Below, piece by piece: positions 1 to 64,000 of a stretch of DNA of 64,000 nt; position 1 is the first letter of the stretch; every line of letters starts with the position of its first letter. Under the pieces are notes generated by a model. The model saw only the letters and a list, made by a program, of their open reading frames with translations, was not told the DNA's origin and did not search any database. Origin of the DNA: Bacteriovoracaceae bacterium. Its GTDB lineage: Bacteria; Bdellovibrionota; Bacteriovoracia; Bacteriovoracales; Bacteriovoracaceae. The position numbers were made by a program, and so were the translations under genes. Where the stretch lies: contig CANFHC010000006.1 of the NCBI GenBank assembly GCA_947446575.1, positions 1 through 64,000 of the forward strand, given 5' to 3'.

Positions 1-59
1 AAAAAAAGATTAGTGTTTGTTCCAAGCGAAATAATTGCTTGGCTAAAAGGAGAACAAAC

Positions 60-1292
60 ATGAGCAGATCAAAAAATTATAAAAAACTAAAAAATGCAAA
101 AGGTATTTATCAAAATGATGTCACTCATAAATACTTAGTCGAAAAAAGGATCAGCGGAAAACTTTTTACCGCCACCTTTCTAAGTTTGTATGATGCAAAG
201 GAATGGCAGAAGAGATTTGATGGAAAGAAAGTTATTAAAGATAGCGTTGAAAGCCAATGCTCGACTTTAAAAGAGGTATGGGAAACCATGCAACGAAACC
301 ACTTTCCTATCTTGGCAACATCTACCAAAGATATCTGGCATCGTCGCTATAGAATGCTTCAAACGCTTGAGCATCTTCCGATGAATTTGATTACGCCTTC
401 TAAAGTTTCTGAGTGGGTTATCTATTGGGTTGGCCATTTTTCAACTGATGACTATCAAAACAGTGGTCGAGGCCATGCGGGAAGATGCAATCTTAATAAT
501 GAGCTTAATCTCTTGGTGTGCATTTTTAATTGGTACAAGGAAAGTGATCTTTTTGAAAAAGAAGCATTATTGCTCACCTGTCCTGTTAAGAAAAAGCATC
601 GCAAGATGGGTTTTATAAAACCACTGCCAGATAAGAAAAAGCAGATTGATTTAAAAGATGCTTTCCTCTTTTTTGAATTTTTACAACCTCTCTATCGCGA
701 TCTAGCTAAAATGCAATTTTATTGTGCTGGTCGGATTGGAGAGATTTCAGGAATTCAATGGAGCAATGTGGATTTGAAAAATCGAAGGTTGATTATAAAA
801 GAGACTTGCATCTGGGATACGGCCAATAAAGTTTTTGTTGAGCTTAAATTATTTCCAAAAAATCGAGAGACGCGGATAGTTTTTATTACTGATGAAATTA
901 TGGAAGTTTTAAAACACCGCGAGGCCTTTAGATTGCCGGGAAATAATTTTGTCTTTCATGTTGATGGTGCTCCTTTGAATTATTGTACAATTCAAATTAA
1001 CTATAGGGCCGCTCAAAGAAAAAGTGGCGTGCCTTATACTGGTACACATATCCTAAGACATGGAATGGCAAAGCTCGCTAGACAAGTTGGTGGCGGTTTA
1101 GATGCGGTTATAGCGATGACCGGACATAAAGACCTAAAGCTAGCTGATCATTATTCAAAGACCACAGAGGACGATCAGAAGCATTTTTCTGAGATGATCA
1201 TGAGTCATATCAGAAACAAAATGAAACCTGAAATTGAGCCTCAAGCTGACTTTGAAAACGTGATTAGGCTTAAAAATTTCAAAACAAGTTAA
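60..1292 (+). CDS. Tyrosine recombinase / phage-type integrase
   Basis: Site-specific recombinase of the tyrosine (lambda-integrase) family. In the C-terminal half the full catalytic set is visible: Arg in CAGRIGEI, a beta-hairpin Lys in ELKLFPKNRE, HILR (H-x-x-R), His in TGHKDL and the nucleophile Tyr in ADHYSK. The N-terminal part is basic and would be the arm-binding / SAM-like region. I start at ATG 60, not at the in-frame TTG at 39, because AAAGGAG at 46-52 lies 7 nt before the ATG and would otherwise be inside the gene; this gives 410 aa. It is the only mobility gene here and sits at the window edge, so any element it belongs to would lie to the left. A repeat-rich hairpin follows directly. 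It could equally be a lone chromosomal integrase. Confidence 0.9.
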   Translation: MSRSKNYKKLKNAKGIYQNDVTHKYLVEKRISGKLFTATFLSLYDAKEWQKRFDGKKVIKDSVESQCSTLKEVWETMQRNHFPILATSTKDIWHRRYRMLQTLEHLPMNLITPSKVSEWVIYWVGHFSTDDYQNSGRGHAGRCNLNNELNLLVCIFNWYKESDLFEKEALLLTCPVKKKHRKMGFIKPLPDKKKQIDLKDAFLFFEFLQPLYRDLAKMQFYCAGRIGEISGIQWSNVDLKNRRLIIKETCIWDTANKVFVELKLFPKNRETRIVFITDEIMEVLKHREAFRLPGNNFVFHVDGAPLNYCTIQINYRAAQRKSGVPYTGTHILRHGMAKLARQVGGGLDAVIAMTGHKDLKLADHYSKTTEDDQKHFSEMIMSHIRNKMKPEIEPQADFENVIRLKNFKTS

Positions 1293-1305
1293 CTTATGTT
1301 AGTTT

Positions 1306-1362
1306 AGTCGGACTGAACAGTCGGACTAGGTCGGACCCGAGTGGTTTTGGCCTAGTTCGGCT
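1306..1362 (+). repeat. TCGGAC direct repeats and 12-bp hairpin after the integrase
   Basis: TCGGAC occurs three times (1308-1313, 1321-1326, 1331-1336), the first two as AGTCGGACT copies 13 bp apart. The stretch 1319-1330 pairs with 1351-1362 over 12 positions (two G-T wobbles), leaving a 20-nt loop. It is followed by CTTTATAAAATT, which is only a poor U-tract. It may be the integrase terminator, or recombinase arm/core sites. The sequence is clearly GC-richer than its surroundings. Confidence 0.5.
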
Positions 1363-1388
1363 TTATAAAATTAACAGGATACAAAGCA

Positions 1389-2216
1389 TTGCCAGAACTA
1401 CCCGAAGTCGAAACAATAAAAAACCAACTCATTCCAATCTTACCTTTTAAGATTGAGCATGTGTATTTCTCTCCACTCACTAATCGCTTAGTAAAACAAC
1501 GAGACTTCGATTTAAAAAATCACACAATAAAAAATATTCTTCGCCATGGAAAATGGTTAATTTTTAACCTCTCTCCGTCTGGGCATATTCTCTCTCACTT
1601 AGGTATGAGTGGTTCGTGGCGCACCAGTCACACCCCACTAAAAGATAAACACGGACACATTGAATTTATCGATTATACAAAAAAACAAAACGGAGTTTTG
1701 ACATATGTTGATCCACGCCGTTTTGGACATTTTTACATTTTGTCTGCTGAGAATTTTAAAATTAAAGAAGAACAACTGCCCATTGATGTGAGCTCATCTG
1801 ACTTTGACGAAGATCATATTGCTGAAATTTTTTTTCGTTACCCCAACAAAATTTTAAAGCCTTTTCTTTTAGATCAGAAAGCTTTTCCTGGCGTAGGAAA
1901 CTATATGGCCTCAGAGATCTGTGCTCGCTCAGGAATTCTGCCGACAAGGCTGATAGGTGAAATATCGGCTGATGAAATTGAAAAAATTAAAAAATCTATT
2001 GGGATAGTTGTTTCAGGAGCTATCGAAACCAAGGGAACAACATTTAGTGGAGGCTATGTAGACGCCAATGGCTCTAAAGGCGAAGGCGTTAAGCACTTAG
2101 TTGTTTTTTATCAAAACTTCTGTCAAATGTGTTTGGAGCGCGGTAAATTGACAAAAGTCATCAAAACAACGCTCGCAGGAAGAGGAACTTATCATTGTCC
2201 GCGTTGCCAAAAGTAA
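1389..2216 (+). CDS. mutM: Formamidopyrimidine-DNA glycosylase (Fpg/MutM)
   Basis: Bifunctional DNA glycosylase / AP lyase that excises 8-oxoguanine and formamidopyrimidines. It has the diagnostic N-terminus M-PELPEVE, whose Pro2 is the catalytic nucleophile and Glu3 the proton donor after Met removal. The conserved helix-two-turn-helix (GVGNYMASE) is present, as is a complete C-terminal zinc finger (CQMC...CPRC). The 275-aa length is normal for the family. The start is a TTG; it is fixed by the obligatory PELPEVE terminus and preceded by AGGAT about 8 nt upstream. It lies 96 bp after the integrase and is probably transcribed separately from it. Confidence 0.97.
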   Translation: MPELPEVETIKNQLIPILPFKIEHVYFSPLTNRLVKQRDFDLKNHTIKNILRHGKWLIFNLSPSGHILSHLGMSGSWRTSHTPLKDKHGHIEFIDYTKKQNGVLTYVDPRRFGHFYILSAENFKIKEEQLPIDVSSSDFDEDHIAEIFFRYPNKILKPFLLDQKAFPGVGNYMASEICARSGILPTRLIGEISADEIEKIKKSIGIVVSGAIETKGTTFSGGYVDANGSKGEGVKHLVVFYQNFCQMCLERGKLTKVIKTTLAGRGTYHCPRCQK

Positions 2217-2330
2217 TATTTTTAATATTATTAAAAACTCAAAAAAGCACTCAAGTCGCCGTCTCTATTTCTCAGGAATGAAAAATTTATTGTCATTAGG
2301 TAAATGACAAAATCAGTTGTCTGCTCAAAA

Positions 2331-3668
2331 TTAAAAAAATAATCCCAAAGAAGAATAGAGAGTATCGTTTGTTCTATAATAACTCCAAAAAGAAACATCT
2401 TTAGGGGCCTTGAGAATTTCTAGTCCCAACGACATTGTTATTTTATTGTCATAGTTATACTTAATTTCACTTTTCACAATATTGTCAAAGCGAGCGAAGT
2501 CATATTTCAAATCCAAAAGGATATTAAAGGAATCTGTGAAAAAATATGTCAAGCTCCCGCCCAAGGCACGTTTCCATTTAACAGTATCACTGAAAAAATC
2601 GTCCCCCTGACGAACATTACCGCTCAGTAAATGAATATAATTAAGCGAGAGAATATAGGTCTTACGATCTAAGTTTGCGCTTAAATGTGAGTAAGCCTCT
2701 TTGTCGTAGCGAGGATTAATTGTGAAATAATCTGATTTAAAAGTTTTTCTCGCATTGGATATATCCACTGGGAAATCTTTTCCTAAACGAGCATTGGGAT
2801 CAACATAACTTAATCCACCTCTCATCTTTAAATCACCAAAGGCCTGAAAAAGTTGAACACCATAATAGGCGTGATGATTAACAGTTGGATCAGCATCAAC
2901 GACAACTTTATTTAACACTAAATCGTAATAAGCTCCGGCATTAACCCGCAATTTATTTTCTGGCTTATAAATCGCAAAAGCGGCCACTCCACCTTTATTC
3001 CAATTGTAACGAATATTTCCACCCAATGTTTTATTGAAAATGATTTTTGAAATATTTACCTTTGGAGTGGTGTAATAAATAGGAACTGTAAGTCCGCTAA
3101 CAACAGTTTTTTTGGGAGGCAATCTTACCCAATCACTCTTACTTGTTACTTCACCATTTTTAAAATCAATGGAAGGATTTATTTGAGGAATAAAAAGATA
3201 AGAAAGGACAAAATCAAATTCAAAATGTCCCAATTCTTTATTCAAAAATATTCCTGTAACTCCTTCTTCTTCTGTACTTAATAGAGTAAAGGCTTGGTTG
3301 GCGTTGAGATATCCTAAGCTCCAATACTTTTCATTTGTATTCCAATCTAAGATTTTGCGACCAATATATAATTTATAAGTATCACTTTTGTAACGAGCAT
3401 AAGCTTCTTGCAATGAATAACTTAAGGCATTGTTGTCTTGAAAATACAGCCGCAAATCTCCCATGCCGAAAGTATCAAGCTTTTTGGCATCATCTACAGG
3501 GGCACTCTCGTAACTGAAATTAATGAGATCGCCGGATGAACTGCGATAAAGGGGCTTATTCAACCGATAGAATTTTTCATAGGCCACTGCCCCCTGATAA
3601 GCCCAAATTTGCGTGGGAAAAAGGACTAGAATCAAGAGAGTATGTAAAAAATACCTGTTAAAAAACAC
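2331..3668 (-). CDS. Exported beta-barrel-like outer-membrane protein
   Basis: Not recognised as a named family. The GTG start at 3668 is chosen because GGAG lies 5 nt upstream (3674-3677) and the protein then opens with a clean Sec signal (FFNRYFLHTLLILVLF... ending QIWA) before mature YQGAV; the longer ORF beginning at 3734 would bury it. The mature part is rich in alternating aromatic/polar strands (YKLYIGRKILDW, SLNYIHLLSG) and ends in ...LYSSLGLFF, a terminal-Phe signature typical of BAM-inserted barrels. At 445 aa it could form a barrel of roughly 16-18 strands. It is likely a porin or transporter, substrate unknown. It is divergent from the lipoprotein gene at 3819. Confidence 0.75.
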   Translation of the reverse strand: MFFNRYFLHTLLILVLFPTQIWAYQGAVAYEKFYRLNKPLYRSSSGDLINFSYESAPVDDAKKLDTFGMGDLRLYFQDNNALSYSLQEAYARYKSDTYKLYIGRKILDWNTNEKYWSLGYLNANQAFTLLSTEEEGVTGIFLNKELGHFEFDFVLSYLFIPQINPSIDFKNGEVTSKSDWVRLPPKKTVVSGLTVPIYYTTPKVNISKIIFNKTLGGNIRYNWNKGGVAAFAIYKPENKLRVNAGAYYDLVLNKVVVDADPTVNHHAYYGVQLFQAFGDLKMRGGLSYVDPNARLGKDFPVDISNARKTFKSDYFTINPRYDKEAYSHLSANLDRKTYILSLNYIHLLSGNVRQGDDFFSDTVKWKRALGGSLTYFFTDSFNILLDLKYDFARFDNIVKSEIKYNYDNKITMSLGLEILKAPKDVSFWSYYRTNDTLYSSLGLFF

Positions 3669-3818
3669 GGTGTCTCCGGGTAGCATTTCATTGGGGAAAA
3701 AGTTGTACATGAGAAGGTAGTTGATACTAGGCAATTAAGAAAGATGCACCCTGTAAAATAGAAAGACTTAATCAAAAACTGCTTTGACTTTTTAATATCA
3801 CCCTTTACCCTTAACTAT

Positions 3819-6083
3819 ATGAATAAATTTTACCACCTGCTCAATTGTTTAGTCCTAGTTGTTGCTGTCTCATTGACTAGCTGTGGGTATGTATCTGACA
3901 AACCTGTTGCTGACGTCAGTGTTTATAAAACAGATGAATTACAAAGTTGTAAAATTGATGTCTCTAAATTAGGTGAAATTTTTAAAGCTGATCAAAAAGA
4001 GCAAATCAGATGTTTACAAGAAAATTTCATTCAATTCACAAAGTATGTTCGTTCTAAAAACCCCGGTTCGGTTTCTGAAGGTGAATTAAATATCTTCATC
4101 AGAAAGTTTTTTGAAGGACAAAGTGATTCTATCATTAAAGGATTAAGCCTGATTTTCCAATTGAACATGCTCCTTTTAAAAGATGAAGCTGATCGCATTT
4201 CAAGAACAAATATCTCTCCGCTTTTTGATCTATTAGTCCACGTTAACCAAGAAGCGATTGTTATCACTCAAGTCCTCAAAGAAATGGATCAAGAAACAAA
4301 CCAAGGTCACTTTTGGGATTTAAGAGCGAAATTTAATGCTTCAGTTAATCGTTTTTGTGATTTCACTTTAAAAATAATTGAGAAGTCACCAGGGCTGCAA
4401 CAACAACTCAATATTAAACAATTCATATTAGATGCCAACGCAAAAATTGGCTCAAAAGAAATTAATCCTGATACTATTGATTCATTAATTTTCCTAAAGC
4501 GCATTTTAGTTGCGGGAGATAAAGAAGTCATTACATCAGATGAGTTAAAAAATATAATTGAAAAACTTCCAAAAATATTATCTCTTAGCTTTGATCTTTA
4601 TTACGTAAAGAGCACGAACTTTGGCTCTGATTCAGACAGCGCTAAATTTTATGTAAATAATATAAATGATCTTTATAGAATTGTCCGCTTTGATCAACCT
4701 GATTTTGAACTCTTCACTGTTGAACAAATATTAACACTTGCTCAAGAATTTATGAAAGACATCGATGTCAAAAAGTTCAAGCCAAGCATCGTGGCCTTAA
4801 AAAGCCGTCTAGTAGGTGGAGCAAAAGAAGCATTCTCGCTTAAAGATTTGCGAAATGTTCTCGATATATTCAAAGATGTTGTTGAAAGAAATTATTTTAA
4901 TAATGTCACTTACAACGCTTTTAGAGTAACAATTGAAAGCAACAAGCCCATTGAGTACTTACCTATTTTAACTCAGCCTAATGACTATGATATTTTCTCG
5001 GCTCAAAGAATCATGGAACTTCATAAAGACTTCCAAGACACGGCCGTTAACATTCGTTATTTCCGCTCTAAAAAAGAAGGTGTTCCTTATTATGGTAACG
5101 ACATTCAAAGAAACAAAACAGGCTATTTAGAAGCAACTCTGATGAAATGGGCCGCTCATAAATTACTCTTGGGCTATGGCCATAAAAACGCTAAAGGTGA
5201 ATTGCAAGTCTCTCTAGATGAGTTTCAATTATTCTTAACAGACATGAAACCTATTTTAGTTGAATTAAGACTTTGGTCTCCGAAACCTGAGACATTTGCA
5301 AGAAACGCTATTTTATTAGCAGACTTATTTCAAAATAAATCAAATGGTGACTTAGAAGTTAATGAACTAGAAGCAACTGAATTCATTCAAATGATTCTCG
5401 CGTCGGTAGAAATCAAAGACAAATTCGGTGATCAACTAAGCAGCGTTTGTGATGCGGGAATAAATAAAAACGATCCTGTATTTGAAACGAGCTGTTTTAA
5501 TCAAAATTTTTTCGATACATTTTTAAACAAAGCAGGATACAAAAAATTCTTCCCGCGTTTAATTGATTATATATTAACGACTCCTGCTGAAGACGTAACA
5601 ACCTATCTAAAAGGAGTTGAAGGATTTGCTCGCGATATAAATGATCCAAAAGTTCCAATTAATAACCGCGATAATATTTTAATTTTAGGTGCGATGTTAA
5701 ACATTGAATCAACACTTATTAGATTTGATGTGAATAAAGATAATTTGATTGATAATAAAGCGCGTGTAAATCCTTCAAGTTTAACAGATAAAAGATCTGA
5801 ATTAGAGGCTGCTTTTGATGTTTATAAAAAAGCGATAATATCATTGGCCGAATTAAAACCCGAACAGGAAAAATACGCTTACTCAATTTTCCTTTATATG
5901 GTTAAATACATGCAAGTTCCTCCAGTGAAAACACTGGTTGATAATGCTAAATTTCTCTATTTTCATTACTGGGAATCTTCAAAATATATTGCAGCCAAGA
6001 GAATCAATATTGGAAGTCTGCTCTTTTATTTAGTTAACCAAAATGGAACTACTCCCGCAATTTCCAAAGATAAAAAGCCGTAA
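3819..6083 (+). CDS. Large exported lipoprotein with EF-hand-like segments
   Basis: Function unknown. The N-terminus is a type II signal peptide with lipobox LTSC (Cys22), so the 754-aa product should be anchored in the envelope. It is mostly alpha-helical and charged. Several segments look like degenerate EF-hand loops: DVNKDNLID around residue 637 has ligands at loop positions 1, 3 and 5 but not the final Glu, and KSNGDLEVNE lies further upstream. More degenerate GDKEV/GGAKEA/KNAKGE segments recur in front of helices. Calcium binding is therefore possible but unproven. The last 35 bp overlap the convergent Nudix gene. No clear Shine-Dalgarno precedes the ATG. Large helical lipoproteins of this kind are common in predatory Bdellovibrionota (inference). 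Confidence 0.75.
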   Translation: MNKFYHLLNCLVLVVAVSLTSCGYVSDKPVADVSVYKTDELQSCKIDVSKLGEIFKADQKEQIRCLQENFIQFTKYVRSKNPGSVSEGELNIFIRKFFEGQSDSIIKGLSLIFQLNMLLLKDEADRISRTNISPLFDLLVHVNQEAIVITQVLKEMDQETNQGHFWDLRAKFNASVNRFCDFTLKIIEKSPGLQQQLNIKQFILDANAKIGSKEINPDTIDSLIFLKRILVAGDKEVITSDELKNIIEKLPKILSLSFDLYYVKSTNFGSDSDSAKFYVNNINDLYRIVRFDQPDFELFTVEQILTLAQEFMKDIDVKKFKPSIVALKSRLVGGAKEAFSLKDLRNVLDIFKDVVERNYFNNVTYNAFRVTIESNKPIEYLPILTQPNDYDIFSAQRIMELHKDFQDTAVNIRYFRSKKEGVPYYGNDIQRNKTGYLEATLMKWAAHKLLLGYGHKNAKGELQVSLDEFQLFLTDMKPILVELRLWSPKPETFARNAILLADLFQNKSNGDLEVNELEATEFIQMILASVEIKDKFGDQLSSVCDAGINKNDPVFETSCFNQNFFDTFLNKAGYKKFFPRLIDYILTTPAEDVTTYLKGVEGFARDINDPKVPINNRDNILILGAMLNIESTLIRFDVNKDNLIDNKARVNPSSLTDKRSELEAAFDVYKKAIISLAELKPEQEKYAYSIFLYMVKYMQVPPVKTLVDNAKFLYFHYWESSKYIAAKRINIGSLLFYLVNQNGTTPAISKDKKP

Positions 6084-6582
6084 TGACAAGTGAGTGAGAA
6101 ATTACACCAGACTTAACTAATTCTGGAATTCTTTTTACATCTTCTAAAAACACATCAATTTCTTCAAATGGGTCTAAATTTTGAGAGTTAGTTTTTTCGG
6201 CATCAATGGCTAAAAATGTTTCACATGTATTAGTCATAAAAGCAGGATTAACGTCGACTTTACCTAGGTGGATCCACTTGCTTGAAGTATATCCTGTCTC
6301 CTCTTCTAATTCGCGAATAGCGCCCGCCAATGCCTCTTCTTTGTGATTAATGGCCCCACCTGGAATTTCAACAGTAAATGAATCAGTGCCATGGCGGTAT
6401 TGTTTTATCAAAACTATTTTTTGATCTTTCGTGATAGCGATTACATTGACCCAATTAGCACATTGAATGATATCAAATTCACCCACTTTATTTGTCAGAG
6501 GTGATTGTCTTTTGACTTGGAGGTAACGAAAAATATGACCTTTCAAAATATTTTTAGTTTCTAATGTTGGCCACTTAATCAT
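6049..6582 (-). CDS. Nudix hydrolase, ADP-ribose pyrophosphatase-like
   Basis: Cytoplasmic hydrolase of nucleoside-diphosphate-linked substrates. A complete Nudix box is visible mid-protein (GGAINHKEEA followed by RELEEETGY), matching G-x5-E-x7-R-E-U-x-E-E-x-G-U. The surrounding layout (VALIKQYRHG-type strand, VEIPGG before the box, a Glu/Pro-rich C-terminus) resembles ADP-ribose / GDP-mannose pyrophosphatases. The 177-aa length fits. The start is preceded by GAGG. It is the last gene of the yajQ / membrane protein / Nudix minus-strand unit (16-bp gap) and its 3' end overlaps the convergent lipoprotein by 35 bp. The exact substrate cannot be read from sequence. Confidence 0.9.
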   Translation of the reverse strand: MIKWPTLETKNILKGHIFRYLQVKRQSPLTNKVGEFDIIQCANWVNVIAITKDQKIVLIKQYRHGTDSFTVEIPGGAINHKEEALAGAIRELEEETGYTSSKWIHLGKVDVNPAFMTNTCETFLAIDAEKTNSQNLDPFEEIDVFLEDVKRIPELVKSGVISHSLVITAFYLWKLRE

Positions 6583-6598
6583 TGAGTACCTCTATTGA

Positions 6599-7174
6599 CT
6601 AGAATTCGACTTGGATAGATTCTTTATGATCTCGTCTCATATTTTCATTAAAAATATCTTTGGCCTCAGTGTATTTTTTGAAAGATATGGGGCCAATTAG
6701 TTTTAGTAATTCTTTTAAATAGCGTTGATTAATTTGTTTTTCACGGATGCTTTGATCTTCTGAAATATTATAAGAGAAATTATCGCCATATTTTTGTCTA
6801 AGGTAATTATGATATTCTTTATAGGCCATCAATTTCTCTTTTTCACTTCTGTCTCTCATTTCTAAATAGAGAGGATAGTTTTTTGTCCCCATTATTTCTT
6901 CAGATTTTTTTAACCAAATTTTTTCCATTTGATCAAAAACTTCAAAGTTAGCATCAGCTGTTTCATGAACTTTTACTTTTTGATCAATTGAAACCACTTT
7001 TTTGGGAGCAAGTGGATTAACTTTCAAACTAGTCGGACTTTTGATGTCAGGTGCAATAGATGTATCACTATCAATGACTACTTCATCAATTGATTTTGGT
7101 GCATGCATAGCCCGGTAAACAAACCAACCGATGATGATGGAGAAAACGATAATGAGTGGGATTTTTTTCTTCAT
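6599..7174 (-). CDS. Single-pass membrane-anchored protein, unknown function
   Basis: I do not recognise a family. The 191-aa protein starts with KKK and one hydrophobic segment (IPLIIVFSIIIGWFVY), then a charged helical body with many Lys/Glu, which suggests an inner-membrane anchor with a periplasmic or coiled domain. It sits 4 bp after yajQ and 16 bp before the Nudix gene, so it is almost certainly co-transcribed. No cysteine or catalytic motif stands out. Confidence 0.7.
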   Translation of the reverse strand: MKKKIPLIIVFSIIIGWFVYRAMHAPKSIDEVVIDSDTSIAPDIKSPTSLKVNPLAPKKVVSIDQKVKVHETADANFEVFDQMEKIWLKKSEEIMGTKNYPLYLEMRDRSEKEKLMAYKEYHNYLRQKYGDNFSYNISEDQSIREKQINQRYLKELLKLIGPISFKKYTEAKDIFNENMRRDHKESIQVEF

Positions 7175-7178
7175 AATT

Positions 7179-7673
7179 TTAATCGCGCTTCATATTTTCC
7201 ATTTGTAATTCAATGTCGACATCTTTGTGCTTACGAAGCATAAGGTAGGCTTCTTGAAGATCATCAATCTTTTTTCCAGTTAGACGAATTTTATCATCTA
7301 GTATAGAAGACTGAACCTTAAGGCCTGAGTCTTTGATCAATTTATTTATTATTTTGGCTTTTTCTTTTTCAATGCCATTTTTGATATTAATCATTTGCTT
7401 GAACATACGGTTTCCCGAAGGCTCAATTTTTTGGGGATCAATACAACGCTGGCCGATCTGGCGCTTAACCAGCTGACCTCTAAGAATCTCTAAAGCTGCT
7501 CTTATCTTGTAATCATCTGGTGCTCTAAGCTCAATAGCTGTGTCTTCTTTTAGCTCAAACGTTACGTCTGCTCCCTTAAAGTCATAGCGAGAATTGACCT
7601 CTTTTTGGGCCATTTGCAGAGCATTCTTCATTTCCATTATGTCTGTTTTTGAGACTAAATCAAAAGATGGCAT
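7179..7673 (-). CDS. yajQ: YajQ family nucleotide / c-di-GMP-binding protein
   Basis: Small cytoplasmic protein of the YajQ (UPF0234) family; some members bind cyclic di-GMP and act with transcription factors. The diagnostic N-terminus MPSFDLVSKTDIMEMKNAL, the NSRYDFKGAD segment and the C-terminal VRLTGKK-like block (IRLTGKKIDDLQ) are all present. The length of 164 aa is normal. AAAGGAT precedes the start. It is first in a three-gene minus-strand unit. The link to c-di-GMP fits the HD-GYP protein at 51.9 kb, but a direct connection is inference. Confidence 0.95.
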   Translation of the reverse strand: MPSFDLVSKTDIMEMKNALQMAQKEVNSRYDFKGADVTFELKEDTAIELRAPDDYKIRAALEILRGQLVKRQIGQRCIDPQKIEPSGNRMFKQMINIKNGIEKEKAKIINKLIKDSGLKVQSSILDDKIRLTGKKIDDLQEAYLMLRKHKDVDIELQMENMKRD

Positions 7674-7737
7674 ACTTTATCCTTTTTAACTTAATTTTCT
7701 TCCCAACTGATGGTACAAAGTCTTAAGTAAAAATACA

Positions 7738-8304
7738 ATGAATGATAAAATAGACGAAACCAATATACTTGTTAAGGCTCAATTTCCAGGTGAAATTATC
7801 CTGATAAATCACGACGCAGAAATCAAACCTGCGCTCGAACTCCTGGCTAACGAGCCGTTGATTGGTTTTGACACAGAAACCAAACCTTCCTTCAAAAAGG
7901 GCGAAGTTTACACTGTCTCGCTTTTGCAATTGGCCACTCCTGATCACGCTCTTCTATTTAGACTTCATACACTTACTGAATTTTCTTTGCTCACAAAATT
8001 TTTTGAAGACGAAAAGTTTTTTAAAATTGGTGTGGCGATTAGAGATGATATCAAAGGACTTCAAAAAATATTTCCTTTTACCCCAAAAGGATTTGTCGAG
8101 CTCTCTGACATGGCAAGAGCTCATAACTTAAAAAACTTTGGTTTAAAGGGTATGACGGAAGAAGTCTTAGACCTCACACTTTCTAAAAGAGCGAAACTTT
8201 CTAATTGGGAGTCGAGCTCACTGAAAAACGATCAAAAACTTTATGCAGCCACTGATGCTTGGATTGGTAGAGAAATCTACATCGCTTTAAAACACAAAGC
8301 CTAA
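7738..8304 (+). CDS. 3'-5' exonuclease domain protein (DEDD, RNase D / WRN-like)
   Basis: Stand-alone DEDD exonuclease domain. Exo I is visible as IGFDTETKPS (two acidic metal ligands), followed by the typical SLLQLAT strand. Exo II is KIGVAIRDDIKGL, and Exo III near the C-terminus reads QKLYAATDAWIGREIY, the DEDDy form with Tyr 4 residues before Asp. At 188 aa it contains only the nuclease domain, with no HRDC, so it is closer to bacterial WRN-type exonucleases than to full RNase D. It likely trims RNA or DNA 3' ends in the cytoplasm. It is divergent from yajQ. Confidence 0.88.
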   Translation: MNDKIDETNILVKAQFPGEIILINHDAEIKPALELLANEPLIGFDTETKPSFKKGEVYTVSLLQLATPDHALLFRLHTLTEFSLLTKFFEDEKFFKIGVAIRDDIKGLQKIFPFTPKGFVELSDMARAHNLKNFGLKGMTEEVLDLTLSKRAKLSNWESSSLKNDQKLYAATDAWIGREIYIALKHKA

Positions 8305-8394
8305 AAAAATTCCATGCAAGAGTTTAATCATGCGAGGTATTTTGGGAGGCCCAATTAAAGCGCTCACAGCTTTCAATAATTAAGACGTTCGACA

Positions 8395-10086
8395 TTATAA
8401 TGTCTTTAAGAAATGAATCAGGTTTTTCTTATCGTCTGGAGTTAAAAGCTCAGCGCCATTATCTCCTAAAAACATTTTTGAATGCCCAATATTTGAAAGC
8501 CCACCCTTTCCAACAACATAAGTTGCTTCAATGTCTTTCAGCCATGCTTTTGGAATTTTTTCTCCCACAGGATATCCAACACAGTCTTGGTCAAAATCTG
8601 TCGCAATATTGTTGGCCGGACCGTTGACGAAAGTCTTTGGACGTTCTTCAGGCTTAGTTAAAAGCGCGCAAAGATTCGGTATAGAATTATTATGCATATA
8701 AGGATAGCGCGACCAAACTCCAACTAGCGGAGGTGGTACGTATCCATCTTGAGGTACAACTTTGGTTTTCATCCATTCAGAGATCGCAAGTTTATTAAGT
8801 GAGTCTGCAAAAGCCTTGATCCCTTCTTTTCTTTGTGGATCGGTGCTCACATCTTTTACTGGAGTTGTTTCATGATACAACACGTTGGTAGTTGCTAAAA
8901 TATCAACGTTGTTTAAGTCGCTAGCATTTTGACCACTCCAAGCTTTTTGATATTCACCATGACATTTCTGGCAACGGTTATTAAAAATCACTTCACCTTT
9001 TTTCGCTCTTTCTAAATCAATTGAACTTGCTGGAAAAAAATCTGTATAGCGTGGAGCTTCTGTTGCAAAAGCTGCAACTGTTAATTCATCAATTGTTTTT
9101 CTATTTTCTTTCATCCATGTTTCTAATTCTTTTAAATCTGCCCCTCTTCCAATTTCATTCCAAAGAATATTAGTAAGAATAGGATTTCCTGCTGTAATAG
9201 ATCCATCAGCAAGCCAGTGAGTTTTATATTTTAAATTCCACCATGGAAGTGGTTTTGAATCTGAAACAAAAGTTTCTAGATCATTATGGCGAGGAAAGCG
9301 CTCAAAGATAGGTGACTTTGTTGCGTAGTCATCTTCATTTCTTAAAGCGAGCGATAAGGCCACTTGAGGCAAAGATGTATCAAGTCCTAAGACCTGTGGA
9401 ACGACAGCCGAGACACTCACGAGATTTTTTTTCGTGCGAGAAAACATGGCAACTTCACCTTCAGTTGCATTAGCTCCAACTTTAAAAATAGCATTTGGAA
9501 TATAGGGAACCACTCCACGGGCCATATGAAAAAATTTATTCGCGTGTGGGCGTTTATTGGTTAAGCCCATGACAGTTGTTCCAAAAAGATTTGCCGAATG
9601 ACATGCAAAACAACTAAAAGTTAAACCCTTACTTCCGTCTTTTGCTGTTACTAAACCAGCTCCAACAGAGAACTGATCTTTTTTCCCATTGGGGTAAGGC
9701 ATTTTATAAATACCAATTGAGTCCTCTGAATTAAACTGATTAAGCCCTAACCAATCGTAGAGTTCACTCTCCGTTTTAAATCCTGTGTACTCTTTTCCCA
9801 TTTGTAAAATGAGTTTCTTAATGGGGTTACCTGAGTCAGCTTTAAAAAAATTTAGTAGTGGTTGATAAGGAATGAGGAGTCCTGTTACAGACACAGGATA
9901 TTTCATCGCATGTTTATAACCTTCAGTTTTCATCTGCTCTAAAGTCACTGGATCCAAATTATAAATATTTGCGCGGTTAGTTCCTTTTGGAATAACAGCT
10001 TGGTCTGACCAGTCAGCCGTGTAGGGCGTGTAATCGGCATGAGCATTTAAAGAAATTAAGCTAAAGAGCAAGCCTAGTAAAAACAT
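8395..10086 (-). CDS. Exported di-heme c-type cytochrome, peroxidase / RoxA-like
   Basis: Periplasmic protein with two covalent haem sites: CFACH at residues 159-163 and CQKCH near residue 370. Start ATG 10086 is chosen because GGAGG lies just upstream and the protein then opens with a clean signal peptide (FLLGLLFSLISLNAHA); the ORF beginning at 10146 adds 20 residues without support. The spacing of two CxxCH motifs over about 210 residues and the 563-aa length recall the di-haem cytochrome c peroxidase / MauG / RoxA superfamily. The haem ligands and the substrate cannot be assigned from sequence. It would act as an electron-transfer or oxidising enzyme in the periplasm. It appears monocistronic. 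Confidence 0.85.
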   Translation of the reverse strand: MFLLGLLFSLISLNAHADYTPYTADWSDQAVIPKGTNRANIYNLDPVTLEQMKTEGYKHAMKYPVSVTGLLIPYQPLLNFFKADSGNPIKKLILQMGKEYTGFKTESELYDWLGLNQFNSEDSIGIYKMPYPNGKKDQFSVGAGLVTAKDGSKGLTFSCFACHSANLFGTTVMGLTNKRPHANKFFHMARGVVPYIPNAIFKVGANATEGEVAMFSRTKKNLVSVSAVVPQVLGLDTSLPQVALSLALRNEDDYATKSPIFERFPRHNDLETFVSDSKPLPWWNLKYKTHWLADGSITAGNPILTNILWNEIGRGADLKELETWMKENRKTIDELTVAAFATEAPRYTDFFPASSIDLERAKKGEVIFNNRCQKCHGEYQKAWSGQNASDLNNVDILATTNVLYHETTPVKDVSTDPQRKEGIKAFADSLNKLAISEWMKTKVVPQDGYVPPPLVGVWSRYPYMHNNSIPNLCALLTKPEERPKTFVNGPANNIATDFDQDCVGYPVGEKIPKAWLKDIEATYVVGKGGLSNIGHSKMFLGDNGAELLTPDDKKNLIHFLKTL

Positions 10087-10187
10087 ATTTCCTCCAATGG
10101 AAAGACGCTCAAAATCTAGCTTTTCTATTGGGCTTCTACAATGCATTGTTGGAAGTTGTAAGGAAATGAGAGCAGTCTTTAATGCCT

Positions 10188-11795
10188 CTAGCTATTTTTT
10201 AGATCTTTCTCCATCTCAACAGCTTCCAAATAAGGGGCAACTTGTTCGTATCCACCTTCGAAGTTTTGCAGTTTTCCTTCTTCTAATAACCAAATCTTAT
10301 TCGTTACCGTTGATAAAAATGTTCTATCGTGACTAATTAAAATAACTGCTCCCTGGAAAGCTCCAAGTTTTTCTTCCAGAATTTGAATCGTCTCTAAATC
10401 TAAATCGTTGGTAGGCTCATCGAAAATAAGAATGTCTCCCACGCGAGTTAAATTTAAAGCAAGTTGAAGTCTGCTTTTTTCTCCCCCCGAAAAAGTCTTT
10501 AGTGGGCGATGAATATCATCGCGGTGAAAAAGAAAACTTTCAAAATAAGAAAACACATGTCTTTTAGATCCATCTGGAAGTTCCACAAAGTCTGATCCAT
10601 CGCCTAAAACTTTAAAGGGAGTGCTATCGACTTCTAGTTCATCTCTTTTTTGTGAAAAGTATTGAACTTGCAACCCATCGGCGGTTTTCATTTTTCCTTT
10701 TGACGGAGAAAATTCTTCTAAAATTAATTTAAGTAAAGTCGTCTTCCCGACACCATTATTTCCAAGCAAACCAATCTTATTACCTTTTTGAATTTCGCCG
10801 GTGATGTTATCAAAAAGAGTTTTTTGCCCTGGGTATCCAAAACTCATCTCTGCAAAAGAAGCCAGAACTTTGGTCTGACGATTTGATTTCGACAAAGTGA
10901 GATCTAGATTTCTTTTTGCTTCAGATTTAATAGTTCCTACGCGATCTTTTAAAACATTGAAGTCTTCAACACGTTTTTTACTTCTTGTCCTGCGGGCCTT
11001 AACTCCTTGTCGCATCCAAGCTTGTTCACGCTCTAAATTGTTTTTTAATTTCTCCAAGAGCTGCATTTTTGAATGTTCTGACTCTTCTAAAAATTGCAGA
11101 TAGTCGGTATAAGAACCCGTAAAACTTTCAATGACTCCATTTTGAATATGTAAAATTCTTTTAGTGAGTTTAGAAAGTAAATAGCGATCATGTGTAATAA
11201 GCATAAATGCTTTTTGAGTTGAACTTAATTCATCTTCAAAAAGTCTAATGGTCTCGATATCCAAATGGTTGGTTGGTTCATCCCATAAAATAAGATTGGC
11301 AATACTAGAGAGTCCAAGGCTTAAAAGAATTTTCTTTTGCTCACCACCTGAGAGTTCAGTGACAACTTTATCGAGGTCATGAAGATTAAAATATTTTAAA
11401 TACGACTCGTAGTTTTGAATAAGTTCCCATCCATGATGTTGCTCAAAATCTTCTAGTGAATTTTCAAACATAACTTTTAAGTCAGGATAAAAAACAAAAA
11501 AATAGTCATTGATGGTTAAACCTTCGTGACCTTCTAATGGCAATTCTTGAGGAACATAAAAAAGTGAGAAGCGCTGATTGTCTTCTCCTCGTGCTTTATG
11601 AAATTCAAAAGGCGGTGTCGTATGATCGGTTACGATCTGGCCGTTTAAAATTTTAAAGAGAGTTGATTTCCCTTTACCATTAAGTCCTAAAAGTCCTATG
11701 CGATCACCGACATTGACTGTGAGCTGAGCATTTTTGAAAATAGTTTTTAACCCAAAATTCAGCGAGATGTTTTTTAAATTACAGAGGATACTCAT
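10188..11795 (-). CDS. ABC-F family ATPase (Uup-like, short)
   Basis: Soluble twin-ATPase of the ABC-F class, which acts on ribosomes or nucleic acid and has no membrane domain. Domain 1 shows Walker A GLNGKGKST, signature LSGGEQKK and Walker B LILWDEPTNHLD. Domain 2 shows GNNGVGKTT, FSGGEKSRLQ and LIFDEPTNDLD. A basic inter-domain linker (RQGVKARRTRSKKR) is typical of Uup. At 535 aa it lacks the C-terminal coiled-coil DNA-binding domain of full Uup (about 635 aa). It begins 1 bp after the stop of the methyltransferase gene, with AAGGA in that gene's last codons serving as ribosome site, so translation is coupled. Confidence 0.93.
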   Translation of the reverse strand: MSILCNLKNISLNFGLKTIFKNAQLTVNVGDRIGLLGLNGKGKSTLFKILNGQIVTDHTTPPFEFHKARGEDNQRFSLFYVPQELPLEGHEGLTINDYFFVFYPDLKVMFENSLEDFEQHHGWELIQNYESYLKYFNLHDLDKVVTELSGGEQKKILLSLGLSSIANLILWDEPTNHLDIETIRLFEDELSSTQKAFMLITHDRYLLSKLTKRILHIQNGVIESFTGSYTDYLQFLEESEHSKMQLLEKLKNNLEREQAWMRQGVKARRTRSKKRVEDFNVLKDRVGTIKSEAKRNLDLTLSKSNRQTKVLASFAEMSFGYPGQKTLFDNITGEIQKGNKIGLLGNNGVGKTTLLKLILEEFSPSKGKMKTADGLQVQYFSQKRDELEVDSTPFKVLGDGSDFVELPDGSKRHVFSYFESFLFHRDDIHRPLKTFSGGEKSRLQLALNLTRVGDILIFDEPTNDLDLETIQILEEKLGAFQGAVILISHDRTFLSTVTNKIWLLEEGKLQNFEGGYEQVAPYLEAVEMEKDLKNS

Positions 11796-11796
11796 T

Positions 11797-12393
11797 CTAT
11801 TCCTTCATGAAAACTAATCTGGTGTAGACGAGCATTCTATTGTTAGCTGGCATTTCGAAATCTTTAAAAAGGGCAAAACCGTTTTTCAGCATGGCCGCAT
11901 TCACATCTTCAAAGGCCCTGATGCCACTCTGTGGATCGCGCTCTTTAATTATTTTATCAAATATAGCGTTGCTCTCGCAGGTGTAGGTTCCGTTATAATT
12001 AAAAGGACCGTAGATGGCGACTTGTGAGCCTTCTCTTAATCTAGCTCCTAAAGTCTTTATGAGACTCTTACACTGCTTCCACCCCATGATGTGAAAGGTA
12101 TTAGCTGTAAAAACTAAATCGTATGAATAGCGGGGAAAATCGTCTTTTCCAATCTCATAAGGCATAGGCCCTCTGACGTTGGGCAGTTTAGAAGCATCTA
12201 AGAGCGATCTGATGTCCCCACATTTTGTAAGAACATCAGAAGTCGTCCAAACAACATTTTTTAAATTTTTGGCAAAATACACCGCGTGCTCGCCAGTGCC
12301 GGAGCCCACTTCAAAAACTCTAGTATCTTCCGCACTCATCACTTCTTTTAAAACAGCGAGAATGGGATCACGATTCTGCTCGAATGCACTCAT
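11797..12393 (-). CDS. DUF938-type SAM-dependent methyltransferase
   Basis: Class I methyltransferase-like protein. SAM motif I is FEVGSGTGEHAVYFA, and the NRDPIL N-terminus plus FTANTFHIMGW (in place of motif IV) are characteristic of the DUF938 family as I know it. It is 198 aa with no membrane segments. The substrate is unknown; members are widespread in proteobacteria. It lies 2 bp after gltX and 1 bp before the ABC-F gene, so the three form a unit (gltX, DUF938, ABC-F) compatible with a translation-related role by association only. Confidence 0.88.
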   Translation of the reverse strand: MSAFEQNRDPILAVLKEVMSAEDTRVFEVGSGTGEHAVYFAKNLKNVVWTTSDVLTKCGDIRSLLDASKLPNVRGPMPYEIGKDDFPRYSYDLVFTANTFHIMGWKQCKSLIKTLGARLREGSQVAIYGPFNYNGTYTCESNAIFDKIIKERDPQSGIRAFEDVNAAMLKNGFALFKDFEMPANNRMLVYTRLVFMKE

Positions 12394-12395
12394 GA

Positions 12396-13832
12396 TTAAA
12401 GCTTTATTCTTGTTGCTAAAACTTCAAGAGGAGTTAGAGGAATGATAAATTTTAAATCAGAGCCATGAGCTTGATGAGTAAGAACTGCTCTCATTCCCAT
12501 AAAAAGAGGTTTGCCTTTAATTTTTAGCTCGCCTTTTACGTGCTCACTCCAAATATTATAATCTTCTACAGTCACAAATTTTTTCTTGTTCACGAGTGCG
12601 ATTTCAATTTCTCCGCGCAGGTATTCGCGGATCTTTGGAGTTGTTTCCCACCCTATCGCTTCTTTGTATTCAGCATCTTCTGAAACATTAGTAGTAAAAA
12701 GAATTTCAACGAGTCCTAGTAGATCCTGAAAGAAGTTCATTTTTTCTTTGAAAACCGTAATGGTACGAAGTTTCCATCCTTCATCCATTTTATGAAACGG
12801 ATGATTCACTGGAATTGTCTTTTCTGCTTCAATTAAAATAGATTCAATCGGCAGAGCACGTACATGCTGACCATTGATGAAGTTTAATTTATTTACATCG
12901 TAAATCGCCGAAGATTTTGTAAAACGATTTAAGTTAAAAAGTGTCCCCAATGTTTGCGGATCAAAAACATCTAATTCGTTGGGATGCGACCAACCTAAAA
13001 GACAAAGGTAATTTAGAAGTGCCGTCGGAAGGTAATTCATCTCTTGATAAAGCCTCACAGAAGTTGCTCCATGACGCTTAGATAATTTCTGACGATCTTC
13101 TCCAATTAACAGAGAGACGTGAGAGAATTCCGGAATTTTTTCTCCGAAAGCTTCATACAACATAAGCTGACGTAGAGTATTATTCAAATGCTCTTCAGCG
13201 CGAATAACGTGAGTGATTTTCATTGAAGAATCATCAACGACTACAGCGAAGTTATAAACAGGAATTCCGTTAGCTCTCATGATGACGAAGTCACCAACCA
13301 TTCCTTCAGGAAATGTGACATGTCCACGAACACCATCTTGAAAGTCGTAAGATTTATTTTGCACGTGAAAACGAATAACGGCTTCTTCCCCTTTGGCTAT
13401 TCTAGCAGCCGAATCAGCGCGAGTTATATGTCTACAAGTTCCATCATAAACTGGTGGAAGATTATTTTTTTCTGCATGTTCTTTTTTTGCAGTCAATTCT
13501 GCTTCAGTACAAAAACACGGGTAAGCATGTTTTTTCTCAATTAATTTATCTGACCAAGCTTTATAAATATGTAGACGTTCTGATTGTCTGTATGGCCCAT
13601 ACTCTCCACCGACATCTGGCCCTTCATCGTGAGTGATGCCAAGCCATTTTAAATCTTCAATTTGTGCCGTTTCAAATTTTCTCTCTGATCTCTCAGTATC
13701 AGTGTCTTCAATACGAAGAATGTATTTTCCACCCATCGCTTTGGCGAAAAGTTGGTTATACATTGCTGTTCTTGCTCCACCGATGTGAAGATAACCAGTA
13801 GGACTTGGGGCAAAACGTACACGGACAGTCAT
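12396..13832 (-). CDS. gltX: Glutamyl-tRNA synthetase
   Basis: Charges tRNA-Glu with glutamate. The class I signature is FAPSPTGYLHIGG (HIGH as HIGG) near residues 8-19, and KLSKRHG is the KMSKS loop. The glutamate-specific block RIEDTDTERS is present, as are the C-terminal anticodon-binding helices. At 478 aa it is full length, excluding GluQ-RS (which lacks the anticodon domain). The start is preceded by GGAG. It is first of a tight three-gene minus-strand unit. A CPCFC-like cysteine pair (YPCFCTEAEL) in the insertion is present, as in many bacterial GltX. Confidence 0.97.
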   Translation of the reverse strand: MTVRVRFAPSPTGYLHIGGARTAMYNQLFAKAMGGKYILRIEDTDTERSERKFETAQIEDLKWLGITHDEGPDVGGEYGPYRQSERLHIYKAWSDKLIEKKHAYPCFCTEAELTAKKEHAEKNNLPPVYDGTCRHITRADSAARIAKGEEAVIRFHVQNKSYDFQDGVRGHVTFPEGMVGDFVIMRANGIPVYNFAVVVDDSSMKITHVIRAEEHLNNTLRQLMLYEAFGEKIPEFSHVSLLIGEDRQKLSKRHGATSVRLYQEMNYLPTALLNYLCLLGWSHPNELDVFDPQTLGTLFNLNRFTKSSAIYDVNKLNFINGQHVRALPIESILIEAEKTIPVNHPFHKMDEGWKLRTITVFKEKMNFFQDLLGLVEILFTTNVSEDAEYKEAIGWETTPKIREYLRGEIEIALVNKKKFVTVEDYNIWSEHVKGELKIKGKPLFMGMRAVLTHQAHGSDLKFIIPLTPLEVLATRIKL

Positions 13833-13891
13833 TGGAGTACTCCATTTCTAATTTTTAAGAGTGAAATGTATCATAAATTTGTGGGTTTTGA

Positions 13892-15334
13892 CTAGTAAAC
13901 GAGCATGCGTGGCTCAGTCATTTCTTCCATAGCGTAGTGCACACCTTCACGCCCTAAACCAGAATCTTTCACTCCGCCGTAAGGCATAGAATCGACTCGA
14001 AACCCTGGAACTGAATTAATTAACAACGCACCTACTTCCAAATGCTCATGAGCGTATTTCATCTGAGAGATTTGATTGGTGAATAGGCCCGCTTGCAATC
14101 CGTAGCGCGAACGATTGACGACACGAATGACTTCATCGAAATACTGCACCTTCTCAATGACAGCAACTGGTCCAAAAACTTCTTCGCAAACAATTTTCAT
14201 ATCTTCTTGAGTGTTAGTTATGAGGGTCGGTGCATACATATTGTGTTCGAGATCAACAATCTCTCCCCCGAATAGGACTTGCGCGCCTTTGTTTTTCGCT
14301 TCATTAATCCAATCGTGAATGCGCTCTAAATGGATGCGATCTATAAGTGGCCCCACAGTCACACCCTCTGCTGCCGGAGTTCCCATTTTTAATTCACTGA
14401 CTGCCACTTTAAATTTTTCGATAAACACATCAAAGATGGATTGATCTACAAAAATTCTTTGCACTGAAATGCAAACTTGTCCTGAATACAAATAAGCACC
14501 ATGGGCAATGGCCTTAACCGCTTCATCGATATTTCCAGAGCGATCTACAATCACAGCGGCATTTCCACCTAGCTCCAATAACACTTTTTTCTTTCCAGCT
14601 TTAGCTTTTAAACTCCAACCCACATCTGCTGAACCAGTAAATGAAAGCATTTTTATTCGTTCATCTTTTAACATCAACTCTGCTTCTTCGTTTTTACAAA
14701 TTACAACATTTAGAACTCCCGGCGGCACGCCAACACGCTTACATAATGAAGCTAATGCTAGAGCAGTAAGTGGAGTATAAGGAGAAGGTTTTAAAATAAC
14801 AGTACAACCGGCGGCCAGTGCAGGACCTACTTTATGCATGGCCAAGTTCAAAGGAAAATTAAAAGGTGAAATCGCAAGTACAGGACCTACGGGAAAGCGC
14901 TTTGTGAAGGCCGTCTTTCCTACTCCTGCCCCATATTCCATAGGAACAGTTTCACCTGTCATGCGCATTGCTTCGTCAGCTGAAAATTGTAGCACCATTA
15001 TAGAGCGCTCAATTTCAGCTCGAGCATAATCGAGTGGCTTACCAGCTTCTGAAACGATGAGATTAATAAATTTTTCTTTTTCAAGAATGAGGCCATCTCT
15101 AATTTTTAGTAGAAGATCCCGACGCTCTTGAGCACTCAAGCGAGAATAGGTTTGGAAGGCTTGAACGGAATTTGAAATCGCAAATTGCACTTCGCTGGCA
15201 TCAGCGTAAGGGATCGTGGCAATAATATTTTGATCGTATTTATTTTTAACGGATAAGATATTGGTAGTTGAATGACCAATCCATTCGTTGTTAATAAAAC
15301 TTTTAGCTTGGAGAATATCGCGATTGAGTTCCAT
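13892..15334 (-). CDS. NAD(P)-dependent aldehyde dehydrogenase
   Basis: Soluble ALDH-superfamily enzyme oxidising an aldehyde to the acid. The catalytic Cys lies in SGQVCISVQRI, the general-base Glu in LLELGGNAA, and the nucleotide site in SFTGSADVGW with ILKPSPYTP upstream. The C-terminus MPYGGVKDSGLGREGVHYAMEEMTEPRML resembles the lactaldehyde / non-phosphorylating GAPDH (GapN-like) branch, but the substrate is not decidable. The length of 480 aa is normal. AGGAAG precedes the start. It is separate from gltX (59-bp gap) and probably has its own promoter. A second, different ALDH lies at 48.4 kb. Confidence 0.92.
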   Translation of the reverse strand: MELNRDILQAKSFINNEWIGHSTTNILSVKNKYDQNIIATIPYADASEVQFAISNSVQAFQTYSRLSAQERRDLLLKIRDGLILEKEKFINLIVSEAGKPLDYARAEIERSIMVLQFSADEAMRMTGETVPMEYGAGVGKTAFTKRFPVGPVLAISPFNFPLNLAMHKVGPALAAGCTVILKPSPYTPLTALALASLCKRVGVPPGVLNVVICKNEEAELMLKDERIKMLSFTGSADVGWSLKAKAGKKKVLLELGGNAAVIVDRSGNIDEAVKAIAHGAYLYSGQVCISVQRIFVDQSIFDVFIEKFKVAVSELKMGTPAAEGVTVGPLIDRIHLERIHDWINEAKNKGAQVLFGGEIVDLEHNMYAPTLITNTQEDMKIVCEEVFGPVAVIEKVQYFDEVIRVVNRSRYGLQAGLFTNQISQMKYAHEHLEVGALLINSVPGFRVDSMPYGGVKDSGLGREGVHYAMEEMTEPRMLVY

Positions 15335-15384
15335 TTTTTATCTTCCTAGATAATATTTATGAAACTCTAGTCTAGCTAAAAAAC

Positions 15385-15639
15385 TTAAAGCCCAAAAGGA
15401 GAATCTGATGCTTCAGATTGGGTCTTGGATCTCATTGCGAGGCCGCGGGCAAAAGTAAGATGTTCCTTTAGGAATCTTCGCTCACCTAAATGAAACAGTT
15501 CAATGCTGTGAACATGGCACAATTTTACTGGTGCCACAGCTCCTTTAAAAACTTTATAAAGATTATTGGATGTCAAAACTTTTTTAGGCCCGTTCATAAA
15601 CAAGTAATCACTGCCTTCACTTTTGCAAACTTCACACAT
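15385..15639 (-). CDS. Small Cys-rich protein, possible zinc ribbon
   Basis: Unrecognised 84-aa protein. It begins MCEVCKSEGSD, and a later LCHVHSIELFH segment supplies Cys/His, so a C-x2-C ... C-x-H metal site is plausible. There are no membrane segments. GAGGG lies about 10 nt before the ATG. It is 50 bp upstream of the aldehyde dehydrogenase on the same strand, so it could be co-transcribed. Confidence 0.7.
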   Translation of the reverse strand: MCEVCKSEGSDYLFMNGPKKVLTSNNLYKVFKGAVAPVKLCHVHSIELFHLGERRFLKEHLTFARGLAMRSKTQSEASDSPFGL

Positions 15640-15900
15640 GAGCTTTAACCCTCGATTTTATACACGCCTGATTATATCGGATTATTTTGGTCAATTCTTT
15701 AGATCTTACTTAAGATTTGTTCACAACCCCTCTAGTTACACACTGTTTCATTAGCAAATTCTCCTCAAATAGATGGCTTTAAACAAAACGCCATTTCCTT
15801 AAAAATGCCCATTATTTGAGTTAATTACTCATTTTTAATTGGTGCTTCTCTCTTTGTTTGCCTATACTTTTGACAAACCTTTACCTGGAATTCGTGGCAC

Positions 15901-16602
15901 TTGGGAAAGAAAACACTTTGGATTTCTTTATTCTCCCTCATCCTCCTACTCGCTTTTTTCGAGTTCACAAACACTGACATCTTAATTCAAGAAAAGCTCT
16001 ACCTTCCATTGGAAAAAACTTGGATCTTAAAAGATCCGGGACTGCATTATCGCGCGCTCTATTACAACTATATTAAAATTCCTATTTACGTTATTGGCCT
16101 TACATCTTTAGTTGCTTGTATTGTTTCTTGGAAGAAAAAAATTTGGCTTGAATACCGCAAAGGTTTATTGATAATCACACTTAGTTTAATTATTTTGCCT
16201 CTGGGAGTTGGAGTCATTGGAAAAGCCGTCACCAATGTTCAATGTCCAGATGACCTCAGTCATTTTGCAGGCAAAATTCCTTACGTAAAACTTTTTGAAT
16301 CATATCCATACAATCCCAACTCTCCAGATCATAAATGGCCACGCGGGCATTGTTATCCAGCAGGCCATGCCTCAGGGGGATTTGCATTATTATCTCTAGT
16401 TTGTTTTTTTAAATCGAGAAAATATAAATTCTTAGCTTTCATGCTTGCTATGGGCATGGGATGGACAATGGGAGTTTATCAAATGCTTCGTGGAGCTCAC
16501 TTTCTCAGTCATCACTTAGTAACAATGATTTTAGCATTCATATTAGTTTCTTCATTAAACCTACTTATCAAGGATTTTGATCATGAAAGGATTATCGCTT
16601 AA
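15901..16602 (+). CDS. PAP2-family membrane phosphatase
   Basis: Integral membrane phosphatase of the PAP2 / lipid phosphatase family. It has about six hydrophobic segments and the three active-site signatures in degenerate form: GKAVTNVQCP (motif 1 region), CYPAGHASGGF (motif 2, P-x-GH), and LRGAHFLSHHLVT (motif 3, with R-x5-H and the last His). Dephosphorylation of lipid A, phosphatidate or undecaprenyl-PP are the usual options; the enclosed HKWPRGHCYPAGH segment resembles LpxE/LpxF-type lipid A phosphatases, but this is uncertain. The start is taken as TTG 15901 because no in-frame ATG or GTG fits, and the ribosome site is weak. The end overlaps the transketolase gene by 20 bp. Confidence 0.82.
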   Translation: MGKKTLWISLFSLILLLAFFEFTNTDILIQEKLYLPLEKTWILKDPGLHYRALYYNYIKIPIYVIGLTSLVACIVSWKKKIWLEYRKGLLIITLSLIILPLGVGVIGKAVTNVQCPDDLSHFAGKIPYVKLFESYPYNPNSPDHKWPRGHCYPAGHASGGFALLSLVCFFKSRKYKFLAFMLAMGMGWTMGVYQMLRGAHFLSHHLVTMILAFILVSSLNLLIKDFDHERIIA

Positions 16603-18580
16603 AAGTAAATTAGCTCCAACTCCAACTGCAGCACCTAAGTATGCAATGACAGTTAAAGATCTATTTGGCAGTGATGTCACTGTTGGTGATCCTCGCGCAA
16701 CTCGCGCGCTACTAGCTTTAATGAATCAACACGCAACGATTGGTGGAGCTGCTTGCCACTGGGGTGGACCTGCAGCCTTTGCAGAAATGATGTCGGCCAC
16801 TCATGCTATCATGTTCAAAAAAAATGCTGAGAATAAAAATTGGTATGAGTCATACAATTTCGTCAACGATGCTGGTCACGCTGAAAATGGAATTTATGCT
16901 CTACGAGCTAACTACGGATTTGATAATTTAACATTTAAAGATTTGCGAGCATTCAGATCTATTGAAAGTAAACTAACTGGTCACGGTGAAGCTCACTTAA
17001 ACCCTGAAGGTGTTTTTATTTCTAATGGTCCACTCGGCTCTGGAGTTCCCCAGGCTCAAGGTCTTGCGATGGCAGATAAAATTTTAGGAAATAAAAGAGT
17101 CACTCTTTGTGTTCTTTCTGATGGTGGAGCAATGGAAGGAGAAGCTAAAGAAGCTTTCGCTGCCATTCCTGGTCTTGCTCATAAAAATAAAATGAATCCA
17201 TTTGTCCTTTTAATTTCAGATAATAATACAAAACTTGGTGGAAGAATTGATGACGATTCTTTTTCTATGACTCCAACTTTTAATTCACTTGAAGCTCTTG
17301 GTTGGATTGTAATCACAGAAGCTGAGGGACACAATTTACAAAATGTGTATACACAAGTTGAATCTGCAATTGCAATGGCCTCGAATAATCCTGCGCAACC
17401 AGTAGCGATAGTTTTTAAAACAATCAAAGGCTACGGTGTGAAATCGACTATGGAAAGTGCTAGTGGTGGTCATGGTTATCCACTAGGAGCTTATGATGAA
17501 AAACTCACCGCATTCGTTAAAGAAATTTATAATGGTGAAGCACCTGCTGAATTTACTAATTGGGCAGAAGAAATTTTAAAATCTAAACCAGAACCAAAAG
17601 CTGCTAACCCAAATGCAGTTAAAACAGAAAAAGTTCAAGATGGATTTGCTCGCGGTGTGATTCGCGCGGCAAAAGAAGGCTATCCTGTTTTTTCACTTTC
17701 GTCTGACTTACAAAGCTCAACTGGAATAAAAGCTTTTCATAAAGAATTTCCTACACACTATATCGACGTAGGTATTGCAGAATCAAATATGATTTCAAGT
17801 GCCATTGGATTATCAAAACAAGGGTTGATCCCTATCGTAGATACATTTGCGCAATTTGGAATCACGAAAGGAAATCTTCCTTTTATAATGGCCGGATTAA
17901 GCGAAGGGCCAGTGATTGCTCTTTTTTCTCATACTGGATTTCAAGATGCTGCCGATGGAGCTAGTCACCAGGCTACGACTTATTTTGCTGCTCTATCAAG
18001 CATTCCCCATATTACGGTCGTTAATTGTGCATGCTCAAGTGAAGCAGAAGCCCTTATGTATGAAGCTATTACTAAGTTTGCTCATGAGCGCGAAGCTGGA
18101 CGTACTCCAAATACAGTTATCTTCTTTTTAGGTAGAGAAAATCATCCATTAAGTTATGTTGATGGAATGAAATATGAGTGGAACAAAGCCAACGTACTAA
18201 CAACTGGAAGTGATGTGACTATCGCAGCAGCTGGCCCTATGGTCGGAAAAGCAATGGCGGCGGCAGCTCTTTTAAAAGAACAAAATATTAGTGCAACTGT
18301 CATCAACCACTCATTTATTAATCATGTTGATATTGAAACTTTAATGAATTCACTGGCCACTACCAAAGGAAAATTAATCACAATTGAAGATCATCAAGTT
18401 TTAGGCGGAATGGGGTCAATGATGGTGCATGCTCTGCATACTCATGGAGTGAATTTTCAATCAAAAACTTTAGGCATTCTTGGTGAATTTGGACAATCTG
18501 CTTATAAAGCTGACCAACTCTATGCGCGCTTTGATTTAAGTGCAGATGGTATTGTTAAAGCTTTTAATAGTATGAAATAA
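16583..18580 (+). CDS. Divergent transketolase-like TPP enzyme
   Basis: Thiamine-pyrophosphate enzyme with the two-domain transketolase layout: TPP/Mg domain with SDGGAMEGEAKEAF (GDG-type motif), SNGPLGSG and a conserved His in FVNDAGH; then a pyrimidine-binding domain with VGIAESNMISSAIG and the C-terminal transketolase domain. It would transfer two-carbon units in the pentose phosphate pathway. It is divergent: the canonical N-terminal SGHPG is replaced by AACHWGGPAAF, so a different sugar substrate is possible. The ATG at 16583 is preferred over TTG 16577 because AAGGA lies 8 nt upstream. It overlaps PAP2 by 20 bp, so translation is likely coupled. The length of 665 aa is typical. Confidence 0.88.
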   Translation: MKGLSLKSKLAPTPTAAPKYAMTVKDLFGSDVTVGDPRATRALLALMNQHATIGGAACHWGGPAAFAEMMSATHAIMFKKNAENKNWYESYNFVNDAGHAENGIYALRANYGFDNLTFKDLRAFRSIESKLTGHGEAHLNPEGVFISNGPLGSGVPQAQGLAMADKILGNKRVTLCVLSDGGAMEGEAKEAFAAIPGLAHKNKMNPFVLLISDNNTKLGGRIDDDSFSMTPTFNSLEALGWIVITEAEGHNLQNVYTQVESAIAMASNNPAQPVAIVFKTIKGYGVKSTMESASGGHGYPLGAYDEKLTAFVKEIYNGEAPAEFTNWAEEILKSKPEPKAANPNAVKTEKVQDGFARGVIRAAKEGYPVFSLSSDLQSSTGIKAFHKEFPTHYIDVGIAESNMISSAIGLSKQGLIPIVDTFAQFGITKGNLPFIMAGLSEGPVIALFSHTGFQDAADGASHQATTYFAALSSIPHITVVNCACSSEAEALMYEAITKFAHEREAGRTPNTVIFFLGRENHPLSYVDGMKYEWNKANVLTTGSDVTIAAAGPMVGKAMAAAALLKEQNISATVINHSFINHVDIETLMNSLATTKGKLITIEDHQVLGGMGSMMVHALHTHGVNFQSKTLGILGEFGQSAYKADQLYARFDLSADGIVKAFNSMK

Positions 18581-18620
18581 ATTTTCAAAAACTACGGTTT
18601 TGTGGCAAAAAAAGTAAGTA

Positions 18621-18647
18621 ACTGGGGCCTTTCTTCAAGACCCCAGT
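18621..18647. terminator. Inverted repeat between convergent genes
   Basis: ACTGGGG (18621-18627) pairs with CCCCAGT (18641-18647), giving a 7-bp GC-rich stem whose ends are 13 nt apart, between the transketolase stop and the convergent exported-protein gene. A T-rich run lies on the reverse-strand side (TACTTACTTTTTTT), so it more likely terminates the minus-strand gene at 18663. It may act in both directions. Confidence 0.55.
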
Positions 18648-18662
18648 GTGTTTAATCAAAAA

Positions 18663-19229
18663 CTAGAAAAGATTTAATGGAATACTGACTGCTAATTCAA
18701 CTTCTTTGGGATTAAAGTTAGTCGCATTATAAGTTACACCCAAACTAGAAACTTCCGTATATTTGTACATTCTATAAATCAGGTTAATGCTTAAAAAAGG
18801 CACCCCCGTAAATCCTAATCCTGCTTCAGTTGAACTACCTTTGAAGTCTGTCGTTTGATAAGTTGATTTGGCACTAAAGTTATAAGCAAACCATCCTCTA
18901 AGTAAAATGGGTGCATTAAAACCGACAAAGGCTCCCATATTAGTCGTTTTAAAGTCATCCGAAGTGCCATCCGAATTTTTAGATGTCCCACTCGAATGAC
19001 CATAGTTTAATCCGGTCATAAACCCTAGGAATTGATACCCAAGTCTTGCACCGTATTCAGCCCCAGATGCTTTATAATCAGCAGCAAGTGTAGCATTGGA
19101 CGGACCCGATAAACTAATTGTTCCATTATATTTACTTGAAAGAACATATCCGACTTGAGGTTCAATCAAGAGTCCGGCAGAGGCAAAATTTGCCAATGAA
19201 AGTGTAACTAATAAAATAATAATTTTCAT
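18663..19229 (-). CDS. Small outer-membrane beta-barrel protein
   Basis: An exported 188-aa protein. ATG 19229 is chosen because GGAGG sits directly upstream and the product then opens with a standard Sec signal (KIIILLVTLSLANFASA), cleaving before GLLIEPQVGYVLSS. The mature part shows alternating strands with Gly-Tyr motifs (YGARLGYQFLGFMTGLNYG), consistent with an OmpA/OmpW-like eight-strand barrel. It ends in Phe (VSIPLNLF), as expected for a BAM substrate. It is followed by a terminator-like hairpin at 18621-18647. No ligand can be inferred. Confidence 0.78.
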   Translation of the reverse strand: MKIIILLVTLSLANFASAGLLIEPQVGYVLSSKYNGTISLSGPSNATLAADYKASGAEYGARLGYQFLGFMTGLNYGHSSGTSKNSDGTSDDFKTTNMGAFVGFNAPILLRGWFAYNFSAKSTYQTTDFKGSSTEAGLGFTGVPFLSINLIYRMYKYTEVSSLGVTYNATNFNPKEVELAVSIPLNLF

Positions 19230-19301
19230 AAAACCTCCATGTTTCATTTTTCTTATATTGTCGCACAAAATAAAATAAAACAACATCATGAGCAATAAGT
19301 A

Positions 19302-19475
19302 TTAGTAGTTGATCGATTTGATTCTAGATCCAATTCCAAAACAAATGAAAAAAAAATTAGGAAGAAATGCAAAACGCAAAAACTTAATTCGAACTGTGAT
19401 AATTTTAAAGATATGTAACAACGAAACATGCCTTGGCGATGCTATAAAAGTTTCTTTTTGAGCTTGATCAGGCAT
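19302..19475 (-). CDS. Candidate 57-aa small protein with strong ribosome site
   Basis: Short ORF of 57 codons in a gap otherwise free of genes (19230-19572). It is preceded by an unusually strong Shine-Dalgarno, GGAGAGGAGGAG, ending about 3-5 nt before the ATG (19476-19490 on the plus strand). The product starts MPDQAQKETF and continues into a basic, hydrophobic stretch (VRIKFLRFAFLPNFFFICFG) that could be a membrane segment. It lies 72 bp upstream of the barrel protein on the same strand and might share its transcript. Coding capacity is unproven: there is no homologue in view. Confidence 0.4.
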   Translation of the reverse strand: MPDQAQKETFIASPRHVSLLHIFKIITVRIKFLRFAFLPNFFFICFGIGSRIKSINY

Positions 19476-19572
19476 AAGCTCCTCCTCTCCATTATTAATT
19501 AAGATGATAAGAGACTACCGGGAATAAAACTTGCAGATATATTTTTGGAAGTAAAATACTTGTGAGGTGTTT

Positions 19573-19827
19573 ATGAACAAATGTGAGCAATGCGGTAATG
19601 TTTATGGACAAACATTTAAAGTCACAATGAATGGTGCTAGTTATCTTTTTGATAGTTTTGAATGCGCAATTGAAATGCTTGCTCCAAGATGCACAGAATG
19701 CGGAACAAGAGTTATCGGACATGGAGTTGAAAAAGGTAGCCAAGTTTTCTGTTGTGCTCATTGCGCGCGTATGGAAGGGATTACGGAATTAACAGATCAT
19801 AGTGCTTCTGAAGAAAGTAGCACATAG
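19573..19827 (+). CDS. Small conserved Cys-rich CxxCG protein (metal-binding?)
   Basis: 84-aa cytoplasmic protein with four Cys pairs or clusters: CEQCG, a Cys in DSFECAI, CTECG and FCCAHCARME, arranged like a treble-clef or rubredoxin-like knuckle. From memory it resembles a widespread family of short bacterial CxxCG...DSFECAIHALAP...GHGVE proteins that are sometimes labelled metallothionein-like; function is not established. The start is ATG 19573 because GAGG lies 5 nt upstream (19564-19567). The GTG at 19567 would overlap that site. It is isolated and on the opposite strand to its neighbours. Confidence 0.82.
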   Translation: MNKCEQCGNVYGQTFKVTMNGASYLFDSFECAIEMLAPRCTECGTRVIGHGVEKGSQVFCCAHCARMEGITELTDHSASEESST

Positions 19828-19922
19828 AAAAATCGAGACTTTTTTAGCACATCCCGCAAAACAAAATGATTTTGATCAACTAAGAAAGACTGTACTAGGA
19901 TAGCAAACTTAAAAAAATAAAA

Positions 19923-21434
19923 TTACAAGCCAAGAGTTTGGGATAAAACTTTTCCAGTACTATTTGAACCTGGAAGAATTCCCAATATAAAACTAAGCGT
20001 TGGTGCCATATCTATTACATTCGCTCCCGAATAAACTCCAGCTTTAAAATTTTTCCCCATTAAAATTAACGGCACAGAGCGATCATAACTATAGCCTGTA
20101 ATATGAGTTGTGCAGTTATCATCTTTTTCCATATAAAACGGTTCCGGAATTAAAATGACATCACCACTAATGCCAGCAAGATATTGTCTCTTTAATTGCT
20201 CCCCTATTTCTCCGATCGGAAATTTTCCATTATCAATTTCGTTTGAAGTGGCCACATCTCTAACACCATGAATAGTTTTTACAACCGTTTTCATCTCTGC
20301 TTGTACTAATGCTTTGAGCTCTGGTTTATCTGTAAAATTCTCTTCATTTAAATAAAAATGAAATGACCTATGTCCTTGAATCCAATCTTTACTTGGTTTA
20401 CCAAATTTTTTCGTAAGTCTTTCGTTCACTTTTTTATAAACTTCATCATAATCAATTTTTCCGGAATCAATCTTATTGGCCTGTGAAGTTTCAACATTCG
20501 GGGCGATACCATGATCTGCTGTTAAAACAACTGTTACATCATCAAGACTTCCCAATGATTTTTTTACTACATTTAATAGCCTAGAGATTTCTCGATCCTC
20601 TACGTGGGAAATTCCACGAATTTCCAATGAATCAGGTCCATTAGTATGTCCGCTCATATCATGAGTCGAAAAGCTTATTGCTAAAATATCAGGAGAGACG
20701 TTTTTTCCAAGCTTTTCTTCTTGGATTGCCTTTATGGCCATATCAACCGTTATTTTTACTCCCAAGTACGTTGCCAAATCTTTTTTGGCCTCTTTAATAT
20801 TCTCTTTTGAAAGTTTGTAGTTTTTTACGAGTTTTTCATTCTCAGCTTTTACCCAATCTGGAATATCATTGCGATAAAAAGACGATGTCGTCCATTTCAT
20901 TTCATCATTATCAATCCATAAAGCGAGATCGGCCCTATAACCCCCAAGCATAATTGATGAACGATCTTTTAATGCTATTGAGTAAACTTTAGAGCTTTTA
21001 TAGACATTTTTTAATTCATCACCAAGCGTAGTCCCTTTTAAGCGTCGAGGGGATAATTTATATTCATCATCAGAGACGCAATATATTTTCTTGTTCGTTT
21101 TTTTCTCAAACCACTCGTTGAGAACAATTCCATTTTCGTGAGGAAGTGCACCTGACATAATCATCGCATGCCCAGGACAAGTCATAGATTGCAAAACATT
21201 ATACTCAGCATTGGGAAAGTAAGCTCCGTTTTTCATCAAAAAATTAAATCCTCCAACCTCTGATTTAACTTTCTCATCCATAAATGTTTTTTGAAATCGA
21301 GTAAGGAAATCTGCTCGAAACTGATCAATAACCAATACGATCACTAATTTCGGTTTTTTTAGATAATTATTAAATGTTAGTGCATTAGCATTCACTGTCG
21401 ACAATAAAGTCAGAGCAATTATTAAGTATTTCAT
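19923..21434 (-). CDS. Exported alkaline phosphatase family protein (PafA/NPP-like)
   Basis: Secreted phosphohydrolase of the alkaline phosphatase superfamily. It starts with a Sec signal (MKYLIIALTLLSTVNANA). Metal ligands and nucleophile are visible: VIDQFRAD (first Asp), SMTCPGHAMIMSG with Thr as probable nucleophile, STHDMSGHTNGPDS, and LTADHGIAPN. The arrangement resembles PafA-type phosphate-monoester phosphatases, whose nucleophile is Thr. It would act in the periplasm to release phosphate from monoesters. The length of 503 aa is typical. AAGGAAA precedes the ATG. It is 11 bp downstream of the exported CYTH-like protein gene, so the two form a unit. Confidence 0.88.
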   Translation of the reverse strand: MKYLIIALTLLSTVNANALTFNNYLKKPKLVIVLVIDQFRADFLTRFQKTFMDEKVKSEVGGFNFLMKNGAYFPNAEYNVLQSMTCPGHAMIMSGALPHENGIVLNEWFEKKTNKKIYCVSDDEYKLSPRRLKGTTLGDELKNVYKSSKVYSIALKDRSSIMLGGYRADLALWIDNDEMKWTTSSFYRNDIPDWVKAENEKLVKNYKLSKENIKEAKKDLATYLGVKITVDMAIKAIQEEKLGKNVSPDILAISFSTHDMSGHTNGPDSLEIRGISHVEDREISRLLNVVKKSLGSLDDVTVVLTADHGIAPNVETSQANKIDSGKIDYDEVYKKVNERLTKKFGKPSKDWIQGHRSFHFYLNEENFTDKPELKALVQAEMKTVVKTIHGVRDVATSNEIDNGKFPIGEIGEQLKRQYLAGISGDVILIPEPFYMEKDDNCTTHITGYSYDRSVPLILMGKNFKAGVYSGANVIDMAPTLSFILGILPGSNSTGKVLSQTLGL

Positions 21435-21445
21435 TTAAATTTTCC

Positions 21446-22195
21446 TTAGTTTAATATTTCTAGAACTTGAAATTTATCCACAGCCCAATCAATTTGATTA
21501 GCACAAGCAATAACACCTGACTGAGCTACATAATTTTCAAATGATTTAGACAATGATGTAGGAGAACCTACTGGATAACGAATCGATATTTCATTAAATG
21601 TTGTAGATGAATTATGATTCAAATGAACTAAATCTACAGTGATCAGACCAAAGTTATTATCAGTCCATTGAAACCTATTGGCCTCAAGAATGCCATAAAT
21701 TTGGGCATTCTCAAAAACGACATTGTTTTCTTTTAAAAAATCATATTGATCAAGATCTAAAACTTTAGTCCAATTCTTTTTATTGCTGAGAACCTTCTCA
21801 AATTCGGAAGCTGGAATTTCTGAATTGATTTTACATGAGTATTCTTTCGTTGCTCCATGCATGTCATATTCACAAACAACGTTTGAATATTTTGGTTTTT
21901 CTTCATTCAAATTCATTTTCTTCTTAACTGTAATTTCAACTTTACTATTTTTTTCTCTAAAACGAATAGACCATTTTAAATCACTATATGTATGCTCCCG
22001 AGTTTCAGCATAATAAATTTTAAACTTTTTACTCTGCATCTCAATTGGAAAATTTTTTTTAAGATTAAATTCAGCGATGATATTTTCATTGGTATCACAA
22101 ATGCGGATTTGGTGTTCAATATTGGTTTGAAGTTTTTCAGTCGTTGCATTTGCATTTACAGATAACAACGCAAGAAGTAATAATAATTTTTTCAT
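21446..22195 (-). CDS. Exported protein, possibly CYTH-fold
   Basis: A 249-aa secreted protein (MKKLLLLLALLSVNANA signal). I do not recognise a family with certainty. The order of segments recalls the CYTH / triphosphate tunnel fold: KIYYAETREHT, IRFREKNSKVEITVKKKM (strands with paired Arg/Lys/Glu), LEANRFQW, and FNEISIRYP (late acidic strand). In CYTH enzymes these would bind a triphosphate. The match is by pattern only. It is the first gene of a two-gene unit with the phosphatase at 19923, which would be a sensible partner for polyphosphate or nucleotide hydrolysis. Confidence 0.6.
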   Translation of the reverse strand: MKKLLLLLALLSVNANATTEKLQTNIEHQIRICDTNENIIAEFNLKKNFPIEMQSKKFKIYYAETREHTYSDLKWSIRFREKNSKVEITVKKKMNLNEEKPKYSNVVCEYDMHGATKEYSCKINSEIPASEFEKVLSNKKNWTKVLDLDQYDFLKENNVVFENAQIYGILEANRFQWTDNNFGLITVDLVHLNHNSSTTFNEISIRYPVGSPTSLSKSFENYVAQSGVIACANQIDWAVDKFQVLEILN

Positions 22196-22341
22196 TACTT
22201 TATTAAATAATGGAGCAAATTAAATGTATTGTTAGGTTATTGTTAAATTCAATTTCTTAAGTAAATAGCAAATATTACTCAACCTAAATTCAAATCCTCC
22301 ACAATCAGAAGTTAAAGTATCGACAAGGCTAAGGGTTACTT

Positions 22342-22461
22342 ATGAAAAATCTTGACCTTAACAAGCCCAGTAATGGACTGTTTATCGTGAAACACGGAAG
22401 CTTCGGCGTAATAAACTGCAAGTTCATAAGATTTTATTTAGGAGGATTGCGCTGCCTATGA
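22342..22461 (+). CDS. Candidate 39-aa small protein
   Basis: ORF of 39 codons starting ATG 22342 and ending TGA 22459-22461. A weak Shine-Dalgarno AAGGG lies about 6 nt upstream. The product begins MKNLDLNKPSNGLF and ends in GGLRCL. The region is more GC-rich than its flanks, which fits either coding or a structured RNA. No homology is recognised. Low certainty. Confidence 0.28.
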   Translation: MKNLDLNKPSNGLFIVKHGSFGVINCKFIRFYLGGLRCL

Positions 22462-22552
22462 CTTTATAGCGGTCGTTTATCCGATTGTATTGAACATCCC
22501 AAAAGTGATTCATTAAGCTCATTTCCTTTTAAATGTTAGGATGAATTTAAAC

Positions 22553-22593
22553 GATAATTCTCAAGAATTATCATTATCTCAAAGTATAATTAT
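22553..22593. promoter_or_regulatory. ATTATC hexamer cluster, Fur-box-like operator
   Basis: GATAATTCT (22553-22561) and AGAATTATC (22564-22572) form a perfect 9-bp inverted repeat with a 2-bp spacer. Two further ATTATC-type hexamers follow immediately (22573-22578 and around 22588-22593). Read on the reverse strand, GATAATGATAATT matches the first part of the classic Fur box. It lies about 70-100 bp before the receiver gene at 22661. A Fur-type regulator is a hypothesis only. Confidence 0.4.
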
Positions 22594-22660
22594 CAAAATC
22601 TTAAGTTAAATTTAATTTAAAAGTCCTTAATTCCACTAGATTATTGACGATACTATTCAC

Positions 22661-23026
22661 ATGATAAATATTTTATTAATTGATGATAATTCAGGCTTCA
22701 GGCATCTTTTGAAAGAAATGCTTAAAGAAAGCACACTTAACTTGAATATAGTAGAAGCAGATAACCCGATTGAAGGGTTATCTCAATTCCATAAATATGA
22801 ACGAAAATTTGATTTTATTATAACAGATTTTTTTCTCCCTATTCAAAATGGGAACGATTTTTTAGAAATCGTAAAATCACATGATAAGAATATATGTTGT
22901 TTGCTCATCAGTGCTGATGAATCAATTCAATATAAAAATTATCCCTACGTCGATCATTTTTTTGCTAAATCTGACACTCTATCTCTAATAAAATATTTGA
23001 AAATGCATTCTTTTCTTGGGATTTAA
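22661..23026 (+). CDS. Single-domain response regulator (receiver)
   Basis: Two-component receiver domain without an output domain (121 aa). The acidic pair is DD in LLIDDN (residues 7-8), the phospho-acceptor Asp lies in FIITDFFLP, the conserved Ser in LLISADES and the Lys in HFFAKSDT. The order and spacing match CheY-like folds. It probably acts by protein contact or as a phosphate sink. No kinase is adjacent. The upstream region carries a hexamer-rich operator candidate. Confidence 0.88.
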   Translation: MINILLIDDNSGFRHLLKEMLKESTLNLNIVEADNPIEGLSQFHKYERKFDFIITDFFLPIQNGNDFLEIVKSHDKNICCLLISADESIQYKNYPYVDHFFAKSDTLSLIKYLKMHSFLGI

Positions 23027-23223
23027 CTAAACCAAAATTAAAATTGTATTGGGATTTGAAATTAACTTACCAACGACAGTGGAAGTTTCTGTGAAAATTT
23101 TAACTGCTGAACTGCCAGTAAAAAATGTGGGCATAATGAAAATAAAGTAAGCTAACTCTGAACAGGAACCTTTGAATACGCTTCATGTTGAAAAAATAAA
23201 ATGCATTATATCAGAATAAGTTT

Positions 23224-23934
23224 CTAGAAGTTAGTAACGGCCTCAACCCAAGTTTGTTTGAGAGTCGTAAATCTCTCTCCACCGCCACTTCCATTGCAGG
23301 AAATGTAGATAACACGTTCTTTTTCTACTCCAAAAAATTTAATGGGAGCTTGGATTTTTTGACTGATAAGTGAGACACCTTCAGCACTTAAGCGATCGAA
23401 TGTCCCACTTGCATTCTTTTTAGCTTTCGTTACTTCATAACGATCAAAACCATCTGCAATTAAAAAATTAACTGCATACTTAAAATTATTATCGTAAGTC
23501 GTATTAGCGACCTTATCTGATTGAATGATATTATCACAAACTTGCTTTACGATGCCTGATTGATCAGTGGCCACATCTCTAAAATAATTCTTTCGATCTG
23601 CGATATATTCGGGTGTTGTTGAATTGGCGTTAGAGATTGAAGCTATAAAAAGATCTGTATTGTAAATTCCATTGTCGCAATTTCTTATCTCTGCTCGAAA
23701 TTTGAATTGTTCTTTTTCGTTGTCTAACTTTTCAAAAAACTCACGTTTCTTTTTTAAGTTAGAACAAATTCTACGACCGATATCTAATTCAGAATTTGTA
23801 TAATTTCTCTCAGTCCCTGCTGAAATTCCACCATATCCTGTCAATTCATCTTGTTTTACATTATCTTGATTCATTTTACAGCTAATCGAAAAAAGAGTTA
23901 AAACTAGAAGCGATATTTTTTTGGTCTTTTTCAA
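23224..23934 (-). CDS. Putative lipoprotein, unknown function
   Basis: Not recognised. It carries a type II signal peptide, KKTKKISLLVLTLFSISC, so the protein would be lipidated at that Cys. I start at TTG 23934 because AAGGTGG lies about 6-7 nt upstream and the N-terminus becomes a proper signal; the longer TTG at 23979 has no ribosome site. The mature part is hydrophilic with two further Cys (ICSNL, ISCNGSGGG). The start is uncertain; the coding region is likely real. It is flanked by gene-poor stretches. Confidence 0.62.
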   Translation of the reverse strand: MKKTKKISLLVLTLFSISCKMNQDNVKQDELTGYGGISAGTERNYTNSELDIGRRICSNLKKKREFFEKLDNEKEQFKFRAEIRNCDNGIYNTDLFIASISNANSTTPEYIADRKNYFRDVATDQSGIVKQVCDNIIQSDKVANTTYDNNFKYAVNFLIADGFDRYEVTKAKKNASGTFDRLSAEGVSLISQKIQAPIKFFGVEKERVIYISCNGSGGGERFTTLKQTWVEAVTNF

Positions 23935-24199
23935 TGGGGCCACCTTAGGATTCAAAACTCCAAAAAAAGAGTTTCGCAAGCTTTCAATACATGTATAGAT
24001 TGTCTCTCAGATTTAAAAAAAGAGAAGACCCAATTCGTTAAAATTTTTTTTAGTGAAAGAATTTCAAGATTTATTAGCGGCCAGTTAGGAATTTCAACGA
24101 TCATCATAAAATCCTTTTATGAGGTTCAAGCGACGTCAAATTTCTATCATGGTGGGGTGATTAGAGTAAAGAAAGAAAAAAATTCTCTCCCTTAATTTT

Positions 24200-24649
24200 T
24201 TAAAAATTTCCCGGAGCACATTGTAGACAAACCAACTCAAGTTTTCGCCAGCGCTCTACTACACTTTTTCGGTCATCTACGACAAACAATACTTGATAAA
24301 AATGTTCAATTTTTTCCAGATAAATCTCCTCTTTTACATCTGAATCTGCACGCATATCAATTGCTGATCGCATGAACAAGTGTTCGTAATTCACTGTGTG
24401 CTTTTTAAGCCACTCTTCGGAAGGCTTGCGGTACGCCTCATCTCTGCCTGTAACAAAGATTATCTTATAACCTCTGGCACTCATAGCTTCTATCAACTCA
24501 AAGCACCAATCATTGAGAGAATCATGCACCATCAGAGCATTAAATTCTCTCCAATTTTTAGCACCATTATTCACGTGATGAACTCGGTGTTCAACATCGC
24601 AAAGTGTTCCATCTAAATCGACGATAATTGCCTTGATTTTTTTTTGCAC
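24200..24649 (-). CDS. HAD-superfamily phosphatase, polynucleotide kinase-phosphatase type
   Basis: HAD domain with motif I AIIVDLDGTLCD, motif II FVTGRDEA, and an acidic motif IV VVDDRKSVVERW. The overall pattern (RVHHVNNGAKNW, MRSAIDMRADSDVKEEIY) is that of the 3'-phosphatase domain found in phage T4 polynucleotide kinase and in many stand-alone bacterial proteins. The GTG at 24649 is preferred over TTG 24661 because GGAG lies 6 nt before it, and because it overlaps the MFS stop as TAGTG, giving translational coupling. The length is 149 aa. It may remove phosphates from nucleic-acid ends. Confidence 0.85.
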   Translation of the reverse strand: MQKKIKAIIVDLDGTLCDVEHRVHHVNNGAKNWREFNALMVHDSLNDWCFELIEAMSARGYKIIFVTGRDEAYRKPSEEWLKKHTVNYEHLFMRSAIDMRADSDVKEEIYLEKIEHFYQVLFVVDDRKSVVERWRKLELVCLQCAPGNF

Positions 24650-25980
24650 TAAAATCTCCAAAATTTATTAAATTCTTGTCGGTAATAAAAAATGAGAACT
24701 ATGCTCATAACCATATTGCATACTCCTAGCACACCAAAGATGACTGAAAGATTAAATCCCATCTGGTGAAATATCATAATCATCACTGAAACAGAAACCA
24801 TTGCCAGAGCATTTATAATATTATTTCCAGCAATAATGCGAGAGAGCTCCTGACTAGAAGTGATTCGTTGCAATTCTGCAAATTGAGGTACGGTAAAAAT
24901 TCCACCAAAAAAAGAAAGAAAAAAGAGGTCTACGATTATACGATGACTCATTTTTAATTGGAAAAAATTATCAATCCCTATTGTTCCTGTCATTGAGCTC
25001 AAAATGCTTAAGACTGAACTTTGTCTCGAGATTAGATTAATCACTAACGAAATATCAAAAACAAAAAACGACATAGCAATTAGGCTCAGGGGGATAAAGG
25101 CCCGAAAGACTTTTCCTTTAGTTAATCGCTCCAAAACAAAGGGACCAGCTCCCATTCCCAGTGTAAAAGTAAAAAGCATCATTGTAGCCACATTTTCATT
25201 GGCGTGGAAAATATTTTTGGAAAGTAGTGGCAATAGCGACAATAGTCCCGCCCCTAAAAACCAAAACCAAGAAAGCCCGATAATTAAAATTCCCACCATT
25301 GAATTTTTGAACACGAGTTTCAAAATATCGCGTGTTGAAGTCCAAAAATTCCAATCAACTTTCGTTGATTGAAGTACAACGTCTTCATTCGTCTCCGTAT
25401 TAAGAGGAGTCAAACGATTGGCAAACATCAACCCTAAAGTAGCAAACAAAACCAATAGAAATTTTAAGGCCCAAAGATTTTTTTGATCAGATGCAGCCAT
25501 TCCTCCTAAAATTGTTCCAACTAAAATAGCGATAAATGTTCCCGAACTAATTAAGGCATTAGAAAAAACCAAGTTATCAGTTTTAGTGTAATTAGGAATA
25601 AGAGAATATTTTAAAGGCCCAAAAAAAGTTGAATGCAACCCAAAAAGAAATAAGACTAATAAAAGAAGTGGATAATTTTTTTGATATAGACCCCAGATTG
25701 CTAGGAGAACTATCAAAATTTCAAATTTTTTGATAATTTTTACCAACATTGTTTTTTCAAATCGATCTGCAATTTGACCAGATGTCGCAGAAAGAAAAAA
25801 GAAGGGTGCAATAAAAACACCTCCCGAAAGTGCCACCAGCGCGTTGGAATTAATCCCCATCAAACTAACTCCTTGATAGGTAATTAAAATGATTAATGCA
25901 TTTTTAAAAACATTATCATTTAAGGCCCCAAAGAATTGCGTCCAAAAAAGTGACCAGAGATCTTTTGATATTTTCTTCAT
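24649..25980 (-). CDS. MFS transporter, LplT-like (lysophospholipid)
   Basis: Inner-membrane protein with about 12 hydrophobic segments. The N-terminus DLWSLFWTQFFGALNDNVFKNALI and the loop ADRFEKTMLVKIIKKFEI match the MFS module of lysophospholipid transporters (LplT) and of Aas acyltransferase fusions. It would flip lysophospholipids to the inner leaflet for re-acylation. No acyltransferase is fused or adjacent here. I start at ATG 25980; the upstream TTG/ATG positions add only LIYF and there is no strong ribosome site. It is coupled to the downstream HAD gene through TAGTG. Confidence 0.85.
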   Translation of the reverse strand: MKKISKDLWSLFWTQFFGALNDNVFKNALIILITYQGVSLMGINSNALVALSGGVFIAPFFFLSATSGQIADRFEKTMLVKIIKKFEILIVLLAIWGLYQKNYPLLLLVLFLFGLHSTFFGPLKYSLIPNYTKTDNLVFSNALISSGTFIAILVGTILGGMAASDQKNLWALKFLLVLFATLGLMFANRLTPLNTETNEDVVLQSTKVDWNFWTSTRDILKLVFKNSMVGILIIGLSWFWFLGAGLLSLLPLLSKNIFHANENVATMMLFTFTLGMGAGPFVLERLTKGKVFRAFIPLSLIAMSFFVFDISLVINLISRQSSVLSILSSMTGTIGIDNFFQLKMSHRIIVDLFFLSFFGGIFTVPQFAELQRITSSQELSRIIAGNNIINALAMVSVSVMIMIFHQMGFNLSVIFGVLGVCNMVMSIVLIFYYRQEFNKFWRF

Positions 25981-26024
25981 AAAATAAATTAACAAGTTTT
26001 ACCAGAAAATGATAGCATTCCTCT

Positions 26025-26666
26025 ATGAAACTATACCACTATGTTCATTGTCCATTTTGTATCCGCGTCCGTATGGGACTAGGTCTTTTAAATCAATCTT
26101 TCGATTCGCTTGTACTTGCCTATAATGACGAAAAAACTCCTATCGCTCTTACGGGAAAAAAAATGCTTCCCATTTTGGTAGATGATTCAGGGACCGCTCG
26201 AAATGAAAGCTTAGATATTTTAAAAGCTCTTGATAAAACAAAGTGTCTCAATTGGGAATTATTAGATCAGCATCTTGCAGAAGTTGAAACCCTCATCAAT
26301 AAAATAGGAAGCCCTGTGCATTCACTTTGTATGCCCTACTGGATTTGGACTCCCGAGTTTAATGATGAATCTCGCTTGTACTTCCAAACTAAAAAAGAAG
26401 TTAAACGTGGTCCCTTTAAAAACCTGATTCACCAAAAAGAATCTTTCATCACTGAACTTGAAAGCATTTTAAATACTGAGCTCGAAGGAAATCTACATCC
26501 TTTTTACAAGAGTTCTACTCTAACAATTATTGATATTATGATTGCTGCCCATTTATGGGGCATGTACATCTTCCCAGAATTCCAATTCACAGAAACTTTG
26601 CACCTCTATTTGCAAAGAGTCCGCGCTTTAACCCATTTTGATTATCATCAAGATTTTTGGAAATAA
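26025..26666 (+). CDS. grxB: Glutaredoxin 2 (GrxB family)
   Basis: GST-fold glutaredoxin. It starts MKLYHYVHCPFCIRVRMGLGLLNQ, with the active-site CPFC, and has the thioredoxin-fold cis-Pro (KMLPILVDDSG) plus an all-helical C-terminal domain, giving 213 aa as in E. coli Grx2. It reduces protein and small-molecule disulphides with glutathione. It is divergent from the LplT-like gene. No other glutathione gene is adjacent, though a GST lies at 40.9 kb. Confidence 0.92.
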   Translation: MKLYHYVHCPFCIRVRMGLGLLNQSFDSLVLAYNDEKTPIALTGKKMLPILVDDSGTARNESLDILKALDKTKCLNWELLDQHLAEVETLINKIGSPVHSLCMPYWIWTPEFNDESRLYFQTKKEVKRGPFKNLIHQKESFITELESILNTELEGNLHPFYKSSTLTIIDIMIAAHLWGMYIFPEFQFTETLHLYLQRVRALTHFDYHQDFWK

Positions 26667-26671
26667 AAAAT

Positions 26672-27055
26672 TTATGGCAGACGCATAAGATGATTCTTTA
26701 TAAGAATCGCTGCTTCTTCGAAATCGAAAGGTTTAAAGATAATGGCGCGAGGCTTATATTGATTTAAATCCTCACGAGGATAATCGAGATAGCCCGTTAT
26801 AATAAAGAAGGGAGTGAAATCGCCTCTTGCTTGTAATCTCTTAATAAATTCCGCCCCATCTATTACAGGCATTGAAATATCTGTGACCACGCAGTCGACT
26901 TTATTTTTTGCAAGAAAATCCAGTGCGACTTGCCCATTTTCTGCAGAGTAAACTCTAAAAGATAAGTCTTCCAAATTCTGCCTCAAGAGCTCTATTATGT
27001 CCTTGTCGTCGTCCACTAGAAGAACGCTGTGAGTTATCTTGTCTTTTAAGTTCAT
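26672..27055 (-). CDS. Single-domain response regulator (receiver)
   Basis: A 127-aa CheY-like receiver without output. The acidic pair is LVDDDKD, the phospho-acceptor Asp lies in VVTDISMP, a Thr follows in FIITGYLDYP, and the Lys in IIFKPFDFEE. The overall sequence is unlike the receiver at 22.6 kb, so they are not recent duplicates. It ends 5 bp from the convergent grxB stop. A partner kinase is not in this window. Confidence 0.9.
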   Translation of the reverse strand: MNLKDKITHSVLLVDDDKDIIELLRQNLEDLSFRVYSAENGQVALDFLAKNKVDCVVTDISMPVIDGAEFIKRLQARGDFTPFFIITGYLDYPREDLNQYKPRAIIFKPFDFEEAAILIKNHLMRLP

Positions 27056-27104
27056 GAAATCATTTTAACAGCTATCAAAATTATGTCACTAGAATTATTA
27101 ATTT

Positions 27105-27120
27105 GTTTGAACACTCAAAC
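27105..27120. promoter_or_regulatory. Inverted repeat upstream of the iron permease gene
   Basis: GTTTGA (27105-27110) and TCAAAC (27115-27120) form a perfect 6-bp inverted repeat with spacer ACAC, about 48 bp before the FTR1 gene at 27168. The following stretch TATTGTAGTATGTG could hold a -10 element. It is a candidate repressor site for the iron permease, with no resemblance to a classic Fur box. Confidence 0.35.
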
Positions 27121-27167
27121 TATTGTAGTATGTGTAAACAAAACTATATTTTCCCGAGAAAAATACC

Positions 27168-29108
27168 ATGTTTAAACAAATATTTTTAATTCTCTCTTTA
27201 ACACTATTTCAAAATATCGCCTTAGCTGATTTGAGTTCAGAAAGTAATGATCAAAGCCCCCGTTTTGCTATCCATCTACTAGATTATTTGGCCCACGATT
27301 ATGGTGGAGCAGTTGAGCATGGAAAAGTTGTCTCACCATCTGAGTATTCTGAGCAACAAGAATTTGCCTTAAAAATTTATGAATTAGGTGAAACACTTCC
27401 TGAGATAAAATCTAACCAAAAAATTCTTGAGAAAATTGTAAAACTAAAAAAGATGATCGATAACAAAGCTGAAGCTATCGATGTCGCAGTCTTTGCTCGT
27501 GATATTCAAAAAGAATTAATCAGTATTGCCAACGTGGCCCTTGCTCCAACTGAATGGCCTTCACTGACAAACGGTCATAAGCTTTTTCAACAAAACTGCA
27601 TATCTTGTCATGGAATCCAAGGACGTGGCGACGGACCTGCAGGAGCAAAAATGGATCCACATCCGGCCAATTTTCACAAAGAAGAACGCATGAGTCAGAT
27701 CTCAGCATTTCACTCATATAATACAATTCGCCTAGGCGTCCCAGGCACTGGTATGGCATCATGGAACCAATTTACGGACAAAGAAGTTTGGGATCTTTCC
27801 TTTTATCTTATGTCTATTCGTCATGAAAAAACTGCAGCCTCAGCACTTGCTAAATCACTTTCAACTCCTACTAATATTACATTAGAAGAAGCTGCAGGAT
27901 TGTCTGATGCTGAACTAAAAGAGAAATTGATTGGAAAAGATGACAATGAAAAATTAATGGCGTTGGCCCTCCTTAGAAATAAAGACAATACTCCAAGCGG
28001 AGATCAATATATTGGTAAAGCTAAATCACTTCTAGATGACACTCTTGTCGCTTACAATAAAAAAACATCCGATTCAAAAAATGATGCTAAAAATTTAGCC
28101 CTAAGAGCTTATCTTGAAGGAATCGAGCCCATTGAGCCAATGATCAAAGCAAACGATCCAAAAATGGTGGTTGCCATTGAAACTCATATGGGAAAAATTC
28201 GACAAATTATTGCTGATCAAAATGGCACGAGTGAGTTACTTGCTGGACAAATTCATTTAACAAAAGAATTATTCAATAAAGTTGCTGAGACTATAGAAGC
28301 AAAAGAGTTAACTTTTGGAGTTGCTTTCTCAGGCGCCTTCGCCATTATTTTAAGAGAAGGTTTTGAAGCCGTTTTAATCGTACTTACTCTTTTAAGTGTC
28401 ATCAAAGCTTTTGGCAACACAAGGGCTGCCCTATGGGTTCATGCAGGGTGGAGCTCTGCTCTCTCGCTAGGTTTTATAACTTGGTTTTTATCGGGTTTCT
28501 TAATGAAGATGAGTGGAGCTAGCCGAGAAATGCTAGAAGCTGTCACTTCAACAGTGGCCGTCTTTATTCTTCTTTATTTTGGTTTTTGGTTACATCGTCA
28601 AACTGAAATATCTCGCTGGAAAAAATTTATTCAAGAAAAAGTTCAAGGAGCTATTGATAATAAAAATCTTTGGGCGCTTTTTTCGATTTCTTTTATCTCG
28701 GTTTTCCGTGAAGCATTTGAAACAGTTCTTTTTATACGCGCGCTATGGTTTCAAACAAATGGAGAAGGTAAAAATGCAATTGGATTAGGTCTTGCTTCTG
28801 CACTTGGGCTTATTTTTACTTTTTCTTTTATAGCTCTTCGTTATTCTAAAAAAATACCAGTCCGTGAACTTTTTAAAGTCTCTGCAATTATGACTAGCCT
28901 ACTCGCCTTTATTCTTGCGGGTAAAGCTGTGCATTCGCTGCAAGAAGCAGGTGTCTTGAATTCAACGATGATATCTTGGAATATTCGCTTTGAAACCATT
29001 GGAGTATTTCCAACATGGCAAACGCTATGTGCGCAGCTCATTACATTTGCAATGGCCATAATGCTTTTAAATTTAAACACAAAAAAAGCAAGTGTAAAAA
29101 CTACTTAA
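27168..29108 (+). CDS. Cytochrome c-FTR1 iron permease fusion
   Basis: Envelope protein that joins a periplasmic c-type cytochrome to an iron permease. After the signal MFKQIFLILSLTLFQNIALA, CISCH (residues 144-148) binds haem c; a probable axial Met lies in GTGMASWNQF. From about residue 380 there are six to seven membrane helices with two REG/AxE motifs, REGFEAV (about 394) and REAFETV (about 514), which are the FTR1 iron ligands. The cytochrome could oxidise or accept electrons from ferrous iron before transport, as proposed for related fusions. The length of 646 aa fits this class. The 3' end overlaps the ABC1-like gene by 8 bp. Confidence 0.9.
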   Translation: MFKQIFLILSLTLFQNIALADLSSESNDQSPRFAIHLLDYLAHDYGGAVEHGKVVSPSEYSEQQEFALKIYELGETLPEIKSNQKILEKIVKLKKMIDNKAEAIDVAVFARDIQKELISIANVALAPTEWPSLTNGHKLFQQNCISCHGIQGRGDGPAGAKMDPHPANFHKEERMSQISAFHSYNTIRLGVPGTGMASWNQFTDKEVWDLSFYLMSIRHEKTAASALAKSLSTPTNITLEEAAGLSDAELKEKLIGKDDNEKLMALALLRNKDNTPSGDQYIGKAKSLLDDTLVAYNKKTSDSKNDAKNLALRAYLEGIEPIEPMIKANDPKMVVAIETHMGKIRQIIADQNGTSELLAGQIHLTKELFNKVAETIEAKELTFGVAFSGAFAIILREGFEAVLIVLTLLSVIKAFGNTRAALWVHAGWSSALSLGFITWFLSGFLMKMSGASREMLEAVTSTVAVFILLYFGFWLHRQTEISRWKKFIQEKVQGAIDNKNLWALFSISFISVFREAFETVLFIRALWFQTNGEGKNAIGLGLASALGLIFTFSFIALRYSKKIPVRELFKVSAIMTSLLAFILAGKAVHSLQEAGVLNSTMISWNIRFETIGVFPTWQTLCAQLITFAMAIMLLNLNTKKASVKTT

Positions 29109-31239
29109 AGAAATTCTTTATTAAGTTTTTACAAGAATTTTGTGCTTGAACCATGGCAAGTTTTATCAGATCCATTTTCGTTAATGGATAATCGTATTGG
29201 CGATCAGCAATAGAGTGAGCAAGATTTTTCACCGCGCTTTTCATCACGACATCTTTAAACATTTCTGTTTCGCCAATACTCTCCGGTAATTGCTTCAAAA
29301 GAAGTGAGCCGCGAGCAAAAGCTCCTAACTTATCTGAGACGAAATAATTCTTCTGCACACACCAAGCAACCCAGTCTTCAGGACCTTTATTAGGATTGAG
29401 TTTTAATTCTGCTTCGATATCTTTAATAAGTTTAGCCTTAATGTTGGGATCTTTTGATCCCATTGAGGCCATCAGTCCATCAGTAATTGTTTTTGGTGAT
29501 TTTAAATAAGCTCCAGCACCTACTAAAATAAAAGCTCGTTGATCTTCTCTTGAAAGAGTCGATGATAGACCAAAGTCATAAAGAAGAATTTTTATTTTAT
29601 TATCTTCTTCGACCATTACGACACGAAAATTTCCTTGATGAAGGTCAGCATTTAAAAAACCACTTCTAAAAAGCGCTTCTTCAAACCACATGCGAAGCAT
29701 CTCTTCAGCTACAACTTTTTTTGCTGCAGTATCAGTGAGTTCAGCAAACTTAACTCCACCTGTGACGAATTCTTGAATATGTAAATTTGATTTTCCATTA
29801 GGAGCAATAAACACATCTGGAACTTTCATTTCCAGCATACGGTATTTAGGATCTGCACTAATTTTAACTGCACGAGAATAAATTTCATTGGCCATTTTTT
29901 GGCGTTCAACTGCAATGCTTAAATCAACTTCGTCATCTAAAAACTTTTCAACACTATCAATAAGTGTAGACATGACTTTAACATCTTCAATACCTTCAGC
30001 TTTTAGAAGAGCTTCGTTTTCAGGAACAAATTTTCTCAAAATCATTATATCTTCTTTGCAGCGCTTAGCTACTCCAGGTTTTAAAAATCTAAGGGCCACC
30101 TCACGTTCTGTATTATCTTGAATAAGGATTGCCTTATTAACTTGAGCGATTGTTCCAGTTCCTAGTGGTTTTTCAGAGAGCGATTTAATCTCATAACCAC
30201 CTTTATCTTTAGCAATAATTTCTCTTACTAAATGAGCAGGTACTTGTTTACCATTAGATTCTAAAATCTCCATGAGCTTAGAAAAACTCTCCCCAACTCC
30301 TTTTTCCTTTCCTATTTGTTGCAATACTTTTCCAAGCCCTGGCCCTGTATTTTGAAACACAACATTTAAAACTCCTTCTGCTGTCAATTTAGGTCCAGCC
30401 GTAACGAGCTCAGACATGATAGTTTTAATCACGTCTGTTGGTAATTGATTAAAATAATAATCCATAAATCTTACAACTAATCGAATTTGAGTATTTTTCA
30501 AATCGACTTGACCAGACTTCGCGATCTCAGATCCAATATTACGAATGGCCATCTCGTGCTTTTTTAATTTAGATTCGACCAAGGTTACGACCTTAAGAAT
30601 TTTTTCATTATCACTTCCTTGAAAATCGACAATGGCATCGAGTTCTTGAAAACTAGGATGTAAATTCAGCTCTGCTCCTAACAACTTCGCAGCGACAACA
30701 TCGTACTTTGCGCCCATGGCAGCTTTTGATTCAGCTGTCATATTTTTATAAAAAGGAGTCACGATTTTCATCCCTTCTATTAAATCAATTGAAACTTTTG
30801 GTTTAGGAAGATTTTCAACTTGTCTGTTTAAAAAGTTAAGCTCATCTTTAAGTGTCCAGATTGGCGCTTTTTTAATGGCAACAAATTCTTTGCCACCTTT
30901 TTTTTCCGTACGAATATTCTCTAAAAGTACTGGATAAATTTTATTAAAATATGCAGTGGCATCATTATAAATTTTTATTTTATAAGCATCATCAGAATGA
31001 GTGGCCTCAAGTAGATATTTGACTAAATTTTCTTGAACAGTTTTGATTTCGACTTTTCGCGCTTCACTTAGATCAGTCTCGTAATGGGATTTAAATTCTT
31101 CAATGACTAGATCAATTTGGGAATTGGCAATTGACCTGGTGGTTTCCTCTCTGCGAGAGTCTACATAAGTAGAGCAAGAAGAAGTAATAAGAGCACTTAG
31201 TAGTGCAGCCGATAATACAAAATGATTTAGTGTTTTCAT
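29101..31239 (-). CDS. ABC1/UbiB kinase-like lipoprotein
   Basis: Atypical kinase fold of the ABC1 (UbiB/AarF) family, here with a lipoprotein signal (MKTLNHFVLSAALLSALITS, lipobox SSC at Cys22). Recognisable segments: GPGLGKVLQQ near 299 (cf. the KxGQ motif), PLGTGTIAQV at 358-367 (cf. the Ala-rich loop of UbiB), VALRFLKPG at 381-389 where the usual catalytic Lys is Arg, NADLHQGNF at 530-538 (catalytic loop, Asp532 and Asn537) and YDFGLS at 554-559 (metal Asp555). It is therefore near-complete for the kinase fold but altered at the Lys. UbiB homologues act in ubiquinone synthesis; an exported lipoprotein form is odd because ATP is absent outside. It follows the 31255 gene by 15 bp, downstream of an LpoB/LPP20 cluster. 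Confidence 0.86.
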   Translation of the reverse strand: MKTLNHFVLSAALLSALITSSCSTYVDSRREETTRSIANSQIDLVIEEFKSHYETDLSEARKVEIKTVQENLVKYLLEATHSDDAYKIKIYNDATAYFNKIYPVLLENIRTEKKGGKEFVAIKKAPIWTLKDELNFLNRQVENLPKPKVSIDLIEGMKIVTPFYKNMTAESKAAMGAKYDVVAAKLLGAELNLHPSFQELDAIVDFQGSDNEKILKVVTLVESKLKKHEMAIRNIGSEIAKSGQVDLKNTQIRLVVRFMDYYFNQLPTDVIKTIMSELVTAGPKLTAEGVLNVVFQNTGPGLGKVLQQIGKEKGVGESFSKLMEILESNGKQVPAHLVREIIAKDKGGYEIKSLSEKPLGTGTIAQVNKAILIQDNTEREVALRFLKPGVAKRCKEDIMILRKFVPENEALLKAEGIEDVKVMSTLIDSVEKFLDDEVDLSIAVERQKMANEIYSRAVKISADPKYRMLEMKVPDVFIAPNGKSNLHIQEFVTGGVKFAELTDTAAKKVVAEEMLRMWFEEALFRSGFLNADLHQGNFRVVMVEEDNKIKILLYDFGLSSTLSREDQRAFILVGAGAYLKSPKTITDGLMASMGSKDPNIKAKLIKDIEAELKLNPNKGPEDWVAWCVQKNYFVSDKLGAFARGSLLLKQLPESIGETEMFKDVVMKSAVKNLAHSIADRQYDYPLTKMDLIKLAMVQAQNSCKNLIKNFFK

Positions 31240-31246
31240 TGAAGAC

Positions 31247-31254
31247 TTATCGGA
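31247..31254 (-). promoter_or_regulatory. FliA-like -10 element before the ABC1-like gene
   Basis: TCCGATAA on the reverse strand lies exactly 7 nt before the start codon at 31239, in a 15-bp intergenic gap. It matches seven of the eight bases of the FliA (sigma-28) -10 box GCCGATAA. The expected -35 position reads TTAATATG, a poor match to TAAAGTTT. It would give a leaderless transcript, and the gene has only a weak Shine-Dalgarno. Confidence 0.4.
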
Positions 31255-32817
31255 CTAATTCTTTCTCATATTAACAAGTATTGGGCTGTCTGATGCAATT
31301 ATTTCCACATCGCCAAGACTGACTTTTTCAGTTGGGCTTATTGATATTTCAAAGTGATAGAAGCCAGGAATTAGATTTAGGTCAATCAAACGAATTTCAT
31401 TGGGAAGTGTGGACCAGTAACGAGTGTCGGCCTTTTCAGATTCTTCAATAAATTTAGCAGCTCCAATATATTGGATAACCGCTGCATTTTTAGCCAAAAA
31501 ATTATTCTCACCTTTCCTTCCACCACCTAACGCTTTATAGGTTGCGTATGAAGCCGCTATGGCCGTAGCGTGTTTAGCCGCTAATCTAAAACCAACTCGT
31601 GTATACGTCCAAGCGGAGCTTTCATAGACCGCTTCTTCTGCGATATCACCCATTGGGTTAACAAGTGGTACATTTTTTCTCAAAACTTCTTTATTATTTT
31701 TATCAAAAACAACTAGAATCTGCTCTTGCGGATGATTGGTATTTACTATTTTTGGAAGTTCAAAACCTACACCTACAAATTTGAGAGCAGCACTGGCCAC
31801 TCCAATTCCTAAAAAAGCTCCACCTGGATTATATGAATTAGGCGTTGGCATTAATCCTAAAACATCAGCAACGAATAAAGCAACCAAAGGCTCTTTTGAT
31901 AAAAATTCCAAATTATAAAAACTTTTATCCGCAACCTTTTCAGCGATTATTCCTTTTTCCAAAATAAGGGTTACTGGAGTTTTGATATCTTTAAGTAATT
32001 TTTTGGATTCTTTTTTTGATAAGCGTTCAATATTATCAGTTAAATATTCTTGAATATTTTTTTGTAAGTCTGATTCAACAATATATTTTTTTTTCACTTC
32101 TGTAGTTGTTAGATTTGCCAGTTTGCTGAAGTCTTCTTTGAATGTCTTATAATTAAGATTAAAAGTTGGATATGTATTGTAGTTTTTAAAGAGAACATCT
32201 CTCGCGTCTTTATAGAGTTGAAGAGCAATTTGACGGTCTTCTCTGGTCTCAATCATTTCGTGAATTTTAGCTCCGTAAATTTTCAAGAGTAGATCATTCT
32301 TATAAACACTTTTACCCAAGCGCTCTTCTTTGATCGTAGCTAAAAAACTATCCCACGCAAGGACTTCAGCTCGAGCGCGAAAAAGATCCTCGCGGCTTTT
32401 AGTTTTTTGGTAAGATAAGATTGCATTTAGAGAAAGATAAAAATGCAACATCGAGCGCTCATAGATTTCCCCATAGAACACATCGAAATTATCATTGAGT
32501 AGAGTTTTTTCAGCTTTTTTTGAAGCACTTACCGTATAGAGCTGATCTGAAAGATTTCTGGCTTCATCAAGGGCCTTTGATGAGTTTTCTAAATCACCTT
32601 TGGCATGAAGAAGCATTCCTTTTTCCATCAAAGCTAAAAGCCTTTCATCTTTATCCATATAAAATTTAGATTTCTCTAAAAATTGCAATCCTTGATCGTA
32701 AGATCTGGTTTGATAGAAAGTTAATAATTCCTTCCGATCCTCCCGGCCACCGCTAGAGCAGCCTTGGAGAATGAAAGAAAGTGCTATAAGAAAAAAGAAT
32801 GCTTTTAGGTTATTCAC
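31255..32817 (-). CDS. TPR-like envelope lipoprotein (COG3014-like)
   Basis: Secreted 520-aa lipoprotein with signal NNLKAFFFLIALSFILQGC (lipobox LQGC). It has helical repeats in the N-terminal half (YDQGLQFLEK, ALMEKGMLLHAKGD) with TPR character, followed by the conserved YERSMLHFYLSLNA block and a C-terminal beta-rich half. From memory the pattern resembles COG3014, found near LpoB-type lipoproteins in other Gram-negatives. I start at GTG 32817 so that it does not overlap lpoB-like, 8 bp upstream; TTG 32832 is possible. Its role is unknown. It is the fourth gene of the minus-strand cluster beginning at 35145. Confidence 0.78.
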   Translation of the reverse strand: MNNLKAFFFLIALSFILQGCSSGGREDRKELLTFYQTRSYDQGLQFLEKSKFYMDKDERLLALMEKGMLLHAKGDLENSSKALDEARNLSDQLYTVSASKKAEKTLLNDNFDVFYGEIYERSMLHFYLSLNAILSYQKTKSREDLFRARAEVLAWDSFLATIKEERLGKSVYKNDLLLKIYGAKIHEMIETREDRQIALQLYKDARDVLFKNYNTYPTFNLNYKTFKEDFSKLANLTTTEVKKKYIVESDLQKNIQEYLTDNIERLSKKESKKLLKDIKTPVTLILEKGIIAEKVADKSFYNLEFLSKEPLVALFVADVLGLMPTPNSYNPGGAFLGIGVASAALKFVGVGFELPKIVNTNHPQEQILVVFDKNNKEVLRKNVPLVNPMGDIAEEAVYESSAWTYTRVGFRLAAKHATAIAASYATYKALGGGRKGENNFLAKNAAVIQYIGAAKFIEESEKADTRYWSTLPNEIRLIDLNLIPGFYHFEISISPTEKVSLGDVEIIASDSPILVNMRKN

Positions 32818-32825
32818 TAAAATGA

Positions 32826-33431
32826 CTACCAACCCATACTTTTCTTTTCAGAAAATTTAGAAAGCTTCGCTCTACTTCTGAAGATCTCTAAACCAGATTG
32901 AATATCAGTAATGCGAAGATTGATAGAGTATTGTTTAATTGTTTTTCCATCACGACTTTCTGGTTTCATATAAACGTTACCAAAAATAATCAGGTCAGCA
33001 CCCGTTTGTTTCCCAACTTTCTTAGCCGTCTTAGGATCAACCATCCCATCATTTTGATATGTGATTTCTTTTAACAAGGCTCCACGAGATTCAGCGTCAA
33101 CTAATGTGAAATCTCCTTGCTTTGAAATTTCATTTAATAATTCATCGTTAATGTCGTTGATTGGAAAGTAAGCTTCAGCTGTTAAGTTTTGCACTTCACC
33201 AACAAAAATTTTTAATTGTTTTCCGTGCTCCATCATATAACGGCGAAGTCCCTTATGCTCACTCATCTCTTTCATGGCATCGCGGATTACTTGTTCTGTA
33301 TCAGCTTGTACCCACTGATCCGTAATAGTAAGTGCTTTTTCATCAGAAGTTTTATTGTCCACTCGTTGTGCTTTAAAAGATCCGCAGCTTGCTAAACTAA
33401 GTAGGACCATCAACATTGCTAAATGTTTCAT
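32826..33431 (-). CDS. LpoB-like outer-membrane lipoprotein
   Basis: Lipoprotein (signal KHLAMLMVLLSLASCG, lipobox LASC) with the LpoB / penicillin-binding-protein-activator fold: LKIFVGEVQNLT strand, NDINDELLNEISKQGDFTLVD, VGKQTGADLIIFGNVYMK and YSINLRITDIQSGLEIF. In enterobacteria LpoB activates PBP1b for peptidoglycan synthesis; here the activated synthase is unknown. ATG 33431 is chosen because GGAG lies upstream and the signal begins there (the ORF from 33452 adds FTEKQK). It is part of a five-gene cluster with two LPP20-like proteins upstream and a TPR-like lipoprotein downstream. Confidence 0.85.
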   Translation of the reverse strand: MKHLAMLMVLLSLASCGSFKAQRVDNKTSDEKALTITDQWVQADTEQVIRDAMKEMSEHKGLRRYMMEHGKQLKIFVGEVQNLTAEAYFPINDINDELLNEISKQGDFTLVDAESRGALLKEITYQNDGMVDPKTAKKVGKQTGADLIIFGNVYMKPESRDGKTIKQYSINLRITDIQSGLEIFRSRAKLSKFSEKKSMGW

Positions 33432-33462
33432 TTTTTGTTTCTCCGTAAACAATTTGTATTAA

Positions 33463-34161
33463 TTAAATTTCACCTTTTCTTGCTTTAATAAAGTTTTCAG
33501 AAACATTTTGAAGAGCTTTTTTTACATTTTCTTTTGCTTCTGGATCATCTACCTGCTTCACTACGAAACTTGCGGCCTCATCTACTGATTTTTTTAAACG
33601 CTCTCCTTCCATACGAATTAGAACTGAGCAAGTGTACGCTTTAAAATCTTCTTTTGCGCCCATGCTCTTTTTGTATTCTCTTTGCTCCCAATAAGTTTTT
33701 ACAACTGCAGCTCCGTGAACCATTGACTGGATTTTTTCAGCCAGAGTATTTTCCATATATTCTTTCAAGGGTGAAAGCTTAGGATTGTTTAAATCAACTG
33801 AAGCATTTCCTTCTTGAGTTGTTCCCAACGTTTTTTCAATATAAGTTGTGATTTCGCCGGCGATATCTACGCGAGCATTAGCTTTAGCGATGTCACAAGC
33901 AGCTCCGCGAGTCACTTTTGGTTCAGACTCATAAGAGAAGAATCTGTTTTTATCAGTGTCTTTTTCATTTTGTTTTGCCCAAACTTCTGCGTCTTCAATC
34001 CATCCCGGACGAAAGTTGGAACTAGCATCGCGCACTTCGTATTCTTTTTTAATTTCTGTGTGCTTAACATCTTCAACTGGACGTTCAACGACCGCTGCTT
34101 TTTTTGCACTAGAGCAAGCCACTAGAGTTAAGAGAAAGACACTTGTTAGAATTTTTTTCAT
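33463..34161 (-). CDS. LPP20-like lipoprotein
   Basis: A 232-aa lipoprotein (KKILTSVFLLTLVAC, lipobox LVAC). The core GWIEDAEVW followed by AAC(D)IAKANARVDIAGEIT is the recurring pattern of the LPP20 family (Trp, then an Ala-rich helix that starts an alpha/beta unit). The C-terminus is a long charged helix. LPP20-type proteins are envelope proteins in Helicobacter and flagellar-outer-membrane proteins (FlgP, FlgO/T) in Vibrio; the function here is unknown. GGAG precedes the start. It is between an exported LPP20-like protein and the LpoB-like gene (31-bp gap). Confidence 0.78.
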   Translation of the reverse strand: MKKILTSVFLLTLVACSSAKKAAVVERPVEDVKHTEIKKEYEVRDASSNFRPGWIEDAEVWAKQNEKDTDKNRFFSYESEPKVTRGAACDIAKANARVDIAGEITTYIEKTLGTTQEGNASVDLNNPKLSPLKEYMENTLAEKIQSMVHGAAVVKTYWEQREYKKSMGAKEDFKAYTCSVLIRMEGERLKKSVDEAASFVVKQVDDPEAKENVKKALQNVSENFIKARKGEI

Positions 34162-34182
34162 CGTACATCTCCTGTTTATTTA

Positions 34183-35145
34183 TCAATCTTCCATTTTTAT
34201 GGTTGTTAACTGGTCCATGGTTTCTTGGAAGGACTCTTTAATTTCTGGTGCTGCTTTTTCAATGGCCTGTTCTGCGTTTCTTGCTACTTGTTCACTAAGA
34301 GCAGACATCTTTCCCATTACGGTATTGTCGCTATTAAGCAACTCTAGTCTTAAGGTTACATTCAATTTTTTAAAACCTTCCACATTGAAGTATTCTTCTT
34401 CTGTCTGAAGTTCAGAGCGAAGCGTATATTTCGGAAGATTTTTTTTAGCAACGATCACAATCTTTAAAGGGGATAATGTATCGATCAAGGTATGCGATAA
34501 TTTAGTAGGAAGTTTTCTTCCTTTGGTTTGCATGGCCATTTTTAGCGGCTTCAGTTTATTGATTTTTCCCAACACTAGATCTTTTTTTATTTTAAGTATA
34601 AGTGGAGCGTCAGAAACAAGAGAGTAGCGCTCACCGTAGGCTTCAATTAAAGTTAAATTTTTTAAAATTTTCGGGAATGTAAAACGAGAATTAAGTTCGA
34701 ATGCTTTAGCATTGACGTTATCGAGTTCATCAATTTTATCTTTTAGAAGTTTTGCAGTTTTTTTGCGGTCTAAAGTCATTAAGACATAAGTATGACTTCC
34801 TATTTCTTCTTGCTTTTTAATTTCTAGACCAGAAATCAGTTCACTTGTTTCTTCACTTACTGTTTTATTGGTCCATTCATTAAAGGTTCCACTTGCAGCG
34901 CTGGCTCCTAATTGCTCTGAGGAAGTTGAGATAAGGGATTTTGATTTAACTCTTGTTTGAAAAAATTTTGCCACTTCACTTCGAGCTTCGGCCAATGCAT
35001 CGGCGAGGGTCTCCCCATCACCAACGGCACATAAAAATTCTCGCTCACAACCAGGATTAGCTTTCACATAATCCGAAAACCATTCTGGGCCAGCGGCATA
35101 AACTCCCATTGGGAGAAGACACGAAAATATGAGTAAAAATTTCAT
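34183..35145 (-). CDS. Exported LPP20-like protein
   Basis: Sec-exported 320-aa protein (MKFLLIFSCLLPMGVYA signal). Mature GPEWFSDYVKAN and AVGDGETLADALAEARSEVAKFF match the LPP20 domain (Trp followed by the AxxxAR helix). Unlike its neighbour it has no lipobox. I start at ATG 35145, where the signal is shortest and normal; a GTG at 35178 is possible. It is first in the minus-strand envelope cluster and shares a TATAAT -10 candidate at 35252-35257 that leaves a long 5' UTR of about 100 nt. Two LPP20 paralogues in tandem suggest a heteromeric complex. Confidence 0.75.
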   Translation of the reverse strand: MKFLLIFSCLLPMGVYAAGPEWFSDYVKANPGCEREFLCAVGDGETLADALAEARSEVAKFFQTRVKSKSLISTSSEQLGASAASGTFNEWTNKTVSEETSELISGLEIKKQEEIGSHTYVLMTLDRKKTAKLLKDKIDELDNVNAKAFELNSRFTFPKILKNLTLIEAYGERYSLVSDAPLILKIKKDLVLGKINKLKPLKMAMQTKGRKLPTKLSHTLIDTLSPLKIVIVAKKNLPKYTLRSELQTEEEYFNVEGFKKLNVTLRLELLNSDNTVMGKMSALSEQVARNAEQAIEKAAPEIKESFQETMDQLTTIKMED

Positions 35146-35251
35146 ACAGGTAAATGCTAGCCGAAAGATAACCGTCACACAATGAGGATTCTGTCACGTG
35201 TACGCCCTTTGCGTATGTAAAGATTACTGGAACATGACTTCCTGCTAGAGA

Positions 35252-35257
35252 ATTATA
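35252..35257 (-). promoter_or_regulatory. TATAAT -10 candidate for the envelope cluster
   Basis: A perfect TATAAT hexamer on the reverse strand, about 105 bp before the first cluster gene at 35145. The -35 region is weak (TTGAGA at a 20-nt spacing). If correct, the transcript has a long leader that includes a TACGC/GCGTA stem. Confidence 0.4.
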
Positions 35258-35306
35258 GTCGGTTAATATACAAAACATCTCAACAGCAAGATAAGCAGAG
35301 GGAAAT

Positions 35307-36227
35307 ATGAAAAAAGTCATCTTCGCATCGTTAATGGTAGCCGCTACTACGGTAAACGCTTCAGACATCATGCTCTCAAAAACAATTAAACCAGACTTAA
35401 GATCAAAAATAGAACGTGACTTAAATTTAATTGAGGCTTTTAAGTTCAAAAGTGATGCTAATCCAGAAACTCTAAAAGTTATGGGTTTATCAAGCTTAAA
35501 CGCACAAACAGTGACAGAATGGTTGAATGCCAGAGTTAATTATATTATTTCAGAAAATGCTCTTTCTTTTTTTAACTTGCTCATAAAGCGTGTCGTATTT
35601 GTTGAAACAAAAAATGTAGATTTTCCTAATTCTAAAATTATCCCCTACTCAATGGACAAACAAATCGTTCAAAATGGATTAAATGCTGAAGGCGGCTTCA
35701 CTGTCATGTCGAATATCGGGTCAGCACTTTACCTAGCTGGTAAACAACAGAGCCAAGTCTATGGAATGAAGGTGTCTCGAGGATTCTTACATAAATCAGA
35801 AAAAGTTGCTGTAACAAGTCCGCGTGCTGGAATCATTCAAATCGGAGAAGGATTGTTTGCTCAAGAATTAACTGTGAACAAAGAAAATCCAGATGCTCTT
35901 GCAAATTCTATTTTTAGATTGGGGACATTTTTTCACGAAGCTCGCCATAGCGATGGAAATGGGAAGAGCTTAAGCTTCATGCATACCAACTGCCCAGAAG
36001 GCCATGACTACGCAGGAATGCCAGCTTGTGATGAAAACCTTAATGGTCCATATACTATTGGAACTCTAATGATGGCCGAAATGGCAAAAGCTTGTGATGA
36101 AGACTGTTCCGAAAAAGATAAGGAGACTCTTAAGATGTTGGTCTTAGATAGCGCCAGCAGAATTATGAAGATGACCCATAAAGGTGAGAAAGCAACTGCT
36201 TGGGATGCATCACCAGAAAGCCTTTAA
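35307..36227 (+). CDS. Exported HEARH-motif putative metallopeptidase
   Basis: Secreted 306-aa protein (KKVIFASLMVAATTVNA signal). A canonical zinc-peptidase signature HEARH (HExxH) sits at residues 210-214 in the context LGTFFHEARHSDGNGK. After it comes a Cys-rich segment (CPEGHDYAGMPACD, CDEDC) whose residues could make disulphides or bind metal. No known family is recognised, so the zincin class is unassigned. It would act in the periplasm or outside the cell on peptide bonds. It has its own transcript on the plus strand, divergent from the LPP20 cluster, and is followed by a good terminator. Confidence 0.8.
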   Translation: MKKVIFASLMVAATTVNASDIMLSKTIKPDLRSKIERDLNLIEAFKFKSDANPETLKVMGLSSLNAQTVTEWLNARVNYIISENALSFFNLLIKRVVFVETKNVDFPNSKIIPYSMDKQIVQNGLNAEGGFTVMSNIGSALYLAGKQQSQVYGMKVSRGFLHKSEKVAVTSPRAGIIQIGEGLFAQELTVNKENPDALANSIFRLGTFFHEARHSDGNGKSLSFMHTNCPEGHDYAGMPACDENLNGPYTIGTLMMAEMAKACDEDCSEKDKETLKMLVLDSASRIMKMTHKGEKATAWDASPESL

Positions 36228-36257
36228 CCTTAACTTTTCTAAAATATTGAAACTTAG

Positions 36258-36288
36258 AGGCTTGATTTAATTAATCAAGCCTTTTTTA
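36258..36288 (+). terminator. Rho-independent terminator
   Basis: AGGCTTGATT (36258-36267) pairs with AATCAAGCCT (36273-36282) as a 10-bp stem with a 5-nt loop, followed by a run of T (CCTTTTTTATT). It lies 30 bp after the HEARH peptidase stop and closes that transcript. Confidence 0.85.
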
Positions 36289-36307
36289 TTTCAGCCGATC
36301 TTTTCAC

Positions 36308-36335
36308 TAAAGTATTGCCCCTAAGCCACCGATAG
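36308..36335 (+). promoter_or_regulatory. FliA (sigma-28)-like promoter
   Basis: TAAAGTAT (36308-36315) matches the FliA -35 consensus TAAAGTTT in 7 of 8 bases, and ACCGATAG (36328-36335) matches GCCGATAA in 6 of 8. The spacing is 12 bp against 11 in the E. coli consensus. It lies 36 bp upstream of the coiled-coil exported protein at 36372. This is the best-formed of the CCGATA sites in the window. Confidence 0.5.
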
Positions 36336-36371
36336 AGAGGACGAAAGCAAAATCTAATTGAAGGAAAATTC

Positions 36372-36920
36372 ATGAAAGCTTTATTTGTAATATCTGTCAT
36401 CGCTGCTTCTAATTTTTCAACATTAATGGCAAAAGATTTAAGTCCATATGAAGACACATATATTGTAGCTTTAAATAAAGATTATAAAGAGGCAAATTTT
36501 AATCAAGAAATGAAAGTCACGTATTTGACGAAACTCTTAGAACAAGAACAAATTGCTTATAACGACAAAATAACTTATTTAGAAACAGAGCTTAGAAAAA
36601 CAAAAGACCGTTTAATTGAAAAATCACTTATTCAAGAAAAAATTGAAGAAGTTATGAAAGAGAAATATAGCGCAGAAGCAACCTTCTATAAAAAGGAATT
36701 AGCTTATAAGACAAAATCGCTTCTTGAATATCAGAGACAAATAGAAAAAATGAAACCTTCTGAAGATATGCAAAACATGATCAAAATTAATACAGCTTTA
36801 TCTTCTGAATTAAGAAAGCAAGAAGACCAGCTTGCTATATTCCAACTTAAACAAGTTGAGAGTATGCCCGGAACTTCGCGTTCTGCCCGCTTACCGGCCA
36901 GCGTGAAAGAAGAGAAATAG
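36372..36920 (+). CDS. Exported coiled-coil protein
   Basis: Secreted 182-aa protein (KALFVISVIAASNFSTLMA signal) whose mature part is a long, charged alpha-helix with heptad character (YLETELRKTKDRLIEKSLIQ, KIEEVMKEKYSAE). No catalytic motif. It is likely a periplasmic structural or scaffold protein. GAAGGAAAATTC precedes the ATG. A FliA-like promoter lies 36 bp upstream and a clean terminator follows, so it is probably a monocistronic, motility-class transcript. Confidence 0.75.
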   Translation: MKALFVISVIAASNFSTLMAKDLSPYEDTYIVALNKDYKEANFNQEMKVTYLTKLLEQEQIAYNDKITYLETELRKTKDRLIEKSLIQEKIEEVMKEKYSAEATFYKKELAYKTKSLLEYQRQIEKMKPSEDMQNMIKINTALSSELRKQEDQLAIFQLKQVESMPGTSRSARLPASVKEEK

Positions 36921-36944
36921 AAGTCCAAATATATGCTTAATACT

Positions 36945-36985
36945 AAAGGCAAGCTCGCCAAGAACAGGGAGCTTGCCTTTTTTTA
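36945..36985 (+). terminator. Rho-independent terminator
   Basis: AAAGGCAAGCTC (36945-36956) pairs perfectly with GAGCTTGCCTTT (36969-36980) as a 12-bp stem, and TTTTTA follows. It terminates the coiled-coil protein transcript. Confidence 0.92.
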
Positions 36986-37193
36986 TTGCCACTTTTTGGG
37001 ATTTTCTAATTAACTAAAAAATACTGAAAAATAGCACCTAAGTTCCGAGAAATCAGCTCAAATTCTCTTTTCTCCACTACTTCATTGAAGCAGCCTCATA
37101 ATTCTTTAGAATGGAGATAATCAACTGAGGTTTTGTCTGTAGCACGTCTGCCGTTTAGAACAAAATCACTCACTAATAAAAAAGAAATCAATT

Positions 37194-37949
37194 ATGAGAA
37201 CACTCTCTATTATGGCCTTTGCCAGCTTTTTGATTCTTTGGGGTGTCTACACTTTTTTAAAAGATGACGCCGCCTCAAATACCCAGTCGCACGCCAGTCG
37301 AGGAAACTCAACTAATACCTATCAAGATGCAAGTGATTCACTTTTAACTCAGAAAAAACGTCGCGAACTCGATAAGATTGGTACCGTTATCAATGAAGAT
37401 AACGCTCAATTAAACCCTGAGACACGCGAAGAAATTAAAGTGGCTAAAAAGGTTTATGATGGAAATCAAAATCTAAAAGAAAAACAGGCCATGCTTGAAC
37501 AAAGCTTTTTAGACAAAGCTAGCAGCGTAAAAGATACTAAACATTTGCAAGAAGAAATTATTGAGATGAAAAACAAAATGAAGTTAGATGTAGCCAACAC
37601 AGAGAAGTGGGATCCTAAGTTCATTTATTATTTAATGATTCAAGAAAATTATACTTATGCTGAAATCAATCAAATTAAATCACTTTCTGAAAATGGATTA
37701 AATCCAGAAGAAATAAATTATATAACTGAACTAATCAAAGAAGATGCATTTAAAGAAAGAATCCAAGCTTTCAAAAGCCAAGGTGATTCTGGACGAGCGA
37801 TTGCTTCTCTTAAGAAAAAACCTAAAGAGAAAGACGATTTCATAGACGATCCTACAACTGGGGGGGCGAGCATGGAATCTAAATTAATCGAAATGAATTA
37901 CAACCAGGATGAGAAAGAGGAAATGGTCTATGGAAACAGCCAACAATAA
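37194..37949 (+). CDS. Membrane-anchored coiled protein, unknown function
   Basis: 251-aa protein with one N-terminal membrane helix (LSIMAFASFLILWGVYTFL) then a charged region with coiled-coil stretches (KEKQAMLEQSFLDKASS) and a globular C-terminal part (FIYYLMIQENYTYAEINQI). The tail is acidic (NQDEKEEMVYG). No family is recognised. It ends about 50 bp before the HAMP-like gene, across a low-complexity AAT/AAC stretch, so the two are likely co-transcribed. Confidence 0.68.
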   Translation: MRTLSIMAFASFLILWGVYTFLKDDAASNTQSHASRGNSTNTYQDASDSLLTQKKRRELDKIGTVINEDNAQLNPETREEIKVAKKVYDGNQNLKEKQAMLEQSFLDKASSVKDTKHLQEEIIEMKNKMKLDVANTEKWDPKFIYYLMIQENYTYAEINQIKSLSENGLNPEEINYITELIKEDAFKERIQAFKSQGDSGRAIASLKKKPKEKDDFIDDPTTGGASMESKLIEMNYNQDEKEEMVYGNSQQ

Positions 37950-37998
37950 TAATAAAAATAACAACATCATTTCTAGAAATAATAATTACGAGGGTCCT

Positions 37999-38511
37999 AT
38001 GTCAACAACTAAAAAAAGATTACCGATAGTTAGCCTTTTCTTAAGAGAGAAAAAATTCTTAATCAATGTAGATTTTCAAATTCAATTCATTGCCTCGCTA
38101 TTGTTAATCTCCATTGTTTCAATGTCGATTATATACTTGGCCAATGATTATTTTTTCCATTCTTATATGGCAAAAGGGCAGGCCCTGAACTTGCCACCAG
38201 ATCATCCATTCTTCTTAATGATCCATGAGCAAAAACAATTCATGACAAAAGTATTTATAGCCGTTGCAGCTAGTATTTCAGGCATTGCGATTGTTTGGGG
38301 ACTCTTCTACTCTCACAAAATTGCTGGGCCTCTCTACCGTTTACAACGTTATTTTACGGATGCAGCAGCTCAGAACTCACAATTGCAAAGTAAAATTTAT
38401 TTCCGTGATGACGACTTTTTCCAAGAAGTTCCAGCATCGATCAACTTATACATTGATAGCGTAAAGAACGAAAAAAATAATGAAGAGCAGGATTCACAAA
38501 AATCTGCTTAA
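37999..38511 (+). CDS. HAMP-like membrane protein without output domain
   Basis: 170-aa protein with two membrane helices (FIASLLLISIVSMSIIYL and VFIAVAASISGIAIVWGLF) enclosing a short periplasmic loop, then the HAMP-type turn SHKIAGPLYRLQRYF. It stops after a short helix, with no kinase or methyl-accepting domain. This shape fits HAMP-only sensor components that signal to a partner. I start at ATG 37999 because GAGGG lies upstream; the 37909 ORF start lies inside the preceding gene. It follows the 37194 gene. Confidence 0.8.
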   Translation: MSTTKKRLPIVSLFLREKKFLINVDFQIQFIASLLLISIVSMSIIYLANDYFFHSYMAKGQALNLPPDHPFFLMIHEQKQFMTKVFIAVAASISGIAIVWGLFYSHKIAGPLYRLQRYFTDAAAQNSQLQSKIYFRDDDFFQEVPASINLYIDSVKNEKNNEEQDSQKSA

Positions 38512-38516
38512 GGAAC

Positions 38517-38924
38517 TTAGTCCCGGAACTCTTGGAAATTCGATTTGATATTTTCTAGTTCGACTTGTTCAAAATAGAGTGATGGCGTAGATCCCCACAA
38601 AGCATGGGGCCACGCTCGGTCATTTTCATAACGGGCAAGAACATGAATATGAAGTTGACGAACAATATTTCCAAGAGTCCCGATATTAAGTTTAAAAGGC
38701 TGATAATAATTTTTTAAAAATTCAGAAACAATAGTTACTTCTTCCATCAGCATACAAAGCTCTTCATGAGATAAATCTATCAATTCAACCGCATTAATTT
38801 TTCTCGGCACTAAAACAAACCAAGGATTTTCTTTGTCGTTTTTCACATAGAGTTTAGAGAGCTCAAGGTCTGCAATAAGGTACGAATCTTTTTCAAGTGC
38901 CGGGTCAACTGCAAATTGCTTCAT
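38517..38924 (-). CDS. HIT family hydrolase
   Basis: A 135-aa histidine-triad protein, with LHIHVLARYENDRAWP holding the H-x-H (the final His of the triad is less clear). HIT enzymes hydrolyse nucleotide phosphoramidates or dinucleoside polyphosphates. The N-terminal SKLYVKNDKENPWFVLVPR matches the FVL(I)P segment of the HIT fold. It ends 6 bp from the convergent HAMP-like gene. It lies 10 bp downstream of pdxH on the same strand and is probably co-transcribed. Confidence 0.85.
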   Translation of the reverse strand: MKQFAVDPALEKDSYLIADLELSKLYVKNDKENPWFVLVPRKINAVELIDLSHEELCMLMEEVTIVSEFLKNYYQPFKLNIGTLGNIVRQLHIHVLARYENDRAWPHALWGSTPSLYFEQVELENIKSNFQEFRD

Positions 38925-38933
38925 TTTAAAATC

Positions 38934-39536
38934 CTAAGGTTGAAGTCTTGAGACTTCCCAATTATTATTTTTTAATTCAAATAAAAAACGATCGTTCAAG
39001 CGATTTTCCCCATACAAGAAAAACTCCATCTCGTAAGGATCAACCAAATACCCGCCCCAATTATCTAAAAGTGGAATGTCTCTCCCTGCAAACTGTTGTA
39101 CCGCTTTTGCAAATTTTAATTCCAAAGTTTTTTTGTCTTCAATTGGAGAACTCTGGGCCGATATATAAGATGCGATCTGACTATCACGGTCTCTGGAGTG
39201 AAAATAGACTTCTGAATCTTTTTTGCTCATTTTTTCAACTTTCCCATGGATCCTCACCTGCTTCTTTGAAACATGCCAATAAAAGTTTAACGCAATTTCA
39301 GAATTATGATTTAAATCATTTGATTTGGGACTTAAATAATTTGTATAGAAAACGAATTTATTATTTTGGATTCCTTTTAGCAGGATATAGCGAGAGCTCG
39401 GTCGTTTATGCGTAAAATCATAAGTAGCAACAGACATCGCCTGCGCATTTTGCTCAACTTTAATGGCCTCATTCAGCCAAACATTAAAAGTTTCAATTGG
39501 GTTTTTTGTTAGAGAATAGATACTTAAGTCTTCCAT
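38934..39536 (-). CDS. pdxH: Pyridoxamine 5'-phosphate oxidase
   Basis: FMN enzyme that oxidises PNP/PMP to pyridoxal 5'-phosphate. Typical blocks are present: MSVATYDFTHKRPSSRYILLKG (FMN site), FYTNYLSPKSNDLNHNSEIALNFYW, KQVRIHGKVEKMS, and a C-terminal NRLNDRFLF with LPQ-like end. The length of 200 aa is usual. It is first in a two-gene unit with the HIT gene. Upstream (39537-39764) is a 228-bp gap with a possible gene remnant. Confidence 0.93.
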   Translation of the reverse strand: MEDLSIYSLTKNPIETFNVWLNEAIKVEQNAQAMSVATYDFTHKRPSSRYILLKGIQNNKFVFYTNYLSPKSNDLNHNSEIALNFYWHVSKKQVRIHGKVEKMSKKDSEVYFHSRDRDSQIASYISAQSSPIEDKKTLELKFAKAVQQFAGRDIPLLDNWGGYLVDPYEMEFFLYGENRLNDRFLFELKNNNWEVSRLQP

Positions 39537-39764
39537 AATATAGTTGCCTTGATTGAGATTTGATATTTATAGACTTTACTATAAGGCTTTTCACATTAAC
39601 CTTGAAAGAAGAAAATGAGTTTTTAAATATGAAAAAAATCCATATACCAATCGAGGACGACGAAGAAATTCTGCGGTATTAACGAAGGCAATTTACCTGG
39701 CACTGATACAGTCGATCGGTTTTTATTCAGGGGAATTTTTCAAAGTTTTATAAAGAGGCTGAAT

Positions 39765-40889
39765 CTATTTTCGCTTGAGACAAATAAGTGTTTCAAAATG
39801 AGCGGTGTAAGGAAACATATCAAAAAGCTGCAAACTCTTTATTTGGTATTGCTCGCTTAATTCTAAAAAATCTCTTTGCAAGGTTTGTGCATTACAACTG
39901 GAATAATAAATAAATTCAGGATCGATTTTTTTAATAAAACCAATGATATTAGAATTTAGACCTCTTCTTGGTGGATTTACTAATACTGCGGCAAACTTAC
40001 GTGGGTTTATTTTTAAATAATCTTCTACATCCAAGGCATGAAAATCTATTTTAGATTCATTGATCAAGACAGATTCTTTGGCGCAGGCAATGGCCTCTTT
40101 TGAAATCTCAACTCCAGTCACATCCTCGCACCAGCGATTGGCATAGAACGAGAAGGCTCCTACGCCACAATAGAGATCAATTAAGGATGTAGGTTTATCT
40201 TCCCTCACCTCTTTGGATATTGCATCGTAAAGGCGTCTAGCTATTTCTGGGGTGACTTGAAAAAAGCTTCTGGCCCCTAATGCCAATTGAAATTCGTCGA
40301 ATTTATGAATAATTACTTTTTGTTCAGTAAGAATTATTTCTTCTTCTCCTTCAATAATGGCCTGATGAATTGGTTGAATATTCGCAGTCACAACTTTCAC
40401 TTCTGGCAGTTTTTGGCCTAGCTCTAAACTTAATTTGCGTAATCGATCCATTGATTCTTTGGAACGCAAAACAAATCTTACCAAAAACTCTTCGCTGCTT
40501 TTAGAGATGAGAAGATATTTTAATTCTCCTCTTTTGGTTTTTAAATCGTAGGGTATGATCTGGTATTTATTTAAAAGATTTTTTAGAACTGGAAGCAAAT
40601 CATTTATTCCAGCAAAATGTAGTGGACAAGTCTCTAGGGCTTTTCCACTCCCCTCTTTAGTTGTAAAACCAAAAGTTATTTGATCTCCTTCATAAAAAAC
40701 GGCAAATTTCGCTTTAGAACGCGATCCACTGCAATCATTTTCTAGTGTCACGGGATCTTTAAAAGCTTTTTTATCCAATGGAAAAAGTCGTTCTAGAGCA
40801 AGTTGTTTGAAAGCAATAGTTTCTGCGTAACTTTTATCTAAAAGTTCGCAAGAGCGGCAATGGGAGCTTTGAAAGAAAGAACATTTCAT
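39765..40889 (-). CDS. rlmC: 23S rRNA (uracil-747-C5)-methyltransferase-like (RlmC)
   Basis: SAM-dependent m5U rRNA methyltransferase. The N-terminal cysteine set MKCSFFQSSHCRSC is the iron-sulphur cluster signature of RlmC (E. coli begins MQC...CRSC). SAM motif LIDLYCGVGAFSFYANRW, VEISKEAI, and the NPPRRGL catalytic block with the nucleophilic Cys in YYSSCNAQTL are visible. It is about 374 aa from ATG 40889, with length typical of RlmC rather than the TRAM-bearing RlmD. The divergent GST gene starts 44 bp away. Confidence 0.9.
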   Translation of the reverse strand: MKCSFFQSSHCRSCELLDKSYAETIAFKQLALERLFPLDKKAFKDPVTLENDCSGSRSKAKFAVFYEGDQITFGFTTKEGSGKALETCPLHFAGINDLLPVLKNLLNKYQIIPYDLKTKRGELKYLLISKSSEEFLVRFVLRSKESMDRLRKLSLELGQKLPEVKVVTANIQPIHQAIIEGEEEIILTEQKVIIHKFDEFQLALGARSFFQVTPEIARRLYDAISKEVREDKPTSLIDLYCGVGAFSFYANRWCEDVTGVEISKEAIACAKESVLINESKIDFHALDVEDYLKINPRKFAAVLVNPPRRGLNSNIIGFIKKIDPEFIYYSSCNAQTLQRDFLELSEQYQIKSLQLFDMFPYTAHFETLICLKRK

Positions 40890-40933
40890 ATATATTAAGA
40901 TTGATTCTAGCACAATTTAACCGGGAAATGGGT

Positions 40934-41527
40934 ATGAATTATACATTGATTGGCTCTTTCACTTCACCTTACGTAAGAAAAATGAGAATTCTACTTTTTA
41001 CTTTGGGAACTTATGAATTTAAATCCATCAATTATTTAGAACAAAAAGACTCTGATTACCTAAAATCAATAAACCCTATCAATCAAATTCCCATCCTACT
41101 CGACGGAGAATCAAAAATATTCGACTCCCGAGTTATTTATAATTACTTGGCTAAAAAGCATCATATAAAGCCACTATCAATAGACGAGGAAAATATCCTT
41201 TCAGCCATTGATGCGGCCCTAGATACCTCAATTAATCTCTTTTCGCTTCGTCGCGGGGGATTAGATATGAATGCTGAAAATCAATATATCGAGCGCCAAA
41301 AAGAGCGTGTCCCAATGATATTAAATTACCTCAATCCATGGGTTTCAAAACTAGAAGCGAAAAATTCTGATCATTGGAATTTCTTAACGATGAGTCTTTA
41401 TAGTTATCTTTATTGGTTAGAATACAGAAATCTGATGGACTTGAACGACTTCCCGATTCATAAAAAATTCTTACACGATTTTAAAAACGCGCCTGGGGTG
41501 TTTGAGACAAATCCGCCACCAGTTTAA
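40934..41527 (+). CDS. Glutathione S-transferase-like protein
   Basis: 197-aa GST. The thioredoxin-fold N-terminus is visible (LIGSFTSPYVRKMRILLFTL with Ser/Tyr near the active site; NPINQIPILLDG with cis-Pro; IFDSRVIYNYLAKK binding the glutathione glutamyl group). The C-terminal domain is helical. ATG 40934 is chosen because GGGA lies 7 nt upstream; TTG 40901 would overlap the divergent gene's promoter. Its stop TAA shares TTAA with the convergent DUF1704 gene. The substrate is unknown. Confidence 0.88.
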   Translation: MNYTLIGSFTSPYVRKMRILLFTLGTYEFKSINYLEQKDSDYLKSINPINQIPILLDGESKIFDSRVIYNYLAKKHHIKPLSIDEENILSAIDAALDTSINLFSLRRGGLDMNAENQYIERQKERVPMILNYLNPWVSKLEAKNSDHWNFLTMSLYSYLYWLEYRNLMDLNDFPIHKKFLHDFKNAPGVFETNPPPV

Positions 41528-42810
41528 GCAGCATTTTTTTCGGCGTTGTTTTTCTTTTCTTGCATAATATCTTCAAGCTTCATACTGCTTAAGAATTCAG
41601 AGAATGCCATCCAAATTGCTAAGCCGTTGAGGTCTTTGATTTGAGGTGGCAAATATTTGGGCAGAGTAATAACACCTTCTTTATGAAATTCATAAAGCAC
41701 AGGAAGATCTTCAAGGGTGGCTTTACCAGCAAATAAGAATGGAATTAAATCGGCCCGTCCTTCTTTAATAGTTGAACGCAAAAAATTATAGATCATTACA
41801 AAACCTTTTAGGTATGCAATGTCTTTAGTAAATGGTGACCCACCTTCTAAGTTTGCTCCTCTAAAAATCCTTCCGGCATTCCGAATTGCCTGAATATCAC
41901 TTTGACCTTTCTCGCGGTAAAACTCGATAACTTCTAATAAATTAGCTCCGTCTTCAGCTATCTTACAAGCCAGCATTCGGTCATTTAATCTTTTTGCTCG
42001 TCTAGGAAAAAGGGCAAAATTAAAAAGCTCCATGGTTACAGCAAGACCCTCTTGCGTTACGGTTGAGCAAGGAGGTCCTTTAGATAACCATTTTGCATAA
42101 GGTTGATCGAGACCATTAAGAGTTGTCCCTAAATGCACCCATCCTTCATGTACTTCAAAGGTATCGAGGTCACGAGGTGAAAACATCATTCCATTTTTTA
42201 TTTTTATATAATCGGCACCTGCCGATGCATCAGAAATAATACCATCCGATAATTTAACTTTGATATTTTCACCGACAAAGTATTTCTCTAAGCGCGCGCG
42301 CAGCTTATCGACGACCATTTCTGCCGTCATATTCTTTTCATACAAAGCGCCTAATTGAGATTCTTCAAGAGAGTTAAGAAGTTTATCCATATTACTTGCG
42401 AGATCAGATAATTTTGTTTTCCCATCGTTCATAATTTCATTGGGAGACCCATAAAGTTTTTTAGAATAATCATAAAACTCTGCTTTCCCGCGCTTCATCA
42501 ACATACGAACAACATCTTCATATTGTTTGCAGTTTCTTATTAAAATATCACCCAAAGGATCACCGCCCCCTAGATCATTTGTAATCTTTAAGCGCAATTC
42601 TTTAAATTCTTGTAATTTTTTTTCAGGATCATATTTAAGTGGGCGAAGACCGTAATCTATTTTAGGAAGTTCTTTGAATTTAGATTTGATAAGTGCAACT
42701 TCTATTTCCTCATTCCATTTTACAGCATCTAGAATTTGAATTGGTTTTTGCGCTTGATTTAAAAGCAAAGAAAGGTCTAATATTTTATTTTTATATTTTA
42801 AATCACGCAC
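41524..42810 (-). CDS. DUF1704 / QEGLA-motif putative metallocarboxypeptidase
   Basis: A 428-aa protein of the DUF1704 family (flavohaemoglobin-expression-modulating QEGLA-motif). The motifs are clear: HEGWVH (HExxxH) near residues 221-226 and TQEGLAV about 25 residues later. The family shares its zinc peptidase centre with human MATCAP, a tubulin tyrosine carboxypeptidase; bacterial substrates are unknown. No signal or membrane segment. I start at GTG 42810, which avoids overlap with the upstream gene and has AGGAG about 11 nt before; GTG 42831 is possible. The stop is shared with GST through TTAA. It is downstream of the exported 42815 protein (4-bp gap). Confidence 0.85.
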   Translation of the reverse strand: MRDLKYKNKILDLSLLLNQAQKPIQILDAVKWNEEIEVALIKSKFKELPKIDYGLRPLKYDPEKKLQEFKELRLKITNDLGGGDPLGDILIRNCKQYEDVVRMLMKRGKAEFYDYSKKLYGSPNEIMNDGKTKLSDLASNMDKLLNSLEESQLGALYEKNMTAEMVVDKLRARLEKYFVGENIKVKLSDGIISDASAGADYIKIKNGMMFSPRDLDTFEVHEGWVHLGTTLNGLDQPYAKWLSKGPPCSTVTQEGLAVTMELFNFALFPRRAKRLNDRMLACKIAEDGANLLEVIEFYREKGQSDIQAIRNAGRIFRGANLEGGSPFTKDIAYLKGFVMIYNFLRSTIKEGRADLIPFLFAGKATLEDLPVLYEFHKEGVITLPKYLPPQIKDLNGLAIWMAFSEFLSSMKLEDIMQEKKNNAEKNAA

Positions 42811-42814
42811 GATT

Positions 42815-43453
42815 CTATTTACTCCTGTCACTTGGGCTAAAAACTAAATTGTATCCACTACCCCAGAATTTTTTATCTTTTTCTACGCTTGTCGAAGGTC
42901 CTTTAACAACGTCTGCTTCAAGTAAAAAATACGAATTTTCCACTTTGGGTTTAGTTAATTTTAATTCAATAATTTGTTCTTCCCCTTCTGCTAGTGCTGG
43001 AAGTTTTTTTAAGTTCAGATCAATTTCATAATCTTCAAAGACAGTGATATTTATTATACAGCCAACAACTAAAGAACCATTTGGAGACAATGGGTTAGCT
43101 CCCACGAACATCTTCCCACATTCAGTGTGCCCATTTTTAAATTTCAACGACACTTTTGTTGGTGTTTCTTTAGTACGTTTTAAGTGAATAACATAAGGGA
43201 CATTATTTTTATAATTAAATGCCCTATCAAGAGCTTCTTCCTTATTTTTTAATTCGACCCTTTTATCAGGCTCAACTGTTTTAATACAATTTGTGCAACC
43301 GGGATCAATCGTACCTGATTTTTTCAAATCGTTTTGAACATCATTAATTGCATTAATCATTTCAGAATAATTCTCAGGCGCCTCACTCACGGCATAAAGA
43401 GATTGTGAGTGGGTTGCGATCACGTAACTTAGAATTAAAATCAGAGTTTTCAT
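42815..43453 (-). CDS. Exported protein, unknown function
   Basis: 212-aa secreted protein (KTLILILSYVIATHSQSLYA signal). Unrecognised; the body carries strand-rich segments (VPYVIHLKRTKETPTKVSLKF, GEEQIIELKLTKPKV) and a CTNC pair (GCTNCIKT). ATG 43453 is chosen; the 43480 start would place a FliA-like -10 inside the coding region. It is upstream of the DUF1704 gene with a 4-bp gap, and the two are one unit. It may be a periplasmic partner. Confidence 0.7.
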   Translation of the reverse strand: MKTLILILSYVIATHSQSLYAVSEAPENYSEMINAINDVQNDLKKSGTIDPGCTNCIKTVEPDKRVELKNKEEALDRAFNYKNNVPYVIHLKRTKETPTKVSLKFKNGHTECGKMFVGANPLSPNGSLVVGCIINITVFEDYEIDLNLKKLPALAEGEEQIIELKLTKPKVENSYFLLEADVVKGPSTSVEKDKKFWGSGYNLVFSPSDRSK

Positions 43454-43460
43454 TATAGAC

Positions 43461-43488
43461 TTATCGGTTAGATCAGACATAAACTTGA
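43461..43488 (-). promoter_or_regulatory. FliA (sigma-28)-like promoter, leaderless position
   Basis: On the reverse strand TCAAGTTT (43481-43488) matches TAAAGTTT in 7 of 8 bases, with a 12-bp spacer, then ACCGATAA (43461-43468) matches GCCGATAA in 7 of 8. The -10 ends 7 nt before the ATG at 43453, so transcription would begin at the start codon. It is the strongest of the three near-start CCGATA sites. Confidence 0.55.
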
Positions 43489-43540
43489 ACTAATCTGTAA
43501 GATTCTCTCCCCTGCATTTCCCATGGAATCTCTCTAAACT

Positions 43541-44446
43541 ATGAAAAATAGAAACGGCTCCTATAAAAAAATTCTACTGGATTCCCCGGCCCTTCGGGCC
43601 CATGGCGATTATCTTAGAACAAATATTGCGTCCCTCCATGATTTGGCTATAACCGCACAGGATTTTACTGCTATTTACGTGCTGCTTTTTTTAAGAATAA
43701 AACATCCAAAAAATTGGCTTCAACAAAAATCTTCAGTTTCAGAAGTTAAACTGGGCATAGACCTTTTAACCAATATTCCTGAAGGTTTTAAGTTTTCAAA
43801 TTGGGAAAAAGAAAAATTAAAAGGTGTCACTACATATGATTTGTTTGCACATTTTAATTTAAAAGGTATTCCTCTTTCAATTAATCGCACAATGATGAAT
43901 TGGTATGAAGAAAAATGGAATATTGAAATGCTTCATCATATTCCTTCATCGCTAGAACTCTTATCATTACAGGTAAAAAACACTCGTTGCATAACGGTAA
44001 TAACCCATCCTACCAAAGTTGACCTTTTGGTTTTAGGAACTCGCGATCCGTTAAGTTTTGTGCTTCACGATCTTATGCATGCGGATCAATTCTTTAGTCA
44101 GATTAATTCACAAAAAGGACAACTGGGTTTTTATCAATTGCTCTATAAAAATTATAACCGACCTTTGCTAAAATCTATATTGAAAACGGATTCTGAATTT
44201 AAAAAAGAATTCGAATATGTAGCTTCTGATATGAATGCTTATGTTATTCACCTCTTTAAATGCTTAAAGTCTTCCATTTATCGCACATCAAAAAATTCAG
44301 AATTTTTTGATGAAGTTTTATCTTGGTGGGAAATGAATGAAGCTGAAAAAACCGCTTCTCATCATTTAAATACTCCAATCTTTGATTCAGCAGACGAATT
44401 AATTTTAAAATCATTTTTTGAAAAAAATCAGGAGATAATCAAATGA
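43541..44446 (+). CDS. Cytoplasmic protein with HDLMH motif, unknown function
   Basis: 301-aa protein, no signal or membrane segment. LHDLMHADQFF contains H-D-x-x-H, a possible metal site that also occurs in Coq4-like proteins, but the downstream Glu of that motif is missing and I do not assign it to Coq4. The rest is alpha-helical with many aromatic residues (NWYEEKWNIEMLHHIP). It is first of a four-gene plus-strand unit (then flavodoxin-like, exported, menB) with a 4-bp ATGA overlap to the next gene. A menaquinone-linked role is inferred from the neighbour only. Confidence 0.65.
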   Translation: MKNRNGSYKKILLDSPALRAHGDYLRTNIASLHDLAITAQDFTAIYVLLFLRIKHPKNWLQQKSSVSEVKLGIDLLTNIPEGFKFSNWEKEKLKGVTTYDLFAHFNLKGIPLSINRTMMNWYEEKWNIEMLHHIPSSLELLSLQVKNTRCITVITHPTKVDLLVLGTRDPLSFVLHDLMHADQFFSQINSQKGQLGFYQLLYKNYNRPLLKSILKTDSEFKKEFEYVASDMNAYVIHLFKCLKSSIYRTSKNSEFFDEVLSWWEMNEAEKTASHHLNTPIFDSADELILKSFFEKNQEIIK

Positions 44447-45009
44447 AAAATATATTAATCATAAATGGAAGCCTAGGCGGTAGAAATGGAAACACTTCGG
44501 TTCTAATTAAAGACGCACAAAAATATTTAGGTCAGCATCAAGCCAATATCGACACAATACACTTAGAAGAATCAGAAGATGCAATCGCTGGAAAGCTTGC
44601 ATGGGCCAATGGATTTATATTTACTTCCGGCACCTATTGGGATAGTTGGGGAAGTCCCATGCAAAAATTCTTAGAGCAAACAACCCAGTATGAAGCCAGT
44701 GATCTTTTTTTATTTAAACCGGCCAGTGTCATGATCAGTATGCACTCTGTTGGCGGAAAAAGTATTTTATCGAGACTCCAAGGCGTTTTAAATACTATCG
44801 GTATTGCGATTCCTCCCATGAGTGGACTTGTCTATTCTTTATCTACCCACTTAGCGATGAATTCAAGCGATAATAGTTTTAACGACGATTTCTGGAGTCT
44901 GGAAGATATTGAAGTGATTGTGCATAATTTAATGACAGCTGTTAACAAAAAGCATGATTATAAATCTTGGCCGGTCGATAGAAAGGATCCTAAACGTAAA
45001 TGGCTGTAG
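44443..45009 (+). CDS. NADPH-dependent FMN reductase / flavodoxin-fold protein
   Basis: 188-aa flavodoxin-fold oxidoreductase. The phosphate-binding loop GSLGGRNGNTS, the FMN-contacting TSGTYWDSWGSPMQKFLEQT, and VSMISMHSVGGKS match the NADPH-dependent FMN reductase family. It would pass electrons from NAD(P)H through FMN. The start overlaps the upstream stop as ATGA. It is followed 6 bp later by the exported protein. The partner acceptor is unknown, but menB in the same unit makes a quinone a fair guess. Confidence 0.85.
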   Translation: MKNILIINGSLGGRNGNTSVLIKDAQKYLGQHQANIDTIHLEESEDAIAGKLAWANGFIFTSGTYWDSWGSPMQKFLEQTTQYEASDLFLFKPASVMISMHSVGGKSILSRLQGVLNTIGIAIPPMSGLVYSLSTHLAMNSSDNSFNDDFWSLEDIEVIVHNLMTAVNKKHDYKSWPVDRKDPKRKWL

Positions 45010-45015
45010 GTTAAT

Positions 45016-45708
45016 ATGTCGAAATGGTATTTCTCTTTAAGTATATTATTCGTTTCATTTTCAATTTGTGCTCAACCACTTGTCTCAACTTATAGTGCTA
45101 ATGCTGTTGATAAAAATGGAAATATTCAATATACAGAAAATTACGAACTTACAAAAAATGAAAAAGGCGAAAGCTTAAAAATTAAAACAACTTACTTAAA
45201 TCTAGCTGGTAAAAAAATTGCAGAACTAGAAAGTGATTTTCAAAATGATCCTTATATCCCGGAAACAGTTTTTACAGATTTCAGATTTAACGAAAAACAA
45301 ACATTACATTACGATCCCAAATCTAAGATAATTCAGATGAAACTATTAGATATGAAAACAGGTAAATTTCAAGAAAAGAAATTAAAACGTGAAGACAATA
45401 TGGTATCGGGGCAAGGATTTCATAATTTTATTTTAAAAAATTTTGAATTAGAAAAATCAGATATTAAATTTATCGTTCTCTCCAAACTTGATTTTTTCTC
45501 CTTCAAACTAGAAAGCTCTAGCAGCGAGACTCCTTCCAATAAAAGATTTGTACTTAAAATTTCCAACTGGTTATTGCGTGCCATGGTTCAACAAATTACC
45601 GTGGATTATCGCATTAACGATAAAACCTTGCTCAAGTTCGCGGGACTTACTAATATTGAAGCTGATAATCGCGACTCACAAATTTTAACAATTCAATACC
45701 CCCTGTAG
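45016..45708 (+). CDS. Exported protein, unknown function
   Basis: 230-aa secreted protein (KWYFSLSILFVSFSICA signal before QPLVSTYS). Body is beta-rich with Lys/Glu-alternating strands (YELTKNEKGESLKIKTTYLN), and its layout (strand bundle with VDYRINDKTLLKF near the end) recalls a lipocalin or DUF6134-like barrel; not confirmed. It lies in the four-gene unit between the flavodoxin-like gene and menB (8-bp gap). Confidence 0.68.
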   Translation: MSKWYFSLSILFVSFSICAQPLVSTYSANAVDKNGNIQYTENYELTKNEKGESLKIKTTYLNLAGKKIAELESDFQNDPYIPETVFTDFRFNEKQTLHYDPKSKIIQMKLLDMKTGKFQEKKLKREDNMVSGQGFHNFILKNFELEKSDIKFIVLSKLDFFSFKLESSSSETPSNKRFVLKISNWLLRAMVQQITVDYRINDKTLLKFAGLTNIEADNRDSQILTIQYPL

Positions 45709-45716
45709 AGGAAAAA

Positions 45717-46628
45717 ATGGTTTCAGAAATATTTGATCCAAAAGCCTGGAGCGAAATTCCAGGGTTCAATTTTAAAGACATCACATATCACAGAGCAAAT
45801 GACCAAGGAACAGTAAGAATCGCCATCAATCGTCCGGAAGTCAGAAACGCCTTCAGACCAAATACTGTCGACGAACTCTATCTTGCTCTTGATCACGCAC
45901 GCGTATCTGCTGACGTTGGAGTTGTTCTTCTAACTGGAAACGGACCTTCTCCCAAAGATGCAGGCTGGGCATTTTGCTCAGGTGGTGATCAACGCATTCG
46001 CGGAAAAGATGGATATAAATACGAAGGGGCCGACAGTAACGGAACCGGCAACTCTAAAGTTGATCTGGCCCGGCTAGGAAGATTGCATATTTTAGAAGTG
46101 CAAAGACTCATTCGCTTTATGCCGAAGATTGTTGTGGCCGTTGTTCCTGGTTGGGCCGTGGGTGGCGGACACTCGTTACATGTTGTTTGCGATTTAACTC
46201 TCGCTTCAAAAGAGCATGCTATCTTTAAACAAACTGATCCTGATGTCGCAAGTTTTGATTCGGGTTATGGATCAGCCTATCTAGCTCGTATGGTTGGCCA
46301 AAAGCGCGCTCGTGAGATTTTCTTTTTAGGAAGGAACTATAGTGCTCAAGAAGCTTTTGATATGGGTATGGTAAATGCAGTTATCCCTCACAAAGATTTA
46401 GAGCGGGTTGCTCTAGAATGGGCTGCTGAAATGAATTCAAAATCACCAACGGCCATGAGAATGTTGAAGTTTGGATTTAATATGATTGATGATGGTTTAG
46501 TAGGTCAGCAATTATTTGCTGGAGAAGCAACTCGCCTTGCCTACGGAACGGATGAAGCCGTGGAAGGAAGAAATTCATTTGTTGAAAAACGCCCGCGCGA
46601 TTTTTCTAAATATCCTTGGCATTACTAA
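45717..46628 (+). CDS. menB: 1,4-Dihydroxy-2-naphthoyl-CoA synthase (type II MenB)
   Basis: Crotonase-fold enzyme closing the naphthoquinone ring in menaquinone synthesis. Oxyanion loops SGGDQRIRG and GWAVGGGHSLH are present. The active-site stretch is QTDPDVASFDSGYGSAYLAR: the Asp in QTD is the internal carboxylate of type II MenB, where E. coli has Gly and needs bicarbonate. It resembles the actinobacterial form over its whole C-terminal half (KSPTAMRMLKF, DEAVEGRN). The length of 303 aa fits. AGAGG precedes the start. No other men gene is adjacent. The 3' end overlaps the DUF962 gene by 23 bp. Confidence 0.95.
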   Translation: MVSEIFDPKAWSEIPGFNFKDITYHRANDQGTVRIAINRPEVRNAFRPNTVDELYLALDHARVSADVGVVLLTGNGPSPKDAGWAFCSGGDQRIRGKDGYKYEGADSNGTGNSKVDLARLGRLHILEVQRLIRFMPKIVVAVVPGWAVGGGHSLHVVCDLTLASKEHAIFKQTDPDVASFDSGYGSAYLARMVGQKRAREIFFLGRNYSAQEAFDMGMVNAVIPHKDLERVALEWAAEMNSKSPTAMRMLKFGFNMIDDGLVGQQLFAGEATRLAYGTDEAVEGRNSFVEKRPRDFSKYPWHY

Positions 46629-47052
46629 AATATTTCATAACCCAAATAGGTCCAATAAGAAGGAAAAAAATATCTTTGAAAAAGGATGGTTTTTTTCCTT
46701 CAATCTTGTGCCCAACAAATTGAATAATCCAAGCAATCACAAAAAGAAAAAAGCATAGTACAAAAAAATGTGGTCGCAGTAATTCTAAAATAATGACTTG
46801 AACTAAAATAAAAAAAGCCATAGAAAAAAAAACTCTCATATTTTTCAATGTTGCATAAAAAATTAAAGCACCAATTATGCCCACTGTGCTTGCATCTAAC
46901 CACAACGGCCACGACTCTGGAACGGGTAGGGCCTTTAATAAACCAAGTACACTAAACATAATAACGGGCACACAAATTTTGTGGATAATTTGGTTGGTAC
47001 GATTTTGATGAGACTCTGAATACTGACTTAAATAAACGTTTAAACGATCCAT
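46606..47052 (-). CDS. Mpo1 / DUF962 family membrane protein
   Basis: 148-aa integral membrane protein with about four helices. The His-bearing signatures are HQNRTNQIIHKICVP in the N-terminal part and IIQFVGHKIEGKKPSF near the C-terminus, which define Mpo1-like (DUF962) proteins. Yeast Mpo1 is an iron-dependent alpha-oxidation dioxygenase of 2-hydroxy fatty acids. It is 4 bp downstream of rmuC and likely co-transcribed. The end overlaps menB by 23 bp. Confidence 0.88.
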   Translation of the reverse strand: MDRLNVYLSQYSESHQNRTNQIIHKICVPVIMFSVLGLLKALPVPESWPLWLDASTVGIIGALIFYATLKNMRVFFSMAFFILVQVIILELLRPHFFVLCFFLFVIAWIIQFVGHKIEGKKPSFFKDIFFLLIGPIWVMKYFSNAKDI

Positions 47053-47056
47053 TTAC

Positions 47057-48268
47057 TTACTCCAAGAGTTTATCAATCTTTACTTCAGAAATGTGATCGA
47101 AACGATCAGTGATTTTTCCCGTAGTGATATGGATTTCTCGCACATCTTTACTAACTGTATCGATATGTGAAGCCAGAGCATCCCAACGTTTTTTATAACG
47201 ACTAAACTCATCTGCAAGTTTATTAAGCTCTTGATGAATAACGTTTGTGTATTTACTTCGTTCAATATTGTTTAGAACTACTTGAACAGTAGTAATCATC
47301 GCCATAAAAGTTGTTGGCGATGTAATCCAAACTTTTCTTTGGTGAGCATATTCAATAATATCTCCATGGTAAGCATAGAGTTCCGCAAAAATGGCTTCTG
47401 CCGGTAAAAAAAGAACAGCTTGGTCAGCAGTCACGTCACGAATAATATATTTATTGGCGATATCATCAATATGTTTTTTTAAATTCTGTTTAAAATCTCG
47501 AACGAATTCTTTTCTTTCAAGATCAGTGTATGTGGTATCGAACATTCTTCTAAAGTTTTCTAACGGAAACTTTGAATCGACAACGAGACTTCCAGTAGGC
47601 TGAGGAAGAAAAATAATTGAGTCGCACTGAGTGCCATTTGGAAGTTTATATTGCAATTGATAAACTTTATCATTTTTATCACCAAAGACAGAACTCAAGA
47701 CTTGATTTAATTGCACTTCACCAAAGATCCCGCGGCTTTTTTTATCAGTAAGAACGTCTTGGAGTGAAACAACATTGTTTGAAAGAGATTCAATCTTCTT
47801 TTGAGCCTCATCAATTTTAGCTAATCGTTCAACTACATTATTAAAAGTTTCGTTCGTTTTTTTAAATCCTTGATCGAGATTTTCTTGAACCTTGGTTGAA
47901 ATTTCATTTAATTTAGTTTCAAGGTCCCTGTTAATTTTTTCATTCATTAAAAAAAGCTGATCAGAAATGCCTTGTTGGAATTTCGTAATTCGCTCAGAAA
48001 TAGTTTGGGTATTTTGATTTTGCTCTAATGTGATTCTTCTAAATTTTTCTTCGATAATTTCTGAGACTTGAAATTTTGTAATTTCTTTTTGTCCTTCAAA
48101 TTTTTGAATCATGATGGTTTCTAATTGAACGATTTTATCTGAAACAGGACGAAAAGAATTAGAAATTTCAGATGTTAGAAAACTAAAATCGATCTTTCCC
48201 ATTTTAATAAAAAGAATGCCGCTTAAAGCAATATTTACGATAATTAAAACTAGCAATAAACCTGTCAT
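47057..48268 (-). CDS. rmuC: DNA recombination protein RmuC
   Basis: 403-aa protein with a single N-terminal membrane helix (MTGLLLVLIIVNIALSGILF), a long coiled-coil (residues 40-170) and the RmuC nuclease-like domain: KSRGIFGEVQLNQVLSSVFG, SLVVDSKFPLENFRRM, and AILFLPAEAIFAEL-type strand with VWITSPTTFMAMI. It limits inverted-repeat recombination and is thought to process DNA ends. It leads the rmuC-DUF962 unit (4-bp gap). Confidence 0.95.
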   Translation of the reverse strand: MTGLLLVLIIVNIALSGILFIKMGKIDFSFLTSEISNSFRPVSDKIVQLETIMIQKFEGQKEITKFQVSEIIEEKFRRITLEQNQNTQTISERITKFQQGISDQLFLMNEKINRDLETKLNEISTKVQENLDQGFKKTNETFNNVVERLAKIDEAQKKIESLSNNVVSLQDVLTDKKSRGIFGEVQLNQVLSSVFGDKNDKVYQLQYKLPNGTQCDSIIFLPQPTGSLVVDSKFPLENFRRMFDTTYTDLERKEFVRDFKQNLKKHIDDIANKYIIRDVTADQAVLFLPAEAIFAELYAYHGDIIEYAHQRKVWITSPTTFMAMITTVQVVLNNIERSKYTNVIHQELNKLADEFSRYKKRWDALASHIDTVSKDVREIHITTGKITDRFDHISEVKIDKLLE

Positions 48269-48367
48269 GATATCTCCTCAATTATGAGGAAATCCTAGCA
48301 TGATTTAATAGGCGCGTGAACGACTAGTTAGAAATTTAAAGCAAGTTTGTTAAAGGTAAAAAAATCA

Positions 48368-49768
48368 CTATTCAAATAATCGTAGTAACTTAAAGGCCAT
48401 TTTATTCAAGGCACTTGAGTAAGGAGGGTAATAGAGAGGAAGAAGTGAAAATTTTCTTTCACGCAGTACCGATTTTTCATGGGAAAACGCTTTAAACCCA
48501 AAATGACCGTGATAACTACCTTGCCCTGAATGTCCTACACCTCCAAAGGGTAAGCGTGGATTTGCCAAATGGATGATGACTCCATTAACAACGACCCCAC
48601 CTGAAGAAGTTGAGCTAAGGATGCTTCTTATGAATTCTTTTTTATTGGAGAAAACATAAAGTGCCAATGGCTTTGGTCCAGATTGGATATACGAAAGAAC
48701 ATTCTCAATATCTTTGTATAAAATGATGGGCATTATTGGTCCAAAAATCTCATCTTCCATTATTGGACTTGTAAGTGTCGTTTCTAATAAAATAGGAGGT
48801 AAAAAATAATCATCGCTAGAGGTTAAATCCCCTATTAAATCATTTTCTTTTTCAATTTTTTTTGTCAGCCGATTAAAACTTCCAAGATCAATTAGTCTGG
48901 CAAAATCTGAATTATTTTTTCTCTCTATCGAGTTTTCACCATAACTTTTTGCGACTTGTCTTTTAAACTGTAAAATAAAAGTATTTTTTAATTCTTCAGG
49001 AATAAAAAGATAATCGGGAGCCACGCAAGTCTGGCCTGCATTTATGTATTTTCCCCATACAAGTTTTTCTACCGCCTGCTCAAGGTTAACGTCACGGTCA
49101 AGAATAACTGGGGATTTTCCACCTAATTCTAAAGTGACAGTTGCTAAATTTTTAGCAGCGGCAATCATGACTTTTTTCCCTACATTTGTACTTCCGGTGA
49201 AAAAAATATGATCAAATGGTAGCTCAAGTAATTTTTCGGCTACGTCCACTTCTCCTAAAACCATGGCCACTTCATTTTCATTAAAAACAGCTTCAATAAT
49301 TTCTTTAAGAATGACTCCGGTGTGGGGAGTTTTTTCAGATGGACGAGCGATTACACAATTCCCCGCCGCTACAGCAGCAATCAAAGGATTAATCAATAGA
49401 GCAAAGGGATAATTCCATGGGGAAAGAATTAAAACAATTCCTCGAGCCTCATAATGAATTTCAGAACGTGATCCAAGTAAAGTAATAGGAGTTGAAACTC
49501 TTTTTGGTTTCATCCAACATTTTAAATATTTTGCAGCAAAATTTATTTCATCTAATACAGTGTGAATTTCTGTTAATTCACTTTCTGCGTAGGGCTTTTT
49601 AAAATCTTTAAAGATGGCGAGTTTAACATCTTCACGTCGTCTAACTATTTCATCTTTTAATTTTTTTAATTTTTTTATTCGCTCAAAGGCTGAACTCCGA
49701 GAAATATTCCAACGATTATTTTTCTGTAAATCAAAAAGAGCATTTAAATCATTCATCGACAATTCCAT
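48368..49768 (-). CDS. Aldehyde dehydrogenase, class 3-like
   Basis: 466-aa ALDH lacking the long N-terminus of class 1/2, resembling class 3 (fatty or coniferyl aldehyde dehydrogenases). Catalytic Cys is in INAGQTCVAPDY, Glu in TLELGGKSPV, and the nucleotide site FFTGSTNVGKK is clear. A hydrophobic C-terminal stretch (LLPLYYPPYSSALNKMAFKLL) could attach it to membrane as in fatty-aldehyde dehydrogenases. The start overlaps the msrA stop (TAAATG, and another ATG lies at 49756). It is third in the minus-strand unit with the DUF1761-like gene and msrA. Confidence 0.9.
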   Translation of the reverse strand: MELSMNDLNALFDLQKNNRWNISRSSAFERIKKLKKLKDEIVRRREDVKLAIFKDFKKPYAESELTEIHTVLDEINFAAKYLKCWMKPKRVSTPITLLGSRSEIHYEARGIVLILSPWNYPFALLINPLIAAVAAGNCVIARPSEKTPHTGVILKEIIEAVFNENEVAMVLGEVDVAEKLLELPFDHIFFTGSTNVGKKVMIAAAKNLATVTLELGGKSPVILDRDVNLEQAVEKLVWGKYINAGQTCVAPDYLFIPEELKNTFILQFKRQVAKSYGENSIERKNNSDFARLIDLGSFNRLTKKIEKENDLIGDLTSSDDYFLPPILLETTLTSPIMEDEIFGPIMPIILYKDIENVLSYIQSGPKPLALYVFSNKKEFIRSILSSTSSGGVVVNGVIIHLANPRLPFGGVGHSGQGSYHGHFGFKAFSHEKSVLRERKFSLLPLYYPPYSSALNKMAFKLLRLFE

Positions 49769-50257
49769 TTAGTTGCGTAAAACATGGCACATATAACCTT
49801 CTGGATTTTTCATCAGATAATCTTGATGATAGTCTTCCGCTGAATAAAAATGTGAAGCAGGAACAACTTGGGTAACTACCGGATTAATAAAAACTTTAGA
49901 CGCTTCAATTTTTTTAATAACATCTAAAGCTGAATTTTTTTGATCTTCATCAAAATAAAAAATGACTGATCGGTATTGTGTTCCAATATCGTTGTGTTGA
50001 CGGTTGAGTGTCGTTGGATCATGCAGTCTAAAAAAAACATCGAGAACTTTTTCATAACTTATAACTTCTGGATTAAACTCGATCAATACAACTTCGGCGT
50101 GTCCTGTAGAACCTGAGCAAACCATCGGATAAGTAGGATCAGCGACCTCGCCTCCTGAATACCCAACAGAAGTAGAAATAATTCCTTCAATCTTTTTTAA
50201 TATATGTTCAACACCCCAGAAACATCCAGCACCTAACATTGCTTTTTGTGTTTGCAT
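49769..50257 (-). CDS. msrA: Peptide methionine (S)-S-oxide reductase
   Basis: Repairs oxidised methionine. The active-site block AMLGAGCFWGVEHILK is diagnostic (Cys in GCFWG), with VGYSGG and the C-terminal HQDYLMKNP also present. The 162-aa length fits a stand-alone MsrA; the recycling Cys of longer MsrA may be the final CHVLRN. GGAGG precedes the ATG. The upstream membrane gene is 20 bp away and the aldehyde dehydrogenase follows at once. Confidence 0.96.
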   Translation of the reverse strand: MQTQKAMLGAGCFWGVEHILKKIEGIISTSVGYSGGEVADPTYPMVCSGSTGHAEVVLIEFNPEVISYEKVLDVFFRLHDPTTLNRQHNDIGTQYRSVIFYFDEDQKNSALDVIKKIEASKVFINPVVTQVVPASHFYSAEDYHQDYLMKNPEGYMCHVLRN

Positions 50258-50276
50258 AAATCCTCCACTTAAAAAG

Positions 50277-50636
50277 TTATCCTAGAACCCAAATCAAAAT
50301 TCCCGACAGCAAATAACTAACGAGATCTCCACCGTAGTCTATCCAAAATTTCTTTTTAGACATACCATTAATTGCATAATGTTTTGAGCCAGTGGCCACG
50401 GCAAACATAATCCAACAGCCAAGGGAAATTTTTATAATATGCACGATACTAGAGATATCTAGATACTTTTGAATGACATCAATTCCCCAAGCGACAAAAA
50501 AAGAACTGAGAATTAAAATAACAAAGACACCAATACCTTTCACCTCTTTTTTTGCCACTTTCGTAATCCAAAAATAATGGAAGATAAAAGAAGCTGCCGT
50601 TGCGGCCAAAATAGGGTACCATTCGTGAATTCTCAT
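50277..50636 (-). CDS. DUF1761-like small membrane protein
   Basis: 119-aa protein with four hydrophobic helices (YPILAATAASFIFHYFW, GVFVILILSSFFVAWG, SLGCWIMFAVATGS, GGDLVSYLLSGILIWVL). The layout resembles the DUF1761 family of unknown function. ATG 50636 is chosen because AAAGAGAG lies 5 nt upstream; the longer ORF would overlap the divergent 50689 gene. It is first of the unit with msrA and the aldehyde dehydrogenase. Confidence 0.78.
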   Translation of the reverse strand: MRIHEWYPILAATAASFIFHYFWITKVAKKEVKGIGVFVILILSSFFVAWGIDVIQKYLDISSIVHIIKISLGCWIMFAVATGSKHYAINGMSKKKFWIDYGGDLVSYLLSGILIWVLG

Positions 50637-50688
50637 AAATTCTCTCTTTAATGTTGATTCTTTAAATATTTTAGATAATAAAAAGCAA

Positions 50689-51336
50689 ATGATCAAAAAT
50701 AGTATTTACACTTATGACTACTTTCAACCAGAAGATTACAAATTTTCACTAGATTCTGTTTTTCTAGCACAAAAAGTCGCTGGACTGATAAAATCTGGGC
50801 CAATTCTAGAGGATTGGAAGGTTCTCGACCTTTGTGCGGGATGCGGTATTATTGGACTCGAGCTCTCATTGCACTCTCCACTTTTGTCAAAAATGGATTT
50901 TTTAGAAATCCAAGAGAACTATTTACCTTTTTTCCAAAAAAATCTAGAGATGATTTATCCCCGTCCCAGGCTTAAAGATTTCACTTTTTTGAATCTTAAT
51001 TATCAAGATCTGATGACAAAATCACATGAAAATTCTTATGATCTAATTGTATCTAATCCCCCTTATTTTTTCAAAGGCGAAGGATTGCTTTCTCCCAATC
51101 AATTTAAAAACCGTTGCCGCTTTTTCCTAGATAGTGATTTTGAAACATTAATTTTAACGATTGCCAATATTTTAAAACCAAACGCTTGTGCTTATATTTT
51201 AGTGCGAAAAGGAGATCATCATGGAAGAGATCCAATAAATGAAATAAAAGCGATATTAGGAAGTTTTGCCAGTGCTCAAATAATTGATAATGTCCGCGGT
51301 ACTGATATTGTCCAAATCAAGAAAGAAATCCTTTAA
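50689..51336 (+). CDS. tRNA1(Val) adenine-N6-methyltransferase-like (TrmN6/YfiC)
   Basis: Class I methyltransferase of 215 aa. VLDLCAGCGIIGLELS is the SAM motif and IVSNPPYF is the N6-adenine NPPY motif. The N-terminal YDYFQPEDYKFSLDSVFLAQ matches the YfiC / TrmN6 start (...YKFTTDSVLLA). It would methylate A37 of tRNA-Val. The 3' end overlaps the convergent TatD gene by 81 bp, unusually long for this window. Confidence 0.9.
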   Translation: MIKNSIYTYDYFQPEDYKFSLDSVFLAQKVAGLIKSGPILEDWKVLDLCAGCGIIGLELSLHSPLLSKMDFLEIQENYLPFFQKNLEMIYPRPRLKDFTFLNLNYQDLMTKSHENSYDLIVSNPPYFFKGEGLLSPNQFKNRCRFFLDSDFETLILTIANILKPNACAYILVRKGDHHGRDPINEIKAILGSFASAQIIDNVRGTDIVQIKKEIL

Positions 51337-51948
51337 ATTATCTTCCATTATTTTTTTCAACTCTCTCTCCCCTAATCCCAAAAGCGATTGTGTTTTTTTG
51401 TAAATTGCAACGATATCGAAATCTATCTGATCATCAGTTTCAAGAAAAATTCGGTTTGTAGGTAACATCTTAATTACTTCATGAGCTTTTTCTTTTTCAT
51501 TAAAAAGTCTTGCTCCAAATGAAAAAAAACAATTAAACTTTAAAAATTTTTCAGCTTCAAAATAGTTTCCTGCGAAGTCATGCATTAGAATTTTTCCAGC
51601 ATATTTTTTTTGTTTCAAGATCATAAGGACATCGGAGTGTGCCTTCACACAATGAATAATAATAGGACGCTTAGTTTCTTGAGCCCAATCAAGATGCCAC
51701 TCAAAAACCTTGAGCTGCTCTTCTAATGTGGCAATACCTTCTCGTTTGCGATCTAGTCCACATTCGCCTACAGCAAGCATATTTGGTTGAAAAGTTTTTT
51801 TTAATTGAAGAAATTTTGTGAAAACTTCGGCTTCTTTAAAAGGAGATTTTAAATCCCATGGGTGAATTCCCAAAGAGTGAACTCCAACGAGGAAAGACAA
51901 TCCCTCACTTTTATTCAAATGAGTGTGAATATCAATTGTTCTAATCAT
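51256..51948 (-). CDS. TatD-family metal-dependent hydrolase
   Basis: TIM-barrel nuclease-like protein, 230 aa (a little short; TatD is about 260). Metal ligands: IDIHTHL (HxH), VGECGLDR (Glu, Asp), IIIHCVKAH (His), LMHDFAG (His as HDF), and a late Asp in LETDDQ. Shortened relative to E. coli TatD by missing some helical insertions. Its ATG overlaps the RR-HD-GYP stop as ATGA, so translation is coupled. Convergent overlap of 81 bp with the methyltransferase. Confidence 0.85.
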   Translation of the reverse strand: MIRTIDIHTHLNKSEGLSFLVGVHSLGIHPWDLKSPFKEAEVFTKFLQLKKTFQPNMLAVGECGLDRKREGIATLEEQLKVFEWHLDWAQETKRPIIIHCVKAHSDVLMILKQKKYAGKILMHDFAGNYFEAEKFLKFNCFFSFGARLFNEKEKAHEVIKMLPTNRIFLETDDQIDFDIVAIYKKTQSLLGLGERELKKIMEDNLKDFFLDLDNISTADIINYLSTGKTS

Positions 51949-53021
51949 TTTGATAAATTATCAAGTGCTGATAATATCTTGATAAAATGCGAGCCTCTGA
52001 ATTTTGATCTCGCAATAGTTATGTAATTGCTCATTATCCATTTAGGATTAGCGAGGATATACTCAGTTAAATCATGAGAGACAATAAAGACTGAAGATAG
52101 TGGTGAGATTTTTTGAAAAGTTAGCTTGCTAGGATAACCAGTACCTTTCGGTAGCTCATGATGCTGTTTGATTATTAAAGCGACATCTGGAGGAACTTCT
52201 CTCAAACCTTCTAATGACCTTTCGGCGATATTTGGATGTTCTAATACTAATTTGTATTCCACTTCACTCAAAACTTCTTTTTTACTTTCAAGTTCTTCGA
52301 ATGAATTTATCTTCGCCAAATCTGGTCTATCCGATAAACCCATATCATGTAAATAGGAAGCAAAAACAAATTTCTCTAAAGTTTTATCTGTATTCCATTC
52401 AAGCTCAATACAAATTCCAGTCGAAATATTGATGAGCATTCCGATGTGCTGAAAAATGTAATCTTCATTAGGGCTTACATTTTTCATTTTCGAAAAAAGC
52501 TCTTTCAGTCTTGGATTTTTTCTAATTCCATCCATGACTTTACTTACTCGCTTCTCTAGTTGCAAAATCGAAAAAGGCAAATTGCATTTTAAGAAGGGAA
52601 TATCATCTAGTTTTGGTTCGGCAGGAAGAGCTGGTGGCAGAGGCAGTGGTTTCCCATGTAATACATTTTCTGCAATACTTCGAAGTTCATCATGCTCGAA
52701 GGGCTTCATCAGCACACCAGCAAAGCGCTGATTATGCTTTTGAACAAATTGTGGAGTAATGATTCCACTAACAATGACAAATGGAACCGATTTATTAGGA
52801 TTACTTGGAGTATCAACTAAAAACTTTATTACTTCCGCACCATTTCGCCCTTCTAAATTAATATCTAATATGACGAAAGCAAATTGATTTTCCGATAATT
52901 TAGAAATCGCCATCTCGACTGTTTTAGCCGTCAAGACCTTATCAAAGAGATCCCCTATAATTTCAGTAACGATATCTATTATTTCAACATTATCATCAAT
53001 AATAAGGAGCATTTTTTCCAT
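51945..53021 (-). CDS. Response regulator with HD-GYP-like domain
   Basis: 358-aa two-domain protein. Receiver residues 1-120: acidic pair IIDDN, phospho-acceptor FVILDINLEG, Lys in GVLMKPFEHDE. Then a linker and an HD domain with SYLHDMGL (HD), IIKQHHELPKGTGYPS (a GTGYP version of the HHE-x-x-DG-x-GYP motif), and VSHDLTEY. The GYP remains, so c-di-GMP hydrolysis is likely, though the Asp of the DG pair is replaced by Lys-Gly. The TatD-family gene follows with a 4-bp overlap. Confidence 0.88.
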   Translation of the reverse strand: MEKMLLIIDDNVEIIDIVTEIIGDLFDKVLTAKTVEMAISKLSENQFAFVILDINLEGRNGAEVIKFLVDTPSNPNKSVPFVIVSGIITPQFVQKHNQRFAGVLMKPFEHDELRSIAENVLHGKPLPLPPALPAEPKLDDIPFLKCNLPFSILQLEKRVSKVMDGIRKNPRLKELFSKMKNVSPNEDYIFQHIGMLINISTGICIELEWNTDKTLEKFVFASYLHDMGLSDRPDLAKINSFEELESKKEVLSEVEYKLVLEHPNIAERSLEGLREVPPDVALIIKQHHELPKGTGYPSKLTFQKISPLSSVFIVSHDLTEYILANPKWIMSNYITIARSKFRGSHFIKILSALDNLSK

Positions 53022-53250
53022 ATATCTATATTATGACAATTCATAATTTTTACAAGTTCTTGTATGTAAGAATGCACTTTGAAGTGCAACTTCTGATGAA
53101 GCTAATCTTGCATCTCATAAAATGCTTGATCCAATAGGTCTTGCTTTGGGTCTTTATGAAAAAAAGATTCCTCACAGTCGGCTATTTAACTAGACCTAAA
53201 AAATTTAATCAACTCGCACGGTAGTTAAGTTTATAGTAAACTAAGAGCCT

Positions 53251-55632
53251 ATGAATCAGCTCATAAAACTCCCTATTGATGACATAAAAGAAGACATTAA
53301 AACTTCTTTTGATAGTCATTCCAATATTATTTTAAAAGCAAGCCCAGGATCAGGGAAAACTACTCGTGTTCCACTATACTTGCTAGAAAAAACAGATAAG
53401 AAAATATTTATCCTAGAACCTCGCAGACTTGCGGCCAAACTTGCAGCCTTGCAGGTTGCTCGCGAGCTTGGAGAAAAAATTGGCGAGCGTGTGGGATATG
53501 TATTTCGTTTTGAAAAAGTTATGAGTGAAAAAACTCGTATCCTTTTTTTGACTGAAGGAACTTTTCTAAAAATACTCTCCCAAAATAAAGAAATATTTGA
53601 TGTCGGCATCATTATTTTAGATGAATTTCACGAAAGGCACCTAAGTACAGATGCAGCCTTAAGTTTTGTCATGAAATTACAGAATGAAAAAAGACCTGAT
53701 TTAAAAGTTGTCGTCATGTCAGCGACAATTGAAACTCTAAAATTAGAAAATTTTCTTAACCAATTTTCTCCTAGCAAGACAATTGAACTCCAGTCTGACC
53801 GCTTCCCTCTCACATTGACTTATCTTCCAAACGTAACAAGTGTCATTCAAGCCCCTCTTGCTAAAAAAGTTCGTGGCTGTCTTGAAGATATAATCAGCGC
53901 AAAGGTTCCTGGAGACATTTTAGTCTTTCTTCCTGGGATGAAAGAAATACGAGAATGTCAGTCAATCCTCTCTCTTTTGTGTGAAGAGCATAAAATCCAT
54001 TGCCATATTTTGCATGGAGATTTAACTTCTGAAGAGCAAACTCTTGTACTGGATCCTAATAATGAAAGAAAAATTATCCTTTCAACAAATATAGCAGAGA
54101 GTTCCGTTACAATTCCAGGTATTCAAATTGTTATCGATTCTGGATTACAGCGAGAGAGCTCTTACAATTTTTATTCAGGTCTCCCAGAACTAAAAGTAAC
54201 AAAAATTTCAAAGGCTTCAGCAACTCAAAGAGCAGGACGTGCCAATCGCCAAAATAGCGGTCACTGTTATCGCCTTTATGCTGAATTGGATTTTGATCAA
54301 CGTCCTTATTTTTTAAAACCAGAAATTCAAAGAAGTGACTTAAGTGAGCTTTACTTGATGGCATTAGACCTATTCTCTTTTCCACTTGAGAAACTTTCTT
54401 GGTTAGAGCCCCCGCCTGCAAGTGCTCTGAGCAATGCTCATGATTTACTTTGTGCCCTCAATGCCATAGATAAAGACTTTCACGTAACGTCTATAGGAGT
54501 TGAAGTTCTCAACTATCCACTTCATCCAAGACTTGCCCGCATCGTTGCGGAAGCTCAAAATTGTTCTCATGATATATTCCATGACACCTTGATTTTTTTA
54601 GCCAATTTTCTTAACGAGAAAAACCGTGATCGCTTTTTTCACTTATTGCCATATAAGGGAAAAAATATTCAAAATAAAAAGAAGTCTCTTGAAGAAATCA
54701 TGCTTGCTGGATTTCCAGATCGAGTGGCGAGGTCTCGTGGTGACAGTTTTTTTGAAGTCATAACGATGAATGGTGATACGTTAAAAATTGCTCGTGATAA
54801 AGCTTCTGACTTTGATCCCCGCCACGAATTGTGGATAGTGATGGATTTAAATAATAACAAAGAAGTGATAATTTTTTTGCCAATAGAAGAATCTTGGTTA
54901 TATGACTTAGAGCCATTTCCCATTTCTGAAGATCTTAAATACGTTTGGGATGAGAAAAAGAATAGTGTTGTCCAAAATTCACGAACAATGATAGGCAAAA
55001 TTTTACTCACCGAAGAAAAAAGTATACCCAAAATTGCCAACGCCGAAACTCGTAAAATTTTAATTGATCAAGCGAAAGGCTTTTTACAATCCCTTAAATC
55101 CAGTATGGAATATGAACGACTTTTGACTTTAAATCGCATTCTTTTAAAAAAGGAAATTGCGGATCTAGAAGATGCTGTCCTCGAGCATTTTATTTATGAG
55201 AATATTCATTTTAATATTAATGATAAACAATTATTATCTGAAACGTTTTTTGTAGAGCTTAAAACCCAAATTGATCCAGAAAATATTTTTAATCTTGATT
55301 TTGATTTTCCACTTACAATTCAATTAACAGACAAAAGAAAAATTTCCATCAGTTATGATCGAGGCAGCGATCCATGGATTGAATCATTCATTCAAGATTT
55401 TTATGGACTTACAAAAACACCAATACTTGCGAAAGGAAAAATACCTTTAACTCTTAAACTTTTAGGGCCTCATAAACGCGCCATTCAAGTTACTCAAGAC
55501 TTAGAGAGTTTTTGGAATAAAACCTATCCACAAATGTATAAAGAACTAACGAGGGAATACCCTCGTCATTACTGGCCAGAAAAACCCATGAGTGCTAAGC
55601 CCATTTTACTCAAGAGACAGGTAACTTTGTAA
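53251..55632 (+). CDS. hrpB: ATP-dependent helicase HrpB
   Basis: DEAH/DExH helicase of 793 aa. Walker A is SPGSGKTT (31-38), motif II reads DEFH (124-127) with ER following, motif III is VMSATIE, and QRAGRANRQ is motif VI. The HrpB-specific C-terminus ends in FWNKTYPQMYKELTREYPRHYWPEKP, typical of HrpB. In E. coli its role is not defined; it is an RNA helicase by sequence. It overlaps the convergent metallophosphoesterase gene by 23 bp. Confidence 0.95.
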   Translation: MNQLIKLPIDDIKEDIKTSFDSHSNIILKASPGSGKTTRVPLYLLEKTDKKIFILEPRRLAAKLAALQVARELGEKIGERVGYVFRFEKVMSEKTRILFLTEGTFLKILSQNKEIFDVGIIILDEFHERHLSTDAALSFVMKLQNEKRPDLKVVVMSATIETLKLENFLNQFSPSKTIELQSDRFPLTLTYLPNVTSVIQAPLAKKVRGCLEDIISAKVPGDILVFLPGMKEIRECQSILSLLCEEHKIHCHILHGDLTSEEQTLVLDPNNERKIILSTNIAESSVTIPGIQIVIDSGLQRESSYNFYSGLPELKVTKISKASATQRAGRANRQNSGHCYRLYAELDFDQRPYFLKPEIQRSDLSELYLMALDLFSFPLEKLSWLEPPPASALSNAHDLLCALNAIDKDFHVTSIGVEVLNYPLHPRLARIVAEAQNCSHDIFHDTLIFLANFLNEKNRDRFFHLLPYKGKNIQNKKKSLEEIMLAGFPDRVARSRGDSFFEVITMNGDTLKIARDKASDFDPRHELWIVMDLNNNKEVIIFLPIEESWLYDLEPFPISEDLKYVWDEKKNSVVQNSRTMIGKILLTEEKSIPKIANAETRKILIDQAKGFLQSLKSSMEYERLLTLNRILLKKEIADLEDAVLEHFIYENIHFNINDKQLLSETFFVELKTQIDPENIFNLDFDFPLTIQLTDKRKISISYDRGSDPWIESFIQDFYGLTKTPILAKGKIPLTLKLLGPHKRAIQVTQDLESFWNKTYPQMYKELTREYPRHYWPEKPMSAKPILLKRQVTL

Positions 55633-56770
55633 GTTCGATAACCGTTATTTCAGGTGGAACTCCAAATCGACTTGGAGGTCCCCAATAACCAGTTCCTTGA
55701 TTGACATATATCCAAGTTTTTTCATGCATATTTAATCCTTTCACATAGGGCTGAAAAAAATAAATTAAAATATTATATGGAAAATATTGTCCAGAATGAG
55801 TGTGACCAGATATTTGTAAGTGGAATCCTGCTTTGGCTGCCGCAAATACACTTCGTGGTTGATGAGCAAGCAAAATTTTAACGGCATTAGCGGGAGATCC
55901 TTTTAAAGCTAAGTCAGGACTTGAAACCCCTCCACCTTCGACATTTCTTGAAGAATAATCGTGCACACCGGCCATAACAAGTTGGGCACCCTTTTTTTCA
56001 ACAATAATATGTTCATTAAGCAGTGGAGAAAATCCAATATCCCCCCAGTATTTAATCCAACTAGCAAAGCCCCAATAGTATTCGTGATTGCCAGGAACCA
56101 TAAATTTGCCCATTGGGGCAATGATTTCTTTAAAGGCTGAGAGTTCATCGGCAAGTTGAGAGTGAGTTCCATCAATCATATCGCCAGTGAGCACGACAAT
56201 ATCTGGCTTAATTTCATTGCTCATGCTTACAATTGTTTCAACAAATTCTCTTTTAATTGTTTGTCCCACGTGAAGATCGCTGATTTGTAAAATACGCACG
56301 CCTTCAAACTCATTTGGCAGATCGGCGATTAAAACCTTTACGTTTTTTATTTTGGGTTTTTTACGAGCTTCAAAAAATCCTAATATAGTCATTACAAACG
56401 TGGCGCCCAAACTAAGTACTGCTAAGGCTAATTTTAAAAAGTCTCTGTGTTCTGTAGTTGCTTTTGTAAGCTTATCGTATACAAATAATCCAAAAACATT
56501 AAAGATCATTAAAACCATAAGAATCGAATAAGCTCCAAAAATTATATACCCACACCATTGGAGAGCATTATATAAAAATCCGGGCTCTTTTTTAGGATAC
56601 ATTCGGTAAACATAGGGTGCACTCAGCATGACCGTTGTTGCCAACGCATTTAAAATCCAAAGCATTAAAGCAGGAACCCCAATCAAAGAAAAGGCACTAA
56701 TATAATAGCGACCAATCAAGTAATTGAGATATGAAAAGAGGGACACAAAAACGATAAAAAATATTTTCAT
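55610..56770 (-). CDS. Membrane metallophosphoesterase (YkuE-like)
   Basis: 386-aa phosphoesterase with about four N-terminal membrane helices (residues 1-130), then a calcineurin-like domain. All five motifs are present: LQISDLHVGQ, VVLTGDMIDG, VPGNHEYYWG, ILLAHQPRS and QISGHTHSGQ. YkuE-type enzymes act on lipid-linked substrates such as UDP-diacylglucosamine-like lipids at the membrane. The HAD lipoprotein lies upstream on the same strand (75-bp gap). Convergent 23-bp overlap with hrpB. Confidence 0.9.
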   Translation of the reverse strand: MKIFFIVFVSLFSYLNYLIGRYYISAFSLIGVPALMLWILNALATTVMLSAPYVYRMYPKKEPGFLYNALQWCGYIIFGAYSILMVLMIFNVFGLFVYDKLTKATTEHRDFLKLALAVLSLGATFVMTILGFFEARKKPKIKNVKVLIADLPNEFEGVRILQISDLHVGQTIKREFVETIVSMSNEIKPDIVVLTGDMIDGTHSQLADELSAFKEIIAPMGKFMVPGNHEYYWGFASWIKYWGDIGFSPLLNEHIIVEKKGAQLVMAGVHDYSSRNVEGGGVSSPDLALKGSPANAVKILLAHQPRSVFAAAKAGFHLQISGHTHSGQYFPYNILIYFFQPYVKGLNMHEKTWIYVNQGTGYWGPPSRFGVPPEITVIELTKLPVS

Positions 56771-56845
56771 AAAGGCACTCTATCCTAAATGAGCTCTAAA
56801 AATCGACAAAATTAAATTAGAAAAAAACTAGGTCTGGCTGGTCTA

Positions 56846-57688
56846 TCAGATGTCTATAAAAGAGGTCATTAGTTGAAGACATGTTGCACTGGATTTTTGT
56901 TTGGATAAACGACGTGATTGTTCATACATTTTATTTGAATAATCATTCCATTGATTGCTTGCTAAGTTGAGTTGCGTCTTTTCGATTTGTATGGCCTCAC
57001 TTAAATTTATGCCCTGTTCCTCACTTTCTCTTAGTGCTGAGTTCACGGCTCCATGAATAATGGATAATTTATATTTGGCAAAACTCCATTCATCAATTGA
57101 ACGAGGGACATACTCACCTACGGCTTCTGTTGAAGCTTGAAAAGTTTTGAAATACTCATAAGTTTTTCCTAAACCTATGACATGTTCATTTTGACTATTA
57201 TTTAAAGTAAAATTTTCTGTATCATCAATCATTATTAATTCGCTTAAGTCTTTTGATATTTTTGTAAGGTCTTTTTTAAAGCGCACTGAAAATTTATCTG
57301 TAGCCAATGCTCCCGGAGAAGTTGTTAAGTCCTCGCGGTTGAGTATTTTAAATGCTATCTCCTCTAGACTTCTTCCATCACTTAGTTTTATTTTTTGCAA
57401 TAAAACATGATTGCGCTCTTTGCTTCCTCCACTAAAAAAAGAAATTTTGGTATATTTTCTGCTCAGCAAATCTTCAACAAATTCTTCTACACCATTCATG
57501 ATAAAATATTTTTTCCCCTCTACTGATATAATTCGTGGGCCTTGCATGTCAGTCTTAACTTCTGAGGTAAGAGTCCAATCAATATCAAAAACAATATGCC
57601 TTATTTTATTAGACGACGCTGGATTTCGTGCCAAATCAGCGCAAGAGGTTATTAAGACTAAAAATAGTAAAAGGAGAATCCTATTCAT
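56846..57688 (-). CDS. HAD-fold lipoprotein phosphatase
   Basis: 280-aa lipoprotein (NRILLLLFLVLITSC, lipobox ITSC) with a HAD phosphatase core: DIDWTLT (residues 35-41, D-x-D-x-T), SFFSGGSKE (motif II), and LIMIDDTENF (motif IV). The DxDxT shape is typical of the FCP/NIF and acid phosphatase branches. It is exported, so a periplasmic phosphatase is likely. A GCCGATAG element lies 7 nt upstream of the ATG. It is not a known named family to me. Confidence 0.8.
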   Translation of the reverse strand: MNRILLLLFLVLITSCADLARNPASSNKIRHIVFDIDWTLTSEVKTDMQGPRIISVEGKKYFIMNGVEEFVEDLLSRKYTKISFFSGGSKERNHVLLQKIKLSDGRSLEEIAFKILNREDLTTSPGALATDKFSVRFKKDLTKISKDLSELIMIDDTENFTLNNSQNEHVIGLGKTYEYFKTFQASTEAVGEYVPRSIDEWSFAKYKLSIIHGAVNSALRESEEQGINLSEAIQIEKTQLNLASNQWNDYSNKMYEQSRRLSKQKSSATCLQLMTSFIDI

Positions 57689-57695
57689 CTTGAAT

Positions 57696-57703
57696 CTATC
57701 GGC
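57696..57703 (-). promoter_or_regulatory. FliA-like -10 element before the HAD lipoprotein
   Basis: GCCGATAG on the reverse strand lies exactly 7 nt before the ATG at 57688 and matches GCCGATAA in 7 of 8 bases. The -35 position reads TTTATTCA, a poor match. The same 7-nt placement is seen at 31247 and 43461. Confidence 0.4.
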
Positions 57704-57754
57704 AGAATGGAGTGATGAATAAAAAAAACATTCCCAACTAAATAGCTCGCCTAT

Positions 57755-58528
57755 CTAAAAGGATGAATATATGGAAAACGTTGGTTCGTGATGTGGAGTA
57801 TAGACTTGAGATAGCCAAGGATGATCTTGCTGAATGAAACTTCGTAGCCTTCCTCGACCTATGATTTTCAGTGGATTGTCTCGGGCAATCAACTGCAGAT
57901 GATTTATTGTTTTTTTTATATGCTCAACAGTACCGTAATCATAAAGAAGATAAATATCTGCTATCGGTATTTCAAAACTTTCCGCCGATAAATCAGCTTG
58001 CTGCATTTCAGAATTAAATAATTGATCTGCAACAAGCTGACGATTACTTTCTTCCACTCTTTCGTTTACGATTTCAAAACCTAGAAATGTACTATTTGGT
58101 GAAAGTAGATTTACGACATAGGCCATTCTTGCATAGCCTGCGCCTAGATCAATAATTCTGCTTTTTTTATCCGATAATAACAGTCGCCCCATATCCATTA
58201 GTTCATTGTAAGGAGTCAAGAGTTGTCTAGGATTTAACCCTACCCACGACTGACTTCCTTCATGCATCATCTTTCCCCAGCTCTCTATACTTCCTAAAGG
58301 ATTTAGAACTTGGGCCATTGATTTTAATTTGGTTTCAGTTTCAAAAATCTTAAAACCTATAATTTTATCTACATACTCTGAATGATCTTGAATTGATTGA
58401 TAGTTTTTGCTATCAGGCGCACTAAAGAACTGGGGATTAGATAGCAGTGAATCTCTTTCATTTTTTGATAGATTCGACTCGGCAAGGGCCTTAAAGTCTG
58501 ATAAATGTTTTAAAGAGTTTGAATTCAT
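57755..58528 (-). CDS. SAM-dependent methyltransferase, class I
   Basis: 257-aa methyltransferase. Motif I is RIIDLGAGYARMAYVVNLL, motif II FLGFEIVNERVEESN, then YLLYDYGTVEHIKKT for the acidic motif. The N-terminal 80 residues are helical and of unknown role. Substrate unknown. ATG 58528 is taken instead of TTG 58534. It is divergent from the Dph6-like gene, with only 37 bp between starts. Confidence 0.82.
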   Translation of the reverse strand: MNSNSLKHLSDFKALAESNLSKNERDSLLSNPQFFSAPDSKNYQSIQDHSEYVDKIIGFKIFETETKLKSMAQVLNPLGSIESWGKMMHEGSQSWVGLNPRQLLTPYNELMDMGRLLLSDKKSRIIDLGAGYARMAYVVNLLSPNSTFLGFEIVNERVEESNRQLVADQLFNSEMQQADLSAESFEIPIADIYLLYDYGTVEHIKKTINHLQLIARDNPLKIIGRGRLRSFIQQDHPWLSQVYTPHHEPTFSIYSSF

Positions 58529-58565
58529 TAACAATAATCGAATGCTTAAATTAAATGGAAAATAT

Positions 58566-59258
58566 ATGCCTAGTACTATGACTCAAAATGATGCCAAAGA
58601 AAAGATACTTTTATTTTGGAGTGGTGGAAAAGATAGTGCACTTGCTCTTCATCATTTAATTCAAGAGGCTCAATATGAAATCGTTGGGTTAGTCACAACT
58701 TTCAACCGTGACACTAACACTGTAAACTTTCATGGAATTCCAGACTCTTTAATTATTGATCAAGCAAAAATGTTGAAGCTTCCATTGCAGCGAATTTTTC
58801 TTCCTGCCAATTGCTCTAATACTGAATACATTGATCACGTAGGAAAAATCCTTTTAATTTTCTCTCGCCGTGGTGTTCACAACGTAGCTTTTGGAGATAT
58901 TCATTTAGAAGACATTCGCAAGTTTCGCGAAGAGATGTTAGTTCCTTTAGAAATGAAAGCGGTTTTTCCTTTGTGGGGAAAAGACTCTAAAGAAGTAAAT
59001 AATGAATTTTTTAAATCTGGACATAAGGCTCTAGTGACTTCTATTTTAAAAGAAAAGCTTGATCCAAGTTTTTTAAATTGTGAATTCGATCAACATTTTG
59101 TTAATCGTTTGCCAAAAGAAGTTGATCCATCTGGGGAAAACGGTGAATTTCACACCTTCGTAACTTTTGGACCGAGCTTTAAAATGCGTGTCCCTTTCTC
59201 TAAAGCGATCGCCATTGAAGAAGGTCCTTACTTAGTAAGTTTAATGAAAGAACCCTAG
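58566..59258 (+). CDS. Dph6-like (diphthine-ammonia ligase family) ATPase
   Basis: 230-aa PP-loop protein: LFWSGGKDSALALHHLI (the SGGxDS motif) binds ATP, and the family-specific GENGEFHTFVTFGP is near the C-terminus. In archaea/eukaryotes it makes diphthamide; bacteria have no diphthamide, so the true substrate is unknown. I start at ATG 58566: the 58407 ORF start overlaps the divergent methyltransferase. Its TAG is shared as CTAG with the convergent TraB-like gene. Confidence 0.88.
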   Translation: MPSTMTQNDAKEKILLFWSGGKDSALALHHLIQEAQYEIVGLVTTFNRDTNTVNFHGIPDSLIIDQAKMLKLPLQRIFLPANCSNTEYIDHVGKILLIFSRRGVHNVAFGDIHLEDIRKFREEMLVPLEMKAVFPLWGKDSKEVNNEFFKSGHKALVTSILKEKLDPSFLNCEFDQHFVNRLPKEVDPSGENGEFHTFVTFGPSFKMRVPFSKAIAIEEGPYLVSLMKEP

Positions 59259-60163
59259 AGGCGCGAATCTATCGGCTCTCCCAGAGCACGAGAAAACATG
59301 GGACGAGCTTTCATTAAATGTTCTGCCCCATAGACAACTAAAACTTTTTTATATTTATTAAGTCTCGTTTCAATTTGTTTCGTTAAAAATTGTTCTCTGA
59401 GCACGTCAACGGCATAGGCTATTTTATTACTCCACATTGGATTTTGGTCTATCTGTGGACTTATAGTTTCATCGCTAATATTTAGAATTTTAAATTCAGC
59501 ATTCATTTTCTTTTTATACAATTTTTTAAATTGAGCTACACTTATAAACTTATCTGCACGAAATTTTTTTGAAGAACGATTGAGTAGTTCGACTAATTTT
59601 TTATTGTTAAATTGTCCTTCTCTTTTTAGTGCCGGTAAGCCTCTTAAAGTATAAAAAGCAATTAACTCCTCATCGGTCACTCCACTTTTTTTAAGAGTAT
59701 TGTGAATGGCAGCGTCACTTGGTTCACCATAACAAAAAGGAATCTTCGCTCTCAATGCAAGATTCACAGCATAGGCATCCTCTCGACAGAACTTATATTT
59801 CTTTTTATGGCATTCAGATGCATAAGCAATATCATCGGGATCTGAAATAATTGTGAAAGCACTTCCTTCGACGATTAAAAAGTCTGGTTTAAACTCTTTC
59901 ATCGCTTTTTCAATTGTTTTTTGTGTAAGTGTTCCTGGTCCTTCTTGATGCACACTCGCTACGTAAACAAGATTTTTATCCCCATAATTATAGTTAGAAA
60001 TAAAGGGTGCTAAAAAGTTCTCACGACCTAATAATTTTGAGCTGTAGTCTTGTATAAGGCTCGAATCAAGAGTCACAGATTCATTTATAGGCGTTTTATA
60101 TTTGTCCAAATAAGAACAAGATGAAGAAGCGGATAGTGCTATTAGCATCAATAAAATTTTCAT
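59255..60163 (-). CDS. TraB / ChaN / TIKI-like lipoprotein
   Basis: 302-aa lipoprotein (KILLMLIALSASSSC, lipobox SSSC). Features of the EreA/ChaN/TraB/TIKI superfamily are visible: LVYVASVHQEG (first strand with His), FLIVEGSAF, IPFCYGEPSDA and VVYGAEHLMKA (final His in a YG-x-E-H strand). Some relatives are metalloproteases or haem-binding proteins. Role unknown. GGAG precedes the start. Its stop is shared with the Dph6-like gene through CTAG. Confidence 0.8.
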   Translation of the reverse strand: MKILLMLIALSASSSCSYLDKYKTPINESVTLDSSLIQDYSSKLLGRENFLAPFISNYNYGDKNLVYVASVHQEGPGTLTQKTIEKAMKEFKPDFLIVEGSAFTIISDPDDIAYASECHKKKYKFCREDAYAVNLALRAKIPFCYGEPSDAAIHNTLKKSGVTDEELIAFYTLRGLPALKREGQFNNKKLVELLNRSSKKFRADKFISVAQFKKLYKKKMNAEFKILNISDETISPQIDQNPMWSNKIAYAVDVLREQFLTKQIETRLNKYKKVLVVYGAEHLMKARPMFSRALGEPIDSRL

Positions 60164-60251
60164 ATCATCTCCATTACATCATTGAAGCAATCTATTGTTT
60201 TATTGTCCACATTAAATAAACGTATTAAGATGAGTTACTAAAAGGAAAATA

Positions 60252-61478
60252 ATGTTACCAGCCCTCAAACACAGAAACTATAAAATCTATCTCAGTGGAC
60301 AATTCGTCTCTCTAATTGGAACTTGGATGCAGCAGCTTGCGATGAGCTGGATGGTTTATAAATTAACTAACTCTGCTTTTTGGTTGGGGGTTTCTGCTTT
60401 TTCCGCGCAAATCCCCATGTTTTTATTTGGACTTTTTGCCGGAGTGATTGTCGATCACGTAGATCGTCATAAGCTTCTTATTTGGACACAATCACTTTCG
60501 GCGTTACAAGCTTTCACTCTGGCGGCCCTCACCTTGAGTGGAAAAATAAACCTTACTGAACTTATTATTTTAGATTTTACTCTTGGGACAATTAATTGTT
60601 TTGACATTACTGGTCGCCAATCTTTCGTCGTTCAAATGATAAAAAATAAATCTGATCTTCCCAACGCAATCGCACTAAATTCGTCCATTGTTAATATGAC
60701 AAGACTTATAGGTCCCGCAATTGCTGGAGCGATGATTGCAACTGTTGGTGAAGGGATGTGCTTTTTGATTAATGGAATAAGCTACATTGCCGTACTAATC
60801 GCACTCTTTTCTATAAATGTAGATAAATTAAAAAAGAAAAGATTTGAAATTAAAAAAATCTTCACCAATATTATTGATGGCTATCACGCTACTTTTGATA
60901 ATCCTTCTATCAGATCCGTTTTAATATTTGTAGCCTTCATGTGCTTTTTTGGAACTCCTTACATAACAGTGTTTCCTGCATTAGCAAAAACTATTCCTAA
61001 TGGTGGTGCTCATACATTGGGATGGATTTCAGCTGCTACAGGACTTGGCTCTTTAGTTGGAGCGCTTTATTTAGCCAACAGAAAAGGACCACCTGACTTA
61101 GGCGGTATCATCGCTTTTGGAGGACTCAACTTAGGAGTTTTTCTTATCATGCTCTCACGCATGAGTACTCTCCCATTAATGCTCGTATGTGTGTTTATGA
61201 CTGGAATGGGAATGATGTTGCAATTGAGTTCAACTAATACAGTCATTCAGACATTGGCCGATGATGAAAAACGTGGACGAGTCATGAGCTTTTTAACTTT
61301 AGCTCTTTTTGGTTCAGCACCATTTGGAAGTTTATTAATGGGTTCCATGGCCCAGCATTTGGGTTTGCATACAACATTTTTAATTAATGGAATAATTTGT
61401 GTAATAGGTGCTTACTTATTTATTAGGCGCGCTCCGGGCATCAATGCTCAAATCATCACTCATCTTCAAAATAATTAA
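60252..61478 (+). CDS. MFS transporter (EntS-like, MFS_3)
   Basis: 408-aa inner-membrane transporter with about 12 helices. The N-terminus [38 protein letters not shown] is characteristic of the MFS_3/EntS family, followed by [14 protein letters not shown]. The loop near [15 protein letters not shown] is the central cytoplasmic linker. Members export siderophores or drugs; specificity cannot be read. AAAGGAAA precedes the start. Its TAA is shared as TTAA with the convergent YaiI gene. Confidence 0.9.
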
Positions 61479-61930
61479 GAAAGAAGTTTATTTAAAGAAT
61501 TAGCAAAGGACTGTACATCTTTAGGACCAAAAGTTGCAGGCCCTCCAGTTATTGATCCTCCATCACGAAGCTCTTTCATAAAATCGCGCATCGATAAAAT
61601 TTCACCGATATTTTCCTCAGTATATATTTCTCCACGGGGATTAATAGCAATTGCACCCTTTTCAACTATTTTAGCGGCCAGTGGAATATCGGCCGTGATG
61701 ACCAAGTCATGAGGTTCCACATGATCAACAATATACTGATCGGCCACATCCAAACCTTTATCGACAATAATAAGTCGAATTAGGTCACTATGAGGAATTG
61801 TTTGGTAACTATTGGCAACTAACATAAGAGGCGTATTCACCCTGTGGGCAGCTTTAAAGACGATTTCCTTGACGGCTTTAGGGCAAGCGTCTGCATCGAT
61901 CCAAATTTTTTGAGCCTTCATTTTCACCAT
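61475..61930 (-). CDS. YaiI/YqxD family (DUF188) protein
   Basis: 151-aa protein with an [22 protein letters not shown] start, typical of DUF188, LVANS as second block, the acidic [18 protein letters not shown] and the [24 protein letters not shown] segment. A PIN-domain-like fold is known for the family; function is unproven. I start at ATG 61930 because GGGGGAA lies upstream; the ORF from 61981 adds only hydrophobic residues. Its stop is shared with the MFS gene. Confidence 0.88.
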
Positions 61931-62042
61931 TGATTTTCCCCCAATCAAAATTATAATTAATCCTAATAAAACTCTAAGCATTGAGAGCTGGCAATGTCCA
62001 ATTCCCCTAAAAAAAGTTAAAAACTCAAGGGTGAAGGAAATT

Positions 62043-62573
62043 TTAATATAAAAAGTGAAAAATCTTTTTTATTTCGTCTTCGCTCAACGCTTTTAATCTC
62101 TTTTCATTTCTAATCGTAATTGATTCGCCATCAGTTGATTTTTTTGTCGCCCTCTCAATATCTGCATTTCTTAAAATATGAATAACTGGAAATGGCGATC
62201 TTCCAATAAAATTTATTCGGTCATTCGTTTGAGTTTTTTCAAAAACATATTCAGGGTGAAATAGGGCCAGTTGAAAATCTTCTTGCAGTTCTAAGTCCTC
62301 TATTATCTCTTCACAAACACCAATGAAGTCGTTGAAGTCCAAAAAGCTCTGTCCGTCATCTGTAAATGCAATGAGAGTCGTAGCAATTTCAGAGTCTGGA
62401 GATTCGTTAATAAGTTCAATTTCGTCGAGGAAAATTCCACGTTGTTCATCAAAATCAGTACATTCACTTTCTATAAAGCGAACTAATCCCTTTTCGTAAG
62501 GGATTTTAGCGAATGGACATAAATCAAGTCCAATCACGATTTCTTCAAGCCAGTATTTAGATAATTTATTCAT
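62043..62573 (-). CDS. DUF1415 family protein
   Basis: 176-aa cytoplasmic protein with [12 protein letters not shown] (Cys-Pro-Phe-Ala) and the late [12 protein letters not shown] block, both typical of DUF1415. Function unknown; the single conserved Cys is of interest as a redox or metal site. ATG 62573 is chosen because AAGGA lies just upstream; upstream in-frame ATGs at 62591 and 62603 overlap the MacB stop region. It is 10 bp downstream of the MacB gene and is probably co-transcribed with it. Confidence 0.85.
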
Positions 62574-62583
62574 AAGATCCTTT

Positions 62584-64000
62584 TTATTCATGTCTAAGAG
62601 CATCGATTGGATTAAGTAAAGAAGCTTTTCTCGCGGGATAAATTCCGAAGATAATTCCGATGGAAGCAGAAAAGAAAAAAGCTAAAACAACAGATGAAAT
62701 TGAAATGGAAGTTGTCCAACCCGAAAGACTTCCGATTGCAACAACCACAAGCCATCCTAAGATTATTCCACTTATTCCACCTACGGCGCTCACGACAACT
62801 GATTCAGCTAAAAATTGAGCTAAGATATCCCATCGTTTTGCACCAATAGATTTTCTTAAACCAATTTCTCGAGTCCGCTCGGTTACAGAGACTAACATAA
62901 TATTCATAATTCCAATTCCTCCAACAACTAACGAGATTGCGGCAATTGAAGAAAGCAGAACCGACATAGTATTTGAACTTTGTTGAACAGCTGCTTGGAT
63001 ATCGGCCATATTGCGAATTTCAAAAGCTCCTTCACGTTGCGCTGGAGCGACTCTGTGACGAGTATTCATTAAACTTTTTATTTTATCTTCCGCAGCTTCC
63101 ATTTTTGTAGGATCGGTAATTTCTAAATCAATTGAATCAACATATTCTTTTCCAAGAAGTCGATGCATGGCCGTCAAAACAGGAATGATGACAACATCAT
63201 CTTGATCGCGAAAACTATTGGCCCCTTTTTCTGGCAGAATCCCGACAACTTGAAAATTAACTTTATTAATTTTAATCATTTCTCCAAGTGGATTTTGATT
63301 CCCAAAAATTTCTCGCACAACTGTCATTCCCACTAAAACGATACGAGATCTTTTTAAATTATCGGCTTCAGTAAAAAATCTGCCAGTTTGAGGCATGAGA
63401 TCATGGATGCGAGCATAATTAGCGCTCCCTCCGATAATTTGTGTACTCCAATTTTTATTTTGAAATGCAACTTGCCCACGACCGTTAACGTTGGCAGAAA
63501 AATACTTAACACTATCGATTTGATCTTTAATATATTGACCATCATCAATACTGAGTCTGGTTGTCGCCCCAGATTCTTGAGAGACACCACCAACCCGAAC
63601 AGCACCTGAGCGCAAAACTAATAAATTAGATCCAAGAGAAGAAAGTTGAGCTTCAATTTGTTTTTGAGCACCTCTTCCAATTGCCAACATAGCGATGACT
63701 GCGGCTACTCCAATTAGAATTCCCAACATGGATAATCCGGTTCGTACTTTATTTGCAGCTAAAGTTTTAAACCCTAAATTTAAATATTCAAAAATTTCTG
63801 TAAAAATATTGGCACTTTTATTCTGGAGATTAGCTCTTACTTCACTTGTTTTAAATGGTAGAGGAGCCAGCCTTTCATCAGATTGAATGGCTCCATCGCG
63901 CATACGAATAAGCCGTCTAGCTTGAAGGCCTACTTCTTCTTCATGAGTTACGATAACAATCGTAATGCCTTGATCATTTAATTCTTTCAGAATCGCAAGA
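62584..64000 (-). CDS. macB: MacB-type ABC transporter, ATPase-permease fusion (partial)
   Basis: The reading frame continues upstream of ATG 63903 to the window edge, encoding the end of an ABC ATPase (IVIVTHEEEVGLQARRLIRM: H-loop and following helix), so the gene is a fusion whose 5' part lies to the right of 64000. The visible permease has a first helix (VRTGLSMLGILIGVAAVIAMLAIG), a periplasmic MacB domain (GSNLLVLRSGAVRVGG, IIGGSANYARIHDLM) and three C-terminal helices with GIGIMNIMLVSVTERTREIGLRKSIGAK, the FtsX-like signature. MacB pumps substrates with a MacA adaptor and TolC. No adaptor is in this window. DUF1415 follows on the same strand. Confidence 0.93.
   Translation of the reverse strand, partial: LAILKELNDQGITIVIVTHEEEVGLQARRLIRMRDGAIQSDERLAPLPFKTSEVRANLQNKSANIFTEIFEYLNLGFKTLAANKVRTGLSMLGILIGVAAVIAMLAIGRGAQKQIEAQLSSLGSNLLVLRSGAVRVGGVSQESGATTRLSIDDGQYIKDQIDSVKYFSANVNGRGQVAFQNKNWSTQIIGGSANYARIHDLMPQTGRFFTEADNLKRSRIVLVGMTVVREIFGNQNPLGEMIKINKVNFQVVGILPEKGANSFRDQDDVVIIPVLTAMHRLLGKEYVDSIDLEITDPTKMEAAEDKIKSLMNTRHRVAPAQREGAFEIRNMADIQAAVQQSSNTMSVLLSSIAAISLVVGGIGIMNIMLVSVTERTREIGLRKSIGAKRWDILAQFLAESVVVSAVGGISGIILGWLVVVAIGSLSGWTTSISISSVVLAFFFSASIGIIFGIYPARKASLLNPIDALRHE

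Follow-up and report, generated by a model that had tools for sequence, protein, structure and literature searches.

UbiB is known as the 'kinase' of the quinone pathway. UbiB proteins are suspected of extracting quinones and lipids from membranes or placing them there (PMC8346625), and in COQ8A (ADCK3), a member of the UbiB/COQ8/ABC1 family (PF03109), the KxGQ and ExD motifs fold into the active site, the catalytic Asp488 is bridged to Arg611, and an A339G change in the Ala-rich loop makes autophosphorylation possible (PMC4718504). The beta-3 lysine, according to a review, is the sole residue that is absent from no known protein-kinase-like family (PMC4718504). MYXO-CTERM/myxosortase and other C-terminal tags are described systems of a different sort, in which a short motif with a conserved cysteine is found on unrelated exported proteins (PMC11980579), as is the cysteine tail reported here.

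We analyzed a 64,000-nucleotide stretch of DNA (hereafter the window; positions 1 to 64,000 of contig CANFHC010000006.1, forward strand) from a Bacteriovoracaceae bacterium (assembly GCA_947446575.1). Five minus-strand open reading frames separated by short gaps lie at 29101-35145, as the first-pass annotation had described. The export signals it had claimed were also found, with a plain Sec signal on the first gene product (ATG at 35145, ...MGVYAAGPEW) and a lipobox on each of the remaining four (LVAC, LASC, LQGC, and, on the 712-aa protein, a weaker ITSSC):

34183..35145, minus strand: LPP20 protein P0005 with Sec signal, in a separable four-gene block (Pfam LPP20, 4.3e-7)
33463..34161, minus strand: lipoprotein P0004 of no known family, in the separable four-gene block (no Pfam match)
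32826..33431, minus strand: LpoB-like lipoprotein P0003, in the separable four-gene block (Pfam LpoB, 3.6e-22)
31255..32817, minus strand: TPR-like lipoprotein, probable GTG start at 32817, in the separable four-gene block (neighbourhood comparison)
29101..31239, minus strand: ABC1/UbiB-like lipoprotein P0001, 712 aa, predicted to be exported (Pfam ABC1, AF2, Foldseek)

The LpoB-like label of the third gene agrees with the Pfam LpoB profile (PF13036; 3.6e-22, above cut-off); P0003 falls below the NCBIfam equivalog cut-off for LpoB (TIGR02722, PBP1b activator; 79.9 bits vs. 110.55). The LPP20-like label, which had been given to both of the first two genes, holds for P0005 (PF02169; 4.3e-7, 30.7 bits, cut-off 25.9) but not for P0004, which matched neither PF02169 nor any other Pfam family and reached an hhalign probability of 0.35, i.e., no match, against the P0005 family profile. 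The TPR-like gene product had no firm match in Pfam or NCBIfam.

Comparison of the 712-aa protein with the ABC1 profile (PF03109) gave a match spanning residues 352-571 (E 1.2e-22, 80.6 bits, cut-off 22.9), in line with its earlier description as ABC1/UbiB-kinase-like. P0001 scores below the equivalog cut-off for UbiB proper (TIGR01982; 82.6 bits vs. 487.55), and the same genome encodes two further ABC1 proteins that both score better on the profile, one of them an ordinary UbiB-type protein of 575 aa. In a Foldseek search with the AF2 model of P0001 (AlphaFold, A2; pLDDT 87.2, pTM 0.83), the best matches were the COQ8A entries 7udq/5i35 (E 7e-11), followed by mycobacterial MSMEG_1954. By profile and predicted structure, P0001 is a genuine ABC1/UbiB-fold lipoprotein with the same fold as COQ8A (4ped, 5i35, 7udq), and it contains the following features:

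31174..31239, minus strand: signal peptide and lipobox ITSSC, predicted lipid-acceptor Cys22 (sequence, same-genus orthologs)
30370..31119, minus strand: N-terminal helical domain (residues 41-290), not part of the ABC1 domain (AF2 secondary structure)
29260..30372, minus strand: ABC1 kinase-like region, residues 290-660 (Pfam match 352-571, UbiB alignment)
30319..30330, minus strand: K304-V-L-Q307, counterpart of KxGQ (Lys and Gln unchanged throughout the 48 exported sequences)
30088..30090, minus strand: Arg384 at the beta-3 (VAIK) lysine position (alignment)
29629..29646, minus strand: catalytic loop D532...N537 (NADLHQGNF), invariant
29575..29577, minus strand: DFG Asp555, invariant
29104..29136, minus strand: cysteine tail SCKNLIKNFFK with Cys703 (Cys near the end in 48/48 exported sequences)

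The signal peptide and lipobox give P0001 a predicted place that differs from that of UbiB proper, which is cytoplasmic or at the inner membrane. Nearly all orthologs in the window's genus have a lipobox and retain its Cys, and nearly all of the phylum-wide relatives that were read begin with a hydrophobic leader; export and tail were called by simple rules rather than by a trained predictor. A phylum-wide profile search found an ABC1 match in a frame of at least 640 aa in about 68 of 369 genomes (hand count), including nearly all members of genus g65 of the Bdellovibrio-like family f6, which we take to be Bdellovibrio. On sequence evidence, P0001 is a member of a phylum-wide family of exported ABC1/UbiB-fold proteins, here called exo-ABC1. 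The earlier suggestion of a UbiB fold moved outside the cell, perhaps as a pseudokinase, gains support at the level of sequence, with an export signal on an ABC1 fold far beyond the genus and a key kinase residue lost. Among plasmid-borne relatives, the matches listed were only ordinary UbiB-type proteins with E of 1e-6 or weaker, and a contig scan outside the phylum with two peptide patterns, where sampling is thin, returned only Bacteriovorax-type contigs. A literature search found no paper on exported UbiB proteins.

In a tree of the kinase-like region (midpoint-rooted for drawing only), 15 cytoplasmic UbiB-type sequences fell on one side of a branch with support of 100/100, and a Lys-type exported clade was positioned between this cytoplasmic set and the remaining exported ABC1 sequences. 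In this second exported clade (L152, L155, L156, L157, L161, and L163) the beta-3 lysine is retained and the short tail is mostly missing; in L156 the cysteine is followed by a hydrophobic stretch. One genome (G020) carries two exported ABC1 genes (L041 and L042), and the product of one, at 857 aa, has a long additional N-terminal portion.

The kinase-like motifs listed in the first-pass annotation (PLGTGTIAQV, NADLHQGNF, and YDFG) are present in P0001. Across 48 aligned exported ABC1 sequences, which reach down to about 20% identity, the invariant residues are K304, Q307, Q366, W518, D532, G536, N537, D555, G557, R643, and C703. P0001 shares with the UbiB/COQ8/ABC1 family the Lys and Gln of KxGQ (which reads KVLQ, with the Gly replaced), the catalytic Asp and Asn, and the DFG Asp, and R643 probably matches COQ8A Arg611, an equivalence read from the alignment rather than from structural superposition. 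In contrast to that family, P0001 has Arg at the position of the beta-3 lysine (Arg in 40, Lys in seven, and Gly in one of the 48 exported sequences; Lys in the cytoplasmic UbiB-type sequences aligned) and GTGT in place of the Ala-rich loop, where the genome's own UbiB has GTAS. Exo-ABC1 further differs in its predicted export, its extra helical N-terminal domain, and its C-terminal cysteine tail, and it lacks a C-terminal transmembrane part. Since most of the active site is kept while the beta-3 lysine is replaced, the residue pattern points to a site under selection, though probably not for ordinary phosphotransfer.

The cysteine of the exo-ABC1 tail lies mostly 4–16 residues from the end, is the sole cysteine of the mature protein in most of the 48 exported sequences, and follows the pattern Cxx-hydrophobic-Phe/Tyr. 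L155, L156, and L157 depart from this distance; they belong to the Lys-type clade, where the cysteine is farther from the end or the tail is of another kind (L152, L155-L157, L161, and L163). Counts of the strict motif were 40/56 for exported ABC1 proteins and 35/46 for exported NIF-type phosphatases (see below), compared to 8/690 for other exported proteins, 15/997 for other non-exported proteins, and 0/18 for ABC1 proteins that are not exported. Only two of the 690 other exported proteins have it as a lone cysteine, one being an exported AAA+ ATPase and the other (L184) having the look of chance. The idea that exported proteins in general bear the tail was rejected in samples of the window's genome and of one Bdellovibrio-like genome. 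For L166 (Bdellovibrio type), the model shows disorder over the last 23 residues (pLDDT 32–54), which weakens the idea that the tail docks in the active site; the tail of P0001 is modeled as a helix (pLDDT 71–79), not disordered. Both Arg384 and Cys703 had been overlooked in the first-pass annotation.

Two other kinds of predicted exported protein carry the same kind of tail:

56846..57688, minus strand: NIF-type (HAD) phosphatase lipoprotein P0006, 280 aa, predicted to be exported, tail TCLQLMTSFIDI with Cys270 (Pfam NIF)
L148:9063-12080 (minus strand), L299:1411-4368, and L300:1369-3882: exported ClpA-like AAA+ ATPase with intact Walker A and Walker B motifs and a cysteine tail

P0006 fits the family of NIF/FCP1-type HAD phosphatases (PF03031; 5.2e-8, 33.2 bits, above the cut-off of 21.8) and retains the DxDWT motif; proteins of its type differ from that family in being exported lipoproteins or Sec substrates with a C-terminal cysteine tail. 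Its Cys270 is invariant in the A4 alignment, homologs are found in 70/369 genomes, and all 47 of those read have a cysteine 5–16 residues from the end. Whether a protein has a lipobox or a plain Sec signal is mostly concordant between ABC1 and NIF proteins within lineages, with mostly lipoboxes in the window's family and plain Sec signals in f6 for both. The two do not always occur together: G001, G007, and G010 have ABC1 only, and G009, G015, G018, and G022 have NIF only. The AAA+ protein (L148:9063-12080) has the ClpA-like AAA+ region of ClpA/ClpB ATPases, to which it adds an export signal and the tail, with Cys999 invariant in three divergent members. Its gene adjoins exo-ABC1 in G205, and the tails of the three known members resemble the ABC1 tails of the same genomes; across the phylum, the search for this family returned these three close members and otherwise partial AAA+ matches. 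Another exported protein encoded next to exo-ABC1 (L150:5543-6520, minus strand) ends in CSFYYK and is possibly HD-domain-like by eye, with no Pfam match.

The tail consensus tracks lineage rather than protein family (permutation p about 0.0005). The ABC1 and NIF tails read SCVELFKSFF and SCLELFTSF, respectively, in the window's genus; SCSSAIRKFF and NCLRAIQSF in g35; SCKSLF or QCRNLFL and MCGNLF or QCSQLFQ in g15; and RCEMVFQ or SCEGVFL and SCEKVFAF or ACGKIFAL in g65. Over the small set of seven genera that have both ABC1 and NIF proteins, the genus-matched tail score had a mean of 11.3 vs. 2.6 when permuted, with 1 of 5040 permutations as high; on a one-copy set the test gave 0.0006, and upstream control windows gave 0.04–0.58.

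Like MYXO-CTERM (PMC11980579), the cysteine tail is so far on record from one phylum, and by analogy it might function as such a tag does. It lies outside the MYXO-CTERM family, however: neither a transmembrane helix nor an Arg cluster comes after the Cys, only about 4–15 residues follow the Cys in most of the proteins (compare TIGR03901), and the NCBIfam CTERM models did not match the tailed proteins. Unlike MYXO-CTERM and the other tags, it was seen on few client families. Reading 800 kb of one Bdellovibrio-like genome brought up no other family with the tag; any general system of sorting would thus have few clients. A literature search returned no paper on a C-terminal cysteine tag in Bdellovibrio.

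The sequences themselves show the fold, the residue pattern, the signals for export, and the tail with its lineage matching; what we infer from them is the location, ligand, loss of phosphotransfer, and sorting role of exo-ABC1. The best explanation as a whole, to which we give an even chance, would be an exported, probably non-phosphorylating UbiB-like protein bearing a cysteine-tail signal that it shares with a NIF phosphatase and an AAA+ ATPase. Exo-ABC1 would cross the inner membrane via Sec, remaining a plain Sec substrate in the Bdellovibrio-like family; in the window's family it would be lipidated and thus probably anchored in the outer membrane. Since the fold retains the metal-binding Asp, Asn, and Asp as well as the KxGQ Lys and Gln of the UbiB cap, the site may still bind a ligand, probably a phosphate-bearing lipid or small molecule. 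The extracytoplasmic space (periplasm) holds no ATP pool, and given this and Arg at the beta-3 lysine position, exo-ABC1 has most likely lost phosphotransfer. To judge from COQ8 and Cqd1/Cqd2 as analogues (PMC8346625), its likeliest activity would be the handling of lipids or quinones. The tail would be a signal or docking motif that exo-ABC1 has in common with the NIF phosphatase and, within a few genera, with the AAA+ ATPase, and a common partner or enzyme would read it and bring or fix the tagged proteins at one extracytoplasmic site; our searches found no machinery or partner reading the tail. More tentatively, and as a possibility that we would not yet bet on, the phylum may employ a novel cysteine signal, a short C-terminus that lacks a membrane anchor and has an undescribed reader, to send or fix a few enzymes of normally cytoplasmic kinds (UbiB-like, NIF phosphatase, ClpA-like ATPase) outside the cell or in prey.

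These proteins make up a phylum-wide group that replaces the beta-3 lysine, keeps most of the remaining active site, and carries export signals. Since UbiB is suspected of quinone and lipid placement, an exported relative lets one ask what the fold does without ATP. That exo-ABC1 and an exported phosphatase have a tail in common suggests unrecognised sorting of enzymes outside the cytoplasm, and if the tail is a sorting signal, it would offer predatory bacteria a route to place enzymes at the surface or in prey.

The tagged proteins might instead leave the predator altogether, with exo-ABC1, the NIF phosphatase, and the AAA+ ATPase acting in the prey and their common tail serving as a second-step secretion signal. 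Known predators do occur among families related to the window's, and a tagged AAA+ protein with intact Walker A and B motifs would make little sense in an ATP-free periplasm, while ATP is at hand in prey. We nevertheless consider this reading, though a serious rival, unlikely: the lipobox in the window's family points to anchoring, Arg at the beta-3 lysine position speaks against the use of prey ATP by exo-ABC1, relatives are also found in families of unknown lifestyle, and the text of a Bdellovibrio proteomics study mentions no kinase or phosphatase (PMC12546842). The tail cysteine could also simply be where one shared partner docks or forms a disulfide, involving neither sorting nor covalent processing, as its position on a short motif and its being usually the single cysteine of the mature protein would allow. 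One co-evolving partner would likewise produce the lineage matching, but the same partner would have to serve three unrelated folds and was not found, and we regard this alternative as doubtful.

The first-pass annotation had proposed that P0001 works, perhaps as a pseudokinase, with an LpoB/LPP20 envelope-assembly complex. Its gene lies on the same strand as the TPR gene at a gap of 15 bp, the gene order is the same in G001, G002, G005, and G011, and block and ABC1 gene are together in these four and in G000, all of the same genus. A linkage survey of the five genes in relatives nonetheless revealed unlinked cases, which that annotation had named as grounds for giving up the proposal; the other ground it had named, a failure to match the ABC1 profile, did not arise. 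In G003, G006, G008, and G012 the locus is the same and has the ABC1 gene but none of the four; in G004 the block lies between FTR1 and an HExxH gene, with the ABC1 gene missing there; and in G007 block and ABC1 gene lie on separate contigs. The contig stops inside the block in G013, and G010 carries an interrupted ABC1 along with a relative of the second gene. The block is retained in other genera of the family, mostly without the ABC1 gene, and no general conserved neighbours of exported ABC1 genes, LpoB/LPP20 genes included, were found beyond the genus. Since block and ABC1 gene are each found without the other, the operon-like layout of the window joins two separately evolving units. The LpoB (PF13036) and LPP20 (PF02169) lipoproteins are neighbours of P0001 in the window, yet separable from the ABC1 gene; P0001 is not a fixed partner of these genes, and a role in such a complex appears very improbable.

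Two other genes flank the cluster. An exported protein with an HExxH-like motif (FHEARH; no Pfam match) is encoded at 35307-36227 on the plus strand, divergent from the block, and in most genomes of the genus its gene still neighbours the block or exo-ABC1. A fusion of cytochrome c and FTR1 iron permease is encoded at 27168-29108 on the plus strand; among the same-genus loci read, it is found here only where the four-gene block is present, and it is absent from this place in G003, G006, G008, and G012.
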